NCBI GenBank assembly: GCA_020161395.1
Contig: JAIUOE010000001.1
Span: 124,001 to 188,000 of the forward strand
DNA length: 64,000 bases
Origin: Bacteroidota bacterium
GTDB taxonomy: Bacteria; Bacteroidota; Ignavibacteria; Ignavibacteriales; Ignavibacteriaceae
Reading direction: 5' to 3'
Program-made: the position numbers and the translations under genes
The notes under the pieces: generated by a model
Told to the model about the DNA's origin: nothing
Seen by the model: the letters and a program-made list of their open reading frames with translations, nothing else
Databases searched by the model: none
Part shown: piece by piece, positions 1 to 64,000 of the stretch
How positions within the stretch are numbered: the stretch's first letter is position 1
Layout: each line of letters begins with the position of its first letter

Positions 1-84
1 CATTTTCACCATGCTTCTTCTGAGAATCATGTATATCCCGACAGCAGTAAGAACTCCTGTGATTATCGCAAGGAAAAGCACCAT
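1..84 (-). CDS. mnhC: Na+/H+ antiporter subunit C (MnhC/MrpC), partial
   Basis: Only the first 28 codons are in the window; the gene continues past base 1. The reading begins MVLFLAIITGVLTAVG and continues into a basic RRS segment, a hydrophobic N-terminal helix typical of MrpC, the NuoK-like subunit of Mrp antiporters. It starts one base after the stop of mnhB, and that conserved A-B-C order is the main support. As family knowledge, MrpC is an integral membrane subunit required for the multi-subunit Na+/H+ exchange complex. Too little is present to judge whether the protein is intact. Confidence 0.75.
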   Translation of the reverse strand, partial: MVLFLAIITGVLTAVGIYMILRRSMVKM

Positions 85-85
85 A

Positions 86-505
86 TCAGCCCTCCTCCTC
101 TTTCTCTGCGAGCGTAAATATCACTTTCACTACCATACCGGTTACAAGGAGATAGACCCCCATATCGAAGAGGACCGGAGTGCCAAACTTTCCGATTACG
201 GGTATTTTCATGTCGAGCCATACTCCCTGCATGAATTCACCACCCGCAATCAAGCCGGGAAAACCCGCAAGAAATGCGACGAACAAACCTGTTGCAATCA
301 GAGTGACGGGAGGGACACGAAGCATTTCACCCGCTTCCTTTACTCCTGAAGAAAGGGTATAGAGGACTATTGCAGCCGATGCCACAAGCCCGCCGACAAA
401 TCCGCCTCCGGGTTCGTTGTGTCCTCTGAAGAGAAGGAAGAGGGAAAAGAGGAACAACCCCGGCATCAGATATTTTAATGCAGTTCTAAGAATTAAACTG
501 GGCAT
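86..505 (-). CDS. mnhB: Na+/H+ antiporter subunit B (MnhB/MrpB)
   Basis: A 139-residue membrane protein of the usual MrpB length. It has a hydrophobic N-terminal helix, then the family signature [15 protein letters not shown] at about residues 26-40, then three more hydrophobic stretches. Its ATG overlaps the stop of mnhA by one base and mnhC begins one base after its stop, so the three are translated as one operon. The Mrp complex exchanges cytoplasmic Na+ for external protons and supports pH and salt homeostasis; in some anaerobes it couples to hydrogenase or ferredoxin modules. No such module is adjacent on the visible side. Confidence 0.93.
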
Positions 506-2796
506 TATCCGTCCCTCCTGATCAGTTTCACAAGTCCGTAGATACCAATTGCAGCAATTCCGAGAACGGTTATCTCACCCATAGTATCAATTGAACGGAA
601 GTCGACAAGAATCACATTGACGATGTTTCTCCCCTTCCCTTCAGTAAGGCTTTTCTCAGCAAAAAACTGTTTGAGTTCTGTACTGTGTTCAACGGAATAT
701 ACCGCAAGAATAACAAATGTGATGAATATCCCAACCGCAGAGGCAATGACAATATCCCTGATCTTGACGCTTTTATTTGATATTTTAAGGAACCGGGGCA
801 ATTTGTAAAGTGCAAGCACAAAAAGTATTACCGAGAGGGTCTCGATGGAAAACTGTGTCAAAGCGAGGTCGGGTGCACCGTACAAAATGAAAATCATTGC
901 CATTCCGAACCCCGTAATACCCAGTCCCGTTACGGCATACAGTCTGCTGTTGGCGAGTGCTGCCACAAGTGCCCCCAATATCATTACAAACCCGACGAGG
1001 AGCTCATAAACTTCAATCCTGGAATCGATGGAAATTGTATCGACATCGAAGTGGAGGACAAAATAACCTCCGGCAAGAAGTACTGCTGTAGCAAATATTG
1101 TGATTATATAATAACGCAAATATCCGTTCTGAAAGAATGCGGTCTGCTTTTTTGAGGTAAGTACCAGAAATTTAAGGGCTTTATCGTAAAGTTTTGACGG
1201 CATAAGGTACTCAAGTGGACCGTAAACCTGCGGCAGAAGGTAAAACTTTTCCCTCACCCTGTAGAATCCATAACCTGCAGCAATTGTGGCGAGACTCAGA
1301 ATGAAAATGAAATTGAAACCGTGCCAAAGCCCCGCCTTTACCACGATCTCCCTTCCCAGAACGGGTGAAACCGCCATTGTCGCGATACCTGAAAGGAGAG
1401 ATGAGGAAAAAAGTCCGAGAACAAGTCCAAGTGTAGCGGTTACGCCAATGCCAAGAGTAAGAGTAAAATCACCTTCATGCGGTTCTTTTGGGGTTTCACT
1501 TCCCTGTCCGAACCATGGATGAAAACCCGCCTGAATCGCGGAAAATACCATCACAACACCCGAGAAGAAAACAGCAAAAACGAGAAAGGGTTCCCCTTTT
1601 AGCGCATTTTCATAGAGATATTCCTTACCGATAAATCCTACGAAAGGTATTACACCCGACATGGAAAGTGCAGCCGCAATTCCGGCAAAGGCGGTAACAG
1701 GCATTTTCTTTGCCAGTCCTCCCAGTATCCGGACATCCCTCGTTCCCGTCGAGTGATCAATCGCTCCGGCAGTCAGGAAAAGTGTTCCCTTGTAGAGTGC
1801 ATGTGCCACGAGATAGATTATCATCGTTTTAAGCGCAAGTTCCGTACCGTACCCTATTAGCATCATCAGTGTACCAAGCACACTGAGGGTGGTGTAGGCA
1901 AGGATTCGTTTAAGGTCAGTCTGCTTAAGGGCAAGGAATGCACCCAGAATCATTGTATATCCGCCAAACCAGAGGAGAAGATCTCCCCATAAGCCAATCC
2001 CCGCAAAAACAGGATTCATACGGGCAACAAGAAATACTCCGGCTTTTACCATCGTGGCAGAATGGAGGTAAGCACTTACAGGTGTGGGAGCCTCCATTGC
2101 GTTGGGAAGCCAGAAATGGAAGGGGAACTGTGCGGATTTGGTGAATGCCCCGCCGAGCATAAGCAGAATTATGGCAGTCAGATTGTTGCTTCCCGTTATC
2201 AAAGCGGGATTTTTTATCAGTTCAGAGATCGAAAATGTACCCGCAGAAAGATAAATCAGAATAACAGACGCAAGGAGTGACAAACCACCAATTCCCGTTA
2301 CAAGCAATGCCTGAAGCGCTGCATATCTCGATTCGAGGTATTTGTGTTTGAAACCGATCAGCAGAAATGATGAAAGGGATGTAAGCTCCCAGAATATGAA
2401 GAGAAGGAGGAGATTATCGGAGAAAACCACTCCGAGCATCGCTCCCATGAAGATCATTATATAGATGTAGAATTTTACCGTGTCTTTTCCGGTTCCAAGG
2501 TAACTCCCCGCAAAAAGGAAGACAGCAGCACCAATTCCCGTAATAATCAATCCAAAAAGAAGACTTAATCCATCAGCCCTCATCGCCAGATCCACCCCCA
2601 TCGAAGGTATCCAGTCATATACAACAGGAGGGAATCCTGAGACAGGCAACGAGAAGAAATCGAAAAGGAAAAGGAGGAACAAGCCGAGCGGCAGAAGAGA
2701 AAAAAGAATACCCGTGACCCGTCCGCTGATATTTTTTGAAATAACAGGAACGAACGGTGCAAAAATGAAGGGAAGCAGCACTTGCAGTATGAGCAT
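505..2796 (-). CDS. mnhA: Na+/H+ antiporter subunit A (MnhA/MrpA)
   Basis: This 763-residue polytopic protein has the MrpA layout. The first about 450 residues are a NuoL-like proton-translocating core, with the hallmark [16 protein letters not shown] near residues 240-255. It is followed by further helices and an MbhD-like segment ([16 protein letters not shown]). The C-terminus resembles MbhE and ends with a [17 protein letters not shown] stretch. Length is normal for MrpA. It is the first gene of the mnhA-B-C operon, with a 178-base AT-rich upstream region containing no other gene. It is expected to be the large ion-conducting subunit in the inner membrane. Confidence 0.93.
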
Positions 2797-2974
2797 TTTA
2801 CTCTAAACTTCTCTCTTTTGTCAGGATATTATTTGTTTATTGAAATTTTACTTATTATATCTTAACGCTCTTAAGATATTATGAGTTCCTGATATTTATT
2901 TTTGGGTATAGTTTTGATTACGAATTAGATTATTTTTACACTTCAATTTAAGAATTTTCACGAAATGGAAGTTA

Positions 2975-3250
2975 ATGGCAAAAGAGAACAAAGAACGCAA
3001 AATCGGGAAAAAAGAGACTGAAAAACCTGTTCCCGAGTGGCTCGCATACTATAGAAAACACAAAAGCTGGATTCAGGGAGTCGTTTTTGGAGTCGTGGTT
3101 ATCTTTTTTCTGATTCTGAACAACACACGAAAAGAGCCCGAAAGCGGCAATTTTCCACCCGGAATTACTCCTGACAGCGTGAAAAATCTTCTGAAAAATG
3201 AGGTACCGGCAAAAGACACTCTGGTTAAAGACAGCACTGTCAAAAAATAA
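2975..3250 (+). CDS. small single-pass membrane protein, function unknown
   Basis: A 91-residue protein with a highly charged, Lys/Glu-rich N-terminus (about residues 1-25), one hydrophobic helix (GVVFGVVVIFFLIL, about residues 36-49) and a hydrophilic tail ending in repeated KDS/KDT-type motifs. The positive N-terminus suggests an N-in orientation with the tail in the periplasm. It lies 57 bases before the thioredoxin-like lipoprotein gene on the same strand, so the two may be co-transcribed. I do not recognise a family. Its start follows a GGAAG sequence at a reasonable distance. Confidence 0.6.
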   Translation: MAKENKERKIGKKETEKPVPEWLAYYRKHKSWIQGVVFGVVVIFFLILNNTRKEPESGNFPPGITPDSVKNLLKNEVPAKDTLVKDSTVKK

Positions 3251-3307
3251 TTGAATCTTAATCGAATTTTGTTCATCCAACCATCTCAACTTTTTAGGAG
3301 ATTATAA

Positions 3308-3859
3308 ATGAAAATCAAATTTGCACTGGCAGCCCTGCTCGTGGTATCGCTCTTGACTTTTACCTCATGCAGTAAAAAAACTGAAACGAAACCGGTAGAT
3401 AACAAAAAAACGGAACAACCTGAGGCTAAATCACCCGGAACCGGCACAGACAAAGCCCCCGATTTCACACTTAAAAATGCGGGTGGGGGAATGGATGTAA
3501 AACTTTCCGACTATAAAGGGAAAGTCGTCATTCTGGATTTTTGGGCTACATGGTGCCCGCCCTGTAGAAAAGGAATCCCTGATCTGATCGAATTACAGAA
3601 AAAATATGGCGACAAGGTTGTAGTAATAGGTGTTTCGGTGGATGATCAAAATACGATTGGTGAGGTTCCCGGTTTTATTAAGTCAATGAACATCAATTAT
3701 CCTGTTGCATATGCAAACAGTGAAATTGCTGCCGCTTACGGTGGAATTGAAGCGATTCCCACTTCCTTTATTATCGATCAGGATGGAAACATCGTTGAAA
3801 AACATGTGGGTTTGGTGGATATCAGCGTTTATGAAAATGCCATCAACCAATTAAAATAG
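3308..3859 (+). CDS. TlpA/ResA-like thioredoxin-fold lipoprotein
   Basis: The 183-residue protein starts with a lipoprotein signal peptide with lipobox FTSC (lipidated Cys21). A charged linker follows to about residue 50, then an AhpC/TSA-Redoxin fold. The active site is WCPPC (Cys83 and Cys86), and the cis-Pro loop is seen as AIPTSFIIDQDG. WCPPC is typical of TlpA/ResA-type reductants that keep periplasmic cysteines, such as haem-binding CxxCH cysteines, reduced for cytochrome c maturation. This fits a genome encoding multihaem cytochromes nearby, though that link is inference. A strong AGGAG lies 7 bases before the ATG. An 11-bp hairpin follows the stop. Confidence 0.9.
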   Translation: MKIKFALAALLVVSLLTFTSCSKKTETKPVDNKKTEQPEAKSPGTGTDKAPDFTLKNAGGGMDVKLSDYKGKVVILDFWATWCPPCRKGIPDLIELQKKYGDKVVVIGVSVDDQNTIGEVPGFIKSMNINYPVAYANSEIAAAYGGIEAIPTSFIIDQDGNIVEKHVGLVDISVYENAINQLK

Positions 3860-3868
3860 TTTACAAAC

Positions 3869-3909
3869 GGGAAGAATGATCGATTTCACTCTGTCATTCT
3901 TCCCTTTTC
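3869..3909. terminator. bidirectional hairpin terminator between tlpA-like and amylase genes
   Basis: A perfect 11-bp inverted repeat, GGGAAGAATGA at 3869-3879 and its complement at 3894-3904, separates two convergent genes. Pyrimidine-rich TTTTC follows on the plus strand. It probably ends transcription from both sides. Confidence 0.7.
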
Positions 3910-3923
3910 AAAAAAATAACTGC

Positions 3924-5738
3924 CTACCTCAACTTCAACACTACTGACTGATACGCACCTAAAACAAGTTTCCTGTCGGGAGCTATTTTCATCTCTTCGT
4001 CAGTTAACAGGTCTTTACCCGAGAATATTCCATTGAGTCTTTCACCAAAATTATCGAAGCCGACAGTTTTTTCCTTGTCACTTCCATTTATTGCAACCAT
4101 AAATCTTTCGCCGTTCAACTCTCTGAAATAGACATACACATCCTGCAAAGGGGGGAAATGTGTAAGTTTTCCATGAGTGAAAGCTTTATTGCTTCTTCTT
4201 ATCTCAATCAGTTTTTTCAGATGATTATAAAGGTCGTTTTCAACCGAAGTCCGTCCTTCTTTAGTGAAGGCATCTCTCTGATCCTCTTTCCAGCCACCGG
4301 GGAAGTCTGCCCTCAAATAGCCGTGATGATCGGTACCCTTTATGCCGATTTCAGTACCGTAAAAAATCTGCGGGATCCCCCTCGTTGTCAGGAGCAATGT
4401 GAAAGCAGTTTTGAACTTGGCACTATTTCCGTTTGCTCCAAACATTCCACGGTTGATATCGTGATTATCGACAAAGGTGACGAGCCCGTTCGGGTCGCCG
4501 TAGAGAAAATCCATTGCGAGGGCACTGTAAACATTATACATGTTGCCTCTCCCCTCGAGCCACTGGTAGATAACATCCCTCAGACCAAAATCTGTAAGAG
4601 ATTTAATATAGTTATCAAAATTTTTGCGGGTTCTGCTTCCGCTTTGATAATATGAGAGAAATGACGGTTCACCTGTCCACACCTCTGCAACAATATTCAT
4701 GGTGGGATACTCTTCCATAATCGTTTTAGCCCACTCCGCCATGTATCCTTCATGATTATAGGGATATGTATCCTCACGAATGCCATCGAGACCTGCGAAT
4801 TCGACCCACCAGATGGTGTTCTGCGTAATGTAATTTGCAACAAAACTGTTGGTTTGATTGAAATCGGGCATGTAGTCAGTGAACCATCCTTCGACCACTT
4901 TTTTTATGGTTGAACTGTCGCTGTTAATGTCGGGGAACACCTGTTTATGGTGAACAGGGGGCGGGGGTGAAGCAAACGAACCGTTTACCCAGCCCGGGTG
5001 AGGAAGCAGTTTTGCCCACTGATGATCTTTGCTGAAATGATTCGCCACATGATCGAGGATTACCTTGATTCCCCTTTTTTGCGCCTCTTCAACCATTTTT
5101 TTGTAGAGGGCATTATCACCAAGCCGTGCATCCACACTGTAGAAATCCGTAGCAGAGTAGCCATGATAGCTTCTGAATGTGTTGTTTTCCACCACAGGTG
5201 TCAGCCACAATGCTGTAAAACCAAGTTCTTTCAGATAGTCGAGTTTGTTAATTATACCTTGCAGGTCGCCACCGTGTCTGCCGTCGTAAAATCCTCTGTC
5301 TACCGATTCTGAAAGCCCTTTAACGGCATCATTTTTTGTATCGCCATTCACAAATCTGTCGGGCATTACAAGATAAATAATATCATCTGAAGAGAATCCT
5401 GCGGGTTTCTTCCCTGTTCTTTTTTGGACGGGGAAATTCAGTTTTGTGGTTTTACCTTTTGAGGTTACTTCGATCTCATAATTACCCGGTTTTGTATCTG
5501 AAGGTATTTCAATATCGATGAACAAATAGCCATCGTTGAAACTGTTAGTCCCAAGTATCTTTATTCCCGATTTTGATGCTGCCGTTGCACCCGACAGCCC
5601 CTCTCCGTAAACCATCAACTGGATTTTATTTTTTGTCATCCCTGCCCACCAGTTTGGTGGTTCCACCTTGTTTATCTTCAGAGATTGTGCACAAACAAAA
5701 AAGGAAAGTGTAAAAAATATAACAGTCAGTCTCAACAT
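3924..5738 (-). CDS. secreted GH13 alpha-amylase family enzyme (cyclomaltodextrinase/neopullulanase-like)
   Basis: This 604-residue protein has a signal peptide (about 1-19, ending VCAQ) and an N-terminal beta-sandwich (about 20-105) resembling the cyclomaltodextrinase N-domain. A complete GH13 barrel follows. Region I is DHVANHF. Region II is GIRED with nucleophile Asp323, region III is AEVWTGEP with acid/base Glu352, and region IV is FVDNHD with transition-state Asp427. All three catalytic carboxylates are present. A C-terminal beta-domain ends in KLVLGAYQSVVLKLR. The expected role is hydrolysis of alpha-1,4 glucans or cyclodextrins in the periplasm or outside, feeding the glucokinase/pentose-phosphate operon. 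Exact specificity cannot be read from the motifs. Confidence 0.93.
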   Translation of the reverse strand: MLRLTVIFFTLSFFVCAQSLKINKVEPPNWWAGMTKNKIQLMVYGEGLSGATAASKSGIKILGTNSFNDGYLFIDIEIPSDTKPGNYEIEVTSKGKTTKLNFPVQKRTGKKPAGFSSDDIIYLVMPDRFVNGDTKNDAVKGLSESVDRGFYDGRHGGDLQGIINKLDYLKELGFTALWLTPVVENNTFRSYHGYSATDFYSVDARLGDNALYKKMVEEAQKRGIKVILDHVANHFSKDHQWAKLLPHPGWVNGSFASPPPPVHHKQVFPDINSDSSTIKKVVEGWFTDYMPDFNQTNSFVANYITQNTIWWVEFAGLDGIREDTYPYNHEGYMAEWAKTIMEEYPTMNIVAEVWTGEPSFLSYYQSGSRTRKNFDNYIKSLTDFGLRDVIYQWLEGRGNMYNVYSALAMDFLYGDPNGLVTFVDNHDINRGMFGANGNSAKFKTAFTLLLTTRGIPQIFYGTEIGIKGTDHHGYLRADFPGGWKEDQRDAFTKEGRTSVENDLYNHLKKLIEIRRSNKAFTHGKLTHFPPLQDVYVYFRELNGERFMVAINGSDKEKTVGFDNFGERLNGIFSGKDLLTDEEMKIAPDRKLVLGAYQSVVLKLR

Positions 5739-5784
5739 CTTTTTTGCTCCGGATTAATCTTGTTTTTTCAATTTTCAAACATAC

Positions 5785-5814
5785 AAAAAAAAGGCTGCCA
5801 ATTCAGGCAGCCTT
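5785..5814 (-). terminator. intrinsic terminator, GGCTGCC-type stem
   Basis: AAGGCTGCC at 5791-5799 pairs perfectly with 5806-5814 across a 6-base loop. On the minus strand the stem is followed by a run of T, so it terminates the PEGA lipoprotein transcript upstream of the amylase gene. Confidence 0.8.
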
Positions 5815-5885
5815 ATAAATTCAAATCAAAGAAAAATCAATAATTTACCGGGTTTCCCCCGTAAAGATGACTGATACTCGATTCA

Positions 5886-6824
5886 TTAGAATCTTGTGTC
5901 GTTCTTTGTTCTGTTGTAATACCAGCGAAGTTCAACATAAGCAGGGTCGGAGACACTAGTTCCACCGCCGAAGCCTGTGATTTTCATCTTGGAATAATTC
6001 TGGTCAGCAGTGTACATGAAGAAGTAGTTGTTTTCTCTGTCGCCGACGCTGAGTGTCCAGGTATTGTCTTTTACAGGTGAATCTTCGCCGTCAGCGAGGT
6101 TTGTACCTGTTCCAAGTTTGAAGAAAGTCTCTCTTGGAAGACCGAAATCTTTTGCAGATGAAATGATGTAACCGGCTGTTCTGTAGTAGATATCAACTGA
6201 ATCTTTGCTTACGCCGGATCCGATGGTTGATGCTCTGCCCACTGAAAGGATGAGACCGCTTGGAACGCTGGCTGTCGAAAATGATTCGTAAATTTTAACC
6301 GAGGTAAACTCGACAAAATTGAGTGCTTTGAGAGTAATCGAGACGCTCTTTGTAGCTGAATCAGCAGGTACAGTAAAGGTAGTGTCACTGTAACCGGCAA
6401 GTGAAAGCGTGATGGTGTTTGTACCGAGTGCGAGACGGATGCCTGCCGGAGTTACACTTCCTGTGTTTACACCGTTAAGATAAATTTTTGCACCTGCAGG
6501 TGTTGAACTTACCTGGAATGAAGCTTCTGTCAGGGCCACACTCTTTGAAACTGTCTGGTTCGCAAGCACAGTTACACTGAAGGTAGTGTCCTTGTAAAGA
6601 GTTTTCTTCAATGTTATACTGTAGGTTCCTGCATTAAGTGAAAGAGTGTCTCCAGTTTTCTTGCCTGAACTTGAGCCATTAACATAGATGTCGGCTGAAG
6701 TCGGGGTTGAAGTGATAAATACTTTCCCTGTATCAGGGTTAAGCGGGTTATCTTTGTTATCGCACCCTGTAAGAAACAGAATGGTTGAGAGAGTAAAGAT
6801 GGTGAAAAGGAGTTTCCTTGTCAT
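5886..6824 (-). CDS. PEGA-domain lipoprotein
   Basis: A 312-residue lipoprotein (lipobox LTGC, Cys21) with two tandem PEGA repeats at about residues 35-105 and 106-165. These are seen as VFITSTPTSADIYVNG and FQVSSTPAGAKIYLNG, each followed by a GTYSITL or GTNTITL strand and a YKDTTF or YSDTTF turn. The C-terminal half (about 170-312) is unrecognised and rich in aromatic residues at its end. PEGA domains are found on surface and periplasmic proteins of S-layer-bearing and related bacteria, but their function is poorly known. Whether it faces the periplasm or the exterior cannot be decided here. Confidence 0.85.
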   Translation of the reverse strand: MTRKLLFTIFTLSTILFLTGCDNKDNPLNPDTGKVFITSTPTSADIYVNGSSSGKKTGDTLSLNAGTYSITLKKTLYKDTTFSVTVLANQTVSKSVALTEASFQVSSTPAGAKIYLNGVNTGSVTPAGIRLALGTNTITLSLAGYSDTTFTVPADSATKSVSITLKALNFVEFTSVKIYESFSTASVPSGLILSVGRASTIGSGVSKDSVDIYYRTAGYIISSAKDFGLPRETFFKLGTGTNLADGEDSPVKDNTWTLSVGDRENNYFFMYTADQNYSKMKITGFGGGTSVSDPAYVELRWYYNRTKNDTRF

Positions 6825-6852
6825 GTATTATTCCTCCGAATATGGATGGTTG

Positions 6853-7353
6853 TTATTTATTAAATGAAAAATTTACTGTAATCCCGCCCTGTCGTTTTTC
6901 TGTAAATTTACCGGATATGTTTCTCCCGTTTGGAGCAACTGCACCGGAGTAGGTTCCCGATGATCTTGTCTGATCTGTGTCGGCCATGTAAAACGCTCCG
7001 GTCTCAGGATTTACCGTTCCGGCAACGCTGTGTGTGGCAACATTCCGGTAGTTGACGACAATCACCCCGGTAAACTGATTTCCGGTCTGATTGGTGATTT
7101 TCAGGGTAGCGTCATAATTCGCCAGTTTCCCCTGCCAGGTTCCTGTAACTGTGGCAACTTTTTTCACACCGGCAGTATCGGATTTGACAGAATCCTTCGA
7201 TTTTGTTGTGTCTGAAACGGTTTTTGAAGTGTCGGTGGTTACCTGTTTGGTGGTGTCCGGCTGGGCTGCAGGTTTATCTTTTTTGGTACATCCTGTAAAA
7301 AAGATGTTAAAAGAAAGTAAAAGTACGATTAAAATTTTTATTTTGCTGTTCAT
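6853..7353 (-). CDS. lipoprotein with Thr/Ser/Lys-rich linker, function unknown
   Basis: 166 residues: lipoprotein signal peptide with lipobox FTGC (Cys22), then a low-complexity DTTK/DTSK/SDTT linker to about residue 65. A small beta-rich domain follows, beginning VTGTWQGKL and ending GGITVNFSFNK. Its TGTW-G pattern and alternating strands resemble small lipocalin-like or copper-resistance-type beta barrels, without a firm family match. It is 28 bases upstream of the PEGA lipoprotein gene on the same strand and probably co-transcribed with it. Confidence 0.7.
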   Translation of the reverse strand: MNSKIKILIVLLLSFNIFFTGCTKKDKPAAQPDTTKQVTTDTSKTVSDTTKSKDSVKSDTAGVKKVATVTGTWQGKLANYDATLKITNQTGNQFTGVIVVNYRNVATHSVAGTVNPETGAFYMADTDQTRSSGTYSGAVAPNGRNISGKFTEKRQGGITVNFSFNK

Positions 7354-7449
7354 GTTGTTTTATTATTTGTGAAATACTTTTTTTGCGAATTCAATTTACG
7401 AAATTAAACAATTAATATATAAGAATTTGTGATTTAGATACAAAAAAAA

Positions 7450-8712
7450 TTGAATACTCGAGCATACAACAAAAACTTATCAATAATATTCCTCAGCAAT
7501 CACTTATTCGCCTTTTATTATAACAATGCGAAGCGGTATTCCGGCAGAAAAAGGTTCAAAGTCTTTCAGGTTGAATATTCGGGTGAGAATCCCGGTTTCT
7601 CCGCGACTTTACCCCCCGAGGTCATAAAAAAACTGTCTGACAGCAACATCGTTCTTGTATCCGACAGCGATCTGCTGCATCACGAGAAAAAAAATGCCGG
7701 AAACATAACTTTTTCGAACAGAATAATTGATGAACTCTTCCACTACCTTAACCGTCAGGGAGTTAAAGCACCTGTAATAATCTCTTCGCTTGCTTCCCCT
7801 GAGATTCTGTTCCATTTTTACGCCAAAAACCTGAAATTCTTCCCCGACGACCGCACTTACATCCTTTCGGGCGACGATGATCTCATCTTCGAAGCACGAC
7901 TCAGGGGGAAAGGACTTGCGGAGGCCAGGCTCCTCCAGTTCGACAACTTCGACCCTGCAAACAAGGAATACGAAAGGTGCGACCATCTCATTACCTTCAC
8001 TGCCGACCCTTATGCCTTCAGATTTGAGGAGGCAATGGAACAAATCAGCAATGACAATGTACTCGCAGCAAACAATGAGAACTTCACTCTTGAGGAAAAC
8101 AGTGAAGACGGTAAATCGTACAAAGGTATTTACAATCTCTGCGAGATGGTTTCCGCATTATACTTCTCAATGTCTCTCCCGGTTCCGGGATTACTAACCA
8201 AAGAAGAGGTTGAAAAATCTGATAAAAACCTTGCGATCATTACTTCCAATACGATAAATAGAGCAGCCGCTGCCGTTTTTGCACTGGTTGTGCTTTTCAC
8301 AATCATTTCAGTCATGGGACTTGTCTCCCTTTCAAATTCAGCAGACGAACTTGAGGCTTACAAAACCTCGAAAAAAGAGATTTATCAAACAGTTAACGAG
8401 TATGGCGGGAAAGTTTTACAGATTCCCGGCAGCAGGGAGAAACTGCCGGTTATCGAGTCGAAATTCGTCAGGATTTCTGCTCTTTTAAAGAAGATCGAGA
8501 GCTATGCCGTCGATAAAAACATCCAGATTACTAAAATAACTGTGGAACCCAATAACTATATTTTGATTCGGGGTTACGCTGAATCTCCTGCAGTTGCATC
8601 CGGATTTGTCGATAAAATAAAAGGAGCTCAGCTTCTTTCCTCGGAAATATTCAAAACCGAAGCTGAAACTTTCACTGCATTTCGAATAATGATTCCCGGA
8701 GAAGTGAAGTGA
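7450..8712 (+). CDS. GspL/PilN-like bitopic membrane protein
   Basis: A 420-residue protein with a large cytoplasmic N-terminal region (about 1-270), one transmembrane helix (about 274-296, AAAAVFALVVLFTIISVMGL), a coiled segment, and a C-terminal ferredoxin-like domain (about 345-415, ITKITVEPNNYILIRG). This cytoplasmic-TM-ferredoxin layout and the following PilO/GspM-like gene suggest the inner-membrane assembly platform of a type II secretion or type IV pilus system. The N-terminal part lacks obvious actin-fold ATP motifs. The start is a TTG; no upstream ATG is available. It overlaps the next gene by four bases (GTGA). Confidence 0.6.
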   Translation: MNTRAYNKNLSIIFLSNHLFAFYYNNAKRYSGRKRFKVFQVEYSGENPGFSATLPPEVIKKLSDSNIVLVSDSDLLHHEKKNAGNITFSNRIIDELFHYLNRQGVKAPVIISSLASPEILFHFYAKNLKFFPDDRTYILSGDDDLIFEARLRGKGLAEARLLQFDNFDPANKEYERCDHLITFTADPYAFRFEEAMEQISNDNVLAANNENFTLEENSEDGKSYKGIYNLCEMVSALYFSMSLPVPGLLTKEEVEKSDKNLAIITSNTINRAAAAVFALVVLFTIISVMGLVSLSNSADELEAYKTSKKEIYQTVNEYGGKVLQIPGSREKLPVIESKFVRISALLKKIESYAVDKNIQITKITVEPNNYILIRGYAESPAVASGFVDKIKGAQLLSSEIFKTEAETFTAFRIMIPGEVK

Positions 8713-9575
8713 AACTCAGCGAGATGAAATTCGATAAATTAAAGCCCCACTTAAAGCCTGCCTTTCTTTTTGCTGCAGGTTGCATCGTGTTGCTTCTTCT
8801 GACTTTTTTCTACCTGCTCCCTGCGCGTGCGGAGATAAAAAAGGAATTTGCTTCACTTGGCCTGACTCCGGGAGAAGACCTCAACTCAGGTATGCAGGCG
8901 ATATATACGAAAATCGACCTCATGATCAACAATGATACCACAACAAGATATAACCTCTTTCCATCGGTGGAAACGCGACAACTCCGTCTTCTTGTGGACA
9001 GTATCCAGTTTTCACTTACAACCGGATTCAGATATTCCATTTCTGAGATGGATTCTGTAAAATATAAAGATTTTGTGATCAAACAGTTCAAAATCCAGGG
9101 AAAATCTTCATTCCTTGGTCTCTCCGGCTTTATGTCAGCCATTGAAGAGTATCCTCTGCTAATGAGATTTGCATCCGCTGATTTCAAGTATTATGGCGTT
9201 CTGGAAGGCAGTGTTTCATTTGTCGAGTACGAACTGGTCCTCGCAGTACCTCTTCAACCGGAAGGATTTTTCCTGCCTCCGGCAACCTGGGAGGCTGACA
9301 GTCTGATGGAACAGGTTGATATTTTTCTCCCCTTCGTTCCCAATATCCAGTCGGTATCCGAAGAAGGAAATATTGACCTTTCAGAGTATGAACTTCGTTC
9401 CATTAAGAACGGGGAGGCTGTATTCCAGCATCTGAGATTCAATACAAAAATGGTTTTGAAGACGGGTGATGAAGTAAAACACGGAATAATAAAGGAAATC
9501 ACTGAAAACAGCGTAAAAGTACTGTTTCTTAACCGGAATGAAGTTGATTTGGTTGAAATAAAAGTCAGTGAATGA
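8709..9575 (+). CDS. GspM/PilO-like membrane protein
   Basis: 288 residues, GTG start overlapping the preceding stop. A short basic N-terminus is followed by one transmembrane helix (about 17-37, AFLFAAGCIVLLLLTFFYLLPA). A periplasmic alpha/beta domain (about 90-185) has PilO-like strand patterns (ISEMDSVKYKDFVIKQFKIQG, then FLGLSGFMSAIEEYPLL). The C-terminal about 80 residues resemble the SH3-like PilP/GspC region (VLKTGDEVKHGIIKEIT). This suggests PilO and PilP functions joined in one chain. Assignment rests on topology, the pairing with the GspL/PilN-like gene and the FLGLSGFM helix. No pilin, ATPase or secretin gene is in the window. Confidence 0.6.
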   Translation: MKLSEMKFDKLKPHLKPAFLFAAGCIVLLLLTFFYLLPARAEIKKEFASLGLTPGEDLNSGMQAIYTKIDLMINNDTTTRYNLFPSVETRQLRLLVDSIQFSLTTGFRYSISEMDSVKYKDFVIKQFKIQGKSSFLGLSGFMSAIEEYPLLMRFASADFKYYGVLEGSVSFVEYELVLAVPLQPEGFFLPPATWEADSLMEQVDIFLPFVPNIQSVSEEGNIDLSEYELRSIKNGEAVFQHLRFNTKMVLKTGDEVKHGIIKEITENSVKVLFLNRNEVDLVEIKVSE

Positions 9576-9608
9576 TTATATTTTGTTTCAACATTTTACA
9601 GAGTTGCC

Positions 9609-10295
9609 ATGAGTCTAATTTTAGCGGTCGATGACCACGAACAGAATATCAAGTATCTTGAAACGATACTAAAGCGGGAGAAACACGACTTCATATTTGC
9701 ATATGACGGTGAAACAGGGATGAAAATGGCTTTTGAATACCTCCCCGACCTGATTCTGCTGGATATCATGCTTCCCGGAATGAACGGACTTGAGGTATGC
9801 CAAAATCTCAGTTCCGATGAAAAAACAGCCGACATTCCGATTATCCTCGTTACTGCAAGAGTTACTGCCGAAGACACCTCTATCGGTTTACAGGCAGGTG
9901 CCCATGACTATGTAAAAAAACCGTTCGACAGAGTGGAGATTCTCGCAAGGATCCATTCAGCCTTAAAATTCAGAGAGATCAGAAAACAGATGATCGAGTC
10001 GGAAATACTGAATATGTTCGCTGCGACGGTTGTTACTGCCAATCACAAAATAAAGCAACCCCTTACCGTAATTAAACTGGCCGTTTCTGCACTGAAAAGA
10101 GAAATCAGTAAACCGGAACTTTCGAAAGAAGCCATCACTAAAAGAATTGACTATATCGAAACAGCGGTGAATGATGTTGCATATATTCTCGATCAGCTAA
10201 AGGAAATACAGGAGCCGAAGATGTCGGACTATGTAAAAGATGTGAAAATGGTCGATATCGAGAGTTCAACAAAGCTATCTGATCCGGAGCTGTAG
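9609..10295 (+). CDS. response regulator: receiver plus kinase-dimerisation-like helix pair
   Basis: 228 residues. Residues 1-120 are a canonical receiver: an acidic VDDHE pocket, the phospho-acceptor Asp in LILLDIMLPGMNG, the conserved Thr in ILVTAR, and Lys-Pro in VKKPFD. Residues about 130-205 are helical and resemble a HisKA dimerisation domain, with NHKIKQPLTVI in place of the usual H-box. No ATP-binding domain follows. The output is therefore probably protein-protein signalling or phosphotransfer rather than DNA binding. It is 33 bases after the GspM/PilO-like gene and abuts the thioesterase gene. Confidence 0.85.
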   Translation: MSLILAVDDHEQNIKYLETILKREKHDFIFAYDGETGMKMAFEYLPDLILLDIMLPGMNGLEVCQNLSSDEKTADIPIILVTARVTAEDTSIGLQAGAHDYVKKPFDRVEILARIHSALKFREIRKQMIESEILNMFAATVVTANHKIKQPLTVIKLAVSALKREISKPELSKEAITKRIDYIETAVNDVAYILDQLKEIQEPKMSDYVKDVKMVDIESSTKLSDPEL

Positions 10296-10703
10296 TTGTT
10301 TTCAAAATTCAGAAGTGAAATTAAAGTCCGCCCCGATGATGTGGATGTGAATAATCATGTCCATTTCACAAAATATCTCGATTATGTGCTTGCCGCAAGA
10401 TATGACCAAATGGAGAACAACTATAAATTCCCGATGGATGATTTTCTGAAAAGAAAACTTACATGGGTTGTATCAAAAACCACCATTGAATATAAAAGAT
10501 CGCTCATGATGGGTGATACTGCGCTGGTTGAGACCGGAATGGAATCTTTCGGGGGAGCCAACTGTACGGTCGATTTTACCATATTTAATAAAAAAACCAT
10601 GAAGATCGTCGCAACCGGGAAGTTCTTCTACACTCTGGTCTCTTCTGAAACTGGTCGCCCGGTTCGCCTCCCTGATGATGTAATCTCCTACTACTCTATT
10701 TAA
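10296..10703 (+). CDS. acyl-CoA thioesterase, 4HBT/YbgC-like
   Basis: A 135-residue hotdog-fold protein. The segment VRPDDVDVNNHVHFTKYLDYVLAARYD has the aspartate and the N-H pair characteristic of YbgC/FadM-type thioesterases, in which the Asp acts as catalytic base. WVVSKTTIEYKRSLMMGD is the usual central strand region. It begins with TTG directly after the stop of the receiver gene, with no gap, suggesting translational coupling. The likely reaction is hydrolysis of an acyl-CoA; the substrate cannot be told from sequence. Confidence 0.85.
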   Translation: MFSKFRSEIKVRPDDVDVNNHVHFTKYLDYVLAARYDQMENNYKFPMDDFLKRKLTWVVSKTTIEYKRSLMMGDTALVETGMESFGGANCTVDFTIFNKKTMKIVATGKFFYTLVSSETGRPVRLPDDVISYYSI

Positions 10704-10710
10704 ACATAAA

Positions 10711-10740
10711 AAAGGCTGCCCTTTTCAGACAGCCTTGAAT
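10711..10740 (-). terminator. intrinsic terminator, GGCTGCC-type stem
   Basis: AAGGCTGCC at 10712-10720 can pair (with G-U wobble) with GACAGCCTT at 10728-10736. The T-rich side lies on the minus strand, so it mainly ends the triheme cytochrome transcript. It sits between convergent genes. Confidence 0.7.
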
Positions 10741-10758
10741 AAAAAGCTCCAACCGGAA

Positions 10759-11166
10759 TTAGTTTTGAGTAGTACCGGCTTTTTTAGCGCTTGGGTGTGT
10801 AACCTTTTCGGGTATCGCGTGAACTTTGCTTTCAGGATTATGACAGCTCATGCAATCGATATCTTTAGGGTTAAAGTTTTCAACCTTCATTTTGTCGACA
10901 TGGCATGAAAGACAAGCTGCTGCTTCTTTTGGATTGGCAACTTTGTTCTTGTCAGCGATTTCCTTTGCTTCCGGTTTATCGAAAGCTTCAGTTACTTTGG
11001 CATGATTGGTCTGAAGCCATGCCTTGAACTCATCAAATTTGTTTTTGCCTTCTTTATGACAACTGTTGCACATTTTTATTTTTGCATCAGCGGGTGCCTT
11101 TTGGGCGGTTACGGTACCGGCGGTAAAAAAGAATACCACCGCGGCTAACAATAAAAGGTTCTTCAT
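10759..11166 (-). CDS. periplasmic triheme cytochrome c
   Basis: From the ATG at 11166 this is a 135-residue protein with a clean signal peptide (MKNLLLLAAVVFFF..., cleavage near VTAQ). The open frame extends further upstream, but the signal peptide and an AAAGGAC ribosome site about 10 bases before support this start. The mature protein has three CxxCH haem motifs (CNSCH, CLSCH, CMSCH) and several extra His residues (TNHAK, KVHAI, VTHPS) suitable as distal ligands. This spacing fits a small c-type multihaem electron carrier of the periplasm. It lies divergent from the sensor kinase gene that begins the sigma54 circuit. Confidence 0.88.
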   Translation of the reverse strand: MKNLLLLAAVVFFFTAGTVTAQKAPADAKIKMCNSCHKEGKNKFDEFKAWLQTNHAKVTEAFDKPEAKEIADKNKVANPKEAAACLSCHVDKMKVENFNPKDIDCMSCHNPESKVHAIPEKVTHPSAKKAGTTQN

Positions 11167-11340
11167 TGGGTTTTGTCCTTTACTAATTAATTTTTTTCGC
11201 AACTTAAAATAATCCTCTTTATATTTATATGCAAGATATTTTATGACACCTTTGACTATTTTACCACCCAAAATCAAAAAAGTTCCATTATTTTTATGTC
11301 ATGGCAATAGATTAAATTGCATTCCTTAATCTCAATTATT

Positions 11341-14300
11341 ATGCCAAAGAAAAAAACAGACAATTCCGGTAATTCTTTCCTGCCCGTGGATTCACTTCCG
11401 ATTGGGATCGTGCTCTTCGACAACGACCTCGTGACCACCTCCATCAACTCCGCCCTCTTCAGGATGGGAGTGCTTAATCAGTCAATTTCGGAAGATAATC
11501 AATCTGTCAATCTCCTTGAAACCCCGCTTTTCGATTATGTCGATCTTGCTGATGACCTTTTGAAAGTGAAAGACGGGTTTGCTTTCGAAAAAGAGATAAG
11601 GAGAATAAGCTCGGGGAAAAGAAACATAAGCCTGATTTGCAAGTGTGTCCCCCTTTACGCAGAAAATGACTTTTCCGGCGGTCTGATAATTGTGGAGGAT
11701 CTCAGAATAATCCCCGAACTCGTCATGAGTACGAATCTCCACTACGAGAAGACCGGCGACATCCTTTCTTCATTATATGATCTCGTCTTTATCACTAAGG
11801 AAGATGGTAAAATTCTGTATTACGGAGGGCGAAAGGTCTTCAAGTATCTAAACGAGAGCTCACCTGTCCTGAAAGAGTCTGTTTTTTCACTCCTGAAGCT
11901 GAATCCGTCGTCCATGAAAGTGACAGAAGTGCAATCATCCTCTCTGATCGAACTTAAAAAGGACCGGGAATCATACTTTCTGAATCTTAAGTCAATTCCT
12001 TTCTTCGATTCTGACGAAAAACCAAGGATATTGTTCACCCTTGATGATGTGTCGATTCAGGAGATGAATATGAAATCTCTCGAAAGGCAGATAGGAGAAC
12101 TCTCGACTTATGCAGTTCTCGCTGAAAAGGGAGGGCTCGCAATTTTCTCTGTTAACAAAAAAAAGGATATTGTATCGTGGAGCAAGGAAGCCGAAAACTT
12201 TTTTGGCTATAAAAAACTTGAAGTCTTCAATAAGAATGTCTCCCTGATTATCAATCACTTCCCGCCGTCAATCAAGGGAGGAGTTTTCAGGTCTCTCTAC
12301 AACTCTTCAAAACACACCGGACTTGGTGAGTTCAGACTGATCGAAAACATCGATTCCCAGGGTGGTGCCACTGTCATCTGCCGGGATATTTTCGAAGAGG
12401 AAAAAGAGAAACGGGCACTCCACCTTACAAACAGGCAGTTAAGAACATTCTTAAATTCATCCGAAGACCTCATTTGCGAATTCGACAATGAAGGAAGAAT
12501 TATAAAAGCAAATGAAAGATTTTACTCGATTCTCTCCTACGATTCTCAAAAAAGCGACCTGAGTCTAAACGACCTTTTTACAGATGAGAACATCGTAATT
12601 GACCAGGTGCGCACTTCCGGCATTCAAAAAAGAAATTTAAAGGCAAAAACGAGCACCGGCAGGGTATTTCCTGCTGAAGTAACCTTTGTCTATTTTGAGG
12701 AAGATGAGACTTTCTCGAGTTTTGCCTGCCTGATAAGAGATATTTCCTCAAGGGAGAAGACTACTCAGGACATCCTTCTGATGCAGTCAATCTTCGAGGC
12801 ATCCAACGATGGAATTGCCGTTGAAGAAGCGGATTCTCTCATCTTTGTGAACAACAGCTTTGTGAGAATATTCGGTTATGATTCGGAGCTCGAAATAATC
12901 GGGAAAAGCTTCAATTCCTTCATACATCCTGTAGATGACCCGTTGAACTCAACAGAGGGAAAGGAATTTAACGGTGTAAAAAAAGACGGGAATGCTTTCA
13001 TCGCAGAGGTGTCGAGAGCTTCATTCGAATTTAACAACAAAACCTTTAATGTCCTAATCGTCAGGGACATCACTCAGATGAGGCTCGCCAGGAAACTGAT
13101 CGAGGAGTCCGAAGCAAAATACAGAAGCATAGCCGAGAATATTGATGACTTTTTGTGGGTCTCCGAAATAGTCGAAAACCGGCTCTCTCCTGTTTTTGTC
13201 ACATCCTCTTTTGTCGCCATGACCGGTTTTAAAGTATCAGAATTTGTCGGAAACAATCATTTCTGGTTCAGGATAATCCACCCTGAAGACCTCGATGGCT
13301 ATTTCCTCGACCTCAAAAACCTGCTCAGGAACAAATACAAAAACGGCGGTGCTCTTGAATGCAGAATAATCGCAAAAAACGGCGCCTCAATCTGGGTAAA
13401 AAATAAAATTTCTTTCGTGAGGGAGGGCGACAAGATTGTAAAAATGTTCGGGCTTGTTTCTGATATCACAAAACAAAAGCAGGCTGAAGACGAAATTAAC
13501 CAGTCCACCGAAAACCTGAAAAAGCTGAACGAAGCCAAAGACAGATTTATTTCCATTATCTCTCACGACATGAGAACCCCGTTCAGTTCCATCTTGGGAT
13601 TTACCGATTTCCTTCTCTCCGAGGAAATGTCGCCCGAAGAGATGAAGAAGTATATCACATATATTCAGGATTCGACAAAAATCATGCTCGGACTGGTAAA
13701 CTCCCTTCTCGACTGGACACGGCTCCAGACAGGAAAAATGAAGTTCGAACCCGTCAAACAAAATTTGCATCTAATCGTCAGCAAATCTTTTTCTGCAGTA
13801 TCCGGGACAGCCCTGCAAAAGAACATTACCCTTCAAAATAATATTCCTGAGGAAGTGGTTGTTTTTGTCGATCAAAATCTTGTGCTTCAGGTTTTCAACA
13901 ACCTCTTCTCGAATGCGATTAAATTCACTCCAAAAGGAGGTTTAATTACTGCCGGAATCACGGGGAAACTGGAAGGCAGGTTCCTTGAAGTATTTGTGAA
14001 GGATACAGGCGTGGGCATCAAAAAGGGGGATCTGGACAAGGTTTTCAAGGTCGATACGAAGTTCACAACGGTTGGTACTGCCGGTGAAAAGGGAACAGGT
14101 CTCGGATTAAGTCTTGTAAAGGAAATTGTTGAAAAACATGGAGGGAGTATTGATCTGACAAGCAAGGAGGGAGAAGGGACGACCTTTAATCTCTCGCTGC
14201 CAATCGCTTCATCCCGTATTGCACTCGTGGAAACCAGTGCCACCGACCAGGTACTGTACGCAAAGATCATCTCCAATCTCCTGCCGGGTTACGAGGTAGA

Positions 14301-14607
14301 TCAATTTAAGGATATCGACAGTGCTTCGCGGAGTATCATCAATTCTGTACCCGCTTTGGTAATTTCGGGACATTCCTTTGATGAGAGGACTGGACTTGAT
14401 CTGATCAAAAGTATCAACTCATCCCTCGACAGGGCAAGGATACCTGTGATAATTCTCGGCAACGGGCTCGGTAAAAGCGAAAACATTGCCTATGCAGAAG
14501 CAGGTGCAGAAGCAATATTTAATAAGCCCGTGAATCTTCAGAAATTTAAGGAAGCCATTTTGAACGCTGTCAAAACAATTTTTACCCTGAAACCACTCAA
14601 TAAATAG
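11341..14607 (+). CDS. multi-PAS sensor histidine kinase with degenerate receiver
   Basis: A very large soluble kinase (1088 residues from the ATG at 11341; a TTG 24 bases upstream is possible). About six PAS-like modules occupy residues 10-720. The H-box is FISIISHDMRTPFSSILGF (about 735-753), followed by a complete ATPase with N-box NNLFSNAIKF, DTGVGI and GTGLGLS. The last about 125 residues form a receiver-like domain in which the phospho-acceptor Asp is replaced by Ser (LVISGHSFDERTG), while NKPV keeps the Lys. No transmembrane helix is seen, so it senses a cytoplasmic signal. It sits three bases before the sigma54 activator gene and may regulate it, although that activator has no receiver. 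Confidence 0.9.
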   Translation: MPKKKTDNSGNSFLPVDSLPIGIVLFDNDLVTTSINSALFRMGVLNQSISEDNQSVNLLETPLFDYVDLADDLLKVKDGFAFEKEIRRISSGKRNISLICKCVPLYAENDFSGGLIIVEDLRIIPELVMSTNLHYEKTGDILSSLYDLVFITKEDGKILYYGGRKVFKYLNESSPVLKESVFSLLKLNPSSMKVTEVQSSSLIELKKDRESYFLNLKSIPFFDSDEKPRILFTLDDVSIQEMNMKSLERQIGELSTYAVLAEKGGLAIFSVNKKKDIVSWSKEAENFFGYKKLEVFNKNVSLIINHFPPSIKGGVFRSLYNSSKHTGLGEFRLIENIDSQGGATVICRDIFEEEKEKRALHLTNRQLRTFLNSSEDLICEFDNEGRIIKANERFYSILSYDSQKSDLSLNDLFTDENIVIDQVRTSGIQKRNLKAKTSTGRVFPAEVTFVYFEEDETFSSFACLIRDISSREKTTQDILLMQSIFEASNDGIAVEEADSLIFVNNSFVRIFGYDSELEIIGKSFNSFIHPVDDPLNSTEGKEFNGVKKDGNAFIAEVSRASFEFNNKTFNVLIVRDITQMRLARKLIEESEAKYRSIAENIDDFLWVSEIVENRLSPVFVTSSFVAMTGFKVSEFVGNNHFWFRIIHPEDLDGYFLDLKNLLRNKYKNGGALECRIIAKNGASIWVKNKISFVREGDKIVKMFGLVSDITKQKQAEDEINQSTENLKKLNEAKDRFISIISHDMRTPFSSILGFTDFLLSEEMSPEEMKKYITYIQDSTKIMLGLVNSLLDWTRLQTGKMKFEPVKQNLHLIVSKSFSAVSGTALQKNITLQNNIPEEVVVFVDQNLVLQVFNNLFSNAIKFTPKGGLITAGITGKLEGRFLEVFVKDTGVGIKKGDLDKVFKVDTKFTTVGTAGEKGTGLGLSLVKEIVEKHGGSIDLTSKEGEGTTFNLSLPIASSRIALVETSATDQVLYAKIISNLLPGYEVDQFKDIDSASRSIINSVPALVISGHSFDERTGLDLIKSINSSLDRARIPVIILGNGLGKSENIAYAEAGAEAIFNKPVNLQKFKEAILNAVKTIFTLKPLNK

Positions 14608-14610
14608 AAC

Positions 14611-15948
14611 ATGGATAATCTTAGAGACCAGATACTCGACTCAATTAGTGAGGCGGTATTTACTGTGGACAAGAATCTCAGGATTACCTATTTCAACAGT
14701 GCTGCCGAGGAGCTGACCGGTCATCTGAAGGAAGAAGTACTGAACAAAATTTGCAAACGGGTCTTTAATCCTTCCAACTGTTGTGCCAAATGTCCGATGC
14801 TGATGGTACTTGAATCAAAGAAAAAAGTGAACGATTTTTATTCCGAAATTTGCACTTCAAGCGGTGAAAGAAAGCAGGTGAAAATGTCAGCCTCTCTTTT
14901 GCGTGCAGACGACGGCACCCCCGAGGGAGGAATTATCTCCGTTACACCCGTCTCGGAAATTGAGAAGTTGAAAAGGGAACTTGAAGGAGAAACCGATTTC
15001 CATGGCATCGTGGGCAGAACCCCCGGGATGAGGGAAATTTTCGATATCATCCAGGATGTGGCACCAAGTGATGTGCCCGTTTTTATCAGAGGTGAGTCGG
15101 GTACAGGGAAGGAAATGGTTGCAAATGCCATTCAGATTTTATCCAACAGACGGTTCAAACCTTACCTGAAAGTTTCCTGTTCTATTTTTCATGACAATCT
15201 CCTCGTCAGTGAATTGTTTGGTCATGCAAAAGGGGCATTTACAGACGCACACAAGGAGAGAACCGGAAGATTTGAGATTGCAGACACGGGTACTATTTTC
15301 CTCGATGAAATAGCGGAGATCCCCCTCTCGATGCAAATAAAGCTTCTTCGTGTCCTTCAGGAAGGTACCTTCGAAAGACTGGGTGAGTCAACCACGAGAA
15401 AAGTGGATGTCAGGGTGATTGCGGCTACGAATATCGATATCGACCGCGCTCTTGCCTCAGGAACAATGAGAGAAGACCTCTATTACAGACTGAATGTTGT
15501 CCCAATTGTTGTTCCACCGCTTAGAAAAAGAAGGGATGATATTCCATTACTCGTTCATCATTTTTTGAAAAAGTTCTCCTCCATTTTCAAATCAGGAGAA
15601 AAATTCCTCGACGATGATGCCCTTGATGTGTTAATGAAATATGACTGGCCCGGCAATATCCGTGAGCTCGAAAATGTGATGGAATATCTTTTTGTCAGGT
15701 CGCGTCATGATGACCGCATTACCGCCTCGAGACTTCCCGAAAACCTTAAAAATCCCCGCAAAACCGGGGCAAATGAAAACGAACGGTTCATAAGCACAAT
15801 GTTTAGCCACGATTTCTCCGAAAAGGAAAGGATCCTGACAGCCCTCACCAGACACAGGTGGAATAAAGGAAAAGTTGCTTCGGAACTGAACATGGGAAGA
15901 ACCACCCTTTGGAGAAAAATGAAGGCACTTGGTATCGAAGAGAAATAA
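14611..15948 (+). CDS. sigma54-dependent enhancer-binding regulator with Cys-rich PAS
   Basis: 445 residues in three parts. Residues 1-115 are a PAS domain carrying a cysteine cluster (ICKRVFNPSNCCAKCPM, about 47-63, and a later Cys). Residues 135-370 are a complete AAA+ sigma54-interaction domain with Walker A GESGTGKE, the sigma54-contacting loop GAFTDA, Walker B TIFLDEI and an arginine-finger region. Residues 400-445 are a Fis-type helix-turn-helix (KGKVASELNMGRTTLWRKM). It activates RNA polymerase-sigma54 at -24/-12 promoters. Immediately after its stop lie palindromic sites and such a promoter. The PAS cysteines suggest redox, metal or haem sensing, which is inference. Confidence 0.93.
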   Translation: MDNLRDQILDSISEAVFTVDKNLRITYFNSAAEELTGHLKEEVLNKICKRVFNPSNCCAKCPMLMVLESKKKVNDFYSEICTSSGERKQVKMSASLLRADDGTPEGGIISVTPVSEIEKLKRELEGETDFHGIVGRTPGMREIFDIIQDVAPSDVPVFIRGESGTGKEMVANAIQILSNRRFKPYLKVSCSIFHDNLLVSELFGHAKGAFTDAHKERTGRFEIADTGTIFLDEIAEIPLSMQIKLLRVLQEGTFERLGESTTRKVDVRVIAATNIDIDRALASGTMREDLYYRLNVVPIVVPPLRKRRDDIPLLVHHFLKKFSSIFKSGEKFLDDDALDVLMKYDWPGNIRELENVMEYLFVRSRHDDRITASRLPENLKNPRKTGANENERFISTMFSHDFSEKERILTALTRHRWNKGKVASELNMGRTTLWRKMKALGIEEK

Positions 15949-15950
15949 AT

Positions 15951-15978
15951 TGTTTCAATTGTGAAACATTTTGTTTCT
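15951..15978. promoter_or_regulatory. upstream activating sequence 1 for the sigma54 regulator
   Basis: Overlapping palindromes: TGTTTCA-ATTG-TGAAACA at 15951-15968 (perfect), and TGAAACA-TTT-TGTTTCT at 15962-15978, which matches the second site in arm and 3-base spacer with one mismatch. The centre is about 150 bases upstream of the inferred transcription start, within the usual range for an enhancer. It begins three bases after the activator's stop codon. Confidence 0.75.
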
Positions 15979-16030
15979 ATTTCCCTAACCCGTTTTAATC
16001 ATACTACTTAACCCTTAATTGTTACCTGAT

Positions 16031-16047
16031 TGAAACATCATGTTTCA
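16031..16047. promoter_or_regulatory. upstream activating sequence 2 for the sigma54 regulator
   Basis: Perfect 17-bp palindrome TGAAACA-TCA-TGTTTCA. Its centre is 69 bases from that of the first site and about 85 bases before the inferred start. The pair of identical-arm palindromes is the expected binding pattern for a hexamer-forming Fis-type activator. Confidence 0.8.
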
Positions 16048-16097
16048 TTTTGCCTCCGTTTAATCCCCGTTTCCGCTCATTTAATCCCGCTTTTTTT

Positions 16098-16113
16098 TGG
16101 CAAGGTTTTTGCA
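16098..16113 (+). promoter_or_regulatory. sigma54 (-24/-12) promoter
   Basis: TGGCAAG-GTTT-TTGCA matches the sigma54 consensus TGGCACG-N4-TTGCW at all positions except one in the -24 element. The GG and GC are spaced correctly. It lies downstream of two palindromic enhancer sites and a sigma54 activator gene. The predicted start (about 16124) is very close to the first possible ATG (16127), so a downstream ATG (16136) or a nearly leaderless message is implied. Confidence 0.85.
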
Positions 16114-16126
16114 GCATTACTGCACT

Positions 16127-16585
16127 ATGTCAGAGATGTTAGCCAACAATTATTTTTTAGTAAGAAACTACGCCAAAGCCAGAGAAGTTTTCCTAAGGCT
16201 TCCGGAAAGCGTACGAAACAGCGATGCAGTAAAGAAAAAACTTGTATTGTGTGAAATATTTCTCGGGAATCCCCTGTCAGCACTGGACTGTCTTTTGCCT
16301 CTGGTGGTCCAGAATCCCGGGTTTATTTTCAAAACCGATTTGGAGTTGGAGGACTGCCCCTGTAGAGATCTCATTTGTGAGCTCGAGCAGCGACCCGGCT
16401 TTTCACAGGAAGATGATTTTTGCCTCCTCTCCATTTCCATTCTCTGGCTCTATTGCAGCCTTGAAAACTCACTGCACTATCTTGAAATGCTCACTTCACT
16501 GAACGGACACCCCAAAGTAAACGAACTGAAATTACAAATTCAAAAACACATAAACCACAATCAACTGATTAATTCAACGGAGTAA
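16127..16585 (+). CDS. small TPR-like cytoplasmic protein under sigma54 control
   Basis: 152 residues from the ATG at 16127; an earlier TTG in the frame overlaps the promoter and is rejected. The sequence is helical, with a tetratricopeptide-like first half (YFLVRNYAKAREVFLRLPES, then a second hairpin around LVLCEIFLGNPLSALDCLL). It contains six cysteines, including a CPC in LELEDCPCRDL. There is no signal peptide. It is the first gene after the sigma54 promoter and ends five bases before the octahaem cytochrome, so it may assist expression or maturation of the cytochrome. That role is inference; I do not recognise a family beyond the repeat fold. Confidence 0.7.
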   Translation: MSEMLANNYFLVRNYAKAREVFLRLPESVRNSDAVKKKLVLCEIFLGNPLSALDCLLPLVVQNPGFIFKTDLELEDCPCRDLICELEQRPGFSQEDDFCLLSISILWLYCSLENSLHYLEMLTSLNGHPKVNELKLQIQKHINHNQLINSTE

Positions 16586-16590
16586 TCCCA

Positions 16591-17997
16591 ATGAAAATAT
16601 CTACCGTGCTATTTTCCTTAGCATTAATATTGTTTCTAGTATCTGACGGTTTTGCACAGCCTCAGAATTTCAACACCTCACTTCATAAAACCCGTGCCGG
16701 TAAATATTTCTGGTATTCAGCCGCAAATGGTGGATTCGAGGGTCTTACAGGAGTTCCGGGCACACATCCAAATCTTGAATGTGAAGGCTGCCATGGAGCA
16801 ACCAATGCAGACGGACAGGCTTATACAGGTACCTACTCACCGTCATGTATCGATTGCCATCCCTCAAACAGTGCTTTCAATCCTGATTCACTTAAAGAAG
16901 CCCAGTGTAAAAGCTGCCATTCAAGACAAAATACCGAAATTTCTCTCGGTTACAATGATGTGCACAGAGCTGTAAATATGAAATGCTGGGACTGCCATGG
17001 TACAGAGGATATGCACGGTGACGGCGTTCAGTACAACTCGATGTTGCAACCCGGAGCCATGAAAACCGACTGCCAGCAGTCAGGTTGCCATGTTACCCTT
17101 ACTGCTGCACATGCCGGATATGACCCGCACCAAGGGAAACTCCACTGTAATTCATGCCATGCAAAATCGGCTATAACATGCTACAACTGCCACTTTGACT
17201 CGCAGGTTGAACATCACCTTAAGAGACCTCGCCAGCAAATGAAAGATTTCGTTTTCCTCGTAAACCGGGTAAAAGACAATAAAGTAGGTGTCGGTTCGAT
17301 GCAGAGTCTCACCTATCAGGGTAACAAATCATTTTACGCAATTGGTGTTTACTCCTCACATACCATCGTAAAAACTGGTGCCAGAACATGTACAGACTGC
17401 CACGCAAACTTTGGCGGTTCCATTCCTGCAATCACTGAATTCAATACAACAGGTGCCATTAAGTTTGCAACCTGGAATCCTGCTGACAGCACCATGTCGA
17501 ACCTTAAAGGTGTTATCCCCATACCTAACAACTATCAGACCTCCTTTAAAATGGATTTCCTGAAATACATGGGAAGTACCGGAGACCCTGTTGCACCATC
17601 GAAAAACTGGATTCCAATCGGAGAAGATGTGGCTGACGGTGCACATATGCAGTACACAAATCCTTTGACCTATCAGCAGATGCAGAAACTTGGTATGACC
17701 CCAACTTCAGTCGATGATTTCAATACATCCAAGTTTGAATTCAGACTGAATCAGAACTACCCAAATCCGTTCAATCCATCGACCAAAATATCCTTCTCAC
17801 TGCCGAATGATGGCGAAGTTACTCTTCACATCTATGACAGTAATGGTAAATTGGTTCAGACATTGTTGAATGGACCGATGAACACCGGACTTTATAACTT
17901 CACTTTTGACGGTTCAAAACTGGCGAGCGGGGTTTATTTTGCAAGACTTACGAGTGGAAAATTCGTGAGCACCCAAAAGATGATTCTCCTCAAGTAA
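16591..17997 (+). CDS. T9SS-secreted octahaem cytochrome c
   Basis: 468 residues: signal peptide (about 1-22, ending GFAQ), then a haem-binding region (about 55-275) with seven CxxCH motifs (CEGCH, CIDCH, CKSCH, CWDCH, CNSCH, CYNCH, CTDCH). There is also one expanded CQQSGCH (Cx4CH), giving eight probable haems. The last about 80 residues form a type A T9SS sorting domain starting NQNYPNPFNPSTKISF and ending KMILLK. The protein should cross the outer membrane and be released or anchored at the surface, consistent with extracellular electron transfer. It is the second gene of the sigma54-driven operon and is followed by a strong terminator. Confidence 0.92.
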   Translation: MKISTVLFSLALILFLVSDGFAQPQNFNTSLHKTRAGKYFWYSAANGGFEGLTGVPGTHPNLECEGCHGATNADGQAYTGTYSPSCIDCHPSNSAFNPDSLKEAQCKSCHSRQNTEISLGYNDVHRAVNMKCWDCHGTEDMHGDGVQYNSMLQPGAMKTDCQQSGCHVTLTAAHAGYDPHQGKLHCNSCHAKSAITCYNCHFDSQVEHHLKRPRQQMKDFVFLVNRVKDNKVGVGSMQSLTYQGNKSFYAIGVYSSHTIVKTGARTCTDCHANFGGSIPAITEFNTTGAIKFATWNPADSTMSNLKGVIPIPNNYQTSFKMDFLKYMGSTGDPVAPSKNWIPIGEDVADGAHMQYTNPLTYQQMQKLGMTPTSVDDFNTSKFEFRLNQNYPNPFNPSTKISFSLPNDGEVTLHIYDSNGKLVQTLLNGPMNTGLYNFTFDGSKLASGVYFARLTSGKFVSTQKMILLK

Positions 17998-18020
17998 CAT
18001 TGAGAAGCAAATGATCGCTA

Positions 18021-18064
18021 TCCCGGCACCCTCCCTTTCGGGAGGGTCACCGGGAATTTTTTTA
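18021..18064 (+). terminator. strong intrinsic terminator after the cytochrome operon
   Basis: A long stem built of TCCCGG/CCGGGA outer and ACCCTCCC/GGGAGGGT inner segments with a short TTTC loop is followed by seven T residues. It marks the end of the sigma54-driven two-gene operon. The T-run overlaps the end of the opposing beta-barrel gene. Confidence 0.85.
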
Positions 18065-18733
18065 TAATTTAACTCTTACGCCTGCTGAAATTCCGAAATA
18101 TGATCCGTTCGATTTCGATTCGGTGTAGGTAGTGCTCCCACCCGATGTAGAGACAGTCTGCTGAGCGAATTCATGACCAAGAAGTGCATACCTTGCGTTG
18201 ATATCAATGTTGGTTAAAAGCCCTATCCCCAGAACAACTCCAACTCCAACTCCCAGATATTGCTTTGTCTCCGATGCTTCAGAAGTTTTTACATGATAAG
18301 GATTTCCGGGTATTGGATCGGGAAGTGTTGCTTTAATGGTTGCAATCGATACTCCGAGATTTACCTCGGCATATGGACGAACCAAAGCCGGAGTAAAATA
18401 ATACCTCGCATTTGCAGTTATCGGAACCACGCTCAAAGGCATGTCGAGTTCCAGTTTTGGGTCAGTTCCGGTAGCTTCCTTAAAAAGCTTGTTTATGTAA
18501 TCATTGTTAAATTTAAACTGATTGTATCCGACAGAGGCTGATATTTCGAATGGTCCCGGAACGGGGAGTATAACAGTGAGGCTTCCGCCATATCCCGTTT
18601 TATACAAATCACCCATATCTCCCTGGGGTAATGCCATTCCGACATTCACACCCAGACCGAATTTGGGAATCAACTGTCCAAATGTCAAGGGTACAAAGAA
18701 TAATACAAAGAGCAGTGCATAGATCTTTTTCAT
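18062..18733 (-). CDS. outer-membrane beta-barrel protein
   Basis: 223 residues with a signal peptide (about 1-19, ending TFGQ) followed by alternating hydrophobic/polar strands (GLGVNVGMALPQGD, FEISASVGYNQFKF, ARYYFTPALVRPYAEVNLGVS, YLGVGVGVVLGIG). It ends in FGISAGVRVKL, typical of an 8-strand OmpA/OmpW-like porin fold. Its terminal strand suggests BAM-dependent insertion. No specific function can be assigned. It converges on the cytochrome operon and shares its terminator region. Confidence 0.8.
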   Translation of the reverse strand: MKKIYALLFVLFFVPLTFGQLIPKFGLGVNVGMALPQGDMGDLYKTGYGGSLTVILPVPGPFEISASVGYNQFKFNNDYINKLFKEATGTDPKLELDMPLSVVPITANARYYFTPALVRPYAEVNLGVSIATIKATLPDPIPGNPYHVKTSEASETKQYLGVGVGVVLGIGLLTNIDINARYALLGHEFAQQTVSTSGGSTTYTESKSNGSYFGISAGVRVKL

Positions 18734-18818
18734 AAAGACTCCGTTTGATGATGATTAAATTTGATGATGTAACGGGCAAATATACAAAAAGTTTGAAAAA
18801 TGAAGGATGAATGGAGAT

Positions 18819-19946
18819 TTAGTTGCTTCTGGCTCTTTTGATAAGGATGTTATACATGGCAGCGAAAAGGTAGCGGACATCTGTAATCAGACCGTACTGA
18901 TCGTAGGCACGGAGATACTTTTTCTCCGATTCGATTATCTCTTCAAGCGTGGTAGGAAGATCGGCATAAAATGGAGGGAGCAAACCCGGTTTGTGCTTAA
19001 GTCGCATTTCCCGAAGTTCGTCATCATAGAGACTCAAATAATGAGTGCTTAAAGGTCTTACACCTACAAGCTTTAACTCTCCTTTAAAGAAATTTATAAA
19101 CATTGGAAGTTCGTCTATCCAGAGTTTCCGCATAATTCTGCCCCAGTAGGTTACTCTGAAATCATCCCTGATTTTTCCACCGTCCTGCAGACTGTTTCTT
19201 TCATAAACATATTTTTGCAGATATTCTGAATAAGGATGCATCGTGCGAAACTTGTAAACAAAAATTACCTTGCCATTTTTTCCGATGCGTCGCATTCTGA
19301 AAAGAGGTCCGTAAGAGGGTTCTTCGTTGTACTCGGGCTCTGAAATTTTTCTTACAGCGAAGTAAGTCTGCTCTTCAAAAGCCTTGTATTCCACGATCTC
19401 AAACCCGCAGGAGACAAGTCTGCCCAGCACTTCGGTCAGCGAGTAAACCCGGTTTGATCCACCCGTCAGGAAAAAATAAATCTTTCGGGTTATTTTCATC
19501 TTTGGGAAGACACGATGAAACATAAAATCTACAAAATAGACAGGCGCTGCCACCCACTTTTTGTATTTGCTGAATATCCTGCGTCTTCTTTGCGAAAAGG
19601 TCTCGAATGTGCCGATAAAAACTCCATTTTCAGGGAGTTTCCTGTTGACTGCTTCAAAAAACTTGTTCAAGTAGCGGATATGGTTCAAAGACCGGATATT
19701 GACGAAGTCGAAGACCTCATCCTCGTGGAGAGATTCGACATTAAACTTGGACGAAGTGTGTAACACTTTCGTTTCGACGCTGTTTAGTCTGACATGTTTT
19801 CTTATGAAACTCAAAGCTTTTGAGCCGACTGTATTGGCAATCCGGTAGTCGAGCATCAGGCTCTCAACGGGAATACCTTCACCCACAGGGATGTTGTGAT
19901 CCTCGTAGTTGAAAACGGCTTTGTTCTTTGGGGTTTCTGAATTCAT
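18819..19946 (-). CDS. sugar transferase with methyltransferase-like N-terminus
   Basis: 375 residues. The C-terminal part (about 205-375) is a bacterial sugar transferase (PglC/WbaP family): YGPLFRMRRIGKNGKVIFVYKFRTM, then WIDELPMFINFFKGELKLVGVRPL and HKPGLLPPFYA. These motifs belong to enzymes moving a phosphosugar to a polyprenyl phosphate. Instead of the usual reentrant membrane helix, the N-terminal about 200 residues look like a class I methyltransferase fold without its SAM glycine loop (FFEAVNRKLPENGVFIG, then SLTEVLGRLVSCGFEIVEY). The role is probably in exopolysaccharide or O-antigen initiation, but membrane attachment is unclear. Confidence 0.8.
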   Translation of the reverse strand: MNSETPKNKAVFNYEDHNIPVGEGIPVESLMLDYRIANTVGSKALSFIRKHVRLNSVETKVLHTSSKFNVESLHEDEVFDFVNIRSLNHIRYLNKFFEAVNRKLPENGVFIGTFETFSQRRRRIFSKYKKWVAAPVYFVDFMFHRVFPKMKITRKIYFFLTGGSNRVYSLTEVLGRLVSCGFEIVEYKAFEEQTYFAVRKISEPEYNEEPSYGPLFRMRRIGKNGKVIFVYKFRTMHPYSEYLQKYVYERNSLQDGGKIRDDFRVTYWGRIMRKLWIDELPMFINFFKGELKLVGVRPLSTHYLSLYDDELREMRLKHKPGLLPPFYADLPTTLEEIIESEKKYLRAYDQYGLITDVRYLFAAMYNILIKRARSN

Positions 19947-20080
19947 ATTGATTAAATCAAACTTTTGATTAAAACTGATGCAAGATAAGTATCATTTATG
20001 GAAAATATTTTGACCCAGATCATATTATGACCTGAATTAACCTGTTGGTGACAATAGTCACAGTTACAATCAGGAAACAT

Positions 20081-21460
20081 CTATTTTCCTAATTCAGACT
20101 CTTTTATTGAATAAGACCATTTTTCGACTCCATTTTTATCGAATAATTTACAGGTTAGAACCCTCTCCTTTTTCTTCCCGGTGATGGAAATTTTTGCGAA
20201 ATTTCTTTCCGTGAAAAGCGTTCCCTCTTTCCTGTAGTAATTCTCCTCTTTAATAGCCGAATTACTTGCTCCTGCGGAAAATGTCGATATAGTAAATTCA
20301 TGCAACGGGTAGCTTCCTTCCCTTGGCATCACATCCACTTCCGAACTGTGCCTGTCGCCGGTAAGGAAAATTACACCTTTGATTCCCTCAGCAAGAATAT
20401 GATCGAGCAACCACTTCCGCTCTTCTTCAAAATTGGCATAGTTTTCAAATCTTGCCACAGGATTCAGGAATTGCCCGCCCATACAAATAAACTTAAATGT
20501 AGCGTTGCTTTTTACCAGGGCATCAATCAACCATTCCCTCTGATGCTCTCCAAGAACGGTTCTTTCACCTGTTTTCCTGGTGTTGGGTGTTCTGTAATAT
20601 CTGTTGTCCAACAGAAAAAACTCGGCATCTGAATACCTGAAAGAAGTGGTGATGCCGGGTTTCCCTTCCACTCCGTATGTCGGGTTACCCCAAAACATCT
20701 TAAAAACATCGAGGGCATCGGCTTTGTTTCTCCAGCTTCTGTCGCTGTCATCGGGACCAAAATCATGATCGTCCCAAATGGCATAATGGTGCATTGAGGC
20801 AAGCATCTGCTGCATTTCCGGCAGTGCACGGGTATGGGAGTAACGATAAATCATCCCGTCGCGCGTTGCCCATTCAGCCTCCCGAAGGTATACATTGTCA
20901 CCGAGCCAGAGCATAAAATCACCCTTGTTGGCTGCGATTTTCTCATATATCCCATAGTCACCGCCATATGGGGTTCCCGGTCTGTCGTATATTTCCTCAT
21001 TCACATAGGCACAACTGCCGGTAATGAATGAGAAATCGGGCGCATCTTCACGCCATTCCCACAATTTTTGAGTCTTAAAGGAGAACTTCCACGGTTTTTC
21101 TGTCTTCACCCCGTTAATGTAGAGGTCGTAAAAATAGGTTTTTCCGGGATCGAGCCGTTTAAGGATAATCCGGGCGGTAAATCCGTCGGATGCAGTTGTG
21201 ATTATTTCATCAGAAGTGAATTTTTCAGATATGTTGTCAGCCGTAAAGTACTGAAGTGAAACCCGGGCGGCAGAGGAAGTCTGTAGCCATATTAAAACCT
21301 CTCTCTTTTCGGTATAGCCTGGCATAGGTCCTGAAACAAGTGTCGCCTGCTGGGCACTTGCACCAAAAAAAGTAAGGAAAACCAGCAACAAAAAGAGATT
21401 AATTTTATTAATTTTCACGCTATTTGCGCTCTCACTATTAAAAAAAGATGCGTCATCCAT
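20081..21460 (-). CDS. PhoD-like alkaline phosphatase/phosphodiesterase
   Basis: 459 residues from the ATG at 21460, preceded by GGGAAAA; an in-frame TTG four codons upstream is less likely. The long N-terminus contains a hydrophobic export signal (INLFLLLVFLTFFGASAQ). A fibronectin-like N-domain (about 40-125) is followed by a metallophosphatase domain (about 135-440). Visible motifs are FITGSCAYVNEE, FMLWLGDNVYL, AIWDDHDFGPDDSD and FLTGDRHSSEVDV, which supply the Asp/Asn/His metal ligands of PhoD. It likely releases phosphate from phosphodiesters in the periplasm or outside. Confidence 0.88.
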   Translation of the reverse strand: MDDASFFNSESANSVKINKINLFLLLVFLTFFGASAQQATLVSGPMPGYTEKREVLIWLQTSSAARVSLQYFTADNISEKFTSDEIITTASDGFTARIILKRLDPGKTYFYDLYINGVKTEKPWKFSFKTQKLWEWREDAPDFSFITGSCAYVNEEIYDRPGTPYGGDYGIYEKIAANKGDFMLWLGDNVYLREAEWATRDGMIYRYSHTRALPEMQQMLASMHHYAIWDDHDFGPDDSDRSWRNKADALDVFKMFWGNPTYGVEGKPGITTSFRYSDAEFFLLDNRYYRTPNTRKTGERTVLGEHQREWLIDALVKSNATFKFICMGGQFLNPVARFENYANFEEERKWLLDHILAEGIKGVIFLTGDRHSSEVDVMPREGSYPLHEFTISTFSAGASNSAIKEENYYRKEGTLFTERNFAKISITGKKKERVLTCKLFDKNGVEKWSYSIKESELGK

Positions 21461-21604
21461 CAATTTTCCCAATTAAGTTGCCAAATAAAAGACAATTTTC
21501 CCAAACCTGCAAGTAAATAGAGGATATGACGATAAAAAAAGTTCAATTTCCAAATATTTTTGCAGAAGACCCGTCTTTTTTGACAGGTCTTCATGCAAAA
21601 TGGT

Positions 21605-24394
21605 TTAAATTGCCGCTTTTATAACCTCAAGAACTGCTCTCACATCTGAACCGCCAAAAAAGGTAATGACCTTTCTTCCATTGGTTGTGAGTGCAGACCG
21701 GTCTCCCATTGCCTGAGCGACGACCAGTGTACCGAACGACATGGAACCCTCGGGATTTCCTGCTTCCTCGGGGATCATGGCATCTTTATCAATACCTGCA
21801 ATCACCTGAAGGAATAGACCGTTACCTGAGTCTCCCTTGTGCAACTGACCCGTTGAATGAAGGAATCTCGGACCGTATCCTGTTGTGACAGCCAGACGGT
21901 ATTTCGTCTGAAATCTGTCCCTGATTTCTTTCAAAAGATGATCTGTTTCAGGAGATGAAGGCACATAAGCCTGAATGGAGAGGTAGCTTCTAAGGTCATC
22001 GCCGGGGTTACCTTCGTGAAGATTTTTCATAAATTCAGCAATCGCTCCTTTGATCTCTTTGGCGGAAATATCGCCGACTACCTTCAAACCGTTTTCTTCA
22101 AAAGCTACGACTGGTTCAGGCAGTTTTCCCTCTTCCTTGTACTGTTTAAGTACTGCTCTGGCAGAGACCTTTGCGGATTCAACATCAGGCTGGTCAAAAG
22201 GATGGATGCCCAGACCCCAACCAGCGATTGCAGTAGCAATTTCCCAGCGGAGAAATTCGTAACCGAGGAAAGATTTGTCGGGAACGATTATCTCTACTCC
22301 GGGGTGGCCGGCTTCCACGAGCGCATCAAATTTGTCTTTCAATTCTCCCGTTTTTTCATCGGAGAGGTAGACAAATATTCTGTCACCTGCATATCCTGAT
22401 GGATCGAGAACTTCTTCTCCCTCTACGGGTAAAATCCCTTTCCCAACTTTTCCCGTACTCTCAGCTATCAACTGCTCTGCCCAGGGTCCGAAATATGAAA
22501 AAACTCCCGGAGTGATGAATGTGACTTTATCGTAAGCAGCTTTGGCACCTTCAGACATCAGAACACCCAGCGCGGCAGGAGATCCTGAAGCGAGTTTTGA
22601 TTCGGCGACCATCATGAAGGTTTTATCAAGCAGGTCTTTTATATCAATTCCACAGAGAGCTGCGGGAACCATGCCAAACAAAGAGAGAGCGGAATATCTT
22701 CCTCCGATGTTCGGATCGTTTATGAATATTTTCCTGAATCCGAGCGATTTCGCCATATCCTCGAGACCACTTCCGGGATCGGTAATCGCAATAAATCTTT
22801 TTTGAGTAGTTTCTTTTCCGAGTTTTTGTGCCACGGAAGTGAAGAAATACTTCATAAATGAAAGTGTTTCAACAGTACCGCCTGATTTTGTGGAAACAAT
22901 GTACAGAGTCTTCCTGTCGGCGAGCTTTGCTTCCTTTTCAATAACCGCGGCCGGATGAGTGCTGTCCAAAATCTCCAAAGAAAGATATCCCTCTTTAGTA
23001 CCAAACATCTGGCTGAAAACCTCGGGAGCGAGGGAGGAACCACCCATACCAAGGAGGAGCGCATTTGTAAAACCTTCCGATTTGATATTGGCAACAAAAC
23101 TGTTTATCTCATCGAGGGAGGAATATGTATTCGCCGGACTGTCAAGCCAGCCGAGTCTGTTGGATATTTCGACAGGAGAATCACTCCAAACGGTATGATC
23201 ACGGGCAAATATTCTGCCGGGAACATCCTCTTCAGCAAGTTTTTTCATGCCTGATGCCAAAGAATCCGCCAATACTGTCGGGTGGAAATTAACCGTATTC
23301 CCTTCCCTCAAAATGGCAAGCGACTTTTTCTCAACAGACCCCAGAAGGGAATCGAATGACTCGGCAAAAAGCCTGACGCCATCTGTCTGGAGTTTATCTG
23401 TAATCGCAGCAAGATCGACACCCGCACCGGCAAGAGCCGCAACCTGTGCTTCTGCTTCTTCCACACCCTTGTCAAGCGTGATTTCAAGTTTCCCGTGATC
23501 GAGGAACGAGTCTATTGTCGCCGGAGGCATGGTGTTTACTGTAGGACTGCCAATCAGTTCATCAACATATAAAACATCGGAATATGCCGGGTTCTTTGTA
23601 CCTGTGCTCGCCCACAAAACTCTCTGAGGCATGGCACCCGATTCAGAAAGTTTTCCCCAGCGTTCGCCGGAGAAGAGCTTCCCGAATTCCTTAAAGGCGA
23701 TCTTTGCATTCGCGACAGCAATCTTCCCCTGAAGTGAAGTGTTGCCGGCTTTCTCAAGTGCTGAATCGACCGAGGAATCCACACGGCTCACAAAAAATGA
23801 TGCCACGGAAGCAACTTTTGAAACATCTCCTCCGTTTGCCTTCAGAATTTCGAGTCCCTCAATAAAAGCCATTGCAGTTTCAATATAACTGTCGATCGAG
23901 AATATCAGGGTCACATTAACTGAAATACCGTGCGAAACAAGCTCTTTTACCGCGGGTATTCCCTCCTTTGTAGCCGGCACCTTGATCATAAGATTAGGGG
24001 CACCAACTGCCTGATACAGTCTGACCGCTTCCTCGATTGTCTCTTTGGTTTTGTATGCGAGTTTAGGGTTAACCTCGAGACTGACATATCCGTCCAGCCT
24101 TTTGGTCTTTTCATAAACGGGAAGCATCATTTTGCATGCGGATTTTATATCCTTAATCGCAAGCTGCTCATAAATTTCAAGTGTTCCGGCTCCCTTTGCC
24201 AGCAATTCCCTTATTTCAGAATCATAGGCATTGCTTCCGGCAATCGCTTTGTCGAAAATGGTGGGATTTGAAGTGATACCTCTTAAGCCGTCATCAATCA
24301 TTGCAGCAAGTTTTCCACCGTTTATGTAATCGCGACTGATAAAGTCCAGCCAAAGCGACTGACCAAGTTCCGCGAGTTTTTCAATTTTACTCAT
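21605..24394 (-). CDS. tal-pgi: bifunctional transaldolase / glucose-6-phosphate isomerase
   Basis: 929 residues with two enzymes joined. Residues 1-365 are transaldolase (LWLDFISRDYINGG, GITSNPTIFDKAI, and Schiff-base lysine region NLMIKVPATKEG). Residues about 380-929 are phosphoglucose isomerase (LLGMGGSSLAPEV, YIVSTKSGGTVETLSFMKYF, GGRYSALSLFGMVPAALCG). Both active-site regions look intact. The fusion links the non-oxidative pentose-phosphate pathway to glycolysis. It is the last gene of the operon gnd-zwf-pgl-glk-tal/pgi, 17 bases after glk. A weak hairpin at 21561-21597 may end the transcript. Confidence 0.95.
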   Translation of the reverse strand: MSKIEKLAELGQSLWLDFISRDYINGGKLAAMIDDGLRGITSNPTIFDKAIAGSNAYDSEIRELLAKGAGTLEIYEQLAIKDIKSACKMMLPVYEKTKRLDGYVSLEVNPKLAYKTKETIEEAVRLYQAVGAPNLMIKVPATKEGIPAVKELVSHGISVNVTLIFSIDSYIETAMAFIEGLEILKANGGDVSKVASVASFFVSRVDSSVDSALEKAGNTSLQGKIAVANAKIAFKEFGKLFSGERWGKLSESGAMPQRVLWASTGTKNPAYSDVLYVDELIGSPTVNTMPPATIDSFLDHGKLEITLDKGVEEAEAQVAALAGAGVDLAAITDKLQTDGVRLFAESFDSLLGSVEKKSLAILREGNTVNFHPTVLADSLASGMKKLAEEDVPGRIFARDHTVWSDSPVEISNRLGWLDSPANTYSSLDEINSFVANIKSEGFTNALLLGMGGSSLAPEVFSQMFGTKEGYLSLEILDSTHPAAVIEKEAKLADRKTLYIVSTKSGGTVETLSFMKYFFTSVAQKLGKETTQKRFIAITDPGSGLEDMAKSLGFRKIFINDPNIGGRYSALSLFGMVPAALCGIDIKDLLDKTFMMVAESKLASGSPAALGVLMSEGAKAAYDKVTFITPGVFSYFGPWAEQLIAESTGKVGKGILPVEGEEVLDPSGYAGDRIFVYLSDEKTGELKDKFDALVEAGHPGVEIIVPDKSFLGYEFLRWEIATAIAGWGLGIHPFDQPDVESAKVSARAVLKQYKEEGKLPEPVVAFEENGLKVVGDISAKEIKGAIAEFMKNLHEGNPGDDLRSYLSIQAYVPSSPETDHLLKEIRDRFQTKYRLAVTTGYGPRFLHSTGQLHKGDSGNGLFLQVIAGIDKDAMIPEEAGNPEGSMSFGTLVVAQAMGDRSALTTNGRKVITFFGGSDVRAVLEVIKAAI

Positions 24395-24411
24395 TTTTCA
24401 TCTCCTGAAAT

Positions 24412-25395
24412 TTAAATCAATCCGGCAGCTATATAAGCTGAACCATGAAGCCCAGCGGCGCTGTCTTTGATAAGATAAACGGGAGTATTCTCTACAATAT
24501 AGCTGAGTCTCCCTTTTTTGGTGTAGGTTTCAACAAAGGAACCTTCGATAATCTTTTCGGTTATTTTCGGAGGAATTCCACCACCGAGGTAAATGCCACC
24601 CGTCGCCATAAGAGTGAGAACAAGATTTCCTGCCTGAGCTCCGAGCACCCGGATGAAGATTTCAAGAGCCAAAACAGCCAGTTCATCTTTACCTTCAAGT
24701 GCAAATTTCGAGATCATTGCCGCCAGATCCTCTGTCTCAATGGCTTCGAGAAATTCTGCGGAAGGTGTAGCGATACCGGTCTCCTTTAAAAACTTGTAGA
24801 TACCCCTGAGACCAAGCCCTGAAGCGATTCTCTCCACACTTACACGCCCGTATTCTGCTTTCATGAACTTCATCATATCAATCTGCAGGTCATCCACGGG
24901 TGCGAAATCTGCGTGACTTCCCTCTGAAGGTATCACTTTGAATTTACCATCACCCAGCGGTACGAGGAATCCCTGACCGAGACCCGTTCCGGGTGCGAGG
25001 ACAGCCTTAACGCCATATCCGTTGGTTGGTGAACCTGGATAAACAGTAAGCAGATCATCATCAGTAAGAAAAGGGATTGCGGAAGCGAGAGCATAAAGAT
25101 CGTTTACAAGCTTAAAATTCGGGATACCCGTGGCTTTGGCAATCACAGCTTCATCCATTGCCCAGGTAAGGTTTGTGGAACTGCTGATTCCGTCGACTAC
25201 AGGACCGGGAACACCGGCACACCCTGTCTCAATTTTATAACCTGTATCACTTAAAAAATGACAAATTATATCTTCGAGGCTCGCATAATCAGTCGAATTG
25301 TATCTTTCCGACTTGTGGGCTGTAAGTTTTTTACCTTCAATCGAAAATACCGAAAGAACCGTTTTGGTTCCACCGGCGTCACATGCCAATATCAT
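24412..25395 (-). CDS. glk: glucokinase
   Basis: 327 residues from the ATG at 25395, chosen because a GGAG lies 8 bases upstream; an upstream TTG start would overlap it. The N-terminal phosphate-binding loop is MILACDAGGTKTVLSVF. The sugar and catalytic region includes NLTWAMDEAVIA and LVNDLYALASAI, in which the catalytic Asp follows Asn. The adenosine-side loop is VLAPGTGLGQGFLVP, and a GGIYLGGGIPPKI motif follows. This is the Glk (ROK-unrelated, E. coli-type) glucokinase family, phosphorylating glucose to glucose-6-phosphate for the adjoining zwf and pgi. Confidence 0.93.
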   Translation of the reverse strand: MILACDAGGTKTVLSVFSIEGKKLTAHKSERYNSTDYASLEDIICHFLSDTGYKIETGCAGVPGPVVDGISSSTNLTWAMDEAVIAKATGIPNFKLVNDLYALASAIPFLTDDDLLTVYPGSPTNGYGVKAVLAPGTGLGQGFLVPLGDGKFKVIPSEGSHADFAPVDDLQIDMMKFMKAEYGRVSVERIASGLGLRGIYKFLKETGIATPSAEFLEAIETEDLAAMISKFALEGKDELAVLALEIFIRVLGAQAGNLVLTLMATGGIYLGGGIPPKITEKIIEGSFVETYTKKGRLSYIVENTPVYLIKDSAAGLHGSAYIAAGLI

Positions 25396-25430
25396 ATTAT
25401 ACTCCAATGAAAAAAATACTAAATGATGCT

Positions 25431-26147
25431 TTACGGCAGTCTGTATGCTTCCGTATCCAGATACCAGACAACTCCGTTAAAGGAATTGCTCACAAGGCCT
25501 GCGGGGTATTTCTCCCGCCCCTTGTTGTTGAGTATCTGATCGAGTACGCTCTTCTTTGTCTTGCCAAAAGCTAAAAATATTGTTGTTTTACTCTTTTTTA
25601 TCAATTCACCTGTAATTGTTATTCTTCGCTGACCTGAGTCAGGATGTGTAGCCACCGCAACGATTTCTTTACTCTCCATCAGCTTGATCGCAGGAGGAAA
25701 GATTGAGGCGGTGTGCCCGTCTGCCCCCATACCGAGAAGACAGATATCCAATTGCAACTCTGAGCCAAGTTGTACCTCGAGTATTTCCGTATATCCTTTC
25801 ACTTCCTCTTCAGGTTTGTTTTCACCCTGAATTCTGAAAATGTTCTCTTCGGGAATATTGAGTGGATCGAGAAAAAGCCTCTTCGCATTTCCATAATTGC
25901 TTTCTGGATCAGAAGGAGCCACGCACCTTTCATCGACCCAGAAAAATTTTAGCTTGTTCCAGTAACCTGCATTCGAGTACTCTGCAACAAGTGCCGAAAA
26001 AAGAAGCGCCGGGGTGCTTCCTCCCGAAAGTGCCATCGTTACAAACTCTTTTTCCTGCAACACTTCCCCGATTTGCCTGTCGATAAAAGCTGCACAGGCA
26101 GATGCCGACATCTCAGGTGACGGGTATATTCTTATCACATCCTTCAT
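25431..26147 (-). CDS. pgl: 6-phosphogluconolactonase
   Basis: 238 residues of the DevB/Pgl type. Motifs are MALSGGSTPALLFSAL near residue 38, FFWVDERCVAPSDPESNYG near residue 87, and LLGMGADGHTASIFPP near residue 137; the last carries the catalytic His. It hydrolyses 6-phosphogluconolactone from Zwf to 6-phosphogluconate. Its ATG directly abuts the zwf stop codon, and glk starts 35 bases downstream of its end, so it is in the middle of the pentose-phosphate operon. Confidence 0.95.
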   Translation of the reverse strand: MKDVIRIYPSPEMSASACAAFIDRQIGEVLQEKEFVTMALSGGSTPALLFSALVAEYSNAGYWNKLKFFWVDERCVAPSDPESNYGNAKRLFLDPLNIPEENIFRIQGENKPEEEVKGYTEILEVQLGSELQLDICLLGMGADGHTASIFPPAIKLMESKEIVAVATHPDSGQRRITITGELIKKSKTTIFLAFGKTKKSVLDQILNNKGREKYPAGLVSNSFNGVVWYLDTEAYRLP

Positions 26148-27647
26148 CTAAAGCTCACAATAGGTTTCATCATCAGTCAGGTTTTTGCACGGATAACGCC
26201 AGGTCTGTCCGTTGGAGTGCAGAAGTGCATCCGCCTCCTCTGGACCCCAGGTACCCGCAGGATAACCGTAAATCTTAATTTTTTCATCCTCTTTCCATGC
26301 CTGCAACAGAGGATCGATAAATTTCCAGCAGGCTTCAAGTGCATCTCCGCGTGTATAAAGCGTGGAATCACCCATCATGCAGTCATATATCAAACGCTCA
26401 TATGCTTCGGGAAGTCTCCCCTCCGACAATGATGAGTAATGGAAATCGAGTGTGGCATTTTTCACCTGGTACCCTGCTCCGGGTTGCTTTAATGCAAACC
26501 GAATGAGTATCCCTTCGTCAGGTTGAATCCGGATGATTAACTGGTTTGTTCCCGATTCATCGTCGAATATGCTCCTGAAAAGACGGTGGGGTGTGTTCTT
26601 AAACCGTACCACAATCTCCGTCACCCGGGTAGGAAGCCTCTTCCCGGTTCGAATGTAAAACGGGATGCCTCCCCATCTCCAGTTGTCAATGAAAAATTTT
26701 AAAGCCACAAATGTCTCGGTACGGGAGTGGGGGTCAACCCCCTTTTCTTCCCTGTAAGCACCAACCGGTTCACCTTTTATCTTTGAAGCGATGTACTGGC
26801 CTCTGATGACATTTTTGCGGATGTCACTCTCTGAAAAAGGCTTGATTGACTGAAACACCTTGACCGTCTCGTTTCTGATCGAATCGGCATCAAATCCGGC
26901 AGGGGGTTCCATCGCAGCGAGTGCGACAAGCTGCAACAGGTGGTTTTGCACCATGTCCCTCAAGGCACCGGCAGTATCATAGTATCCGCCCCTGTTTTCA
27001 ACCCCGATACTCTCGGAAGAGGTTACCTGAATGTGATCGATGTAATTTCTGTTCCAAAGCGGTTCAAATATCCCGTTTGCGAACCTGAAGACAAGAATAT
27101 TTTGGGCTGTCTCCTTGCCGAGATAATGGTCTATACGGTAAAGCTGATTCTCGTCAAAAAACATCAAAAGCTTTTTATTGAGTGCCTTTGCTGTTTCAAG
27201 ACTGTACCCAAACGGCTTTTCAATCACGAGTTTTTTCAGTCCGCCATTCGGTTCGTTATGGTTCAGTCCTGCGGCAGCAAGTCCTTCTGCCACGGTTTCG
27301 TAGAGAAGTGGAGGAGTTGCAAGATAAAAGATATAGTTACCCTTTACCTCAAAATCGTGGTCGATCTGCCTCAGTCTCTCACGAAGCTGGTAGTAGTTCT
27401 CAGGATTTAGCGGATCAATTGAGATGTAATGAAGCTGAGAGAGAAATTCATCATCATAACCTTCCCCCTTCTGAGCCATTTTCTTTCGGAATTTATCGTC
27501 GGTCATCGGAGTTCTGCCCGTCCCGAGAACTGCAAAATTCTTTGGAAGCAATTCCCGTTTCCTTAAAGCATAGAGCGCGGGAATAAGTTTCCTTTCGGTC
27601 AGGTCACCCGAGGCACCGAAAATCACCAGTATCTGATCAGCCGGCAC
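26148..27647 (-). CDS. zwf: glucose-6-phosphate 1-dehydrogenase
   Basis: 499 residues, normal length. The Rossmann loop is ILVIFGASGDLTERKL. The substrate motif RIDHYLGKETAQN contains the catalytic His. Further conserved segments are WGGIPFYIRTGKRLP and the C-terminal YERLIYDCMMGDSTLYTRGD. It oxidises glucose-6-phosphate with NAD(P)+ to the lactone. The start is GTG, seven bases after the gnd stop codon. It is the second gene in the operon and supplies Pgl. Confidence 0.96.
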   Translation of the reverse strand: MPADQILVIFGASGDLTERKLIPALYALRKRELLPKNFAVLGTGRTPMTDDKFRKKMAQKGEGYDDEFLSQLHYISIDPLNPENYYQLRERLRQIDHDFEVKGNYIFYLATPPLLYETVAEGLAAAGLNHNEPNGGLKKLVIEKPFGYSLETAKALNKKLLMFFDENQLYRIDHYLGKETAQNILVFRFANGIFEPLWNRNYIDHIQVTSSESIGVENRGGYYDTAGALRDMVQNHLLQLVALAAMEPPAGFDADSIRNETVKVFQSIKPFSESDIRKNVIRGQYIASKIKGEPVGAYREEKGVDPHSRTETFVALKFFIDNWRWGGIPFYIRTGKRLPTRVTEIVVRFKNTPHRLFRSIFDDESGTNQLIIRIQPDEGILIRFALKQPGAGYQVKNATLDFHYSSLSEGRLPEAYERLIYDCMMGDSTLYTRGDALEACWKFIDPLLQAWKEDEKIKIYGYPAGTWGPEEADALLHSNGQTWRYPCKNLTDDETYCEL

Positions 27648-27654
27648 TTTCTAT

Positions 27655-28554
27655 TTACTCCTTGGTTTTCATTTCGTGACCGCCAAACTTGTTCCTGAGA
27701 GCAGAAAGGGTTTTCATCGCAAAACTTTCATCCTGACGGCTCTGGAATCTGTTAAAAAGGGAAGTGGTTATTACATGAGCAGGGACATCAAAATCTATCG
27801 CAGTCTGTACTGTCCATCTGCCTTCACCACTGTCGGCAACAAAATCCTTTACTTTTTCAAGTTTTGGATCCTCCTTGAATGCGAGATGGGCGAGATCGAG
27901 AAGCCACGATCTGACTACACTTCCGTGCTGCCAGATTCCTGTTACTTTTTCAAGATCGATATTGAACGGGGATTTCTCCATTATCTCAAATCCTTCGGCA
28001 TAAGCCTGCATCATTCCATATTCAATTCCGTTGTGTACCATCTTAACAAAATGTCCTGCACCACTTGTTCCGCAGTAAGCATGTCCACCAACTGGTGCGA
28101 GTGTCTCGAGAACAGGGAGAATAAAATCAACAGCTTCTTTTTTGCCGCCGTACATGAGGCAGTATCCGTTTTGGAGACCCCATACTCCGCCACTGGTGCC
28201 ACAGTCGAGATACTCAAATCCGTGTTCTTCCACCATTTTATTGCGTGCCTGTGTGTCCCTCCAGTATGAATTTCCTCCGTCAACTATGATATCGCCTTTG
28301 TTCAAATATTTTACTGTCTCAGCGATGTTATCGTCGACTGCCTGTCCCGAGGGAACCATAAGCCAGACAACTTTTCTTCCTTCGAGTTTAGAGCAAAGGT
28401 CTGCTATGGAGGTGGAACCAACAGCGCCTTTGGCAACTGCTTCTTTTACCTTCCCTTCAGAGCGGTTATAGACCACCACTTCGTGTCCACCAAGCAGAAG
28501 TCTCTCAACCATGTTTGCTCCCATTTTACCAAGACCGACAAATCCTATTTTCAT
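27655..28554 (-). CDS. gnd: 6-phosphogluconate dehydrogenase, decarboxylating (short form)
   Basis: 299 residues. The NAD(P) loop is IGFVGLGKMGANMVERLL, the substrate motif is LDCGTSGGVWGLQNGYCLMYGG, and the catalytic Lys/Asn region is GHFVKMVHNGIEYGMMQAYAEGF. A C-terminal helix (SRQDESFAMKTLSALRNKFGGH) is as in the shorter GndA/YqeC type, which lacks the extended tail of the 470-residue enzymes and is often NAD-linked. It converts 6-phosphogluconate to ribulose-5-phosphate and CO2. It is the first gene of the operon and follows a GGAGAAAAG ribosome site. Confidence 0.93.
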   Translation of the reverse strand: MKIGFVGLGKMGANMVERLLLGGHEVVVYNRSEGKVKEAVAKGAVGSTSIADLCSKLEGRKVVWLMVPSGQAVDDNIAETVKYLNKGDIIVDGGNSYWRDTQARNKMVEEHGFEYLDCGTSGGVWGLQNGYCLMYGGKKEAVDFILPVLETLAPVGGHAYCGTSGAGHFVKMVHNGIEYGMMQAYAEGFEIMEKSPFNIDLEKVTGIWQHGSVVRSWLLDLAHLAFKEDPKLEKVKDFVADSGEGRWTVQTAIDFDVPAHVITTSLFNRFQSRQDESFAMKTLSALRNKFGGHEMKTKE

Positions 28555-28586
28555 CTTTTCTCCGTGTTCTTAATGTGTTTCAACTG

Positions 28587-29588
28587 CTAATTTCCATAAA
28601 TGGTGAGCTTTGGAGCTCTCGGTCCGTCAATCTTTTTCAGATTTTCAATGGCATTTTCATTCAGCCGGTAGAACCGGAATCCGAGGAAATTCCAACCGTT
28701 TTTCTTTTTCTTTGCCTTAAATTCATCCCAGTACGACTGAATCGACTGAATCTTGACCACAGGATCGGCAGAATGCATAAAATTCACCTGACCGTCTTTT
28801 TCAACGGAGACAAGTCCTACATGTCCTACCCATGGTTCGCTTCCGGGATATGCTCTGACAATGTTCACAAAGTCACCTGTTTTTAAGTAAGGGAGCACTT
28901 TGTAGAGGGAGTCACCCGGGATGTAAGTCCATTCAATTTTTTCTTTGGGGATATTCTGTCCAATCCCGTGTTTTTTGAAAAATTTTGCCCTGTCAATCTC
29001 GGAAGAAGTCTTCACAACAGCGTTTCCACCGATTTCATCTGTAATCTCGGTGATAAGCCATGTGTTGTTCTTTACCCAGTCGGCTTCTGTGTAGTGGTTT
29101 CTCGTGAGCATGCCGATTTCGCCATCTTTGTAGCGTATTCTCTGTAGCATGGCAAAAAATTCCTTCCAGTTGTGGCTTAGCGACATGGCATAGATATGCT
29201 CGCTGAAAACCACACAATCGCTCTTGTTCAGGTTGAACAGAGGTTGCTTATCCTTTATCTCAAACGGAAACTCACCGAGAAGATAGATGTCATATTTCTG
29301 ACCCATATTCTGTTTTGCAAGAATCTGAATTCTGTCCCTTAGTCCGGGTACAGTTTCCTGCAAAAATGATAGATACTTGTCCAGCTCTTCTTCTGTAAAT
29401 TTATAAAGAGGTTTCTGAAGAAGTTTTTTCATCTCCTTGGGAATTGTAACATTCTCTAATGATGCGGGAATATTTAACTCGATCGACACTTCTGACGGTT
29501 TGTTTTTTTCGCCCTTTTTATCCTTCCCTTTTTGAGGCACAATACATATGACTGCAGTAAGGACGATAATAACAAGATATTTAAACAT
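28587..29588 (-). CDS. DUF1460-type N-acetylmuramoyl-L-alanine amidase-like protein
   Basis: 333 residues from the ATG at 29588, chosen for a strong AAAGGAG 6 bases upstream and a signal peptide (FKYLVIIVLTAVICIV). A Lys-rich linker follows. The C-terminal about 250 residues match the DUF1460 (NlpC/P60-related) pattern, with a probable catalytic Cys in NLNKSDCVVFSEHIYAM, a Trp-rich middle and a catalytic His in PWVGHVGLVS with HSADPVVK after it. It probably cleaves peptidoglycan stem peptides in the periplasm. It is 32 bases upstream of gnd on the same strand but functionally unrelated to that operon. Confidence 0.82.
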   Translation of the reverse strand: MFKYLVIIVLTAVICIVPQKGKDKKGEKNKPSEVSIELNIPASLENVTIPKEMKKLLQKPLYKFTEEELDKYLSFLQETVPGLRDRIQILAKQNMGQKYDIYLLGEFPFEIKDKQPLFNLNKSDCVVFSEHIYAMSLSHNWKEFFAMLQRIRYKDGEIGMLTRNHYTEADWVKNNTWLITEITDEIGGNAVVKTSSEIDRAKFFKKHGIGQNIPKEKIEWTYIPGDSLYKVLPYLKTGDFVNIVRAYPGSEPWVGHVGLVSVEKDGQVNFMHSADPVVKIQSIQSYWDEFKAKKKKNGWNFLGFRFYRLNENAIENLKKIDGPRAPKLTIYGN

Positions 29589-29598
29589 TTTTTCTCCT

Positions 29599-30105
29599 TT
29601 ATTTGGGTGGAAACAGCCGTAGAATCCCGGCAACTGTGTTCTTCAAAACGGTCCGGGGGTCAGCCTCCTTGCCGGTCAGCCGGGTATCCCAGCCGCGCCA
29701 GACCACATTGCCCGTTTCTCCGTCTATTACATCTATCACAACCAGACCCTTCATCGCAAAAAGAGGTTCCTCTTTCACCGACCAGAATCCTTTCCACCGC
29801 TCAAAGTTTACACTGCCATAGGAGGTTTCCACTTCCGCTTCAGTATAAAAAGTAACAACAAAGTCATGAACTTCATTTCCTTTTTTGTAACCCTTCGACT
29901 GCAAAATGGAGTCAATCTCTCCACCAATAGCCTGAGCCAGAACGGGAGAATTACTCTTCAGAGCGGTACTCGGGTAGATAGTGAAAACTTTTAGCGTCGA
30001 AAAATTGAAGTTTTGCTGAAAGTCATAGTCACTCGTTGTGGTTCTGCACGATGTAAACAGCATCATAACCGCAAGACACGATACTGTTGTTATTGGATTT
30101 TTCAT
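29599..30105 (-). CDS. DUF4136-like lipoprotein
   Basis: 168 residues from the ATG at 30105; an upstream TTG is rejected. The signal peptide ends at lipobox FTSC with Cys20. The mature domain has the DUF4136 pattern: DYDFQQNFNFSTLKVF at the start, a helix AIGGEIDSILQSKGYKKG, and the closing GLVVIDVIDGETGNVVWRGWDTR strand pair. DUF4136 proteins are outer-membrane or periplasmic lipoproteins of unknown function. It sits ten bases before the DUF1460 gene and is probably co-transcribed with it. Confidence 0.82.
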   Translation of the reverse strand: MKNPITTVSCLAVMMLFTSCRTTTSDYDFQQNFNFSTLKVFTIYPSTALKSNSPVLAQAIGGEIDSILQSKGYKKGNEVHDFVVTFYTEAEVETSYGSVNFERWKGFWSVKEEPLFAMKGLVVIDVIDGETGNVVWRGWDTRLTGKEADPRTVLKNTVAGILRLFPPK

Positions 30106-30251
30106 TCTTTTCAATCACTGTAACCGGGAAATATCCATTCTTTAAGGTATTTTACCCCTTTTCAAAGAATATACAGGATCCCGATTTATTTTAAAATACG
30201 CAATTTTAAAAATAGTGAATTTAAAGGCAATCTTATTACCCTTTATGTGTG

Positions 30252-30332
30252 ACTTGAGAGACCGGTGAAACTTGAGAAACTTGAGAGACCCGAGAATCCT
30301 GAGTTTCCGAAGTTCTAAGGTTCCGAAGTTCT
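30252..30332. repeat. imperfect short direct repeats at the 3' end of a glycosyltransferase gene
   Basis: Two families of short repeats run together. ACTTGAGAGACC occurs at 30252-30263 and 30279-30290, with a further partial ACTTGAGAA between. TTCCGAAGTTCT occurs at 30305-30316 and 30321-30332. The last copy lies within the final codons of the glycosyltransferase gene. No open frame or RNA structure explains it. Confidence 0.75.
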
Positions 30333-31457
30333 GAAAAGAGAGACCAGCCTCATGGTTTTCAGGGCATCGAACCAGATGTTTTTTTGATTTGAAATCTGGG
30401 CTCCACTCTTCGATGATTTGTAAATGCTCCTCATGGCAATTGAGAATTTGCAGGATTCCAAAAAGACAAAGGTCTCTTCATCTGTTTTTCGGATTGCGTC
30501 TATAAGTTTTTCAACGGAAGTGTAATCTTCATGATATACACTCAAAAAGGTTTTGAGCCGTTCAAACACGATTGGGGGATAAGGCTTGATCGCTTTTCCC
30601 GTTTCTTTCCGGTCGTTCATCGCCTTTCCTGTTCCGAAAATCACTCTGTCACTCACTCTGTTTGAGGGGAATACAAGCACTTCTTCAATACTTTCAATTT
30701 TAGTGACTTTTGCGATGTTCTCGAGAAAATAAAAATCCTCGGCAGCCCTTCGGGTATTCATCCCCCCGGCCTTTACATAGGTTGAGACATTCGAAACCAT
30801 GGTCGAACCGATAAAATGCCATGCGTAAGGGGAGCCTGCGTATTTGAGTCCGTCGGTGTACGATCTCAAACAGGCTTCATATTCCCTGATCGCTTCGATG
30901 TTTTCAGCATCATCTTCTCTGTGTTTATATTCCAAAACTGCCGCTTTGCAACCTCTTTGAGCAAGTTCGACGAGCCGCGTAAAATATGAGGGTGCGACGA
31001 GACAATCCGCATCAACAGAGACGAGGAGAGAGTTACCGGGACGGGCATGATCTGTGAGGGAAATTGCGGAATCGAGACCTGTTTTTCTTGGATAGCCTGC
31101 TCCGGCAAACTTGACCGGCACTTCCCTCCCCGCACCCGGCATATCAATTATCGCAACAGGAAGGGGGGAACTGCTGCCAAAATCAGTCAGAAGCCTTACG
31201 GTCTCACTACTTGAATTTTTAATTTCGGATGCAGCATTTTCAGGGTGATTTATTACAAAAAGAGAGGCGATTTTTTCGAAAGTTGAAGTGTCGTTTGCGA
31301 GGAATGAATCCAAAAGGAAAGGAAGGTTTTCAAGTTCATTGTAGCAGGGAACCACAACCACCACTTCCTTAAAGCCGGAAAAATTTTGATAATCCGGTGT
31401 AAGATGAAGACCCCGCTTTGCAAGATATGCGGCGACGGGGTCTTTAAATTTATTCAA
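30315..31457 (-). CDS. glycosyltransferase family 2-like protein
   Basis: 380 residues with a GT-A fold. VVVVVPCYNELENLPFLLDSFL opens the nucleotide-sugar domain, with SLLVSVDADCLVAPSYF as the DxD-like motif (Asp-Ala-Asp), GGMNTRRAAEDFYFLENI as the acceptor-side motif carrying E-D, and VFPSNRVSDRVIFGTG later. There are no obvious transmembrane helices. It overlaps miaA by eight bases at its start. The sugar and acceptor cannot be identified. Short repeats reach into its last codons. Confidence 0.8.
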   Translation of the reverse strand: MNKFKDPVAAYLAKRGLHLTPDYQNFSGFKEVVVVVPCYNELENLPFLLDSFLANDTSTFEKIASLFVINHPENAASEIKNSSSETVRLLTDFGSSSPLPVAIIDMPGAGREVPVKFAGAGYPRKTGLDSAISLTDHARPGNSLLVSVDADCLVAPSYFTRLVELAQRGCKAAVLEYKHREDDAENIEAIREYEACLRSYTDGLKYAGSPYAWHFIGSTMVSNVSTYVKAGGMNTRRAAEDFYFLENIAKVTKIESIEEVLVFPSNRVSDRVIFGTGKAMNDRKETGKAIKPYPPIVFERLKTFLSVYHEDYTSVEKLIDAIRKTDEETFVFLESCKFSIAMRSIYKSSKSGAQISNQKNIWFDALKTMRLVSLFRTSEP

Positions 31458-32382
31458 CTATTTCGAATCCTGCTTCTTCGATCAATTTTTTGGCAGCATT
31501 GATATCCTCGGGAGCAATCCAGTTTACATGAACGCCGTTTTTTTCGAGTTTGGTGATACCCGTAATCTGCTTTTTGGCATAATCGTTAATCGCGTTGAGC
31601 AGTTTTTGGATCATGTCGTTTTTGGAAAGCTCTGATTTAAGATACTTGCCTGCAAATTTGTATTCCAGACCAAAATATTCGAGTCGCTCAGTCTTTATTC
31701 CCGAATTCATCAGTTCTCTGACTTCATCAACCAGACCCTCCCGGAGACGGTCGGCAAGTCTGATTCGTATTCTTTTATAATACTCTTCTCTCGAGACCTG
31801 AGTGGAAATAACGAGTGGATTCAACTCGATCGGGGGGTGAGTGAGTCCGTTTTGCTGCTCGAACTGAATACTCTCGCGGGCAATTACGAGTGCTTTTGCC
31901 GTTTTGTATTTCTCGACGAGGTCAGTCCTGTTATGAAGCAAAGGATTCAGTTCTTTCAACTCTGCAATAAGAGTTTCATGTTCCTGCTCCATCAGAGCTT
32001 CAGCTTTTTCCTCAAGGTTCTGAACCTTGATTAGCGGATAACGAAGGAAAAGAGCCGTAAAATACATATAAGTGCCACCGCAGAGCACGGGCACTTTACC
32101 ACGGCTTACTATGTCGTAGTAACTGTTGTAGAAATCTTCGAGAAACCGGAAAACGCTGTAGTCTTCCTTCGGGTCGAGAATGTCTATAAGGTGATAAGGG
32201 ATTTTCCCTTTGGGGGTTCTGTAAGCATTCAGGTCCTTACCGGTACCGATGTTCATGCCGCGATAAACCTGTCGTGAGTCGCAGGAGATTATCTCTCCAT
32301 CGACGAGAGAAGCGATCTTAACAGCAAGATCAGTCTTGCCTGTGGCGGTCGCTCCAATAACTGCAATATAATCATACATCAT
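31450..32382 (-). CDS. miaA: tRNA dimethylallyltransferase
   Basis: 310 residues. The P-loop is IAVIGATATGKTDLAVKIA, followed by DGEIISCDSRQVYRGMNIGTGK, which binds the prenyl donor and tRNA, then YHLIDILDPKEDYSV and VLCGGTYMYFTALF. MiaA transfers dimethylallyl to A37 of tRNAs reading UNN codons. Its ATG overlaps the stop of the upstream kinase-like gene (ATGA), and its end overlaps the next gene by eight bases, so three genes are translated as one unit. Confidence 0.95.
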   Translation of the reverse strand: MMYDYIAVIGATATGKTDLAVKIASLVDGEIISCDSRQVYRGMNIGTGKDLNAYRTPKGKIPYHLIDILDPKEDYSVFRFLEDFYNSYYDIVSRGKVPVLCGGTYMYFTALFLRYPLIKVQNLEEKAEALMEQEHETLIAELKELNPLLHNRTDLVEKYKTAKALVIARESIQFEQQNGLTHPPIELNPLVISTQVSREEYYKRIRIRLADRLREGLVDEVRELMNSGIKTERLEYFGLEYKFAGKYLKSELSKNDMIQKLLNAINDYAKKQITGITKLEKNGVHVNWIAPEDINAAKKLIEEAGFEIVE

Positions 32383-34730
32383 ACGGGCAAAGCTATAATT
32401 ATCTCAGTTCCCTGAGTTTTTGTTGATTCCAGGTAGATAAATCCACCATGTTCTTTAATTATCTTGTTGGCGATTGGAAGTCCCAACCCGACACCTGTTT
32501 TTCCGTAGGTGTAAAACGGTTCAAAAATCTTTTCCCTAAGATCGGGGTGAATCCCCGTCCCTGTATCTCTTATCGAGATGAGGATGTTCGATTCATTCGC
32601 GGAAGTGGAGAAATAAATCTTTCCACCTTCCGGCATCGCATCGAATGAATTCTGGGTGATGAGCGTAAGGGCGTGAATAAAGAGCTCCTTGTTGAAGAAC
32701 ATCACCATGTCGGCATTATATTTTCTCAGAAGAGTAACCTCTCTCTGTTTTGCCGGCTCGGAGACTTTCACGAGGAAGTCATCCAAAAGCTCACTCACGA
32801 GATAAGGCTGTTTCGAAAAGCCCGACACTTTCCCCACAAAAAATTGTATCGAGTCGAGAAATCCTTTTAAACCGGCGGCTCTTTCACGGATGATGTCGAA
32901 TCCATATCTGACTTTGTCCGTCAGTTTTCCCCTGTCAAGGGTTTCACTGATCGAAAGAATGGTCTCGACAGCAATTTTGATTTCCGACCCAAAAAATGCT
33001 GTATATTTTTGCAGATCCTCGTATTTCCCCGTAAGAGAGGTTTTACCGTCAGCTATTTTGTCCAGTATTCCGGATGCTGCTTTTGCAATATCTTCAATCG
33101 ACATCACATCGTGTGTGGTAAATCTTCCGTTGTTCGATGAAAAGAAAAGGAAGCAACCGTTCACTTTGTTTTCTCTCCCGATAAGGGGATAGTAGAGAAG
33201 TGAAGAGGGAATCTCTTTTTCGTCGATATTTTCCAGCCCTTCCATCATGCCCGAACTGTCAAGGTCGAAAAGTGTAACGGGCTCCTGCATTGTGATGAGC
33301 TCGTAAGCTATTTTTTCACGCACAGCAAAGTTGGTATCCTCTGAAATATGCCCTGTAACAGAGGAAAGGAAACCGCCATCGAATACAAACATAACGAATT
33401 CTTTGGCATTTACAAGTTTTAAAACATCTTCTTTTACAAAGTCGTAAATATCAACGGGTCTTTCAGCAGTGCAAACAGAGGTAATCAGCTCAAGTTGTTT
33501 CCTCAGAGCAATTGTTTCACCGCTGTTTACAATTGTGATTTTTTCGGGTGCCGGCTGCCCGGCTGAAGAAGAGATTTCTGCTGTCTCCCGAAGCTCCTCT
33601 TCTTCAGAAGGAGTGATTTGTTCTGCCGGTTCATCCGCTGCAGGCATTTCAACCACAACAGACGAAAAGTCACCTTCCGCTTCAAAATAGGGTTCTTCTT
33701 CTGTTTCCGCAACTGCCGGTTCATTCAGTTTGTCGTAATCAGGTTCCTCAATCTCCATCGGGGACTCTGCATACCCGGCCGTAAGTTCCAATTCTTTATT
33801 GGGGTCGAATTCGTCAAGGTCTTCTTCGAAATCTTCATCTTCTTCAGGTAATTGGAAATCGTCATCGTCTTCATCGCCGGGTTCAAAATCGTCATCCTCG
33901 AAATCTTCAAAATCATCGTCGTCTTCAAAAAAGTCCTCTTCAATGACAGCTTCATCGAGCTCATCGACAGCACGGAGAAGTTCATCTTCACTGATTACCT
34001 CGTCCCCGTCTTCTCCCTCTTCAATAAAAAGAGTGTCCAACCGGTCTGATTTTTCAGTTGCAACCTGAGTGTCCGGCTCATTTACAGGCTCAAAGTCATC
34101 CTCATCAAAATCGAAATCATCATAAACGCCTTCCTCTTCAGATTCCTTTTCGGGTTCTCTAATTTCGGGCTCTTCCGGAAGTATCTCTGGTGAGGCTGTC
34201 TCAACATCCTTTCCGCTGACTTCAACGGCTTCATGTACCACTTCAGTATCGGGAGGAATTGATAACTGTTTCCCGTCGGGTTCATTATTGTCAATGATTG
34301 TCTCGGCACCCTCTTTTGTAAGATCATAGGTTTTTGCGAGATTAATCTTTACATTTATTCTAATCTCATCATTACCGTACAGGTAAGACAGGAATCTCTC
34401 TTTGCTGAGTACAAAGAATTCGGAATCAATCTCTGTTATCGCAGTAGAGGTTCTTTCTTTCCCCTCGAGCACTTCTCTTTCGCCAAAAAAATCACCCGCT
34501 GCCCTTGATACTATCTTGGCACCGGTTTTGGTTTTTATCTTGATCTTCACAAGTCCGTACAGAATCAGGTAAACATTTTCGGAGGGTTCTCCATTCTGGA
34601 AAACCAGCTTACCTTCAGGGACTTCCACGATGCTGCTCTTTAAACTGCCCGGAGAGGCAGCAACATCAGGAGCTTTTTTGAAGAAAAAGTTCGTCTTTAA
34701 TTTTTCGACTAATTTTGAAGTTGTTAACAT
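32379..34730 (-). CDS. cNMP-binding, acidic-linker, GAF-like and HATPase protein
   Basis: 783 residues. About 15-140 is a cyclic-nucleotide-binding fold (VPEGKLVFQNGEPSENVYLILYG, then AGDFFGEREVL). About 150-400 is an extreme Asp/Glu-rich disordered region with long DDD/EED runs. About 410-540 is GAF-like. The end (about 640-783) is a histidine-kinase ATPase with N-box TQNSFDAM, DTGTGI and GVGLGLP. The dimerisation helices (about 555-620) do not show a clear H-box histidine, so it may not autophosphorylate conventionally. It is cytoplasmic. The acidic linker is not a known kinase element. Confidence 0.82.
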   Translation of the reverse strand: MLTTSKLVEKLKTNFFFKKAPDVAASPGSLKSSIVEVPEGKLVFQNGEPSENVYLILYGLVKIKIKTKTGAKIVSRAAGDFFGEREVLEGKERTSTAITEIDSEFFVLSKERFLSYLYGNDEIRINVKINLAKTYDLTKEGAETIIDNNEPDGKQLSIPPDTEVVHEAVEVSGKDVETASPEILPEEPEIREPEKESEEEGVYDDFDFDEDDFEPVNEPDTQVATEKSDRLDTLFIEEGEDGDEVISEDELLRAVDELDEAVIEEDFFEDDDDFEDFEDDDFEPGDEDDDDFQLPEEDEDFEEDLDEFDPNKELELTAGYAESPMEIEEPDYDKLNEPAVAETEEEPYFEAEGDFSSVVVEMPAADEPAEQITPSEEEELRETAEISSSAGQPAPEKITIVNSGETIALRKQLELITSVCTAERPVDIYDFVKEDVLKLVNAKEFVMFVFDGGFLSSVTGHISEDTNFAVREKIAYELITMQEPVTLFDLDSSGMMEGLENIDEKEIPSSLLYYPLIGRENKVNGCFLFFSSNNGRFTTHDVMSIEDIAKAASGILDKIADGKTSLTGKYEDLQKYTAFFGSEIKIAVETILSISETLDRGKLTDKVRYGFDIIRERAAGLKGFLDSIQFFVGKVSGFSKQPYLVSELLDDFLVKVSEPAKQREVTLLRKYNADMVMFFNKELFIHALTLITQNSFDAMPEGGKIYFSTSANESNILISIRDTGTGIHPDLREKIFEPFYTYGKTGVGLGLPIANKIIKEHGGFIYLESTKTQGTEIIIALPV

Positions 34731-34781
34731 TTATGTTTGAGAATAAAAATTTTTTCATTTATAAACAACTAACTTAATTAA

Positions 34782-35417
34782 ATGCATCGAAATGAAATAG
34801 AAAAAGGTATCGATCATTTGCGTAAAAATGATCCAATTCTTAAACCTTTAACAGAAAAAATACCTCCTTACTGGTACGAACCGCGTGAAGAGTATGCAAA
34901 AGACCTTATAACGGCTATTTTAAATCAGCAGCTTTCGATAAAAGCGGCTTACACTATCGAGCAGCGATTCCTCAAAAAGTTCGGGGATCCGCCCGATTTG
35001 ACAGCCCTCCTCGAGGCTGACCATCAGGATGTGAGGGCTCTCGGACTCTCGAATGCGAAAGTGACATATGTTAAAGCCATCGCTTCGGCATTTCTTAACG
35101 GGGAGGTACACTTTCACAAATTCCCGGAAATGAGCGATGAAGAGATTATTAAGGAACTTGTTAAAATAAAGGGTGTGGGCGAGTGGACTGCCCACATGTT
35201 CCTGATGTTTACCCTTATCAGACCAAATGTCTTGCCAACAGGTGATCTGGGAATCAAAAGGGCGATTATGGTCAACTACGATCTCCCCGAAATGCCCGAT
35301 GCAAAAACTGTTGCAGAAATTTCAAAAAAAGGGAATTGGGCACCTTACAACACCATTGCATGTTATTTTTTATGGAAGAGCATCGATCAACCAGGTGCTG
35401 GGTCCCCCATTTATTGA
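34782..35417 (+). CDS. DNA-3-methyladenine glycosylase (AlkA-like HhH-GPD)
   Basis: 211 residues. AILNQQLSIKAAYTIEQRF opens the fold. The helix-hairpin-helix is seen as LVKIKGVGEWTAHMFLMF, and catalytic Asp155 lies in LPTGDLGIKRA. The protein therefore contains the complete HhH-GPD active site and is expected to remove alkylated bases from DNA. It is shorter than E. coli AlkA because it lacks the N-terminal TBP-like domain, as in many bacterial Mag-type enzymes. It is divergent from the cNMP-kinase gene and precedes an ECF sigma gene. Confidence 0.92.
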   Translation: MHRNEIEKGIDHLRKNDPILKPLTEKIPPYWYEPREEYAKDLITAILNQQLSIKAAYTIEQRFLKKFGDPPDLTALLEADHQDVRALGLSNAKVTYVKAIASAFLNGEVHFHKFPEMSDEEIIKELVKIKGVGEWTAHMFLMFTLIRPNVLPTGDLGIKRAIMVNYDLPEMPDAKTVAEISKKGNWAPYNTIACYFLWKSIDQPGAGSPIY

Positions 35418-35447
35418 ATCTTTTTTAAATTTGAAACATCATACTAC

Positions 35448-36008
35448 ATGTCAGAAGAACAAATAATTGAACTCGCCAAATCCGGAGATAAAGATGCTCT
35501 GCGTGACCTGGTGAAAAAATATGAAAAAACCATCTTCAGTTTTGCGTTTAAAATCTGCAGAAACAGGGATAAAGCCGAAAATGTGATGCAGGAAACCTTC
35601 CTGAGTATGATTAAATCGCTCAAAGGTTTCGATGGAAATTCAAAACTTTCCACCTGGCTCTACCGTATTTCCATGAATCACTGTCTGATGTCGGCAAGAA
35701 GTAAAAAAAAGGACCTGTTCGTTGAACCTGACAATGATGACGAACTTTTCAACGAAAAATATGTCGCTGACTGGTCGACAATTCCTTACAAATCTGTTGA
35801 AAATGCAGAACTGAGGGAAATTTTGGACATGGCGATTGACAAACTGGCTCCCGAATACAGAATTGTCTTCACCCTGAGGGATGTTCAACAGCTTTCAACC
35901 GAAGAAACTGCCGGAATTACGGGTTTATCAGTACCGGCTGTGAAGTCAAGGCTCCACAGAGCAAGAGCTTTTTTAAGAAATGAGATATCCGAGGCTTTCA
36001 AAAAATGA
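35448..36008 (+). CDS. ECF-type RNA polymerase sigma factor
   Basis: 186 residues. Region 2 includes FSFAFKICRNRDKAENVMQETFLS and FDGNSKLSTWLYRISMNHCL (about 28-78). Region 4 includes LAPEYRIVFTLRDVQQLSTEETAGITGLSVPAVKSRLHRAR (about 125-172). There is no region 3, as expected for ECF factors. Its end overlaps the next gene, a zinc-finger anti-sigma, by four bases (ATGA), so the pair is a regulated module. No anti-sigma membrane domain is present. Its regulon cannot be seen here. Confidence 0.93.
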   Translation: MSEEQIIELAKSGDKDALRDLVKKYEKTIFSFAFKICRNRDKAENVMQETFLSMIKSLKGFDGNSKLSTWLYRISMNHCLMSARSKKKDLFVEPDNDDELFNEKYVADWSTIPYKSVENAELREILDMAIDKLAPEYRIVFTLRDVQQLSTEETAGITGLSVPAVKSRLHRARAFLRNEISEAFKK

Positions 36009-36238
36009 AATTCGAAGAAGTAAAATGCAAAGATGTGATGCTGCACATCTGCGAAAACCTGAAAGAAGATATTAACTCCGAAAAGTGCAGAGCCATCAGA
36101 GAACATATCGAAAAATGTGATGCCTGCAAGGATTATTGTGCCTCCGTGGAATGTACCATCGACTGGTACAGGGAGTACAATCCCGACTTTACGGATGAAC
36201 TCCACAGAAATTTATTAAGTAAACTTGGTCTTGAATAA
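36005..36238 (+). CDS. zinc-finger (zf-HC2) anti-sigma factor
   Basis: 77 residues. The motif CRAIREHIEKCDACKDY contains the H-x3-C-x2-C zinc-binding core of zf-HC2 anti-sigma proteins. It is short, wholly soluble and without the usual transmembrane helix, so it may respond to a cytoplasmic redox or zinc signal like ZAS-type proteins. It follows the ECF sigma gene with a four-base overlap and should bind that sigma factor. Confidence 0.85.
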   Translation: MKFEEVKCKDVMLHICENLKEDINSEKCRAIREHIEKCDACKDYCASVECTIDWYREYNPDFTDELHRNLLSKLGLE

Positions 36239-36249
36239 CAAGAGGAATC

Positions 36250-36663
36250 ATGAGAAACAAATTTATTCTGCCGCTGGCACTTCTGATATTCGGCTTCTTC
36301 GGATGCAACGCCCAAAACAGTTCGTCGGACTCAAACTCAGCAACAAGGACTGAAATCTCCGTTGATGAATTAAAAAAATTAATTGACAGCAAGGACAGCA
36401 ACCTTGTTATCCTCGATGTAAGAACAGCAGAGGAACTGACAGGTGAACTTGGCGCCATTCCCGGGATCATCCACATCCCCGTTCTGGATCTTGACAGAAG
36501 AGCCGGTGAACTCGACAAATACAAAGACAAAGAAATTAAAATTATTTGCAGATCAGGGAACAGGTCGGGCAAAGCCTGTACCCTGCTCAATGAAAAAGGC
36601 TTCAAAACTGTGAATGTTGCGGGCGGGATGAAAGCCTTTAGAAAAATCGAACCGAAAGAATAA
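36250..36663 (+). CDS. rhodanese-domain lipoprotein
   Basis: 137 residues. The signal peptide ends in FFGC, a lipobox with Cys19. The rhodanese fold includes LVILDVRTAEELTGE and the active-site loop IICRSGNRSGK with catalytic Cys100. It may carry sulfane sulfur or act in periplasmic sulfur transfer; substrates are unknown. It sits 11 bases after the anti-sigma gene with an AGAGGA ribosome site and may belong to the sigma-controlled operon. It ends in a strong terminator. Confidence 0.88.
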   Translation: MRNKFILPLALLIFGFFGCNAQNSSSDSNSATRTEISVDELKKLIDSKDSNLVILDVRTAEELTGELGAIPGIIHIPVLDLDRRAGELDKYKDKEIKIICRSGNRSGKACTLLNEKGFKTVNVAGGMKAFRKIEPKE

Positions 36664-36695
36664 GAGAGGGGCGGATGCCCCTCACTCTATTTTTT
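36664..36695 (+). terminator. intrinsic terminator after the sigma-rhodanese operon
   Basis: GAGGGGC at 36666-36672 pairs perfectly with GCCCCTC at 36677-36683 across a GGAT loop; flanking AGA/TCT extends the stem. Six or more T residues follow on the plus strand. The T-run overlaps the end of the opposing lipoprotein gene. Confidence 0.8.
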
Positions 36696-37259
36696 CTGAA
36701 TTGTAAAACTTCCTTCGAGTGTCAGGTCACTTGGGGTTTCCGCTCTGATATCGGTTCCACCACCTTTTACCGAACCTTTTATTACCGAACCTGTTTCACT
36801 TATCTCAATCTGACCCATATTACTCAGGAAGAGATATTTACTTGCAGGGTCTGCTCCGGGAATCCATCCACTGATGGTAAACCCGTTTTTCCCGTTTCCT
36901 TTACCACTCATCTTGCCGACTTCAAATTTTCCGGCTTTATCTCCGGTGAAAGTAATTTCCACCTGGGCGGAGTCTTTGTCCAGCATCCCTTTGAACATCA
37001 AAACGGTCACACCGTCAGCGTCAGAATAAGAGGCGGATAACGGTTTCAGGGTATGTTTTCCATCCTTAAACATCTCCCCTTTGATGGTGAGGGTCAATCC
37101 GTCGCCGGTTGCCTCTTCCACAGGAGCAGGAGCAGGAGCGGCAGGTTTGGTCTCAACACTGTCGCTAAGAGTGTATTCACGGGAGTTTTTGTCTGAACAA
37201 CCGTAAAAAAATGTGAATGCGATTAGCATCAGAATCGGATATATGGTCAGCTTTTTCAT
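36687..37259 (-). CDS. lipoprotein, function unknown
   Basis: 190 residues with lipobox FYGC (Cys21), a Pro/Ala-rich linker (AAPAPAPVEEA, about residues 40-50) and a beta-rich C-terminal domain of about 130 residues. That domain has Gly-rich turns (KMSGKGNGKNGFTISG, IKGSVKGGGTDI). The domain has no clear family. Its segregated Pro/Ala linker suggests a tethered periplasmic or surface domain. It converges with the rhodanese operon and shares its terminator. Confidence 0.7.
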   Translation of the reverse strand: MKKLTIYPILMLIAFTFFYGCSDKNSREYTLSDSVETKPAAPAPAPVEEATGDGLTLTIKGEMFKDGKHTLKPLSASYSDADGVTVLMFKGMLDKDSAQVEITFTGDKAGKFEVGKMSGKGNGKNGFTISGWIPGADPASKYLFLSNMGQIEISETGSVIKGSVKGGGTDIRAETPSDLTLEGSFTIQKK

Positions 37260-37452
37260 ATTTGTTTACCTGTTTTAATAATTTCGTTTTCGGTCAAAAT
37301 TGCAAAATTGGCTTTTTAACAATGTCAAATATAAGAAAATCGTTCCGACAGGAGAACACACAAGTAAAAAGATGCGTAAATTTTTATATTTCATAAGTTT
37401 ACAATAATTGCTTAATTTAATGCTTTAGTTTTAATAAAGTCCGGAAATTGTA

Positions 37453-39029
37453 ATGAAATTGGTTGTCAAACTTCTTTTACTGGTATTTTTATCGATCTCT
37501 GCAGCCTCTGCACAGTCTGTGGAGATAACTGTCAAAGACAAAACCAAGAAAATAAAGACAGTAAAAAAATCGAGCGTAACATATCTCTCGCTGAATGATC
37601 TGTCGTCCAAATTTTCTCTTAAACTGACCAAATCGAGCGAAAACACAAAGTTTGATCTGGCAACATCTTCCAAGTCTTCTATCAAGTTTACTGCAAAAAA
37701 TCCAAATGCAGTGGTTACAAAAGATAAAAAGAGCAAGACCTACAAGATGTCGAAATCAGCAATCAGGGAAGGGGGCGACCTTCTGATTCCTGTTGCAGCA
37801 AGCAAGGAAGCATTCTCTGCCGCATTCGAGGAGAAGTATTCGTATAAATTTCCAAAAGATGGTTCGATAGCGGACGATAAAGAGACAAAACCTGAAAAGG
37901 AAGACAAGCCCGTAACAAAAAAAGATGAGAACGACGACGACAAGGATGTAAAGACCAATAAAAAAACTGTTATCGGTAAAGCCTCCTACGAAGTGAAGTC
38001 GAACGGAATGATGGCAACATTTTTCTATACCGGCGAAGCAAACGGAATTAAACACTCCCTGAAAGACGAGAGCAAAAAATATATCTCCATCACCATTGAA
38101 AAATGCGATATTACACTTAAAAACATCGAAAAAACTTTCAAATCAGGTCCTGTGAAGGAAGTAAAGGGAAGAGTCAGAAAAGGGACGGGTGAACTGATGA
38201 TCTATGTGAACGACTCCTATTCCTCCTATGAAGTAAAAAGAATTAAATCAAAAAAAGAGATTCAGGTTCTTGTTTATTCAAAGTCGGAGACAGGTGAAGC
38301 TCCGGTAAAAAAAAAGACGACTGGAAATTTGATGTAGTCGTCCTCGATGCCGGTCACGGCGGAAAGGATGCGGGTGCTGTTGGCACCAACAAGACGAGGG
38401 AAAAGGATGTTAACCTTGCTGTAACTCTGAAGGTCGGGGAACTGATTAAAAAAAATCTCCCCGGCGTGAAAGTTGTTTACACGCGAAACAACGATTCGTT
38501 TGTGGAACTCTACCAAAGAGGAAAAATCGCCAATGAAAAATCGGGCGATCTCTTTATTTCCATCCATTGCAATTCAACACCCGAGAGAAACAGCAAGGCG
38601 AGCGGATACGAGATTTACCTGCTCCGTCCCGGGAAGACAAAAGATGCCATTGCCATTGCGAAGATTGAAAACAGCGTGATCAAATATGAAGATGACCCGG
38701 GGAGATACAAAGAACTTGACGATGAAAATTACATCCTCACTTCCATGGCTCACGCAGCTTATATGCACCACTCGGAAAAATTTTCCGGATTACTGAACAA
38801 AAGTTTTAAAGAACACACCAACCGTTCTTCGAGGGGAGTTAAACAGGCGGGGTTTTATGTTCTGATAGGTGCTTCAATGCCAAATGTACTGATAGAACTT
38901 GGATTTATTTCAAATGTGGAAGAGGAAAAATACCTCGCAAGCGGGAAAGGGCAGGACCAGCTCGCAAAGTCCATTTTTGAAGGGATAAAAGCTTACAAAA
39001 ATTATTACGATATTGCAAACGATAATTAA
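37453..39029 (+). CDS. N-acetylmuramoyl-L-alanine amidase (Amidase_3) interrupted by a -1 frameshift
   Basis: Two reading frames together make one protein. The first (37453-38337) has a signal peptide (ending AASAQ), a copper-amine-oxidase-like N-domain and an AMIN-like domain, and stops at TAG 38335. The -1 frame from the A-run at 38307 carries the Amidase_3 domain without a break: VVLDAGHGGKDAG (zinc His), then FISIHCNS (second His) and VLIELGFISN (Glu). The joined protein is about 526 residues, normal for AmiC-type enzymes that cleave peptidoglycan during division. The junction is an A-AAA-AAG heptamer. Programmed slippage, a true mutation or an assembly error are all possible. Confidence 0.85.
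38307..38342 (+). other. A-AAA-AAG slippery heptamer and hairpin in the amidase gene
   Basis: A run of nine A at 38307-38315 ends with G in the frame order X-XXY-YYZ, the same arrangement as the dnaX slippery site. A -1 shift restores the amidase frame exactly. GACGACT at 38316-38322 pairs perfectly with AGTCGTC at 38336-38342, overlapping the zero-frame stop, although the spacer is shorter than in classical sites. It may equally be a homopolymer error. Confidence 0.6.
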
Positions 39030-39046
39030 CAACTTTTCGAGGTTAC

Positions 39047-39463
39047 ATGACTAAAACCTTAGTATGGATTCTAATCTTTCTGGCGGCTTTTGCCGGACTC
39101 TTCTTTCTTCAACACCTGACCCGTGATACCGGTGCGCCGGCATCAGGTGCTGGATACAGTGAAGGAATGGGCAGTTCGGAAACTTCAGGAGCCGGTGGTA
39201 AAGAGCTGGTATCTCAATTTGGTTGCTTGAACTGCCACGGCGGTGAGCTTGAAGGCACAAAAGCAGCACCACCCCTCACCGGGCTGGGTAAATATTACGA
39301 CAGAGAAGCTTTGATCGCATACCTGCGAAATCCTGACAAGAATAAAACAGGTGCGCGTTTCGACGATTACAAAACGAAATATGCTTCCGGTATAATGCCG
39401 GCATACGGGAATAAAGATCCAAAAGATCTTGGCAAGATTGCTGATTACCTGTTGTCAAAGTAG
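39047..39463 (+). CDS. monohaem cytochrome c
   Basis: 138 residues: an N-terminal hydrophobic helix (about 5-22), a Gly/Ser-rich linker (about 27-50), then a class I cytochrome c domain with CLNCH at about residue 62. The probable axial Met is in SGIMPAYG, and the usual C-terminal helix is KDLGKIADYLLSK. With an uncleaved anchor it would be membrane-tethered in the periplasm. It starts 17 bases after the amidase stop. It is probably an electron shuttle; partner not known. Confidence 0.87.
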   Translation: MTKTLVWILIFLAAFAGLFFLQHLTRDTGAPASGAGYSEGMGSSETSGAGGKELVSQFGCLNCHGGELEGTKAAPPLTGLGKYYDREALIAYLRNPDKNKTGARFDDYKTKYASGIMPAYGNKDPKDLGKIADYLLSK

Positions 39464-39480
39464 AATATTTGCACTGAAAA

Positions 39481-39512
39481 GAGAGGCTGTCTCAAAAGGG
39501 GCAGCCTCTTTT
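39481..39512. terminator. bidirectional terminator, GGCTG(T/C)C-type stem
   Basis: GAGGCTG at 39483-39489 pairs with CAGCCTC at 39502-39508, followed by six T residues on the plus strand, ending the cytochrome transcript. It lies between convergent genes and probably also serves the receiver gene. Confidence 0.78.
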
Positions 39513-39899
39513 TTATTTTAAAGCGAGCACTTTGTTAAAGATTTCGAGTAAAATCCTTTTTCTGAACGGTTTCGACAGGAAATAGTCAAAACCCTCTTCG
39601 AGAAGTTTCTCATCGTCACCTGACATCGAATATGCCGTAACAGCCACGACGGGAACCCCGGCAAACCGGGGCATCTGTTTGATGCTCTTAAGGAGGTCGA
39701 CACCATTACCACCCCGCCCGAGGTTGAGGTCGACAAGCATCATCACGGGATCGATGTCAGGCTGTCTAAGATAAGCCTCTGCCTCATCAAAACTGTATGC
39801 ACTCTTTAAATCAGCCATTCCCTCAAGAATGATTTTTATAAGATCGTGCATCATGTGATCATCATCTATGAGAAATACGACAGGAAGTCCTGACTTCAT
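39513..39899 (-). CDS. single-domain response regulator
   Basis: 128 residues, a receiver domain only: acidic pocket IDDDHM, phospho-acceptor Asp in MMLVDLNLGRGG, Thr in VVAVTAYS, and Lys in FLSKPF. It has no output domain and so must act through a partner protein, CheY-like or in a phosphorelay. It stands alone between the cytochrome and carboxypeptidase genes, with no kinase adjacent. Confidence 0.9.
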   Translation of the reverse strand: MKSGLPVVFLIDDDHMMHDLIKIILEGMADLKSAYSFDEAEAYLRQPDIDPVMMLVDLNLGRGGNGVDLLKSIKQMPRFAGVPVVAVTAYSMSGDDEKLLEEGFDYFLSKPFRKRILLEIFNKVLALK

Positions 39900-39945
39900 C
39901 TATGATTCTCTTTCCAACTGGTTGACAATTTAATTTTTACTATCA

Positions 39946-42630
39946 CTATTTCAAAATTAACATTTTTTTGGTCTCCGAGAAGTTACCTGCTGTAATCCGG
40001 TACAAATAAACACCACTCGTCAGACCGGAAGACTCAAAATCGATAAAATGCCAGCCTGCCTCCATTTCACCCGATACAAGAACCTTTTTGGTCTGCCCTG
40101 TAGCATCGAATACTTCGAGCTTCACCATACTCCTTACGGGTAATGTATAACTTATTCTCGTGACCGGATTAAAAGGATTGGGGTAATTCTGCCCAAGGGC
40201 ATATTCTGCAGGATTTGCACTCTCAACTTCAACCGGTCCATAAATGGTTGAAGAGCCGTCAAAATCGATCTGCTTTATCCTGTATGAAATTATCCCCTGC
40301 ACGGCTCCGGTTATGTTGTCCTCAAACGCATATGAGGCGGGAGACTGGCTTGTCCCCCTTCCCGGCACAAATCCTCTCTCCTCCCAACCTGTTTCAACAG
40401 TTCTTCTTTCTACAATAAAACCTTTGTTGTTCAACTCTGATGCCACTTCCCACTTCACGGTTGGCAATCCTTTGGAATTGATGGATGCAGTCAAGGATGT
40501 CAGCTCAACAGGTACAACCGAATAGCCGACAATACCGATATCATCGAGGTAAATACCGTCTTTTTGTTGTGTGTTATCGGTTACAAGTCTGAACCTCAGC
40601 AAAACCTGCTGACCAGCATAGGGTAACAGGGAAACTTCCTCTTTAACCCAGTTCAGCCTTGATCCGTCATACACCGGCTGGTTTGGCGGCTGGAACGATC
40701 CTGTGCTCATCTCGGTATATTTTCCCTGCAGTGCGGTAAATGAGGAACCTCCGTTGGTGGAAATCATCACCTGTGCATAATCGTAATTGGATTCGATATC
40801 GTATTTTAACCAGAACTCAAGTTTAGGATTATTTACTCCCTGCAAACTTACGGGGTTTGTGGTGGTCATCGTTACCGTTGCACTCGCAATGTAATTACCC
40901 GTTTTGCTGTCGGTAAACGATACGGGGGAAGAGACAAATGATGTGGTGGTCGCCTCCCACTTTGGTGATGTTCCCGGTGTGGCGGTAACTGTCCAGTTTG
41001 TCAAAGGGTTGCCGGTGGTATCAAGAAAAATGTAATTTGGAACCCCAAGAGTTATCAGAAGTGTATCCTGTGACATTACCGTGTTCTCTTTTACAGTTTT
41101 TACCACTATTTTGTGAGACACTCCACTTCCGGCATTCCATCCGATAAAGAAACTTAACGGCTGAGCAACAACCGCAGTATCCATCGAAGCGAGATTGCCA
41201 AGCGCAGTTGATCCGGTCACAACTGAAATATCCTGTGAAAGTGACACAAGCTCCACCGAAACTCCTGCTGCAGGAGACAAACCTCTGTTCTTGAGAAGGG
41301 GTCTCATTGTGACCGTTTCCCCCGGATTGAAATATTGCCGATCAAATCGAGGAGCAAACAAAGAAACGAACTCCCCTGCAACCCACGACTTGAAAAGGAG
41401 GGGTCTCAGGTTCAGTTGAACAAGTGGGAAAATTCTGCTTTGTGCGGGCCAGAATCCGTCTGCATCCCCGCCAATTTCGAAAGTGTAACCGAATGATTTT
41501 GGCTTTGTTGTCTGCTCTCCGTAAAACCAGTCACGGGAACTGCCGTTCGAATTGTAACCGAGGATTGTTCCCCCGTTCCCGTATTCAAATCTGTTATATT
41601 GAGTCATGTAGCTGCAAAAGTCGCTGTAGATTGCATTGTCAGGGGTTACCTGATTTATATATCCCCAGGGATAGAGCATCGCATTGGCAAAGGAGTGGAA
41701 ATTGATGTAGGTCTTGAAATTTTTCTGATTTGAGATATTCCTTATGGCTGCCACCTCAGGCTCTGAAAATGCCGAAGGTCCCCTGTAGGTTTCCGAGGAA
41801 GGCTCGGGACTGGAACCGGTGTTGTCGTAGCCCCACATATATCCAAAATTCCTGTTCAGATCGACACCATAGTTGCCATTCCCGCTGTTCCTCCTGTTTT
41901 TCCTCCACATCCCTCCACCGTTTGGGTTTGTTGAGCGGTTGTATTCATAGCCGTCAGGGTTCACAACAGGAACAAAAAATATTTCCCTGTTATTCACGAG
42001 ATATGTCACCTCGGGATTGGTACCATAGTTCTCGCAAAGATAGTACATGTAATACAAGACCGTCATCATCGAAATCGGTTCACGGGCGTGTATCAACCCG
42101 TCAAAAAGTGCTCTCGGCTCATCCTCGTTACTGTTTGGATTGTCACTTATCTTCGCTGCCCATATCGGTCTTCCGTTTTCCGTCTCCCCGATTTGAAATT
42201 TTTGTGTTATCAGATTGGGGAATCTGGCGTGGAGAGAGTCAAGTTGATTTATCGCCTCCTGAAAAGTGTAAAATCCCCCCATCGATCCAAATCCGAATCC
42301 TTCAACTCCATATCTCTCCCTGCTCTCACTTAAAAAAGCAGCCGATTCCTCCGGTTTCAGTTTTGGAAGTGAATTGTAGTAACTGTTCCAGTCCTCAATC
42401 AATACTTCATATTGCAGCCCGGATGACTGAAGCTGTCCAAATTCCTTTGAATTTAGGAACATCCTGACGGTTCCGTCTTTTTCAACCGATGTTTCCTCAA
42501 GGTCGAATGCAAGTTGAGCAATTGCTCTGAACCCTTCGGTCTGAGACGGGAAAATTTTAACTTTTTTATATGTTTCCTGTGCAAAAAGGATGGACACCAG
42601 GAGAAGACAGATGGTAATTGTTTTTTTCAT
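39946..42630 (-). CDS. T9SS-secreted zinc carboxypeptidase (M14)
   Basis: 894 residues. A signal peptide (ending LFAQ) and an N-terminal propeptide-like region are followed by the M14 domain (about 120-410). It contains zinc ligands His181 and Glu184 (IHARE) and His312 (NFHSF), and catalytic Glu385 (TFEIGGDADGFWP). A CARDB-like region and a jelly-roll/MAM-like domain (about 540-705) precede a C-terminal T9SS type A sorting domain starting ALGQNYPNPFNPVTRISY and ending MLILK. It should be secreted to the cell surface and release C-terminal amino acids from peptides. Confidence 0.93.
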   Translation of the reverse strand: MKKTITICLLLVSILFAQETYKKVKIFPSQTEGFRAIAQLAFDLEETSVEKDGTVRMFLNSKEFGQLQSSGLQYEVLIEDWNSYYNSLPKLKPEESAAFLSESRERYGVEGFGFGSMGGFYTFQEAINQLDSLHARFPNLITQKFQIGETENGRPIWAAKISDNPNSNEDEPRALFDGLIHAREPISMMTVLYYMYYLCENYGTNPEVTYLVNNREIFFVPVVNPDGYEYNRSTNPNGGGMWRKNRRNSGNGNYGVDLNRNFGYMWGYDNTGSSPEPSSETYRGPSAFSEPEVAAIRNISNQKNFKTYINFHSFANAMLYPWGYINQVTPDNAIYSDFCSYMTQYNRFEYGNGGTILGYNSNGSSRDWFYGEQTTKPKSFGYTFEIGGDADGFWPAQSRIFPLVQLNLRPLLFKSWVAGEFVSLFAPRFDRQYFNPGETVTMRPLLKNRGLSPAAGVSVELVSLSQDISVVTGSTALGNLASMDTAVVAQPLSFFIGWNAGSGVSHKIVVKTVKENTVMSQDTLLITLGVPNYIFLDTTGNPLTNWTVTATPGTSPKWEATTTSFVSSPVSFTDSKTGNYIASATVTMTTTNPVSLQGVNNPKLEFWLKYDIESNYDYAQVMISTNGGSSFTALQGKYTEMSTGSFQPPNQPVYDGSRLNWVKEEVSLLPYAGQQVLLRFRLVTDNTQQKDGIYLDDIGIVGYSVVPVELTSLTASINSKGLPTVKWEVASELNNKGFIVERRTVETGWEERGFVPGRGTSQSPASYAFEDNITGAVQGIISYRIKQIDFDGSSTIYGPVEVESANPAEYALGQNYPNPFNPVTRISYTLPVRSMVKLEVFDATGQTKKVLVSGEMEAGWHFIDFESSGLTSGVYLYRITAGNFSETKKMLILK

Positions 42631-42804
42631 AGAGATAGAAGGAGAGTGTTTGTTTAAATTGATATTTATGCCCTTTAAAATTCGTTAATTATTGAATTAC
42701 AACAAAAAAATATTTTTAAAAGGTTTGCGTTTTAACACATTGCAGGTTGGAACCCAAAACATATATTTGCACATCAATTTAATCAATTATTACAGGTATT
42801 ACAA

Positions 42805-43263
42805 ATGCGCAAGTTCCTTTTTATTCCACTCATTTCCCTTTTTATATTAGCCGGCTGCTCGAAAGACGATAATCCGGTTACACCACCCGTTGACAATACT
42901 CCATCAGCTTATGCGGCATCGTGGAAAGACTCGGTTCAGTCAGCAAGCGGACTCGAGTATGCAATCGTTACATTTAACGGCTCGGGAACCAACGCCTCAC
43001 TCGCCGGACAGGGTTATCTCCTTTTCAGAAAAACAGGCTCAAGCACCGTTACTGTTACAAGAACCCTTAACCCCGTGGGCTCGGTAAGAAATGATTCATT
43101 GTTTATTGTCTTCAGTTCCGCTTCTGAAAATGAATGGGAATTTAAAGGAAAATTAAACTCGACCACAGGAAGAGTAAATGGTGAACTTCAATTGAAATTC
43201 AAAAGTTACCCCCTGATCGCAGATACCACTTATAAATTTAACATGTCACTGAAAAAACAGTAG
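42805..43263 (+). CDS. small lipoprotein, function unknown
   Basis: 152 residues. The signal peptide ends in LAGC (Cys18), followed by a SKDDNPVTPPVDN linker. The remaining about 115 residues are beta-rich (LEYAIVTFNGSG, GYLLFRKTG, VTVTRTLNPVG) and end in ADTTYKFNMSLKKQ. No family is recognised. A strong terminator follows its stop. The beta-rich, linker-borne design resembles other surface lipoproteins in the window. Confidence 0.7.
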   Translation: MRKFLFIPLISLFILAGCSKDDNPVTPPVDNTPSAYAASWKDSVQSASGLEYAIVTFNGSGTNASLAGQGYLLFRKTGSSTVTVTRTLNPVGSVRNDSLFIVFSSASENEWEFKGKLNSTTGRVNGELQLKFKSYPLIADTTYKFNMSLKKQ

Positions 43264-43281
43264 CAAATAAATTCCAACTCC

Positions 43282-43314
43282 AACCCCGATAGCCATCGTT
43301 ATCGGGGTTTTTTA
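43282..43314 (+). terminator. intrinsic terminator
   Basis: AACCCCGATA at 43282-43291 pairs perfectly with 43300-43309 across an 8-base loop and runs into T residues (43308-43313). It ends the upstream lipoprotein transcript. Confidence 0.85.
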
Positions 43315-43372
43315 TTGGGTCAGGTTTAGATATATTCGCAGATGCAATGTGAATAAATGAAAACAAAAACCG

Positions 43373-44827
43373 ATGAAACTTAAATATCTTCTCCTTGCAC
43401 TGCTGCTCCATATCCCCTCGGGTTTTTCGCAGTCGGGCTTTCTTAATTTCCTTTCCTACATCAATACAATTCAGGACCCTGTCCGGAAAACCGCTGTGGC
43501 AGACAGCTTTGTGAATGCAAACAGAACCACGGGTATCCCCATTAAAGAGGGGAATATGGCGGTGTTTCTTTACAACTCAAATGCGAATTATATCCAGTTG
43601 GCAGGTGATTTTACTGCCTGGTCGGCAAGCATTACCATGAACAGGATAACGAACACCAATCTGTTCTACTACTTCCGCTCCTTTGAAATGAATGCCCGCG
43701 TCGATTATAAAATTGTGGTGAATGGAAGCACCTGGATTCTCGACCCCCTCAATCCGAAACAGTGCCCCGGTGGATTCGGTCCCAACTCCGAACTTGCAAT
43801 GCCGGAATATGTTCAACCATGGGAAATTATACGCAGACCCGGACTTCCTGTCGGTGAGCTTCTTGCATACTCCATCAACAGCACAAATACAGGTACCTCT
43901 TTCAATTATTACATCTATCTGCCACCGGGATACGACTCAACCTCGACCCGTCGCTACCCTGCCATATATGTTCAGGATGGCACCGATTACCTCTCCCTCG
44001 CTCAAGCAGCGACAATTCTCGACAATGCAATCGACAGCGGGAAAATAGAACCTGTGATCGGAATTTTTGTAAGACCGAACAACAGAAATGATGAGTATGC
44101 CGGGACACTCAGGAACAAATACATGTCGTTTTTTGCTCTTGAGCTGGTTCCTTTTATCGATGCTAATTACAAAACCATTCCCGATAAAAATAAAAGACTT
44201 GTGCTCGGCGACTCATTTGGAGGGAACATTTCTGCAATAATTTCGTGGAACTACTCCAATATCTTTGCGAACTGCGGCTTGCATTCGGGTGCTTTCTGGC
44301 CCAACGATTATGAAATCTATAACACGATAATTTCAGCTCCGAAAAAGGATATAAAGTATTTTGCAATCTGGGGCACTTATGAATCACTCTACGGCAACAT
44401 GAGAAGTTTCAGGGATACTCTTACATCGAAGGGCTACACTGTCTGGACGAAGGAATTTCCCGAAGGACATAGTTGGGGGTTGTGGCGGGCAAATCTGATG
44501 AATATGATCCACTGGTTCTTCCCGGCGGGACCTGTCTCGGTCGACGACAAGTCTTCCGTACCCGTGGTTTTCCAACTGCTTCAGAATCAACCGAATCCGT
44601 TCAATCCCGAAACCAGAATTTCTTTTACTCTCACCACTCCCGGAAAAACGAGTTTAAAAGTCTATAATCTAAACGGGAAAGAAGTGGCGGTTTTGATTGA
44701 CAGGGATCTTGCGGCAGGCTTCCATACAATTAATTTCCGTCCCGGCGATCTCCCCTCGGGAATCTATTTTGCCAGACTGACAAGCGGGAAAAACAGCGGA
44801 ACGATCAAACTTGCATATATCAAATAG
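43373..44827 (+). CDS. T9SS-secreted putative esterase (alpha/beta hydrolase)
   Basis: 484 residues. A signal peptide (ending GFSQS) is followed by a CBM48/E-set-like beta domain (about 60-140, FLYNSNANYIQLAGDFTAW). A putative esterase domain (about 165-385) follows, with nucleophile motif LVLGDSFGGNISA and a histidine in EGHSWGLWR. The last about 80 residues form a T9SS type A sorting domain starting NQPNPFNPETRISF. The CBM48 plus esterase layout resembles feruloyl/acetyl xylan or Fes-type esterases. Substrate is not certain. It should be exported to the cell surface. Confidence 0.9.
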   Translation: MKLKYLLLALLLHIPSGFSQSGFLNFLSYINTIQDPVRKTAVADSFVNANRTTGIPIKEGNMAVFLYNSNANYIQLAGDFTAWSASITMNRITNTNLFYYFRSFEMNARVDYKIVVNGSTWILDPLNPKQCPGGFGPNSELAMPEYVQPWEIIRRPGLPVGELLAYSINSTNTGTSFNYYIYLPPGYDSTSTRRYPAIYVQDGTDYLSLAQAATILDNAIDSGKIEPVIGIFVRPNNRNDEYAGTLRNKYMSFFALELVPFIDANYKTIPDKNKRLVLGDSFGGNISAIISWNYSNIFANCGLHSGAFWPNDYEIYNTIISAPKKDIKYFAIWGTYESLYGNMRSFRDTLTSKGYTVWTKEFPEGHSWGLWRANLMNMIHWFFPAGPVSVDDKSSVPVVFQLLQNQPNPFNPETRISFTLTTPGKTSLKVYNLNGKEVAVLIDRDLAAGFHTINFRPGDLPSGIYFARLTSGKNSGTIKLAYIK

Positions 44828-44863
44828 ACGGGGTGTCGGATATAGAGCGATTTTAACCTGTCG

Positions 44864-46006
44864 TCAGGCGAGACCAAGTCCAAAGGCTGAAAGAACAGCA
44901 TCCAGGACCATTTGCGTGGAAATCATTTCCATACAGTTTGGTTTGAAGTCGCACGACGGTTTGTAGCAAACAAGGCAATCCATCTGCGGGTATATCTTCG
45001 TTATCCTTCCGTAATCCTCTATCTCATTGTATGAAGTGGGACCAAACAGGCAGATCACCCTTTTCTTCAGTGCTGTGGCAGCATGCAGAGCCATCGTATC
45101 ACCCGTTATCACAACCTGTGGTATGTCAAGAAGTGCGAAAAAGGTTCGGAGATCGTTGTTTGTACCTGTCGAAATCAGTTGAGGGAATTTTTCAGTAAGC
45201 TCATTTATTCTCTCTTCTTCTTCCCTGCCGCCATAAAGGAGTATTTCGATTCCCGGAACGACACCATGAAGGAATTTTATCAGTTCCTCAAAACCATCCA
45301 TCCTCCACTGCTTCAGTTGCCATCTGCCCGATGCACCAACATTTATTCCCAGCAGATATTTTGCCTCGTACAATGCGTGTTTTTCGATGAATTGTCGCTT
45401 AAGTTCAAGCTCTCCGGCATCCAGTATCACCTGAATCTCCCCTTTTTCATAAGGTAGACCGGCAATTTCGTGGATTATCTGCTGATAAGTTTTGGTATTT
45501 GCTTTTTTGAGGTGATCGAAGGCTCCCATCTCAAACCACTCATTAGCCTTGCTGTCAGAAGGAATGACCTTCCCCGTATTGTCCGTTTCAAAACCGTATT
45601 TACAGAATGAGCCGACAACAGTTGCAAGAGGAGCACTTTGGGGAGATGCATCAGGATGGATTACAATATCAAAATTTTGTTCGGCAATTTTTAATACCTC
45701 AACCGTATCCTCAAATGCCACAACCCTCTCGACCATGTCAATATTCTTAAAAACGGGAACAGAATTTCTTTTTGTTACCCATGTGATCCGGCATCCGGGC
45801 CATATTTTTTTTATCGCGGGGAGAATGGAGGTTGTTCTTAGTACATCCCCAAGAGCATCAAGCTTGATGATTAATATCCTGAAACCCGTTTCACCCGGGT
45901 CATATTTTTCATAATCGTTACAATTTGTGCAGATTCTCCCTTCCAGCTTGTTGAATTTGCAGGGTCTGTCGCCGGGGAAGTGGATGCAGTCATGTTTCAA
46001 AATCAT
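44864..46006 (-). CDS. GT9 heptosyltransferase-like glycosyltransferase
   Basis: 380 residues. The GT9 fold is seen in ILIIKLDALGDVLRTTSILPAIKKIWP and in the C-terminal donor-binding part VVITGDTMALHAATALKKRVICLFGPTS. The protein also has an N-terminal cysteine group (Cys7, 16, 26, 29) and a C-terminal CLVCYKPSCDFKPNC group, features that may bind a metal. It likely adds a heptose or related sugar to lipopolysaccharide. It overlaps the next gene by four bases, so the two are a co-translated glycosyltransferase pair. Confidence 0.85.
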   Translation of the reverse strand: MILKHDCIHFPGDRPCKFNKLEGRICTNCNDYEKYDPGETGFRILIIKLDALGDVLRTTSILPAIKKIWPGCRITWVTKRNSVPVFKNIDMVERVVAFEDTVEVLKIAEQNFDIVIHPDASPQSAPLATVVGSFCKYGFETDNTGKVIPSDSKANEWFEMGAFDHLKKANTKTYQQIIHEIAGLPYEKGEIQVILDAGELELKRQFIEKHALYEAKYLLGINVGASGRWQLKQWRMDGFEELIKFLHGVVPGIEILLYGGREEEERINELTEKFPQLISTGTNNDLRTFFALLDIPQVVITGDTMALHAATALKKRVICLFGPTSYNEIEDYGRITKIYPQMDCLVCYKPSCDFKPNCMEMISTQMVLDAVLSAFGLGLA

Positions 46007-47157
46007 CGGGTCTGTTCCTCTATTATCTGCTTAAAGAGAGCGGGCATGTTGTTGAAACCATTCGCTGAGACCTTTTCAGAAATGTAGCCGGGGAAATCAA
46101 ATTTTTCTCTCTCCTCAAAGAATTTTATCACACCATCAACAATCGCTTCAGGAGAATCGGGCTCGATTACAAATCCCGATTTTCCCTCATCAACAAATTC
46201 TGCCAGACCACCAACCCGCGTAACAAGTACCGGCTTCAAAAATCCGTACGCCACATTCAGAATCCCCGACTGTGTCCCGCTCCGGTAGGGAAGGATCACA
46301 AGGTCGGCAGGCTCATAGTATTTGTAAACTTCCTCATTCGAGATAAACTTGTTGATCATATACACGGAGGAACTGATGTCTCGTTTATTTATTATGTTTT
46401 TATAAAACTCAAATTCATCATAAAACTCTCCCGCAACAAGGAGTTTTATTCCGGGATCTTTAGCTATTATCCCGGGCATTGCATCGAGCAACAGATCGAG
46501 TCCCTTGTACTTGCGTACATATCCAAAGAAAAGGATTACTTTGGAATCCCTTGAAAATCCGAAGGATACTTTCGCCTCCCCGGAACTTACTCCACCCGAA
46601 CTTTGATAACAATCGTAAACAGGCAGTTCACTCCTGTAAATTTTTCTTGCACCTGCAGTCTTTTTAAGTTCTGATTCAACTTTGGCAGAGAGTGTCAGGA
46701 ATGCTCCGGCGTTTTTTAAACCGATTTTTGTGAGTGTATGATCGATAAAACTCCCCTCGTGCGAAATGTAGTTCTCGGTTATAAAAAGAATTCTTCCCTT
46801 ATAAAAATTCTTTATCCGTGAAGAGATTACCCTGTGGCAAGGACCAAAAAACGGTTGCCACCAGTCGAAAACAACAAGGTCCGCTTCCTCTTCCCTCAGT
46901 TTCTTCGCCACCTTTAACCAGTTAAAAGGATTGATCGAGTTTATCAGTCTCTCGTTTGGTGCCTTTTTAATGTTTTTTTCACTCTTGTCAAACTGGGTGG
47001 TTCCCGGGAAAAGAAATGAAGGATAAAGAAGTTTGTAGTTGTATATCTTTACTTCAAAATCATCTTTCAACACATCATACAAACTGGAAACAAACAATGA
47101 GTTCCCTCCCCTGTAAGGGTATGCGGGACCGATAATTACTATTTTCTTTTTCGTCAT
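46003..47157 (-). CDS. GT4 glycosyltransferase
   Basis: 384 residues. The N-domain starts IVIIGPAYPYRGGNSLFVSSLY. The C-domain contains VILFFGYVRKYKGLDLLLDAM, ADLVILPYRSGTQSGILNVAYGFLKPVLVTRVGG and LAEFVDEGKSGFVIEPD. The G-x-x-x-G-x-L-D and E-x7-E-like nucleotide-sugar motifs are those of GT4 retaining enzymes. It is the upstream partner of the heptosyltransferase-like gene, with an ATGA overlap, and probably acts on the same surface glycan. The upstream region (about 320 bases) holds no clear gene. Confidence 0.88.
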   Translation of the reverse strand: MTKKKIVIIGPAYPYRGGNSLFVSSLYDVLKDDFEVKIYNYKLLYPSFLFPGTTQFDKSEKNIKKAPNERLINSINPFNWLKVAKKLREEEADLVVFDWWQPFFGPCHRVISSRIKNFYKGRILFITENYISHEGSFIDHTLTKIGLKNAGAFLTLSAKVESELKKTAGARKIYRSELPVYDCYQSSGGVSSGEAKVSFGFSRDSKVILFFGYVRKYKGLDLLLDAMPGIIAKDPGIKLLVAGEFYDEFEFYKNIINKRDISSSVYMINKFISNEEVYKYYEPADLVILPYRSGTQSGILNVAYGFLKPVLVTRVGGLAEFVDEGKSGFVIEPDSPEAIVDGVIKFFEEREKFDFPGYISEKVSANGFNNMPALFKQIIEEQTR

Positions 47158-47477
47158 TCTCTCAAAAAGCTAAAATTAAACTTCAAATATAATGGTTTTT
47201 AGCTGATCGGATGCAGACGGACAGAGTTTACCATCTGATAGAGAGGATGTCAGGGAGTATCTGTTTTTGGATAAACATCCTAAAACCAAATTTAAATTTA
47301 AGAATATATCTTTTTCTGAAAAGCTTAAGAAAGTGCCCTTTTTATTTGCCGGAATACCTGATCCTCTGACCGTCCTTTCCGTTAACGGGTGATTAAATGT
47401 TTGGATAGTTTTTTTCTCATCAAATTTATTTAGTTGATTTAGTTTCTTTTTTGTACTTTAAACAGTATAAAAATGAA
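47158..47477. other. gene-poor stretch with a possible decayed coding remnant
   Basis: About 320 bases separate the GT4 gene from the antitoxin. A frame from 47207 to 47393 reads with plausible codon use (DKHPKTKFKFKNISFSEKLK) but has no start codon, so it may be the end of a decayed gene. The last about 80 bases are very T-rich and probably contain the promoter of the toxin-antitoxin genes. No tRNA or repeat was seen. Confidence 0.4.
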
Positions 47478-48092
47478 ATGTTTATGAATTACCAATCATT
47501 TAGAACTGCGTTTTCTGATTATCCCCTTTTCACTTCCGGTGACTTTGCCGGTTTAGGTGAAAAGATTTACTACCACCGGTTGGTGGAGTGGCAGAAAAAA
47601 GGATACATCCGACGGATGGCAAAGAATGTCTTCACATTTCGCGAGAACAGAACGGATGAGTGGATGCTTTTCCTTGTGGCGAACAAGCTATACACCCCGT
47701 CGTATATTTCACTCGAGAGTGCTTTAAGTCTGCACAGTTTGATTCCCGAGACAACCTTTGCTATAACTTCGGTGAGCTCAAAGAAAACCACCCGGTTCGA
47801 ATCAGATTCCGGTCTCTATATCTACAGAAAGATTAAGCCCGCTCTTATGTTCGGTTACGACCTGAAAGTGTACAGGAACACCGCCATCAGGATCGCTACT
47901 CCTGAAAAGGCAATTCTTGATTTTCTTTATCTCAATCCCGGTCTCGATGATCATGGCAAGCTGGAAGAGTTACGAATAAACAGTGACGAGTTTGCCGGAA
48001 TTAATTTTAAGAAGATCACCGCCTGGCTCAAGTACATCGATTCCCCTGCACTAACCCGACGGTTCAGGAAACTCGAAAGGATTGTTAGATGA
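47478..48092 (+). CDS. AbiEi-like antitoxin
   Basis: 204 residues from the ATG at 47478 (a TTG at 47451 or an ATG at 47484 are alternatives). The N-terminal part is a winged-helix-like region (about 15-60, LVEWQKKGYIRRMAKNVFTF). The middle matches the AbiEi family (YISLESALSLHSLIPE and IATPEKAILDFLYLNP). AbiEi antitoxins repress their own operon and counteract a nucleotidyltransferase toxin. The following gene, overlapping by four bases, is that toxin. It may also confer phage abortive infection, though this is inference. Confidence 0.82.
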   Translation: MFMNYQSFRTAFSDYPLFTSGDFAGLGEKIYYHRLVEWQKKGYIRRMAKNVFTFRENRTDEWMLFLVANKLYTPSYISLESALSLHSLIPETTFAITSVSSKKTTRFESDSGLYIYRKIKPALMFGYDLKVYRNTAIRIATPEKAILDFLYLNPGLDDHGKLEELRINSDEFAGINFKKITAWLKYIDSPALTRRFRKLERIVR

Positions 48093-48859
48093 TAAGCCTG
48101 GAAGCGATAAGTTCATTCTATTCAGGAAAAGAAGTTCAGTTCAAACGACACATCTTGAGGGAATATCTGCAGTACAGGATACTGACTGTTGTATTCAGCA
48201 GTAACTACGCCGATAAGCTCTGCTTCATAGGCGGAACCGCGATCAGGATTGCGCATGGTACCAAACGATTCTCCGAGGATATCGATCTTGACAACTTCGG
48301 TCTGAGTTTGGATGAGTTTGGAGAGATATCTGATCTGATTGTGGAAATGTTCTCAGATGAAGGCTATTCAGTCGAGATTAAAATAGTAAGCAGAAATGCT
48401 TTCAGATGCTATTTCAGATTCCCGGGATTACTGTTTGATCTCGATCTTTCCGGGTATGAATCGGAAAAGATTCTTATTCAGCTTGATACAGAGGAACAAA
48501 TTATCCCCTACAAACCAGACTATTTTCTACTGAATAAGTTCGATGTTTTCCAGAGAATCAAGATTGCTCCACCAGGGGTACTGCTTTCGCAGAAGTTGTG
48601 GGCTATTCTTAACAGGAAAACACTAAAAGGCCGGGATTTCTACGATGCAACCTACCTCTTTGCGAAAACAGAGCCGGATTTTAATTATCTTAATGCAAAA
48701 GCCGGTATTTCAAATCTCGACGGGCTGAAGAGCCGACTCCTTTCCAGGTGTCAATTACTTGATACGGGGAATCTAAGGGAGGATCTGCTGCCTTTTTTGA
48801 TTGAGCCGGGAGAAGTGATCAGAATTGATGCTTTTGCTGATCTGATCAAAGCCATGTGA
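48089..48859 (+). CDS. AbiEii/MenA-like nucleotidyltransferase toxin
   Basis: 256 residues of the nucleotidyltransferase AbiEii family. The GGTAIR loop begins at Gly48 and is followed by FSEDIDLDNFG carrying the paired catalytic aspartates, so the active site looks complete. A conserved C-terminal RKTLKGRDFYDATYLFAK segment is the family's Lys/Asp motif. These toxins transfer nucleotides to tRNA acceptor stems (MenT) or to GTP-binding targets, stopping growth. Its ATG overlaps the antitoxin stop (ATGA). Confidence 0.88.
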   Translation: MISLEAISSFYSGKEVQFKRHILREYLQYRILTVVFSSNYADKLCFIGGTAIRIAHGTKRFSEDIDLDNFGLSLDEFGEISDLIVEMFSDEGYSVEIKIVSRNAFRCYFRFPGLLFDLDLSGYESEKILIQLDTEEQIIPYKPDYFLLNKFDVFQRIKIAPPGVLLSQKLWAILNRKTLKGRDFYDATYLFAKTEPDFNYLNAKAGISNLDGLKSRLLSRCQLLDTGNLREDLLPFLIEPGEVIRIDAFADLIKAM

Positions 48860-48949
48860 TGAATTAAATCTCGAGGTCAGTTCTAAGGCATCAGGCAATA
48901 CATCACTTCTCCATAAGCCTCAAAACTTTAAATGAACATTGATTTAATA

Positions 48950-50209
48950 TTAATGCATTTTCCTTGGTTCCCCCGTTATAAGTCTCGCGCCCGGCTTAAA
49001 GGAAATGTAGTACCACACCCATTCTGCCATTACACGGTAGCGGTTACGGAAGCCGATAAGATACATAATATGAATAAATGCCCATAAAACCCAAGCTATA
49101 AATCCGGAGAGTTTGATGTTGCCCGCCTGAAAAATTGCTTTTGCTCTTCCGATTGTTGCCATACTTCCTTTGTTGGAATAAACAAAGCCCGGAACAGTCC
49201 TGTTTTCGAGTCTGTTTTTAATCAATTTGCCGATATACCTTCCCTGCTGCATTGCCACGGGTGCAATACCGGGGAGAGACTGACCGTTTTCGATGAAGTT
49301 TGCGGCATCACCAATTACAAAAATATCTTCGCTCTCTTTTATGCTACAATTTTCCCGCACAATCGCCCTCCCCATTCTGTCTGTCTTGGTTCCGAGAGTT
49401 TTTATCAGGGGAGAGGCAGTATTTCCTGCCGCCCAGATGATATTGTGCGTTTCTATTCTCTCGTCACCCAGCGTCACGCCTTTCTCATCAATATTGGTGA
49501 CCATGGTGTTAAGCCGCACTTCCACCCCCATGTTCCTGAGATTTTCGGCAGCTTTTTCGTTTAACGGGGAGTCGTATGCCCCAAGCAGCCTCCCCGAACC
49601 TTCAACGAGTATTATTTTGGTCTGACGGGTGTCGATATTTCTAAAATCGTTCCGGAGGGTCTTTGTGGCAATCTCCGCCAAAGAACCTGCAATCTCAACT
49701 CCGGTAGGACCTCCTCCGATCACAACAAATTTTACGGGAATGTTTCTCCCCGTTAAAAAAGCCTCGTTTTCAGCTTCTTCAAAAGAAACAAGCATGTTTT
49801 CCCTGATATTAAGCGCATCCTTGAGGGTTTTGAGTCCGGGGGCATTCTCCTCCCAGTTATCCTTCCCGAAATAGGAATGCCGGGAACCGGGTGCAAGGAC
49901 GAGGAAATCGAAATTTACCTTTTGACCGTCAACAGTAACCGACTTGTTTAATTTGTCGATATCAGTCACTTCTCCAAGAATAACCTCGACATTCTTCTGC
50001 CGTTTAAGTATTGTACGAATTGGTGCCGAAATGTCGGCGGGTGAAAGGGCACTTACAGCAACCTGGTACAGAAGTGGCTGGAAAAGGTGGTGGTTGCTTT
50101 TGTCAATGAGGACAATTCTTAGCGGTGTGTTTTTTAATGATTTTACGAGCTGGAGTCCGGCAAAACCCGCACCCACAACTATCAGTGTTTTATTTTTATC
50201 TGTTTTCAT
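48950..50209 (-). CDS. ndh: type II NADH dehydrogenase (NDH-2)
   Basis: 419 residues. The FAD loop is IVVGAGFAGLQLVKSL. The NADH loop is FVVIGGGPTGVEIAGSLAE, followed by IIWAAGNTASPLI and the FAD-closing IFVIGDAANF. A C-terminal hydrophobic region (about 368-395, FIAWVLWAFIHIMYLIG) anchors the enzyme to the membrane. It oxidises NADH to quinone without pumping ions, an alternative to complex I. It stands alone, 155 bases from the rubrerythrin gene on the same strand. Confidence 0.93.
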   Translation of the reverse strand: MKTDKNKTLIVVGAGFAGLQLVKSLKNTPLRIVLIDKSNHHLFQPLLYQVAVSALSPADISAPIRTILKRQKNVEVILGEVTDIDKLNKSVTVDGQKVNFDFLVLAPGSRHSYFGKDNWEENAPGLKTLKDALNIRENMLVSFEEAENEAFLTGRNIPVKFVVIGGGPTGVEIAGSLAEIATKTLRNDFRNIDTRQTKIILVEGSGRLLGAYDSPLNEKAAENLRNMGVEVRLNTMVTNIDEKGVTLGDERIETHNIIWAAGNTASPLIKTLGTKTDRMGRAIVRENCSIKESEDIFVIGDAANFIENGQSLPGIAPVAMQQGRYIGKLIKNRLENRTVPGFVYSNKGSMATIGRAKAIFQAGNIKLSGFIAWVLWAFIHIMYLIGFRNRYRVMAEWVWYYISFKPGARLITGEPRKMH

Positions 50210-50280
50210 TTCTATTCTTCTGCATTAAACAATATTGGATATATAATAGAAACAAAAAAATCCGGCTTTTAGTTTTATAT

Positions 50281-50315
50281 AAAAAAAGCTGCCAATCCGA
50301 TTGATCAGCAGCTTT
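50281..50315 (-). terminator. intrinsic terminator after the rubrerythrin gene
   Basis: AAAGCTGC at 50285-50292 pairs with GCAGCTTT at 50308-50315. On the minus strand the stem is followed by a run of T. It shares the GCTGC core of other terminators in the window. Confidence 0.7.
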
Positions 50316-50364
50316 CTCACGAGCCTTTTTTCTTAACTAACTGCGTCTCCGCAACAAACAGCAC

Positions 50365-50985
50365 TTATTTTACAGTCAAGAACTTTTCTTTGGAGGTCAT
50401 TGAAATTCCACATCTTGAAGGGGCATCTCCCTCATAGGTATTTCCGCAGGTCGGGCAAACGAAATACTTAGAGGTCATTGTTTTTTCTTTGCCACTGTTC
50501 AGAAGTTCAAGAGCACTTTTATATAATTTTAAATGTTTTTGTTCAGTCTTGAATGCATAGTTGAATGAAATCAAAGCAAGATTACTGTTTTCAGCTTCGG
50601 CTGTTTTAATAAAACCGGGGTACATTGTTGTCGATTCGTAACCCTCACCACTGATGGCATCCTCGAGATTTTCTTTGGTTGATTTGACTGTGTATTTTGG
50701 TGTAATTTTGTCGGTTTTTACACCTAACTGCTCCAAAACCGCCTTGTGATTGTTTGCATGGATACTTTCAGCTTTTGATGCTGCTTCGAACAGGAGGGCA
50801 ATTTTGGCATAGCCTTCTTTTTTTGCTTTTTTTGCATATTCAGCATATTTTGCGGCTGCAGTGGTTTCACCTTTAAATGCTTCTTTAAGATTCCCGACGG
50901 TAGTTTTTGAAATGGAGTTGGAATTGATTGGCGCGATGAACGACAGCATAAGAGCCGCCAATGCGAAAAGCGTTTTGGTCTTCAT
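50365..50985 (-). CDS. exported rubrerythrin-like protein
   Basis: 206 residues from the ATG at 50985, supported by the signal peptide (MKTKTLFALAALMLSFIAP) and an AAAGGAAC ribosome site. The ferritin-like diiron domain (about 30-165) shows ExxH-type helices (AFKGETTAAAKYAEYAK, ESIHANNHKAVLEQLG, AFKTEQKHLKLY). A C-terminal rubredoxin-like part has CPTCG and then only one Cys (SRCGIS), where a full site needs four. Rubrerythrins reduce peroxide using NADH-linked donors. A signal peptide is unusual because the family is normally cytoplasmic. Confidence 0.82.
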   Translation of the reverse strand: MKTKTLFALAALMLSFIAPINSNSISKTTVGNLKEAFKGETTAAAKYAEYAKKAKKEGYAKIALLFEAASKAESIHANNHKAVLEQLGVKTDKITPKYTVKSTKENLEDAISGEGYESTTMYPGFIKTAEAENSNLALISFNYAFKTEQKHLKLYKSALELLNSGKEKTMTSKYFVCPTCGNTYEGDAPSRCGISMTSKEKFLTVK

Positions 50986-51081
50986 TTGGGTAGTTCCTTT
51001 TTGTTTGAAAAATGTCAAATTGTTTAGTACCAATCTAACATGCCAATCTAAAGAGGAAATTAATGCATCCTTAAAATTAAC

Positions 51082-52473
51082 TTAAAAGGAATGGGGGAAG
51101 ATTATTGTGAAAGTGGTGCCACTGCCGGCTTCACTATCTACAGATATTTCGACCGACTGAATATCGGCGAGTTTTTTAACTATGGAGAGACCAAGCCCTT
51201 TCCCGGCAATTTTGGCATCGCGGGACTCGTCAACTCTATAGAACCTGTCAAATATTTTTGTGATGTGATCCTTCCCGATACCCTGACCAAAATCCTGTAC
51301 TTTGCAAAAAGTCTTGTCTTGATAAACGCCTGTTTCGACAATCACCGTATTGTTGCTGAATGAATACTTAACTGCGTTTGAGACGATGTTGGAGATGATG
51401 ATATCGCACATCGAAGGATCTGCCTCTACTGTCAGCTCCCCTTCAAAACGGGTGGTAAACTTCAGATTTTTTGCTTCCGAAGCAGATTTATATCTGTTAA
51501 CAATATCAGAGACTATCCTGTTCAGATCAAATGCAATAATATCAGGTGCAAGGTTTGCCGAACCGAGACGGGCAATTTCCAGCAGACTGTCGATCAATGC
51601 AGTTATTCTGTCAACCTCATTGATAACATAGTCTATTTTTTCTCTGTAATGCTCCACTTCCCTGGGCTTTCGGTTAAGCACTTCCAAAGTTCCTTTTATT
51701 ATGGAGAGGGGGGTTCGCAACTCGTGGGAAGCATCGGCGGTAAACTGTTTCTCCCTTAAAACCACATCCTCAAGGCGATCGAGAAGCCCGTTGATGGTCA
51801 CTGAGAGTGAGTAAATTTCATCCTTGCGGTCAGGTAACTCTATTCTTTCATCAAGATTTTCTTTTGTTATCCTTGCTGCCGTATCAATTACTTTGTTTAT
51901 AGGAGCTATAGCCCGCCCTGCAATTATTCTGGATGCAAAAAACAAAATAAGCAGCACCACGGGAAAAGCTATAAGGAGGCTGGACTTCAGATTGCTGAGA
52001 ACAAGGAATGATTCTTTTAGGGAAACGGCAACAGAAATATATGCGACAACTGCCCCTGAATCGGTCAGAACAGGAGTCTGAATCTGTCGGACAGGTGAAT
52101 TCGAAAGCGTATATTCGAAATATTCAGCTTCTCTTTTTCCCTTTAGAAATTTTAATCCGGAATCTTTGAGATTTCCCGTTTTTTTAATTGAGTTGCCTAA
52201 AGTATCAAAAACCTGTATGAAAGTGGGGTTTACTTCTATCTGGGAATGTTCCTTCTCGCCCCACTCGAATTTATTCGCAAAAATTAACTTGCCGTCAATT
52301 ACAACAATATTGTTTGTGACCTCCTGCATTTCCGTATCGAGGTCGGTATCGAGGTGAGTGTAAACGGTGATTTGAACGACAAAATAGATAATTCCAAGGA
52401 GCAATGCAATGATAATGGCTGAAAAAGCCATATAGAGAAATGCAATTCTGTTCCGAAGGTTAAAAGTAATCAC
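51082..52473 (-). CDS. membrane sensor histidine kinase
   Basis: 463 residues, GTG start overlapping the response regulator stop. Two transmembrane helices (about 11-33 and 164-184) flank a periplasmic sensor of about 130 residues. A HAMP region is followed by H-box ADASHELRTPLSIIKG, N-box SNIVSNAVKYSF, DFGQGI and GKGLGLS. This is an EnvZ/CusS-type kinase. It is co-translated with the downstream-encoded partner of the OmpR family and signals envelope conditions that cannot be named. Confidence 0.92.
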   Translation of the reverse strand: MITFNLRNRIAFLYMAFSAIIIALLLGIIYFVVQITVYTHLDTDLDTEMQEVTNNIVVIDGKLIFANKFEWGEKEHSQIEVNPTFIQVFDTLGNSIKKTGNLKDSGLKFLKGKREAEYFEYTLSNSPVRQIQTPVLTDSGAVVAYISVAVSLKESFLVLSNLKSSLLIAFPVVLLILFFASRIIAGRAIAPINKVIDTAARITKENLDERIELPDRKDEIYSLSVTINGLLDRLEDVVLREKQFTADASHELRTPLSIIKGTLEVLNRKPREVEHYREKIDYVINEVDRITALIDSLLEIARLGSANLAPDIIAFDLNRIVSDIVNRYKSASEAKNLKFTTRFEGELTVEADPSMCDIIISNIVSNAVKYSFSNNTVIVETGVYQDKTFCKVQDFGQGIGKDHITKIFDRFYRVDESRDAKIAGKGLGLSIVKKLADIQSVEISVDSEAGSGTTFTIIFPHSF

Positions 52474-53138
52474 TCTTCGGTCGCCATGTATCCAACCCCC
52501 CGGATTGTTGTAATAGTTGCAGAGCCCTTGGTAAGATCCAGCTTTTTCCGAAGAAAATTCATATAAACATCAATCACAGATGTGTCATATTCAAAATGGA
52601 TATCCCAGACATGCTCTATTATTCGTGTCCGGGTGCAGACTTTCCCTTTGTTTCTTATGAGAAATTCCAGCAGCGAAAATTCCTTTTGAGTGAGTTGGAC
52701 AAGTGTCCCGTCATTTCTGACCTGGTGGTTCACAAGATTCATCTCTATCGGACCCAGTCTGAGGATATTGTTTTCCTCGCCTGTGTTTCTGATTTGTGCT
52801 CTTATCCTCGCCAGAAGTTCGGCAAAGGCAAACGGCTTTTTGATGTAATCGTTTGCCCCTGAATCCAAACCAAAAACGGTATCCTGAACGGTGTCCTTTG
52901 CAGTGAGAAAAATTACAGGTACATCCTTTTTCTCGTTACGAAGGCGGCGAAGCAGTTCAATACCGCTTATTCCGGGTAACATCCAGTCAAGCAATATAAT
53001 GTCATACTCGTTGGAAACAGCCATTTCATAGCCTGTAATGCCATCGCCCGCAATGTCAACTGCAAATCCTTCTTCAGAGAGACCGTCTCTGATAAAGTTT
53101 GCAATTCCGGGTTCATCTTCTATAACGAGTACTCTCAT
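52470..53138 (-). CDS. OmpR/PhoB-family response regulator
   Basis: 222 residues from the ATG at 53138 (a TTG one codon upstream is rejected). The receiver has acidic VIEDEPG, phospho-acceptor Asp in IILLDWMLPG, Thr in VIFLTAK and Lys in YIKKPF. A winged-helix DNA-binding domain follows (about 127-221, LTQKEFSLLEFLIRNKGKVCTRTRIIEHVWDIHFE). It works with the adjacent membrane kinase, whose GTG overlaps its stop. Its target operon is not identified. Confidence 0.94.
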   Translation of the reverse strand: MRVLVIEDEPGIANFIRDGLSEEGFAVDIAGDGITGYEMAVSNEYDIILLDWMLPGISGIELLRRLRNEKKDVPVIFLTAKDTVQDTVFGLDSGANDYIKKPFAFAELLARIRAQIRNTGEENNILRLGPIEMNLVNHQVRNDGTLVQLTQKEFSLLEFLIRNKGKVCTRTRIIEHVWDIHFEYDTSVIDVYMNFLRKKLDLTKGSATITTIRGVGYMATEE

Positions 53139-53180
53139 CAATACAATTCAGTTTTTAAGTTTCAAAATAAAAGATTAAAA

Positions 53181-53672
53181 CTAATCTTTATCCACATCAG
53201 CGGGAGGTGTCTCGGCTTCAGACCCGAATCCGAGATTCAGTTCAACGCCGGCCGCATGTTTGTAAACCAGTTCTCCTCCGTAATATCCTGTTCTCGCAAT
53301 TGCAAGAACTGCAAGGAGAAAGAGAAAGGCTGAAACGAATTTCAATGCCCCGGCATACTTTTTCAAATAGACAATAACCACTCTGAAAAGAAATGAAATT
53401 GAGACAATTATAGCGGCGAGAAAAGCTGCATCCTCATGATTTTCCAATGCAGTCTTCAGGGCTCCTGCTTCTTCTATTCCCGAACCGGCGTTTTCGCCCG
53501 ACAAATAGGCGGCAAGCACTCCGATGCTTCCGAGAACCAAAAGATATAATCCGGCTTTGTTAAAAAATTCCTTTTTTGTTATCAAGCCAGTTACATCGAA
53601 TAAAAAACCGACAATTAAAAGTGCTATCGGAAAATGAACTATCATCGGGTGAATGTGACTAAGATCGAACAT
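53181..53672 (-). CDS. DUF2231-family membrane protein
   Basis: 163 residues with four transmembrane helices. It begins with the DUF2231 hallmark FDLSHIHPMIVHFPIALLIVGFLFDV (about 2-27, quoted only as the motif HPMIVHFPIALL), followed by helices around residues 40-60, 85-105 and 115-130. DUF2231 proteins are small inner-membrane proteins, often near cytochrome or redox genes, of unknown function. It is 39 bases upstream of the response regulator on the same strand and probably belongs to the same transcript. Confidence 0.85.
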   Translation of the reverse strand: MFDLSHIHPMIVHFPIALLIVGFLFDVTGLITKKEFFNKAGLYLLVLGSIGVLAAYLSGENAGSGIEEAGALKTALENHEDAAFLAAIIVSISFLFRVVIVYLKKYAGALKFVSAFLFLLAVLAIARTGYYGGELVYKHAAGVELNLGFGSEAETPPADVDKD

Positions 53673-53784
53673 CTGTAAACTCTCCTTTTTTTAATACAAA
53701 AGTAAGGCAGAGTTCCTTTAAGCATCCTAAATGGACTCTTAAAATTGGCTTAAAACTGTTTTGCCGGTCAAAGCGACAACACCC

Positions 53785-54594
53785 CTAAAACACTTCCTTC
53801 AGCATCCTCGTCTGTTCCTTCAGATTTCCTTCCAAAGCCTCACAATTCAGGTACCTGACTCCTTTTTGCTGGCAATAAACCGAGAGAGAGCCGTCATCGG
53901 TGACAGTTGTTGCCGACTGCAGAACAACATTTATCTTTTTTCCTTTTATAAACTCGAAATCTGAACGGTCAACCACAAAGAAAAAATCATGCGGACTCAT
54001 CTTCGGATTCTGGAATACCTCTTCAGCATCTCTCACCAACGAGCCCCCCTTCAAATAATCTTTGAGGGAATAGCCCCGCTTATTGTTGTGAACTGCAACT
54101 ATTGTATCATATTTCGCCAGCAAATTAATTATGCTCTCAGCAAACCGGGCTACGGCGTTTACAGCATCGGGGGAGGTTTTGCTATTGGCTTTGAGTGTTT
54201 TCTCTATTCCGGCGGGGGTAAAAATTCTGTTGGGATCGAACCTGTATTTTGTTTTGTTTATCCGGAACGAGATCATTCTCTCTCCCTGTGCCTGCACCTC
54301 CAGGAATGGATCACCCGTCTCTGAAATCAGTTTTTTTGTTGCATCAACTGAAGTGTTTTCGTCATCATGAAGGTTTAAAAATACCTTGCGGGAAACAGAT
54401 CCGAAATTATAAAATTTTACTTTTATCTCCGTTTCCCCCACTTTAAGAAATAGAATTGTATCCTTCAAAACCAAGGGGGTACCACTTCCCGCAGGGACAT
54501 TATCTTTTAAAGATATCTCAATCTTTTCTGCCGGTGTGGAATCTGCCTTGCATCCAACGATAGTTAGAATAACAATAAGTAGAAGTAAACGCAT
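53785..54594 (-). CDS. lipoprotein, function unknown
   Basis: 269 residues from the ATG at 54594, chosen for the signal peptide and lipobox IVGC (Cys15). Upstream in-frame codons lack a signal. The N-terminal half is beta-rich (DTILFLKVGETEIKVKFYNFGS), and the C-terminal half alpha/beta (about 150-269, ESIINLLAKYDTIVAVHNNK, EFIKGKKINVVLQSA). No family is recognised. The two-part design suggests a periplasmic binding or chaperone role, which is speculative. Confidence 0.65.
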   Translation of the reverse strand: MRLLLLIVILTIVGCKADSTPAEKIEISLKDNVPAGSGTPLVLKDTILFLKVGETEIKVKFYNFGSVSRKVFLNLHDDENTSVDATKKLISETGDPFLEVQAQGERMISFRINKTKYRFDPNRIFTPAGIEKTLKANSKTSPDAVNAVARFAESIINLLAKYDTIVAVHNNKRGYSLKDYLKGGSLVRDAEEVFQNPKMSPHDFFFVVDRSDFEFIKGKKINVVLQSATTVTDDGSLSVYCQQKGVRYLNCEALEGNLKEQTRMLKEVF

Positions 54595-54700
54595 AAAACT
54601 CAATCTAAAATGTCTGATATTCAAATATATGAACTTCCCGGGCAGTGAGCTCTGTCCAAAATCTTCCCACACCATTCCTTTTCACCCGCTATCAACAACA

Positions 54701-54755
54701 ATTACTGCATTACTGGATTATTGCATTATTGCATTATTGCATTACTGGATTGTTT
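54701..54755. repeat. ATTGCATT tandem microsatellite
   Basis: Three perfect tandem 8-mers ATTGCATT occupy 54720-54743, flanked by degenerate ATTACTGG and ATTACTGC copies. The array starts near the lipoprotein promoter and ends at the stop codon of the ABC ATPase gene. It is non-coding and could act as a variable or transcript-end element, but this is unproved. Confidence 0.75.
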
Positions 54756-56052
54756 AGTTTTCCAGGAAGATACTCTCCGACTGATCGTCATAAACGAAGA
54801 TCTCGGCATATCTTCCCCAGTTCATCAGAATGTCAATCTGGTCTTCAGCTTCCTGAGGTAAAAACTCGAGTTCCAGAGCTGAGAGCAGGATATTTCTTTC
54901 AATTTCATGATTTGCTGCCCGCTTCAACATGTTCAGGAGCCACTTGAAGATTGGAATTCGTTTTACTCTCGAGGCAAATATCTCTTTCCTCGCTGTAATG
55001 GAGGCTTCGGCATAGGTTTCACCGAGGGGGGTAACGGAAATGTCACCTGAAGTGATGGTTACAAAGCCGAGCAGCTCCGCTGCTTCTGTAACTTCGAGAA
55101 GTTCATCAGACTCCAGTCCGAGTTCATCCGCGAGTTTGTAGATGTCGGAGTTTTTACCCGGCATATCGATAAGATTTTCGAGAATCGAGGAGATGTTTGC
55201 AAGCGGAATGTTTGGCAGTTTACGGGTGATACCGGGTTCACCGGGAGCAGTACCATACTCGAGGTACTCGGGTTGAGTCTGACCTGCAAGAACCGAATAG
55301 ACCTGATCAACCATGTGCTGAAATTCGGCATTTTTTCTGTTCCGGGGATGTGTCATCGACACCACCATTTCATTTATGATTTGACCCGGATTTTTATCCA
55401 TCACAACAATCCGGTCAGCCATTAAAACAGCCTCTTCGATATTGTGGGTGACCATTAAAATCGCCTGTGTGGGGAGTTTCCCTTCAGTCCAAAGTTCAAG
55501 AAGTTCACCGCGAAGTGTCTCGGCACTTAGCACATCGAGCGCAGAAAAAGGTTCATCGAGACAGAGGAGTTCAGGTTCTGCGACTATGGCTCTGGCAAAT
55601 CCCACTTTCTGCCTCATCCCTCCCGAAAGCTCTCTCGGGTATGCCATTTCATAACCGTCCATTCCCACCCTGTCAATCGCTTCGATTGCCCTTGCTGTTT
55701 TCATTTTGGCAGGGATGTCACGGTTGGCGAGCGCCAGCTCCACATTCTCGATTACATTGAACCACGGGAAAAGGGCAAATGTCTGGAATACAATTGTGGC
55801 ATTCGGATTAACTCCTTCAAGTTTCTCCCCGTTATAGAGGACTGAGCCCTTTGAGGCTTTTTGTAGCCCTGTTATTATCCTCAGCAGTGTGCTCTTGCCA
55901 CATCCCGAGGGTCCGACCAGAGCGACAAACTCGCCAGGATTAATCTTCAATTCGATATCGGAAAGGGCGGTAAACTTCTTTTGATCTTTGCCATAGATCT
56001 GACTGACCTTTTTTACATCAACCAGTGAAGCGTTTTTTTTCATTTCGTTCAT
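54754..56052 (-). CDS. ABC transporter ATP-binding protein with AAA-associated C-terminal domain
   Basis: 432 residues. The ABC domain (about 1-265) has Walker A LVGPSGCGKSTLLRI, signature ELSGGMRQKVGFARAIV and Walker B LLCLDEPFSALD, in the nitrate/sulfonate/taurine subfamily. The C-terminal about 165 residues are the AAA-associated domain (NISSILENLIDMPGK, then VTEAAELLGFVTI), seen in this class of importers. It is one base from the permease gene, so the two form one transporter. No substrate-binding protein gene is adjacent; the substrate is unknown. Confidence 0.88.
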   Translation of the reverse strand: MNEMKKNASLVDVKKVSQIYGKDQKKFTALSDIELKINPGEFVALVGPSGCGKSTLLRIITGLQKASKGSVLYNGEKLEGVNPNATIVFQTFALFPWFNVIENVELALANRDIPAKMKTARAIEAIDRVGMDGYEMAYPRELSGGMRQKVGFARAIVAEPELLCLDEPFSALDVLSAETLRGELLELWTEGKLPTQAILMVTHNIEEAVLMADRIVVMDKNPGQIINEMVVSMTHPRNRKNAEFQHMVDQVYSVLAGQTQPEYLEYGTAPGEPGITRKLPNIPLANISSILENLIDMPGKNSDIYKLADELGLESDELLEVTEAAELLGFVTITSGDISVTPLGETYAEASITARKEIFASRVKRIPIFKWLLNMLKRAANHEIERNILLSALELEFLPQEAEDQIDILMNWGRYAEIFVYDDQSESIFLEN

Positions 56053-56053
56053 C

Positions 56054-57769
56054 CTACTCTAACTTGAACCTGTCTTCAGCCAGATGGTAAAGACGGCGCC
56101 AAAAAAATCTGTTGATCAGAACCACGGTTATTACCATAACGAGTGTGGAAGCGAGGAGTTTGGGGAAATTCCCCTCCGCTGTTGCTTTTGCTATTGAAGA
56201 ACCGATGCCAATTGTTGAAACCGTATTACCGCTGAAGGTTACAAACTCTGCGACCACACTTGCGTTCCAGGCACCACCTCCGGCGGCAATTGCCCCCGTA
56301 ATCAAATAAGGGAAAAGTGCCGGAAGTATCAGGGTTTTCCATTTTTTTATCTGCCCGAGATGCAGAAGTCGCGCGGTATACTTCAGGTCCTGCGGAATCG
56401 CCGAGGCACCTGCTATTATATTAAAGAGAAGATACCACTGTGTCCCCATTAACATGAGAAGAATTGACGCGAGATTTACTCCAAAAGGAAGTGCAATTAC
56501 GAACATCAGAACCACCGGGAAAAGGGCAGTTGCCGGGATGGATGCAAAAATCTGTACCATTGGCTGTAAAAACCTTGCCACTTTTTTGTTTGTCGCAATT
56601 AGTACCCCGACAGGTATAGTCCACATAAAAGCTATCAGCAAAGCAGCGCATACCCTGAGAAATGTAGCGAAGACACCGAGCAGAATTTCCAGCCAGTCAG
56701 CCGGACCAACTTCAACCAGCATCACACCCGCTCCTGCCAGGCCTGTCAAAATAACTCCGCCAGTAAAATAAACTGCAATCTTTGCGGCAAGATCAGAGCC
56801 TTTCGAGTGTTCAACCGGGACTACGGGTTTACTTCTCCGCGAAAAAAAGAGGTCTATCCTCCTTCCGACCGGGAATAGAATATTCTCCTTTATTGAGTAC
56901 ACAATGTTTGAATTTACAATTACAGAATAGAACCATGAACCGGGAGGATCATCGCCCGTCGTCATTTCAAACTTGAATTTATCCGACCATGCAAGAAGGG
57001 GGCGCCATATCACCTGATCGAGAATCACAATTATCAGGATGAGCGTCACCACTCCATACATAATCGCAGTGTAGTTTCCCTTGTCTGATGCTTCGTGCAG
57101 GAAGGAACCCAGACCCGGAAGCCGGAAATCTTTGTCGCCCACGGTGAATATCTCAGCCGCCATCAGGAAGAACCAGCCCCCCGCCCAACTCATCATGCTG
57201 TTCCAGATAAAACTGATTGTACCAAAGGGAAACTCAAGATTCCTGAAGCGTTGCCACCTGTTCAGTTTGTTTATCTCCGCAGCTTCCTGAAGGTCTTTCG
57301 GAATTGTTGTGAGTGACTGGTACCAGGCAAAAGTCATGTTCCAAGCCTGTGAAGTGAAAATAAGGATAATTGAACCTGCCTCCACGGCAATTCCCTGCGG
57401 AAGTATAGCAGTTAAGCTCAGAACCACAACAGGTAAAAACGAGAGGATTGGAACGCTTTGGAGTACATCAAGGACGGGAATTAGAAACTTTTCGGCTTTT
57501 TTGTTGTATGCTGCAACTCTGCCGTAAACAAGGGTGAAGAGAACGGAAAGGGCGTAGGCTGCAAACATCCTCATGATTGAGAAGAATGCATAAACCGGCA
57601 GCGCTGAAGGGGAATCAGAAATGGTCGGTGCTGTTATATATTCGGGAGCGTATGCGGCAAGCTGTACCCCGGCGTAAAGCAGGGAAACAATGCAAAGCAC
57701 AACAAAAAGATCGACTAAACTGAATTCGCGCCGGTCGTTGAAAAAGAGGCTGTAAATGAAGTTGCGCAT
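56054..57769 (-). CDS. ABC transporter permease, tandem fused (SsuC/NrtB-like)
   Basis: 571 residues: two permease halves of the same family joined (about 50-260 and 345-560). Each carries an EAA-like loop (DLQEAAEINKLNRWQRF and DLKYTARLLHLGQIKKWK) that contacts the ATPase. It is a natural fused dimer that would pair with two copies of the ATPase encoded one base downstream. Each half has about five or six transmembrane helices. No binding protein is adjacent. Confidence 0.88.
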   Translation of the reverse strand: MRNFIYSLFFNDRREFSLVDLFVVLCIVSLLYAGVQLAAYAPEYITAPTISDSPSALPVYAFFSIMRMFAAYALSVLFTLVYGRVAAYNKKAEKFLIPVLDVLQSVPILSFLPVVVLSLTAILPQGIAVEAGSIILIFTSQAWNMTFAWYQSLTTIPKDLQEAAEINKLNRWQRFRNLEFPFGTISFIWNSMMSWAGGWFFLMAAEIFTVGDKDFRLPGLGSFLHEASDKGNYTAIMYGVVTLILIIVILDQVIWRPLLAWSDKFKFEMTTGDDPPGSWFYSVIVNSNIVYSIKENILFPVGRRIDLFFSRRSKPVVPVEHSKGSDLAAKIAVYFTGGVILTGLAGAGVMLVEVGPADWLEILLGVFATFLRVCAALLIAFMWTIPVGVLIATNKKVARFLQPMVQIFASIPATALFPVVLMFVIALPFGVNLASILLMLMGTQWYLLFNIIAGASAIPQDLKYTARLLHLGQIKKWKTLILPALFPYLITGAIAAGGGAWNASVVAEFVTFSGNTVSTIGIGSSIAKATAEGNFPKLLASTLVMVITVVLINRFFWRRLYHLAEDRFKLE

Positions 57770-57878
57770 AATTTCCTGAAACCGTCCTGTAAATTTACGA
57801 ATTTAGCAACTATCGGGAGGGAGGAAATTAAGAATTAATCGCTATTGATTTAAGTGTGGCACCCTGAATTTTGTCCGG

Positions 57879-59033
57879 CTAATACCGCTTTTCTACAACA
57901 AGTTTTCCCTCCTCCTTCAGCCTGGCGATGATGAGTGGAATAATTTTCTCCCTTCCCAGTATTCCCATTTGCGCAAATGAAATGTCGTCGGATGCAGGAT
58001 TTTTGGCAGACCCGATGAAAAAATTGATCCTGTCCGCTGCTGTTACCAGAGAATACAGGACTGTGACAGGATTGTCGGCATCGAGCTTTCGTGAATCTTC
58101 ATCCCAAATATTGTAAACCTGATTGAGAGTGACTGCCCCTTCGGTAACGAGATCGACTCCTTCAATTTCATAATCAGGCGGAGTTATCGTATCGGAGAAA
58201 TCCTCATTTACTGAAAGAGGTTTATTCAAAAACCGGGCTGCAATCTTCGCAGTTGAAGCTCCACAGATTATTTTTACTCCTGAATTTGCAAAAAATGATT
58301 CAAATGCCTCATCATCCTGTGAGGGATCTGCAGGTGGACCGGTAAAGACATTGACAATTCTTCCTTTTCTTGCAAATCCGAGAGCTACAGTAACATCGTC
58401 CCCCTGTTTCTCTCCCCAGTGAGTTACTGCTTCATCCCTGACAAGATCCGGAAGATGTTTAAATGATTCTCCCTTTTTCAGAAGGTGGTTCAAGTGTGCG
58501 GTAAGTCCTCCAACTTCCCACCCGTGTGTGAAAGATTTTCCGATTCCTGCCTGAGTAACCCCGTCGGTTACTGCCAGAATTCCCTCGCCCCGGTTTAAGA
58601 CACAGTTGATCTCTGTGATAAAGGCGGTTCCGTTGTTATAAATTCTTCCTTTTAATGGATATGCGGTTTTCCCTGAAAGGAATACCGGGAGTGGAGTCTC
58701 ATACGACAGAATCGTGGTCAAACCATCGTTCAGAACCCTGATGATGGTAATAGCCGAGTAAGGAAGATCTGCTCTCTTGGCATCCTCCATCGTAACGACA
58801 GTATTAGTGAATGCCTTGCGGAGGGAGAAACCTGTGCCGAGTAATTCATTAAGTCGTGATGCTGCCATTTCCGCGAAAATGTTCGCCCTTACTCCGGAAC
58901 CAAGCCCGTCACAAAGAATCAGGGTTGTATGTTGCTCCGTCCTGAGAATTTTGACCACATCACCACTTGGATGCCCCGGTTTTTTCGATTTCTGTGAAAC
59001 CTCTATTTCGATGTGTAGATATCCCATAGCCAT
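57879..59033 (-). CDS. PP2C/SpoIIE-type protein phosphatase in a sensory hydrogenase locus
   Basis: 384 residues. The N-terminal about 230 residues form a PP2C/SpoIIE domain: LILCDGLGSGVRANIFAEMA holds the metal-binding aspartate, and LAVTDGVTQAG and EKQGDDVTVALGF hold further metal aspartates. The C-terminal about 150 residues are unrecognised. It overlaps the upstream [FeFe]-hydrogenase gene by 31 bases, so the two are co-translated. A phosphatase paired with a PAS-containing hydrogenase indicates that H2 sensing controls protein phosphorylation. Its substrate cannot be seen; an anti-sigma antagonist is a reasonable guess. Confidence 0.85.
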   Translation of the reverse strand: MAMGYLHIEIEVSQKSKKPGHPSGDVVKILRTEQHTTLILCDGLGSGVRANIFAEMAASRLNELLGTGFSLRKAFTNTVVTMEDAKRADLPYSAITIIRVLNDGLTTILSYETPLPVFLSGKTAYPLKGRIYNNGTAFITEINCVLNRGEGILAVTDGVTQAGIGKSFTHGWEVGGLTAHLNHLLKKGESFKHLPDLVRDEAVTHWGEKQGDDVTVALGFARKGRIVNVFTGPPADPSQDDEAFESFFANSGVKIICGASTAKIAARFLNKPLSVNEDFSDTITPPDYEIEGVDLVTEGAVTLNQVYNIWDEDSRKLDADNPVTVLYSLVTAADRINFFIGSAKNPASDDISFAQMGILGREKIIPLIIARLKEEGKLVVEKRY

Positions 59034-60775
59034 TTCGATTTGTTTGTTGATCCCTTTCTGCTTTCATCCTCGGTAATTTTCATCAGATTTTCAAGCAGTT
59101 CCTCGCTTTTTGCCGTTCCCTCCCCCAGAATTTTAGCGAGAAACTGTGCTGTTTTTATCTGATGCTCGAGGAGTTCCTCTGCTTTTTTCAGGGTCTCTCC
59201 CCTGAGAGCGTCAAGTTGTTTTTTCTCTGATTCGCGGGTCGTGATATCCACAAAGATGCCAACAAATGCGTTTTCGCTTAGCCTGAAAACTTTTGCTTCG
59301 GCGGTCAGACTGTATCTCGCCAGTGTTACTGTTTCTTCGATCAAATCGACACCTCCGCCAATGATTCTTTCGAAGAGGTCGGGATCCATGATATTGGAAA
59401 CATGTTTCCCGATCGATGATCCGGTGCACATAAACATCTTCCGGAAAGCTTCGTTTATACTGATTATCGAAAGAGTTCTGTCTAAAACTATTATACCGTT
59501 CGGAGTTCTGTCTATAATCTGGTCAGCCCTCCTTTCGGCGAATCTCCTCATGTAAGGGATGCACATGGTGGTTTCAGCCATGCCTGCCAAAACCGCTTTT
59601 GCCTTGTCGCGACATGATTCATAGCCACAGGCTCCGCAGTTCAGTTCGTCGTCTTTTGTGTATTTCCCCGTTTGCAGCAGAATCTCTTTGATTTTTGCCT
59701 CTTCAAAATCACTGAGAAAGTTTTCTGACCTGTCGTGAAAGACAGTTGTGAGCTGCACCTGTTCTTCCACCAATGGTTCACCATGCTCCTTTTTGGATTG
59801 AGCATAAGCAAGCACATTAAGTTTCCTCTTCAGAATGTTCACTTCCGATTTAATACCGGGCCCGTTTATGCACCCCATCGAGCAAACAAGAGGCTCAATC
59901 AGGATCTTGCCACCCCTTTCCCCCGCAATGTTTAACGCCTCGAGCGTCCTTTCGAATCCGGACACAGAAACAATTTTTGTCTCTTCACTTTCTGAAGTGT
60001 TGCATACCCCGGCTGTGTCCACTATTCCTCCCGAAAGACAGTACGACTCTCCGCCGGTGTGTTTTTCCCAATCGAATCCACTTTCTTCAAGTTTGTTCAG
60101 ATCGATGTTCCTCTCCTCAAACCAGTCAAAAAGCTCTTCCATGGTTATCACAGCGTCAATAAGACCTTTGTACTCCGCAGAGTCGGCTTCCATCTTCTTC
60201 GCCACACACGGTCCGATAAAAACTGTTTTGCTCCCGGGACCCCTTCTCCTTTTTATCAATTTTGCCTCGGCTATCATCGGAGATGGAACCGGAATGATGG
60301 CATCAATCAGTTCGGGACGGTATTTCTCGGTATAAGCAGTTGCAGCGGGACATGAAGCCGAGATGCATCCCCTCCCCCTGGCGACCGACCTCAACGATTC
60401 CTTTGTGGTATAATATGCACCTTCAGCAACTTCGACGACAAGTGAAAAACCAAGCAACCGGAGAGCTGAAGGAAACCTCCTGATCAGTTCAGGTGGAAGC
60501 AAACCTGCAAAGGATGGTGCAACTGCTGCCACCACTTCCTCTCCCGATTCAAATAGCTCTTTAACCTTGTCGGTGTCCTTGCGGTAATATTTCGCTCCCT
60601 GCGGACATTCGGTTATACACTCTCCGCAGAAAATACACCGTTTCTCATCCACATAAGCCTGTCCGTTGCTAACCCCGACTGCTTTTACGGGACATACCCT
60701 CACGCAGCGGTAGCAATCCTGACATTTTGCCTTATTGGTAAATATATATGAGTTTTCACTTATGGTGTTTATCAT
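59003..60775 (-). CDS. sensory-type (PAS) [FeFe]-hydrogenase
   Basis: 590 residues. Two 4Fe-4S ferredoxin clusters (CQDCYRCVRVCP and CIFCGECITECP) precede the H-cluster domain. L1 reads SASCPAA with Cys142 kept but Ser141 where catalytic enzymes have the proton-relay Cys. L2 is IGPCVAKK (Cys190); L3 is CSMGC (Cys298 and Cys302). A further 4Fe-4S motif (CGACGYESC) and a PAS domain (about 425-520) follow, then a coiled tail. These are features of group C sensory hydrogenases (HydS) known from the literature, which bind H2 and signal rather than turn over rapidly. It is co-translated with a phosphatase and divergent from rex. Confidence 0.9.
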   Translation of the reverse strand: MINTISENSYIFTNKAKCQDCYRCVRVCPVKAVGVSNGQAYVDEKRCIFCGECITECPQGAKYYRKDTDKVKELFESGEEVVAAVAPSFAGLLPPELIRRFPSALRLLGFSLVVEVAEGAYYTTKESLRSVARGRGCISASCPAATAYTEKYRPELIDAIIPVPSPMIAEAKLIKRRRGPGSKTVFIGPCVAKKMEADSAEYKGLIDAVITMEELFDWFEERNIDLNKLEESGFDWEKHTGGESYCLSGGIVDTAGVCNTSESEETKIVSVSGFERTLEALNIAGERGGKILIEPLVCSMGCINGPGIKSEVNILKRKLNVLAYAQSKKEHGEPLVEEQVQLTTVFHDRSENFLSDFEEAKIKEILLQTGKYTKDDELNCGACGYESCRDKAKAVLAGMAETTMCIPYMRRFAERRADQIIDRTPNGIIVLDRTLSIISINEAFRKMFMCTGSSIGKHVSNIMDPDLFERIIGGGVDLIEETVTLARYSLTAEAKVFRLSENAFVGIFVDITTRESEKKQLDALRGETLKKAEELLEHQIKTAQFLAKILGEGTAKSEELLENLMKITEDESRKGSTNKSKWLWDIYTSK

Positions 60776-60910
60776 GTTAAGCCTTTGTCAATCTTTACGA
60801 ATTTAATAGTGCAATTACCGTGCCGAACCTGATTTTCGGAATATTTGCACTGTTTTGTCCCGGTTTTTCTCTTTTCCATCAAAAAAAATCCCGTATTTGA
60901 AAAATTTCTC

Positions 60911-60939
60911 TTGACAAATATCGTAATTTTCTATATTTT
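60911..60939 (+). promoter_or_regulatory. sigma70-type promoter of rex
   Basis: TTGACA at 60911-60916 and TATTTT at 60934-60939, spaced by 17 bases, in the AT-rich gap between the sensory hydrogenase and rex. Transcription would begin about 60946, at the start of three tandem 14-bp repeats. Confidence 0.6.
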
Positions 60940-60945
60940 AATCAG

Positions 60946-60987
60946 TATAAATTTCTCGATATATTTTTCTCGATATAAAATTCTCTA
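60946..60987 (+). repeat. three tandem 14-bp repeats in the rex leader
   Basis: Units TATAAATTTCTCGA (60946-60959), TATATTTTTCTCGA (60960-60973) and TATAAAATTCTCTA (60974-60987) follow one another without gaps. They start at the predicted transcription start and end 18 bases before the rex ATG. The exact 14-bp period suggests repeated binding sites for a regulator or a replication of an operator half-site. No match to the known Rex operator (TTGTGA-type palindrome) was seen. Confidence 0.75.
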
Positions 60988-61005
60988 TTTAGAAAGACTT
61001 TTACC

Positions 61006-61662
61006 ATGATGACCAAAGAGATAAAACAAGTCCCCGAACCGGTTCTTAGAAGACTTCCACGCTATTTGCAGATACTTCACAGAATGAAAGAAGACGGTAT
61101 AAGGGAAGTGTCGAGTACCAAGATTGCGGACGAACTTTCCCTCGATCCGACACAGGTAAGAAAAGATATCGAGTTTACAGGGATTGTTGGAAGACCTAAA
61201 ACGGGTTTCCTGATACCGGAGCTGATTCAGGCGATTGAAAGCTTTTTAAATTGGGACAACATAAATGATGCTTTCCTCGCAGGAGCAGGTAGCCTCGGCA
61301 CTGCCCTGATGGGTTACCCGAACTTCAAAAGTTACGGACTGAATATAGTGGCAGCTTTCGACAACAACCCCGGCAAGACAGACGGTTTGATCCGTGACAT
61401 CCCCGTTATTCACATCGACAAACTGACGGATCTCGCCCAAAGGATGCACATCCATATCGGAATTATCACGGTTCCTGCCCCCCAGGCTAATGCGGTTGCT
61501 GCCATGATGGTCGAGGGAGGAATTAAAGCAATTTGGAACTTCGCCCCCGTGCAACTCCGGGTACCCGAGGACATTATCGTCGAGAATGTTCTGCTTCACG
61601 CAGGACTTTCCGTTCTTAAAAGAAAACTCGGACAAGTGTTAAAAGACCAGTTACAAGGATAA
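61006..61662 (+). CDS. rex: redox-sensing transcriptional repressor Rex
   Basis: 218 residues. The winged-helix N-domain (about 10-85) has RRLPRYLQILHRM and SSTKIADELSLDPTQVRKDIEFTG. The Rossmann NADH-binding C-domain has AFLAGAGSLGTALMGYPNF and AFDNNPGK, then a domain-swap helix at the end. Rex binds DNA when NADH/NAD+ is low and leaves it when NADH rises, controlling fermentation and hydrogenase genes. It is four bases upstream of the NuoE-like gene, so it is the first gene of the hydrogenase operon and may autoregulate. Confidence 0.95.
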   Translation: MMTKEIKQVPEPVLRRLPRYLQILHRMKEDGIREVSSTKIADELSLDPTQVRKDIEFTGIVGRPKTGFLIPELIQAIESFLNWDNINDAFLAGAGSLGTALMGYPNFKSYGLNIVAAFDNNPGKTDGLIRDIPVIHIDKLTDLAQRMHIHIGIITVPAPQANAVAAMMVEGGIKAIWNFAPVQLRVPEDIIVENVLLHAGLSVLKRKLGQVLKDQLQG

Positions 61663-61665
61663 ATT

Positions 61666-62175
61666 ATGCAAAGCACAGAAACAGGACAAGCGGCAAGAAA
61701 ATTTGCCAAAGTGTGCGAAATACTCGAAAAATATGAATATAAATCTGAAAAACTAATACCAGTACTACAGGCTGTACAGGAAGAATACCGGTATCTCCCC
61801 GAAGATGTTCTTGCTTTTATTGCCACCACCCTCGACATTTCACCGGCGCGCATCTATGGCGTCGCTACATTTTATTCACACTTTGCTCTCGCCCCAAAAG
61901 GTAAATTCGTTATCAAAGTATGCGACGGCACTGCCTGTCATGTTAAAGGTTCACTCCCTTTGATAGATGAAATAAGAAAAACTCTTAACCTGAAACCGGG
62001 AAAAGAAACAACCGATGACCTCCTCTTCACGCTGGAGACCGTGTCGTGTCTGGGTGCCTGCGGAATTGCCCCTGTGGTTGTGGTGAACGATGAAGTACAC
62101 TCACTCATGACTCCGGGGAAAACAACGGCAATGATTCAGGAAATAATCGGTATGGAGAAATTAAACGATGAATAA
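61666..62175 (+). CDS. NuoE/HndA-like [2Fe-2S] subunit of NAD-linked hydrogenase
   Basis: 169 residues with the thioredoxin-like 2Fe-2S fold. The four Cys ligands are in KVCDGTACHVKGS (about residues 85-97) and SCLGACGIAP (about 126-135). The N-terminal helical bundle (LIPVLQAVQEEYRYLPEDVL) is as in NuoE. It is the small subunit of electron-bifurcating, NAD-dependent [FeFe]-hydrogenases (HydC/HndA) or complex I. Rex upstream and the following NuoF-like subunit support a hydrogenase. Its stop overlaps the next gene. Confidence 0.93.
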   Translation: MQSTETGQAARKFAKVCEILEKYEYKSEKLIPVLQAVQEEYRYLPEDVLAFIATTLDISPARIYGVATFYSHFALAPKGKFVIKVCDGTACHVKGSLPLIDEIRKTLNLKPGKETTDDLLFTLETVSCLGACGIAPVVVVNDEVHSLMTPGKTTAMIQEIIGMEKLNDE

Positions 62176-64000
62176 AAGAGAATTAAACAGAATAAAAGAG
62201 GACTTCTCAAAACGGTATGCACAGGTTAGCCGGAGAATAATTATTTGTGCCGGAACAGGCTGCATGGCAAACGGCGCCCTCAAAATAAGCAACGAATTTA
62301 AACAGATTTCAGCCCTCATGGGTTTGCAGATCGAAACCGAACTAAAGCAGGAGGAGAACAAATTCAACCTCCTGACAGGAAGCGGTTGTCAGGGTTTCTG
62401 CCAGATGGGTCCTCTCGTTACGGTGGAACCCGAAGGCATCTTCTATGTAAAAGTCCAGCCGGAAGATGTGGCAGAGATTATTCAGGAGACTGTCCTTAAC
62501 GGAAGACCGGTGGAAAGACTTCTCTATAAAGGGAAACCCTCTGATAAAATCTGCAAAACCATTAATGACATCAACTTCTACAAAAAACAGACCAGAAAAG
62601 TCCTCCGTGACTGTGGTAATATTAATCCCGAGGATATAGAAGAGTACATTCACAGAGGTGGATACGCTGCTGCAGAAAAAGCACTCACTGAAATGAGCAG
62701 TGAAGATGTCTGCAAAGAGATTCTCAACTCGGGACTCAGAGGCAGAGGCGGTGGCGGATTCCCGACCGGCAAAAAATGGCTCATGGCAATGGGTGAGAAA
62801 AACGAAAAGAAATATATTATCTGCAACGGTGACGAAGGCGATCCCGGTGCATTTATGGACAGAAGTGTGATGGAGGGAAATCCCCACTCGGTTATCGAAG
62901 GGATGATTATCGCAGCTTTTGCCATTGGTGCCGACGAGGGATATGTCTATGTGAGACTTGAGTATCCTCTCGCTGTTAAAAGAATAAAAAAAGCAGTTGA
63001 GACCGCCGAAAAATATGGCATCCTCGGAAAAAACATATTTGGGACAGATAAAAACTTCACGATTCATGTGATGGAGGGCGCAGGTGCTTTCGTCTGCGGT
63101 GAAGAAACCGCCCTTATCTCTTCCATTGAAGGAAAACGGGGGATGCCGGCTCCAAAGCCTCCATTTCCCGCTCAGTGTGGTCTTTTTGGGAAACCCACAA
63201 TTATTAATAATGTTGAAACCCTCGCTTCCGTCCCGGGAATTATCCTGAATGGTGCCGCTGAATACCGTTCTCTCGGAACCCCCGAGTCACCCGGCACAAA
63301 AACATTTGCCCTTACGGGACATGTGGTGAACACAGGCTTGATAGAAGTGCCTTTCGGTTCAACCTTGAGGCAGATAATCTTTGACATTGGTGGAGGTGTG
63401 ACAGATGATGACGGGAATCTTGATCCCGACGGATTCAAGGCTGTACAGATCGGCGGACCCTCCGGTGGATGCCTTACAAGCGAGCACCTGGACCTCCCGT
63501 TAAGTTTCGACTCGCTCCGGTCGATTGGTGCAATGGTAGGTTCAGGCGGCCTTGTTGTGATGAATAAAAATACCTGCATGGTAAAAATTGCAAAATATTT
63601 CATGCAATTCACCCAAAACGAATCGTGCGGGAAGTGTGTCCCCTGCCGTGAAGGGACGAAACAAATGCTCGCCCTCCTCGATGACATCACTGAGGGAAAA
63701 GCTGATGAGCATACTCTTGAGATTCTTGAAAATCTCGGTAGAGCAATCACGAAGGCTTCACTTTGCGGACTCGGAAAGACAGCTCCAAACCCTGTCCTCT
63801 CACTTATGACCAGTTTCAGGGAGGAAATGGAAACACATGTGATGCAGAAAAGATGCCCCGCAAAAAAATGCAAAAGTCTCCTCACTCCGGTCGTAATCGA
63901 AGAGAAGTGCAAAGGCTGTGGCCTCTGTATCAAAAAATGCCCGGTGGGTGCCATAACCGGTGAGAAGAAACAACCCCACTTTATCAATGAATCGCTTTGC
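62168..64000 (+). CDS. NuoF/HydB-like NADH-binding hydrogenase subunit, partial
   Basis: The frame is open from ATG 62168 (overlapping the previous stop) to the window end: 611 codons with no stop. It has an N-terminal 2Fe-2S thioredoxin-like domain (CAGTGCMANG, GSGCQGFCQMG). The FMN and NADH domain follows (GRGGGGFPTGKKW, YIICNGDEGDPGAFMDRS), with a 4Fe-4S site ESCGKCVPCREGT. C-terminal ferredoxins begin with CKGCGLCIKKCPVGAI; the second cluster is cut after SLC. This matches HydB/HndC, which carries NADH electrons in bifurcating hydrogenases. The catalytic HydA gene should lie just beyond base 64000. Confidence 0.93.
   Translation, partial: MNKRELNRIKEDFSKRYAQVSRRIIICAGTGCMANGALKISNEFKQISALMGLQIETELKQEENKFNLLTGSGCQGFCQMGPLVTVEPEGIFYVKVQPEDVAEIIQETVLNGRPVERLLYKGKPSDKICKTINDINFYKKQTRKVLRDCGNINPEDIEEYIHRGGYAAAEKALTEMSSEDVCKEILNSGLRGRGGGGFPTGKKWLMAMGEKNEKKYIICNGDEGDPGAFMDRSVMEGNPHSVIEGMIIAAFAIGADEGYVYVRLEYPLAVKRIKKAVETAEKYGILGKNIFGTDKNFTIHVMEGAGAFVCGEETALISSIEGKRGMPAPKPPFPAQCGLFGKPTIINNVETLASVPGIILNGAAEYRSLGTPESPGTKTFALTGHVVNTGLIEVPFGSTLRQIIFDIGGGVTDDDGNLDPDGFKAVQIGGPSGGCLTSEHLDLPLSFDSLRSIGAMVGSGGLVVMNKNTCMVKIAKYFMQFTQNESCGKCVPCREGTKQMLALLDDITEGKADEHTLEILENLGRAITKASLCGLGKTAPNPVLSLMTSFREEMETHVMQKRCPAKKCKSLLTPVVIEEKCKGCGLCIKKCPVGAITGEKKQPHFINESLC

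Follow-up and report, generated by a model that had tools for sequence, protein, structure and literature searches.

Group C [FeFe]-hydrogenases are believed to serve fermenters as H2 sensors, and in the literature found no output pathway has been shown for them. The window (the whole stretch of DNA analysed, 64,000 nucleotides) encodes a hydrogenase of this kind, HydS, whose gene overlaps that of a phosphatase, PP2C. What would such a sensor report to, and what would it control? The following features define the pair.

57879 to 59033, minus strand: pp2c, a SpoIIE/PPM-type phosphatase of 384 aa with the PPM domain at residues 1-219 (Pfam, alignment, model)
59003 to 59033, minus strand: the 31-nt overlap of hydS and pp2c (ORFs)
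59003 to 60775, minus strand: hydS, a group C [FeFe]-hydrogenase sensor of 590 aa (ORF, Pfam, alignment, model, tree)

A sensory-type hydrogenase paired with a phosphatase

Both ORFs lie where the first-pass annotation had placed them, and the overlap is exactly 31 nt. An alternative pp2c start, an in-frame ATG two codons on (59027), would shorten the overlap to 25 nt; it agrees with the start of several relatives, and a 25-nt overlap is common elsewhere. HydS is encoded immediately upstream in 77 of 87 PP2C genes, usually overlapping or separated by a few bases. Several of the 10 PP2C genes without an adjacent HydS are situated at contig ends, and others may be gene-calling errors. In three loci (L083, L089, and L135) two HydS-PP2C pairs stand in tandem in one gene row, with an 87-aa protein encoded between the pairs in L083 and L089.

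The pairing had been put forward as a possibly undescribed signalling route, which is not supported. HydDB lists group C3 as phosphatase-linked, putatively H2-sensing [FeFe]-hydrogenases (PMC5037454), a HydS of Ruminococcus albus has been described with a Ser/Thr phosphatase (PMC6776011), and in Hydrogenedentota group C3 genes adjoin A3 hydrogenases (PMC11406978), so the HydS-PP2C pair as such is already known. The feature by which HydDB defines C3, a Ser/Thr phosphatase encoded alongside, is found here, and judged by this linkage the window pair is probably of the group C3 type. The core of the system is thus ordinary, and its regulatory context is the new part.

HydS consists of two N-terminal 4Fe-4S motifs (Pfam), the H-cluster domain (Fe_hyd_lg_C, residues 80-306, E 1.1e-42), a 4-Cys Fe-S motif, a PAS-like segment, and a C-terminal helix, with the following positions.

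60353 to 60355, minus strand: codon of Ser141, the proton-relay position of L1 (SASCP) (ORF and alignment)
59555 to 59644, minus strand: C-terminal 4-Cys Fe-S motif, residues 378-407 (PF04060)
59246 to 59497, minus strand: PAS-like domain, residues ~427-510 (sub-threshold Pfam match and model)
59060 to 59242, minus strand: long signalling helix, residues 512-572 (model and alignment)

As the annotation had read from the single sequence, the H-cluster ligands C142, C190, C298, and C302 of motifs L1, L2, and L3 are kept; they are identical in all 68 phosphatase-linked HydS proteins, and so are C380, C383, C388, and C405 of the C-terminal Fe-S motif. The PAS domain reported to follow this third Fe-S motif falls just below the Pfam cut-off (20.2 versus 21.8 bits) and is recovered in an AlphaFold2 model (pLDDT 91) built with 68 aligned relatives, which has a hydrogenase core and, at residues ~427-510, a PAS-like alpha/beta segment. 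Directly after it, residues 512-572 are modelled as a single 60-residue helix, in which A547, L550, G551, and E552 are near-invariant; we propose this helix as the contact with PP2C.

Ser141 had been taken as the mark of a sensor. The residue is real, and some 10% of sensory enzymes are reported to carry Ser at the relay position (PMC10055695). Among the 68 phosphatase-linked HydS, position 141 is Ala in 40, Cys in 16, and Ser in 6, with other residues in the rest, which makes Ser there neither unusual nor diagnostic; since 16 paired HydS retain Cys there, the argument for sensing drawn from it is weak. Phylogeny supports the group C sensory type that had been assigned. In a tree of 76 hydrogenase domains, built by a quick method and with no references from groups B and D, the 25 catalytic HydA rows, three of them from the window genome, all fell into one clade (SH-aLRT 99). 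The window HydS fell outside it and inside a set of 22 HydS-PP2C rows (SH-aLRT 98), on a long branch; it stood apart from each catalytic HydA sampled and was not placed within group A.

PP2C matches PF07228 (E 8.9e-11). Of its metal-binding aspartates, Asp42, Asp157, Asp212, and Asp213 show no variation among 77 sequences and Asp25 next to none, and by these residues the protein is apparently an active phosphatase. The AlphaFold2 model (77 aligned relatives, pLDDT 94.5) comprises the PPM domain and a C-terminal alpha/beta domain.

57879 to 58376, minus strand: C-terminal alpha/beta domain of PP2C, residues 220-384 (model)

A fold search with the whole model gave matches with Z of ~25 to 3pu9 and 5ucg, dominated by the PPM domain. 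The C-terminal domain, with motifs KIICGxxTA and G-DLVTEG, is common to all 77 aligned HydS-linked phosphatases and has no meaningful match in Pfam, NCBIfam, PHROGs, or PDB sequences; PP2C thus carries a conserved domain without an assigned sequence family.

The pair belongs to a cassette with Rex and a bifurcating-type hydrogenase

The genes divergent from hydS in the window are the following.

61006 to 61662, plus strand: rex, with a variant recognition helix, QVRKDIEFTG (Pfam, NCBIfam, alignment)
61666 to 62175, plus strand: hydC, a NuoE-like subunit (Pfam)
62168 to 64000, plus strand: hydB, a NuoF-like subunit, which continues past the window end and is followed by hydA in the genome (ORF, genome)

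The cassette rex-hydCBA-hydS-pp2c was found in several phyla. In L059 to L066 the genes run rex-hydC-hydB-hydA-hydS-pp2c on a single strand, and in the window genus hydS-pp2c is divergent from rex. A further 80 loci, drawn from Ignavibacteria, Hydrogenedentota, Phycisphaerae, Omnitrophota, Clostridia, and other groups, had no large shared clusters besides HydS/HydA, PP2C, NuoE-like, HydB, and Rex. The suggested search for a conserved third gene thus led to Rex with hydCBA as the recurrent genes, and not to a sigma or anti-sigma factor. A conserved sigma, anti-sigma, or STAS partner was absent from these recurrent clusters and families, and the cassette itself encodes neither a substrate nor a kinase.

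Among 41 related genomes, Rex is present in 12/12 with this PP2C and in 2/29 without it (Fisher p ~1e-8, with kinship ignored); one of the two exceptions (G002) is a cut contig with a divergent hydS and rex at its end. Many HydS-PP2C loci have no Rex nearby. Because Rex commonly regulates fermentative genes, its linkage may reflect hydCBA and not HydS-PP2C. In L069, L070, and L071, however, rex, a 2Fe-2S gene, hydS, and pp2c stand together without hydCBA, which means that hydCBA alone does not account for the presence of Rex.

Other neighbours were also observed. Downstream of pp2c, positions 54754-57769 encode a nitrate/taurine-type ABC transporter (a fused double permease and an ATPase with AAA_assoc_C); its genes are shared only with the congeneric genome G003 and were rejected as part of the system. 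Two alike short ORFs (VETPLRPGAQ...) lie between the cluster genes of L060 (10662-10970 and 13330-13635) and probably represent two copies of a repeat element of intergenic regions. On another contig of the window genome (C2), L073 carries at 12193-14211 (minus strand) a second HydS in fusion with a histidine kinase; a response regulator gene comes next, and a second hydABC cluster adjoins. This arrangement is in line with the idea of interchangeable HydS outputs.

The composition of the cassette bears on how PP2C might signal. In classical partner switching, the mode of RsbU, RsbP, and SpoIIE, it would dephosphorylate a STAS anti-anti-sigma protein from another locus. PP2C belongs to the SpoIIE/RsbU family, the fold search placed it closest to SpoIIE and to the Rv1364c RsbU domain, and the window genome holds 9 STAS matches and 3 strong RsbW-like ATPases. 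All of these are encoded away from the module: neither a STAS nor an RsbW gene occurs in the cassette, and among 76 other neighbour proteins scanned with Pfam no STAS, RsbW, or anti-sigma family recurred. PP2C is moreover the weakest SpoIIE match in the genome, at 44 bits versus 113-163 for the other 11. We therefore regard partner switching as unlikely, at about one chance in four.

Variant Rex proteins are linked to an unusual promoter motif

The window Rex has the winged helix and the nucleotide-binding domain of the family (PF06971 and PF02629) and scores 271 bits against NF003994, with a cut-off of 130. Its recognition helix follows a variant pattern, QVRKD[IL]xxTG...GKPKxG(Y/F), whereas canonical Rex proteins in the same set (L123, L133, and L148) read RxDLSYFG or nearly so. 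A third type, with the helix RKDFSLFG or RKDFSVFG, is found in L068 with another palindrome upstream; these paralogues (L067:12254-12892 and L068:12399-13025) are preceded by TGTCCGYA...TRCGGACA.

The published operator consensus of Rex is TTGTGAANNNNTTCACAA. In the divergent promoter of the window the best match to this box has two mismatches and is displaced, and it was rejected as the operator. The region instead contains the following elements.

60910 to 60975, no strand: footprint between the divergent hydS and rex genes, conserved in three congeneric genomes
60911 to 60939, plus strand: rex promoter-like site TTGACA-17-TATTTT, with 10/12 matches, in a region whose count of such sites is not above that of shuffles
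60946 to 60987, no strand: three tandem 14-bp units (TATAWWWTTCTCGA), a predicted operator (repeat search, genome scan, alignment)

This tandem form occurs at this one place in the genome. About 65 bp over the 14-bp units and the rex promoter are almost unchanged among the three congeneric genomes, while the flanks diverge. Upstream of rex in other genomes, [AC]TCGA[TG] cores occur twice, 14 bp apart, in direct or inverted orientation. Written as MTCGAK-N8-MTCGAK with at most one mismatch, the motif is present in 18/28 variant-rex promoters versus 3/368 other upstream regions of the same loci; dinucleotide shuffles gave a mean of 0.17, and when spacings of 8 to 20 were scored only 14 bp stood out. 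The core was drawn from part of the scored sequences, and later-found rex genes therefore weigh more. Most of these match: L157, L159, L161, L173, and L174 carry exact pairs and L160 a pair with two mismatches. The solitary rex genes of G029 and G153 have no good match upstream.

A tighter pattern scanned over 33 genomes yielded ~32 sites versus 3 control sites. On inspection of the extra sites, those with A+T-rich spacers lay mostly at rex promoters and those with G+C-rich spacers mostly inside ORFs. The motif precedes adhE in G030 (L196 site 4084), a zinc-type alcohol dehydrogenase gene in G023 (L195 site 3785), and a row of rex, [FeFe] hydrogenase, and adhE in G032 (L159:6632-11627); adhE is a published Rex target (PMC6391272). 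Further copies in the window genome were considered as a regulon and rejected: three other exact pairs are inside ORFs, and a reversed-pattern control is equally frequent.

Does Rex itself bind the motif? Its linkage to the motif, the class of target genes, and the changed helix suggest that it may. The motif could instead be bound by another regulator encoded elsewhere, with Rex merely downstream. A perfect TTGTGA...TCACAA box occurs in L148, the new motif shares a single promoter with a canonical Rex box in L068, and L086 has a near-canonical box only; because of the last two, another binder is conceivable, and the two solitary-rex genomes lacking a good motif point the same way. Against this, the motif follows rex across phyla, including the L159 rex that stands beside a hydrogenase without PP2C, it occurs before alcohol dehydrogenase genes, the usual class of Rex targets, and the motif-linked Rex proteins have a recognition helix unlike the canonical type. 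We consider a separate regulator doubtful, and give it the same weight as partner switching. A literature search, which did not include the Ravcheev 2012 survey of Rex regulons, returned no TATCGATA-type Rex site. What is new is a Rex variant travelling with HydS-PP2C and a motif, unlike the usual Rex site, that is shared by promoters of such rex genes in several phyla.

A proposed dual-sensing mechanism

We favour a reading in which a group C3-type H2-sensing module and the Rex repressor would together control the neighbouring hydrogenase operon, HydS-PP2C responding to H2 and Rex to NADH; we put its probability at roughly 0.62. HydS would bind H2 at its H-cluster with low turnover, and a redox or ligand change would pass from the C-terminal Fe-S cluster through the PAS segment to the 60-residue helix. 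The helix would then switch the separately encoded PP2C, much as RsbP is believed to control the phosphatase domain within the same protein through its PAS-coil region, and PP2C would remove phosphate from a Ser/Thr-phosphorylated target. Independently, Rex as an NADH-type repressor would use MTCGAK-N8-MTCGAK as its operator between the divergent genes, holding down rex-hydCBA, and probably hydS-pp2c too, until NADH rises. A broader proposal, to which we give even odds, is that the Rex subfamily found with HydS-PP2C in several phyla has come to prefer pairs of MTCGAK cores at 14-bp spacing as its DNA site, so that a promoter region under the NADH sensor Rex reports to, or is tuned by, the H2 sensor via the phosphatase.

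PP2C might also act directly on Rex or on the cassette hydrogenase subunits, and so join the H2 and NADH signals. Rex and HydCBA are its sole recurrent partners, and Rex accompanies HydS-PP2C even without hydCBA. Gene linkage is however no proof of a substrate relation, and our literature search returned no report of control by Rex phosphorylation; we rate this direct route slightly below the two alternatives above. A slow catalytic role for the hydrogenase HydS, with PP2C as an unrelated co-transcribed gene, is highly improbable: the H-cluster ligands are intact and the Thermotoga maritima HydS (TmHydS) has measurable activity (PMC10055695), but the pairing is near-constant across phyla, HydS has the PAS-like segment and long helix, most members lack the proton-relay Cys, and the clade is separate from HydA.

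Under the dual-sensing reading, a compact and widespread cassette of predicted H2 sensor, phosphatase, NADH-type repressor, hydrogenase, and predicted operator offers a concrete test system. Regulon predictions that rely on the TTGTGA box would likewise need correction if a Rex subfamily does use another operator.

Comparison with known systems

The closest relatives are the HydDB C3 systems including that of R. albus, which share a PAS-containing HydS next to a Ser/Thr phosphatase, located by a hydrogenase operon (PMC5037454, PMC6776011). The R. albus cluster is centred on an enzyme of group A1 together with an alcohol dehydrogenase, whereas the window cassette contains rex and a bifurcating-type hydCBA; the window genus further differs in having hydS-pp2c divergent from rex. 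TmHydS likewise keeps the H-cluster cysteines, has the proton-relay Cys replaced, and contains a PAS domain (PMC10055695), with Ala at the relay position in place of the Ser of the window HydS.

With known Rex, the NADH-responsive repressor, the window protein shares the winged-helix and nucleotide-binding architecture, the NCBIfam Rex equivalog, and the linkage to hydrogenase and alcohol dehydrogenase genes. It differs in its helix (RKDIEFTG versus RxDLSYFG) and in its predicted operator (MTCGAK-N8-MTCGAK versus TTGTGAANNNNTTCACAA).

RsbP is a stress phosphatase of Bacillus with a PAS-coil-PPM layout. It serves here as a working analogy, in which a PAS domain and a helix control a PPM phosphatase. 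In the window, by contrast, the sensor and phosphatase roles fall to two proteins, with a hydrogenase as the sensor, and the cassette is without sigma-B partner-switch genes.
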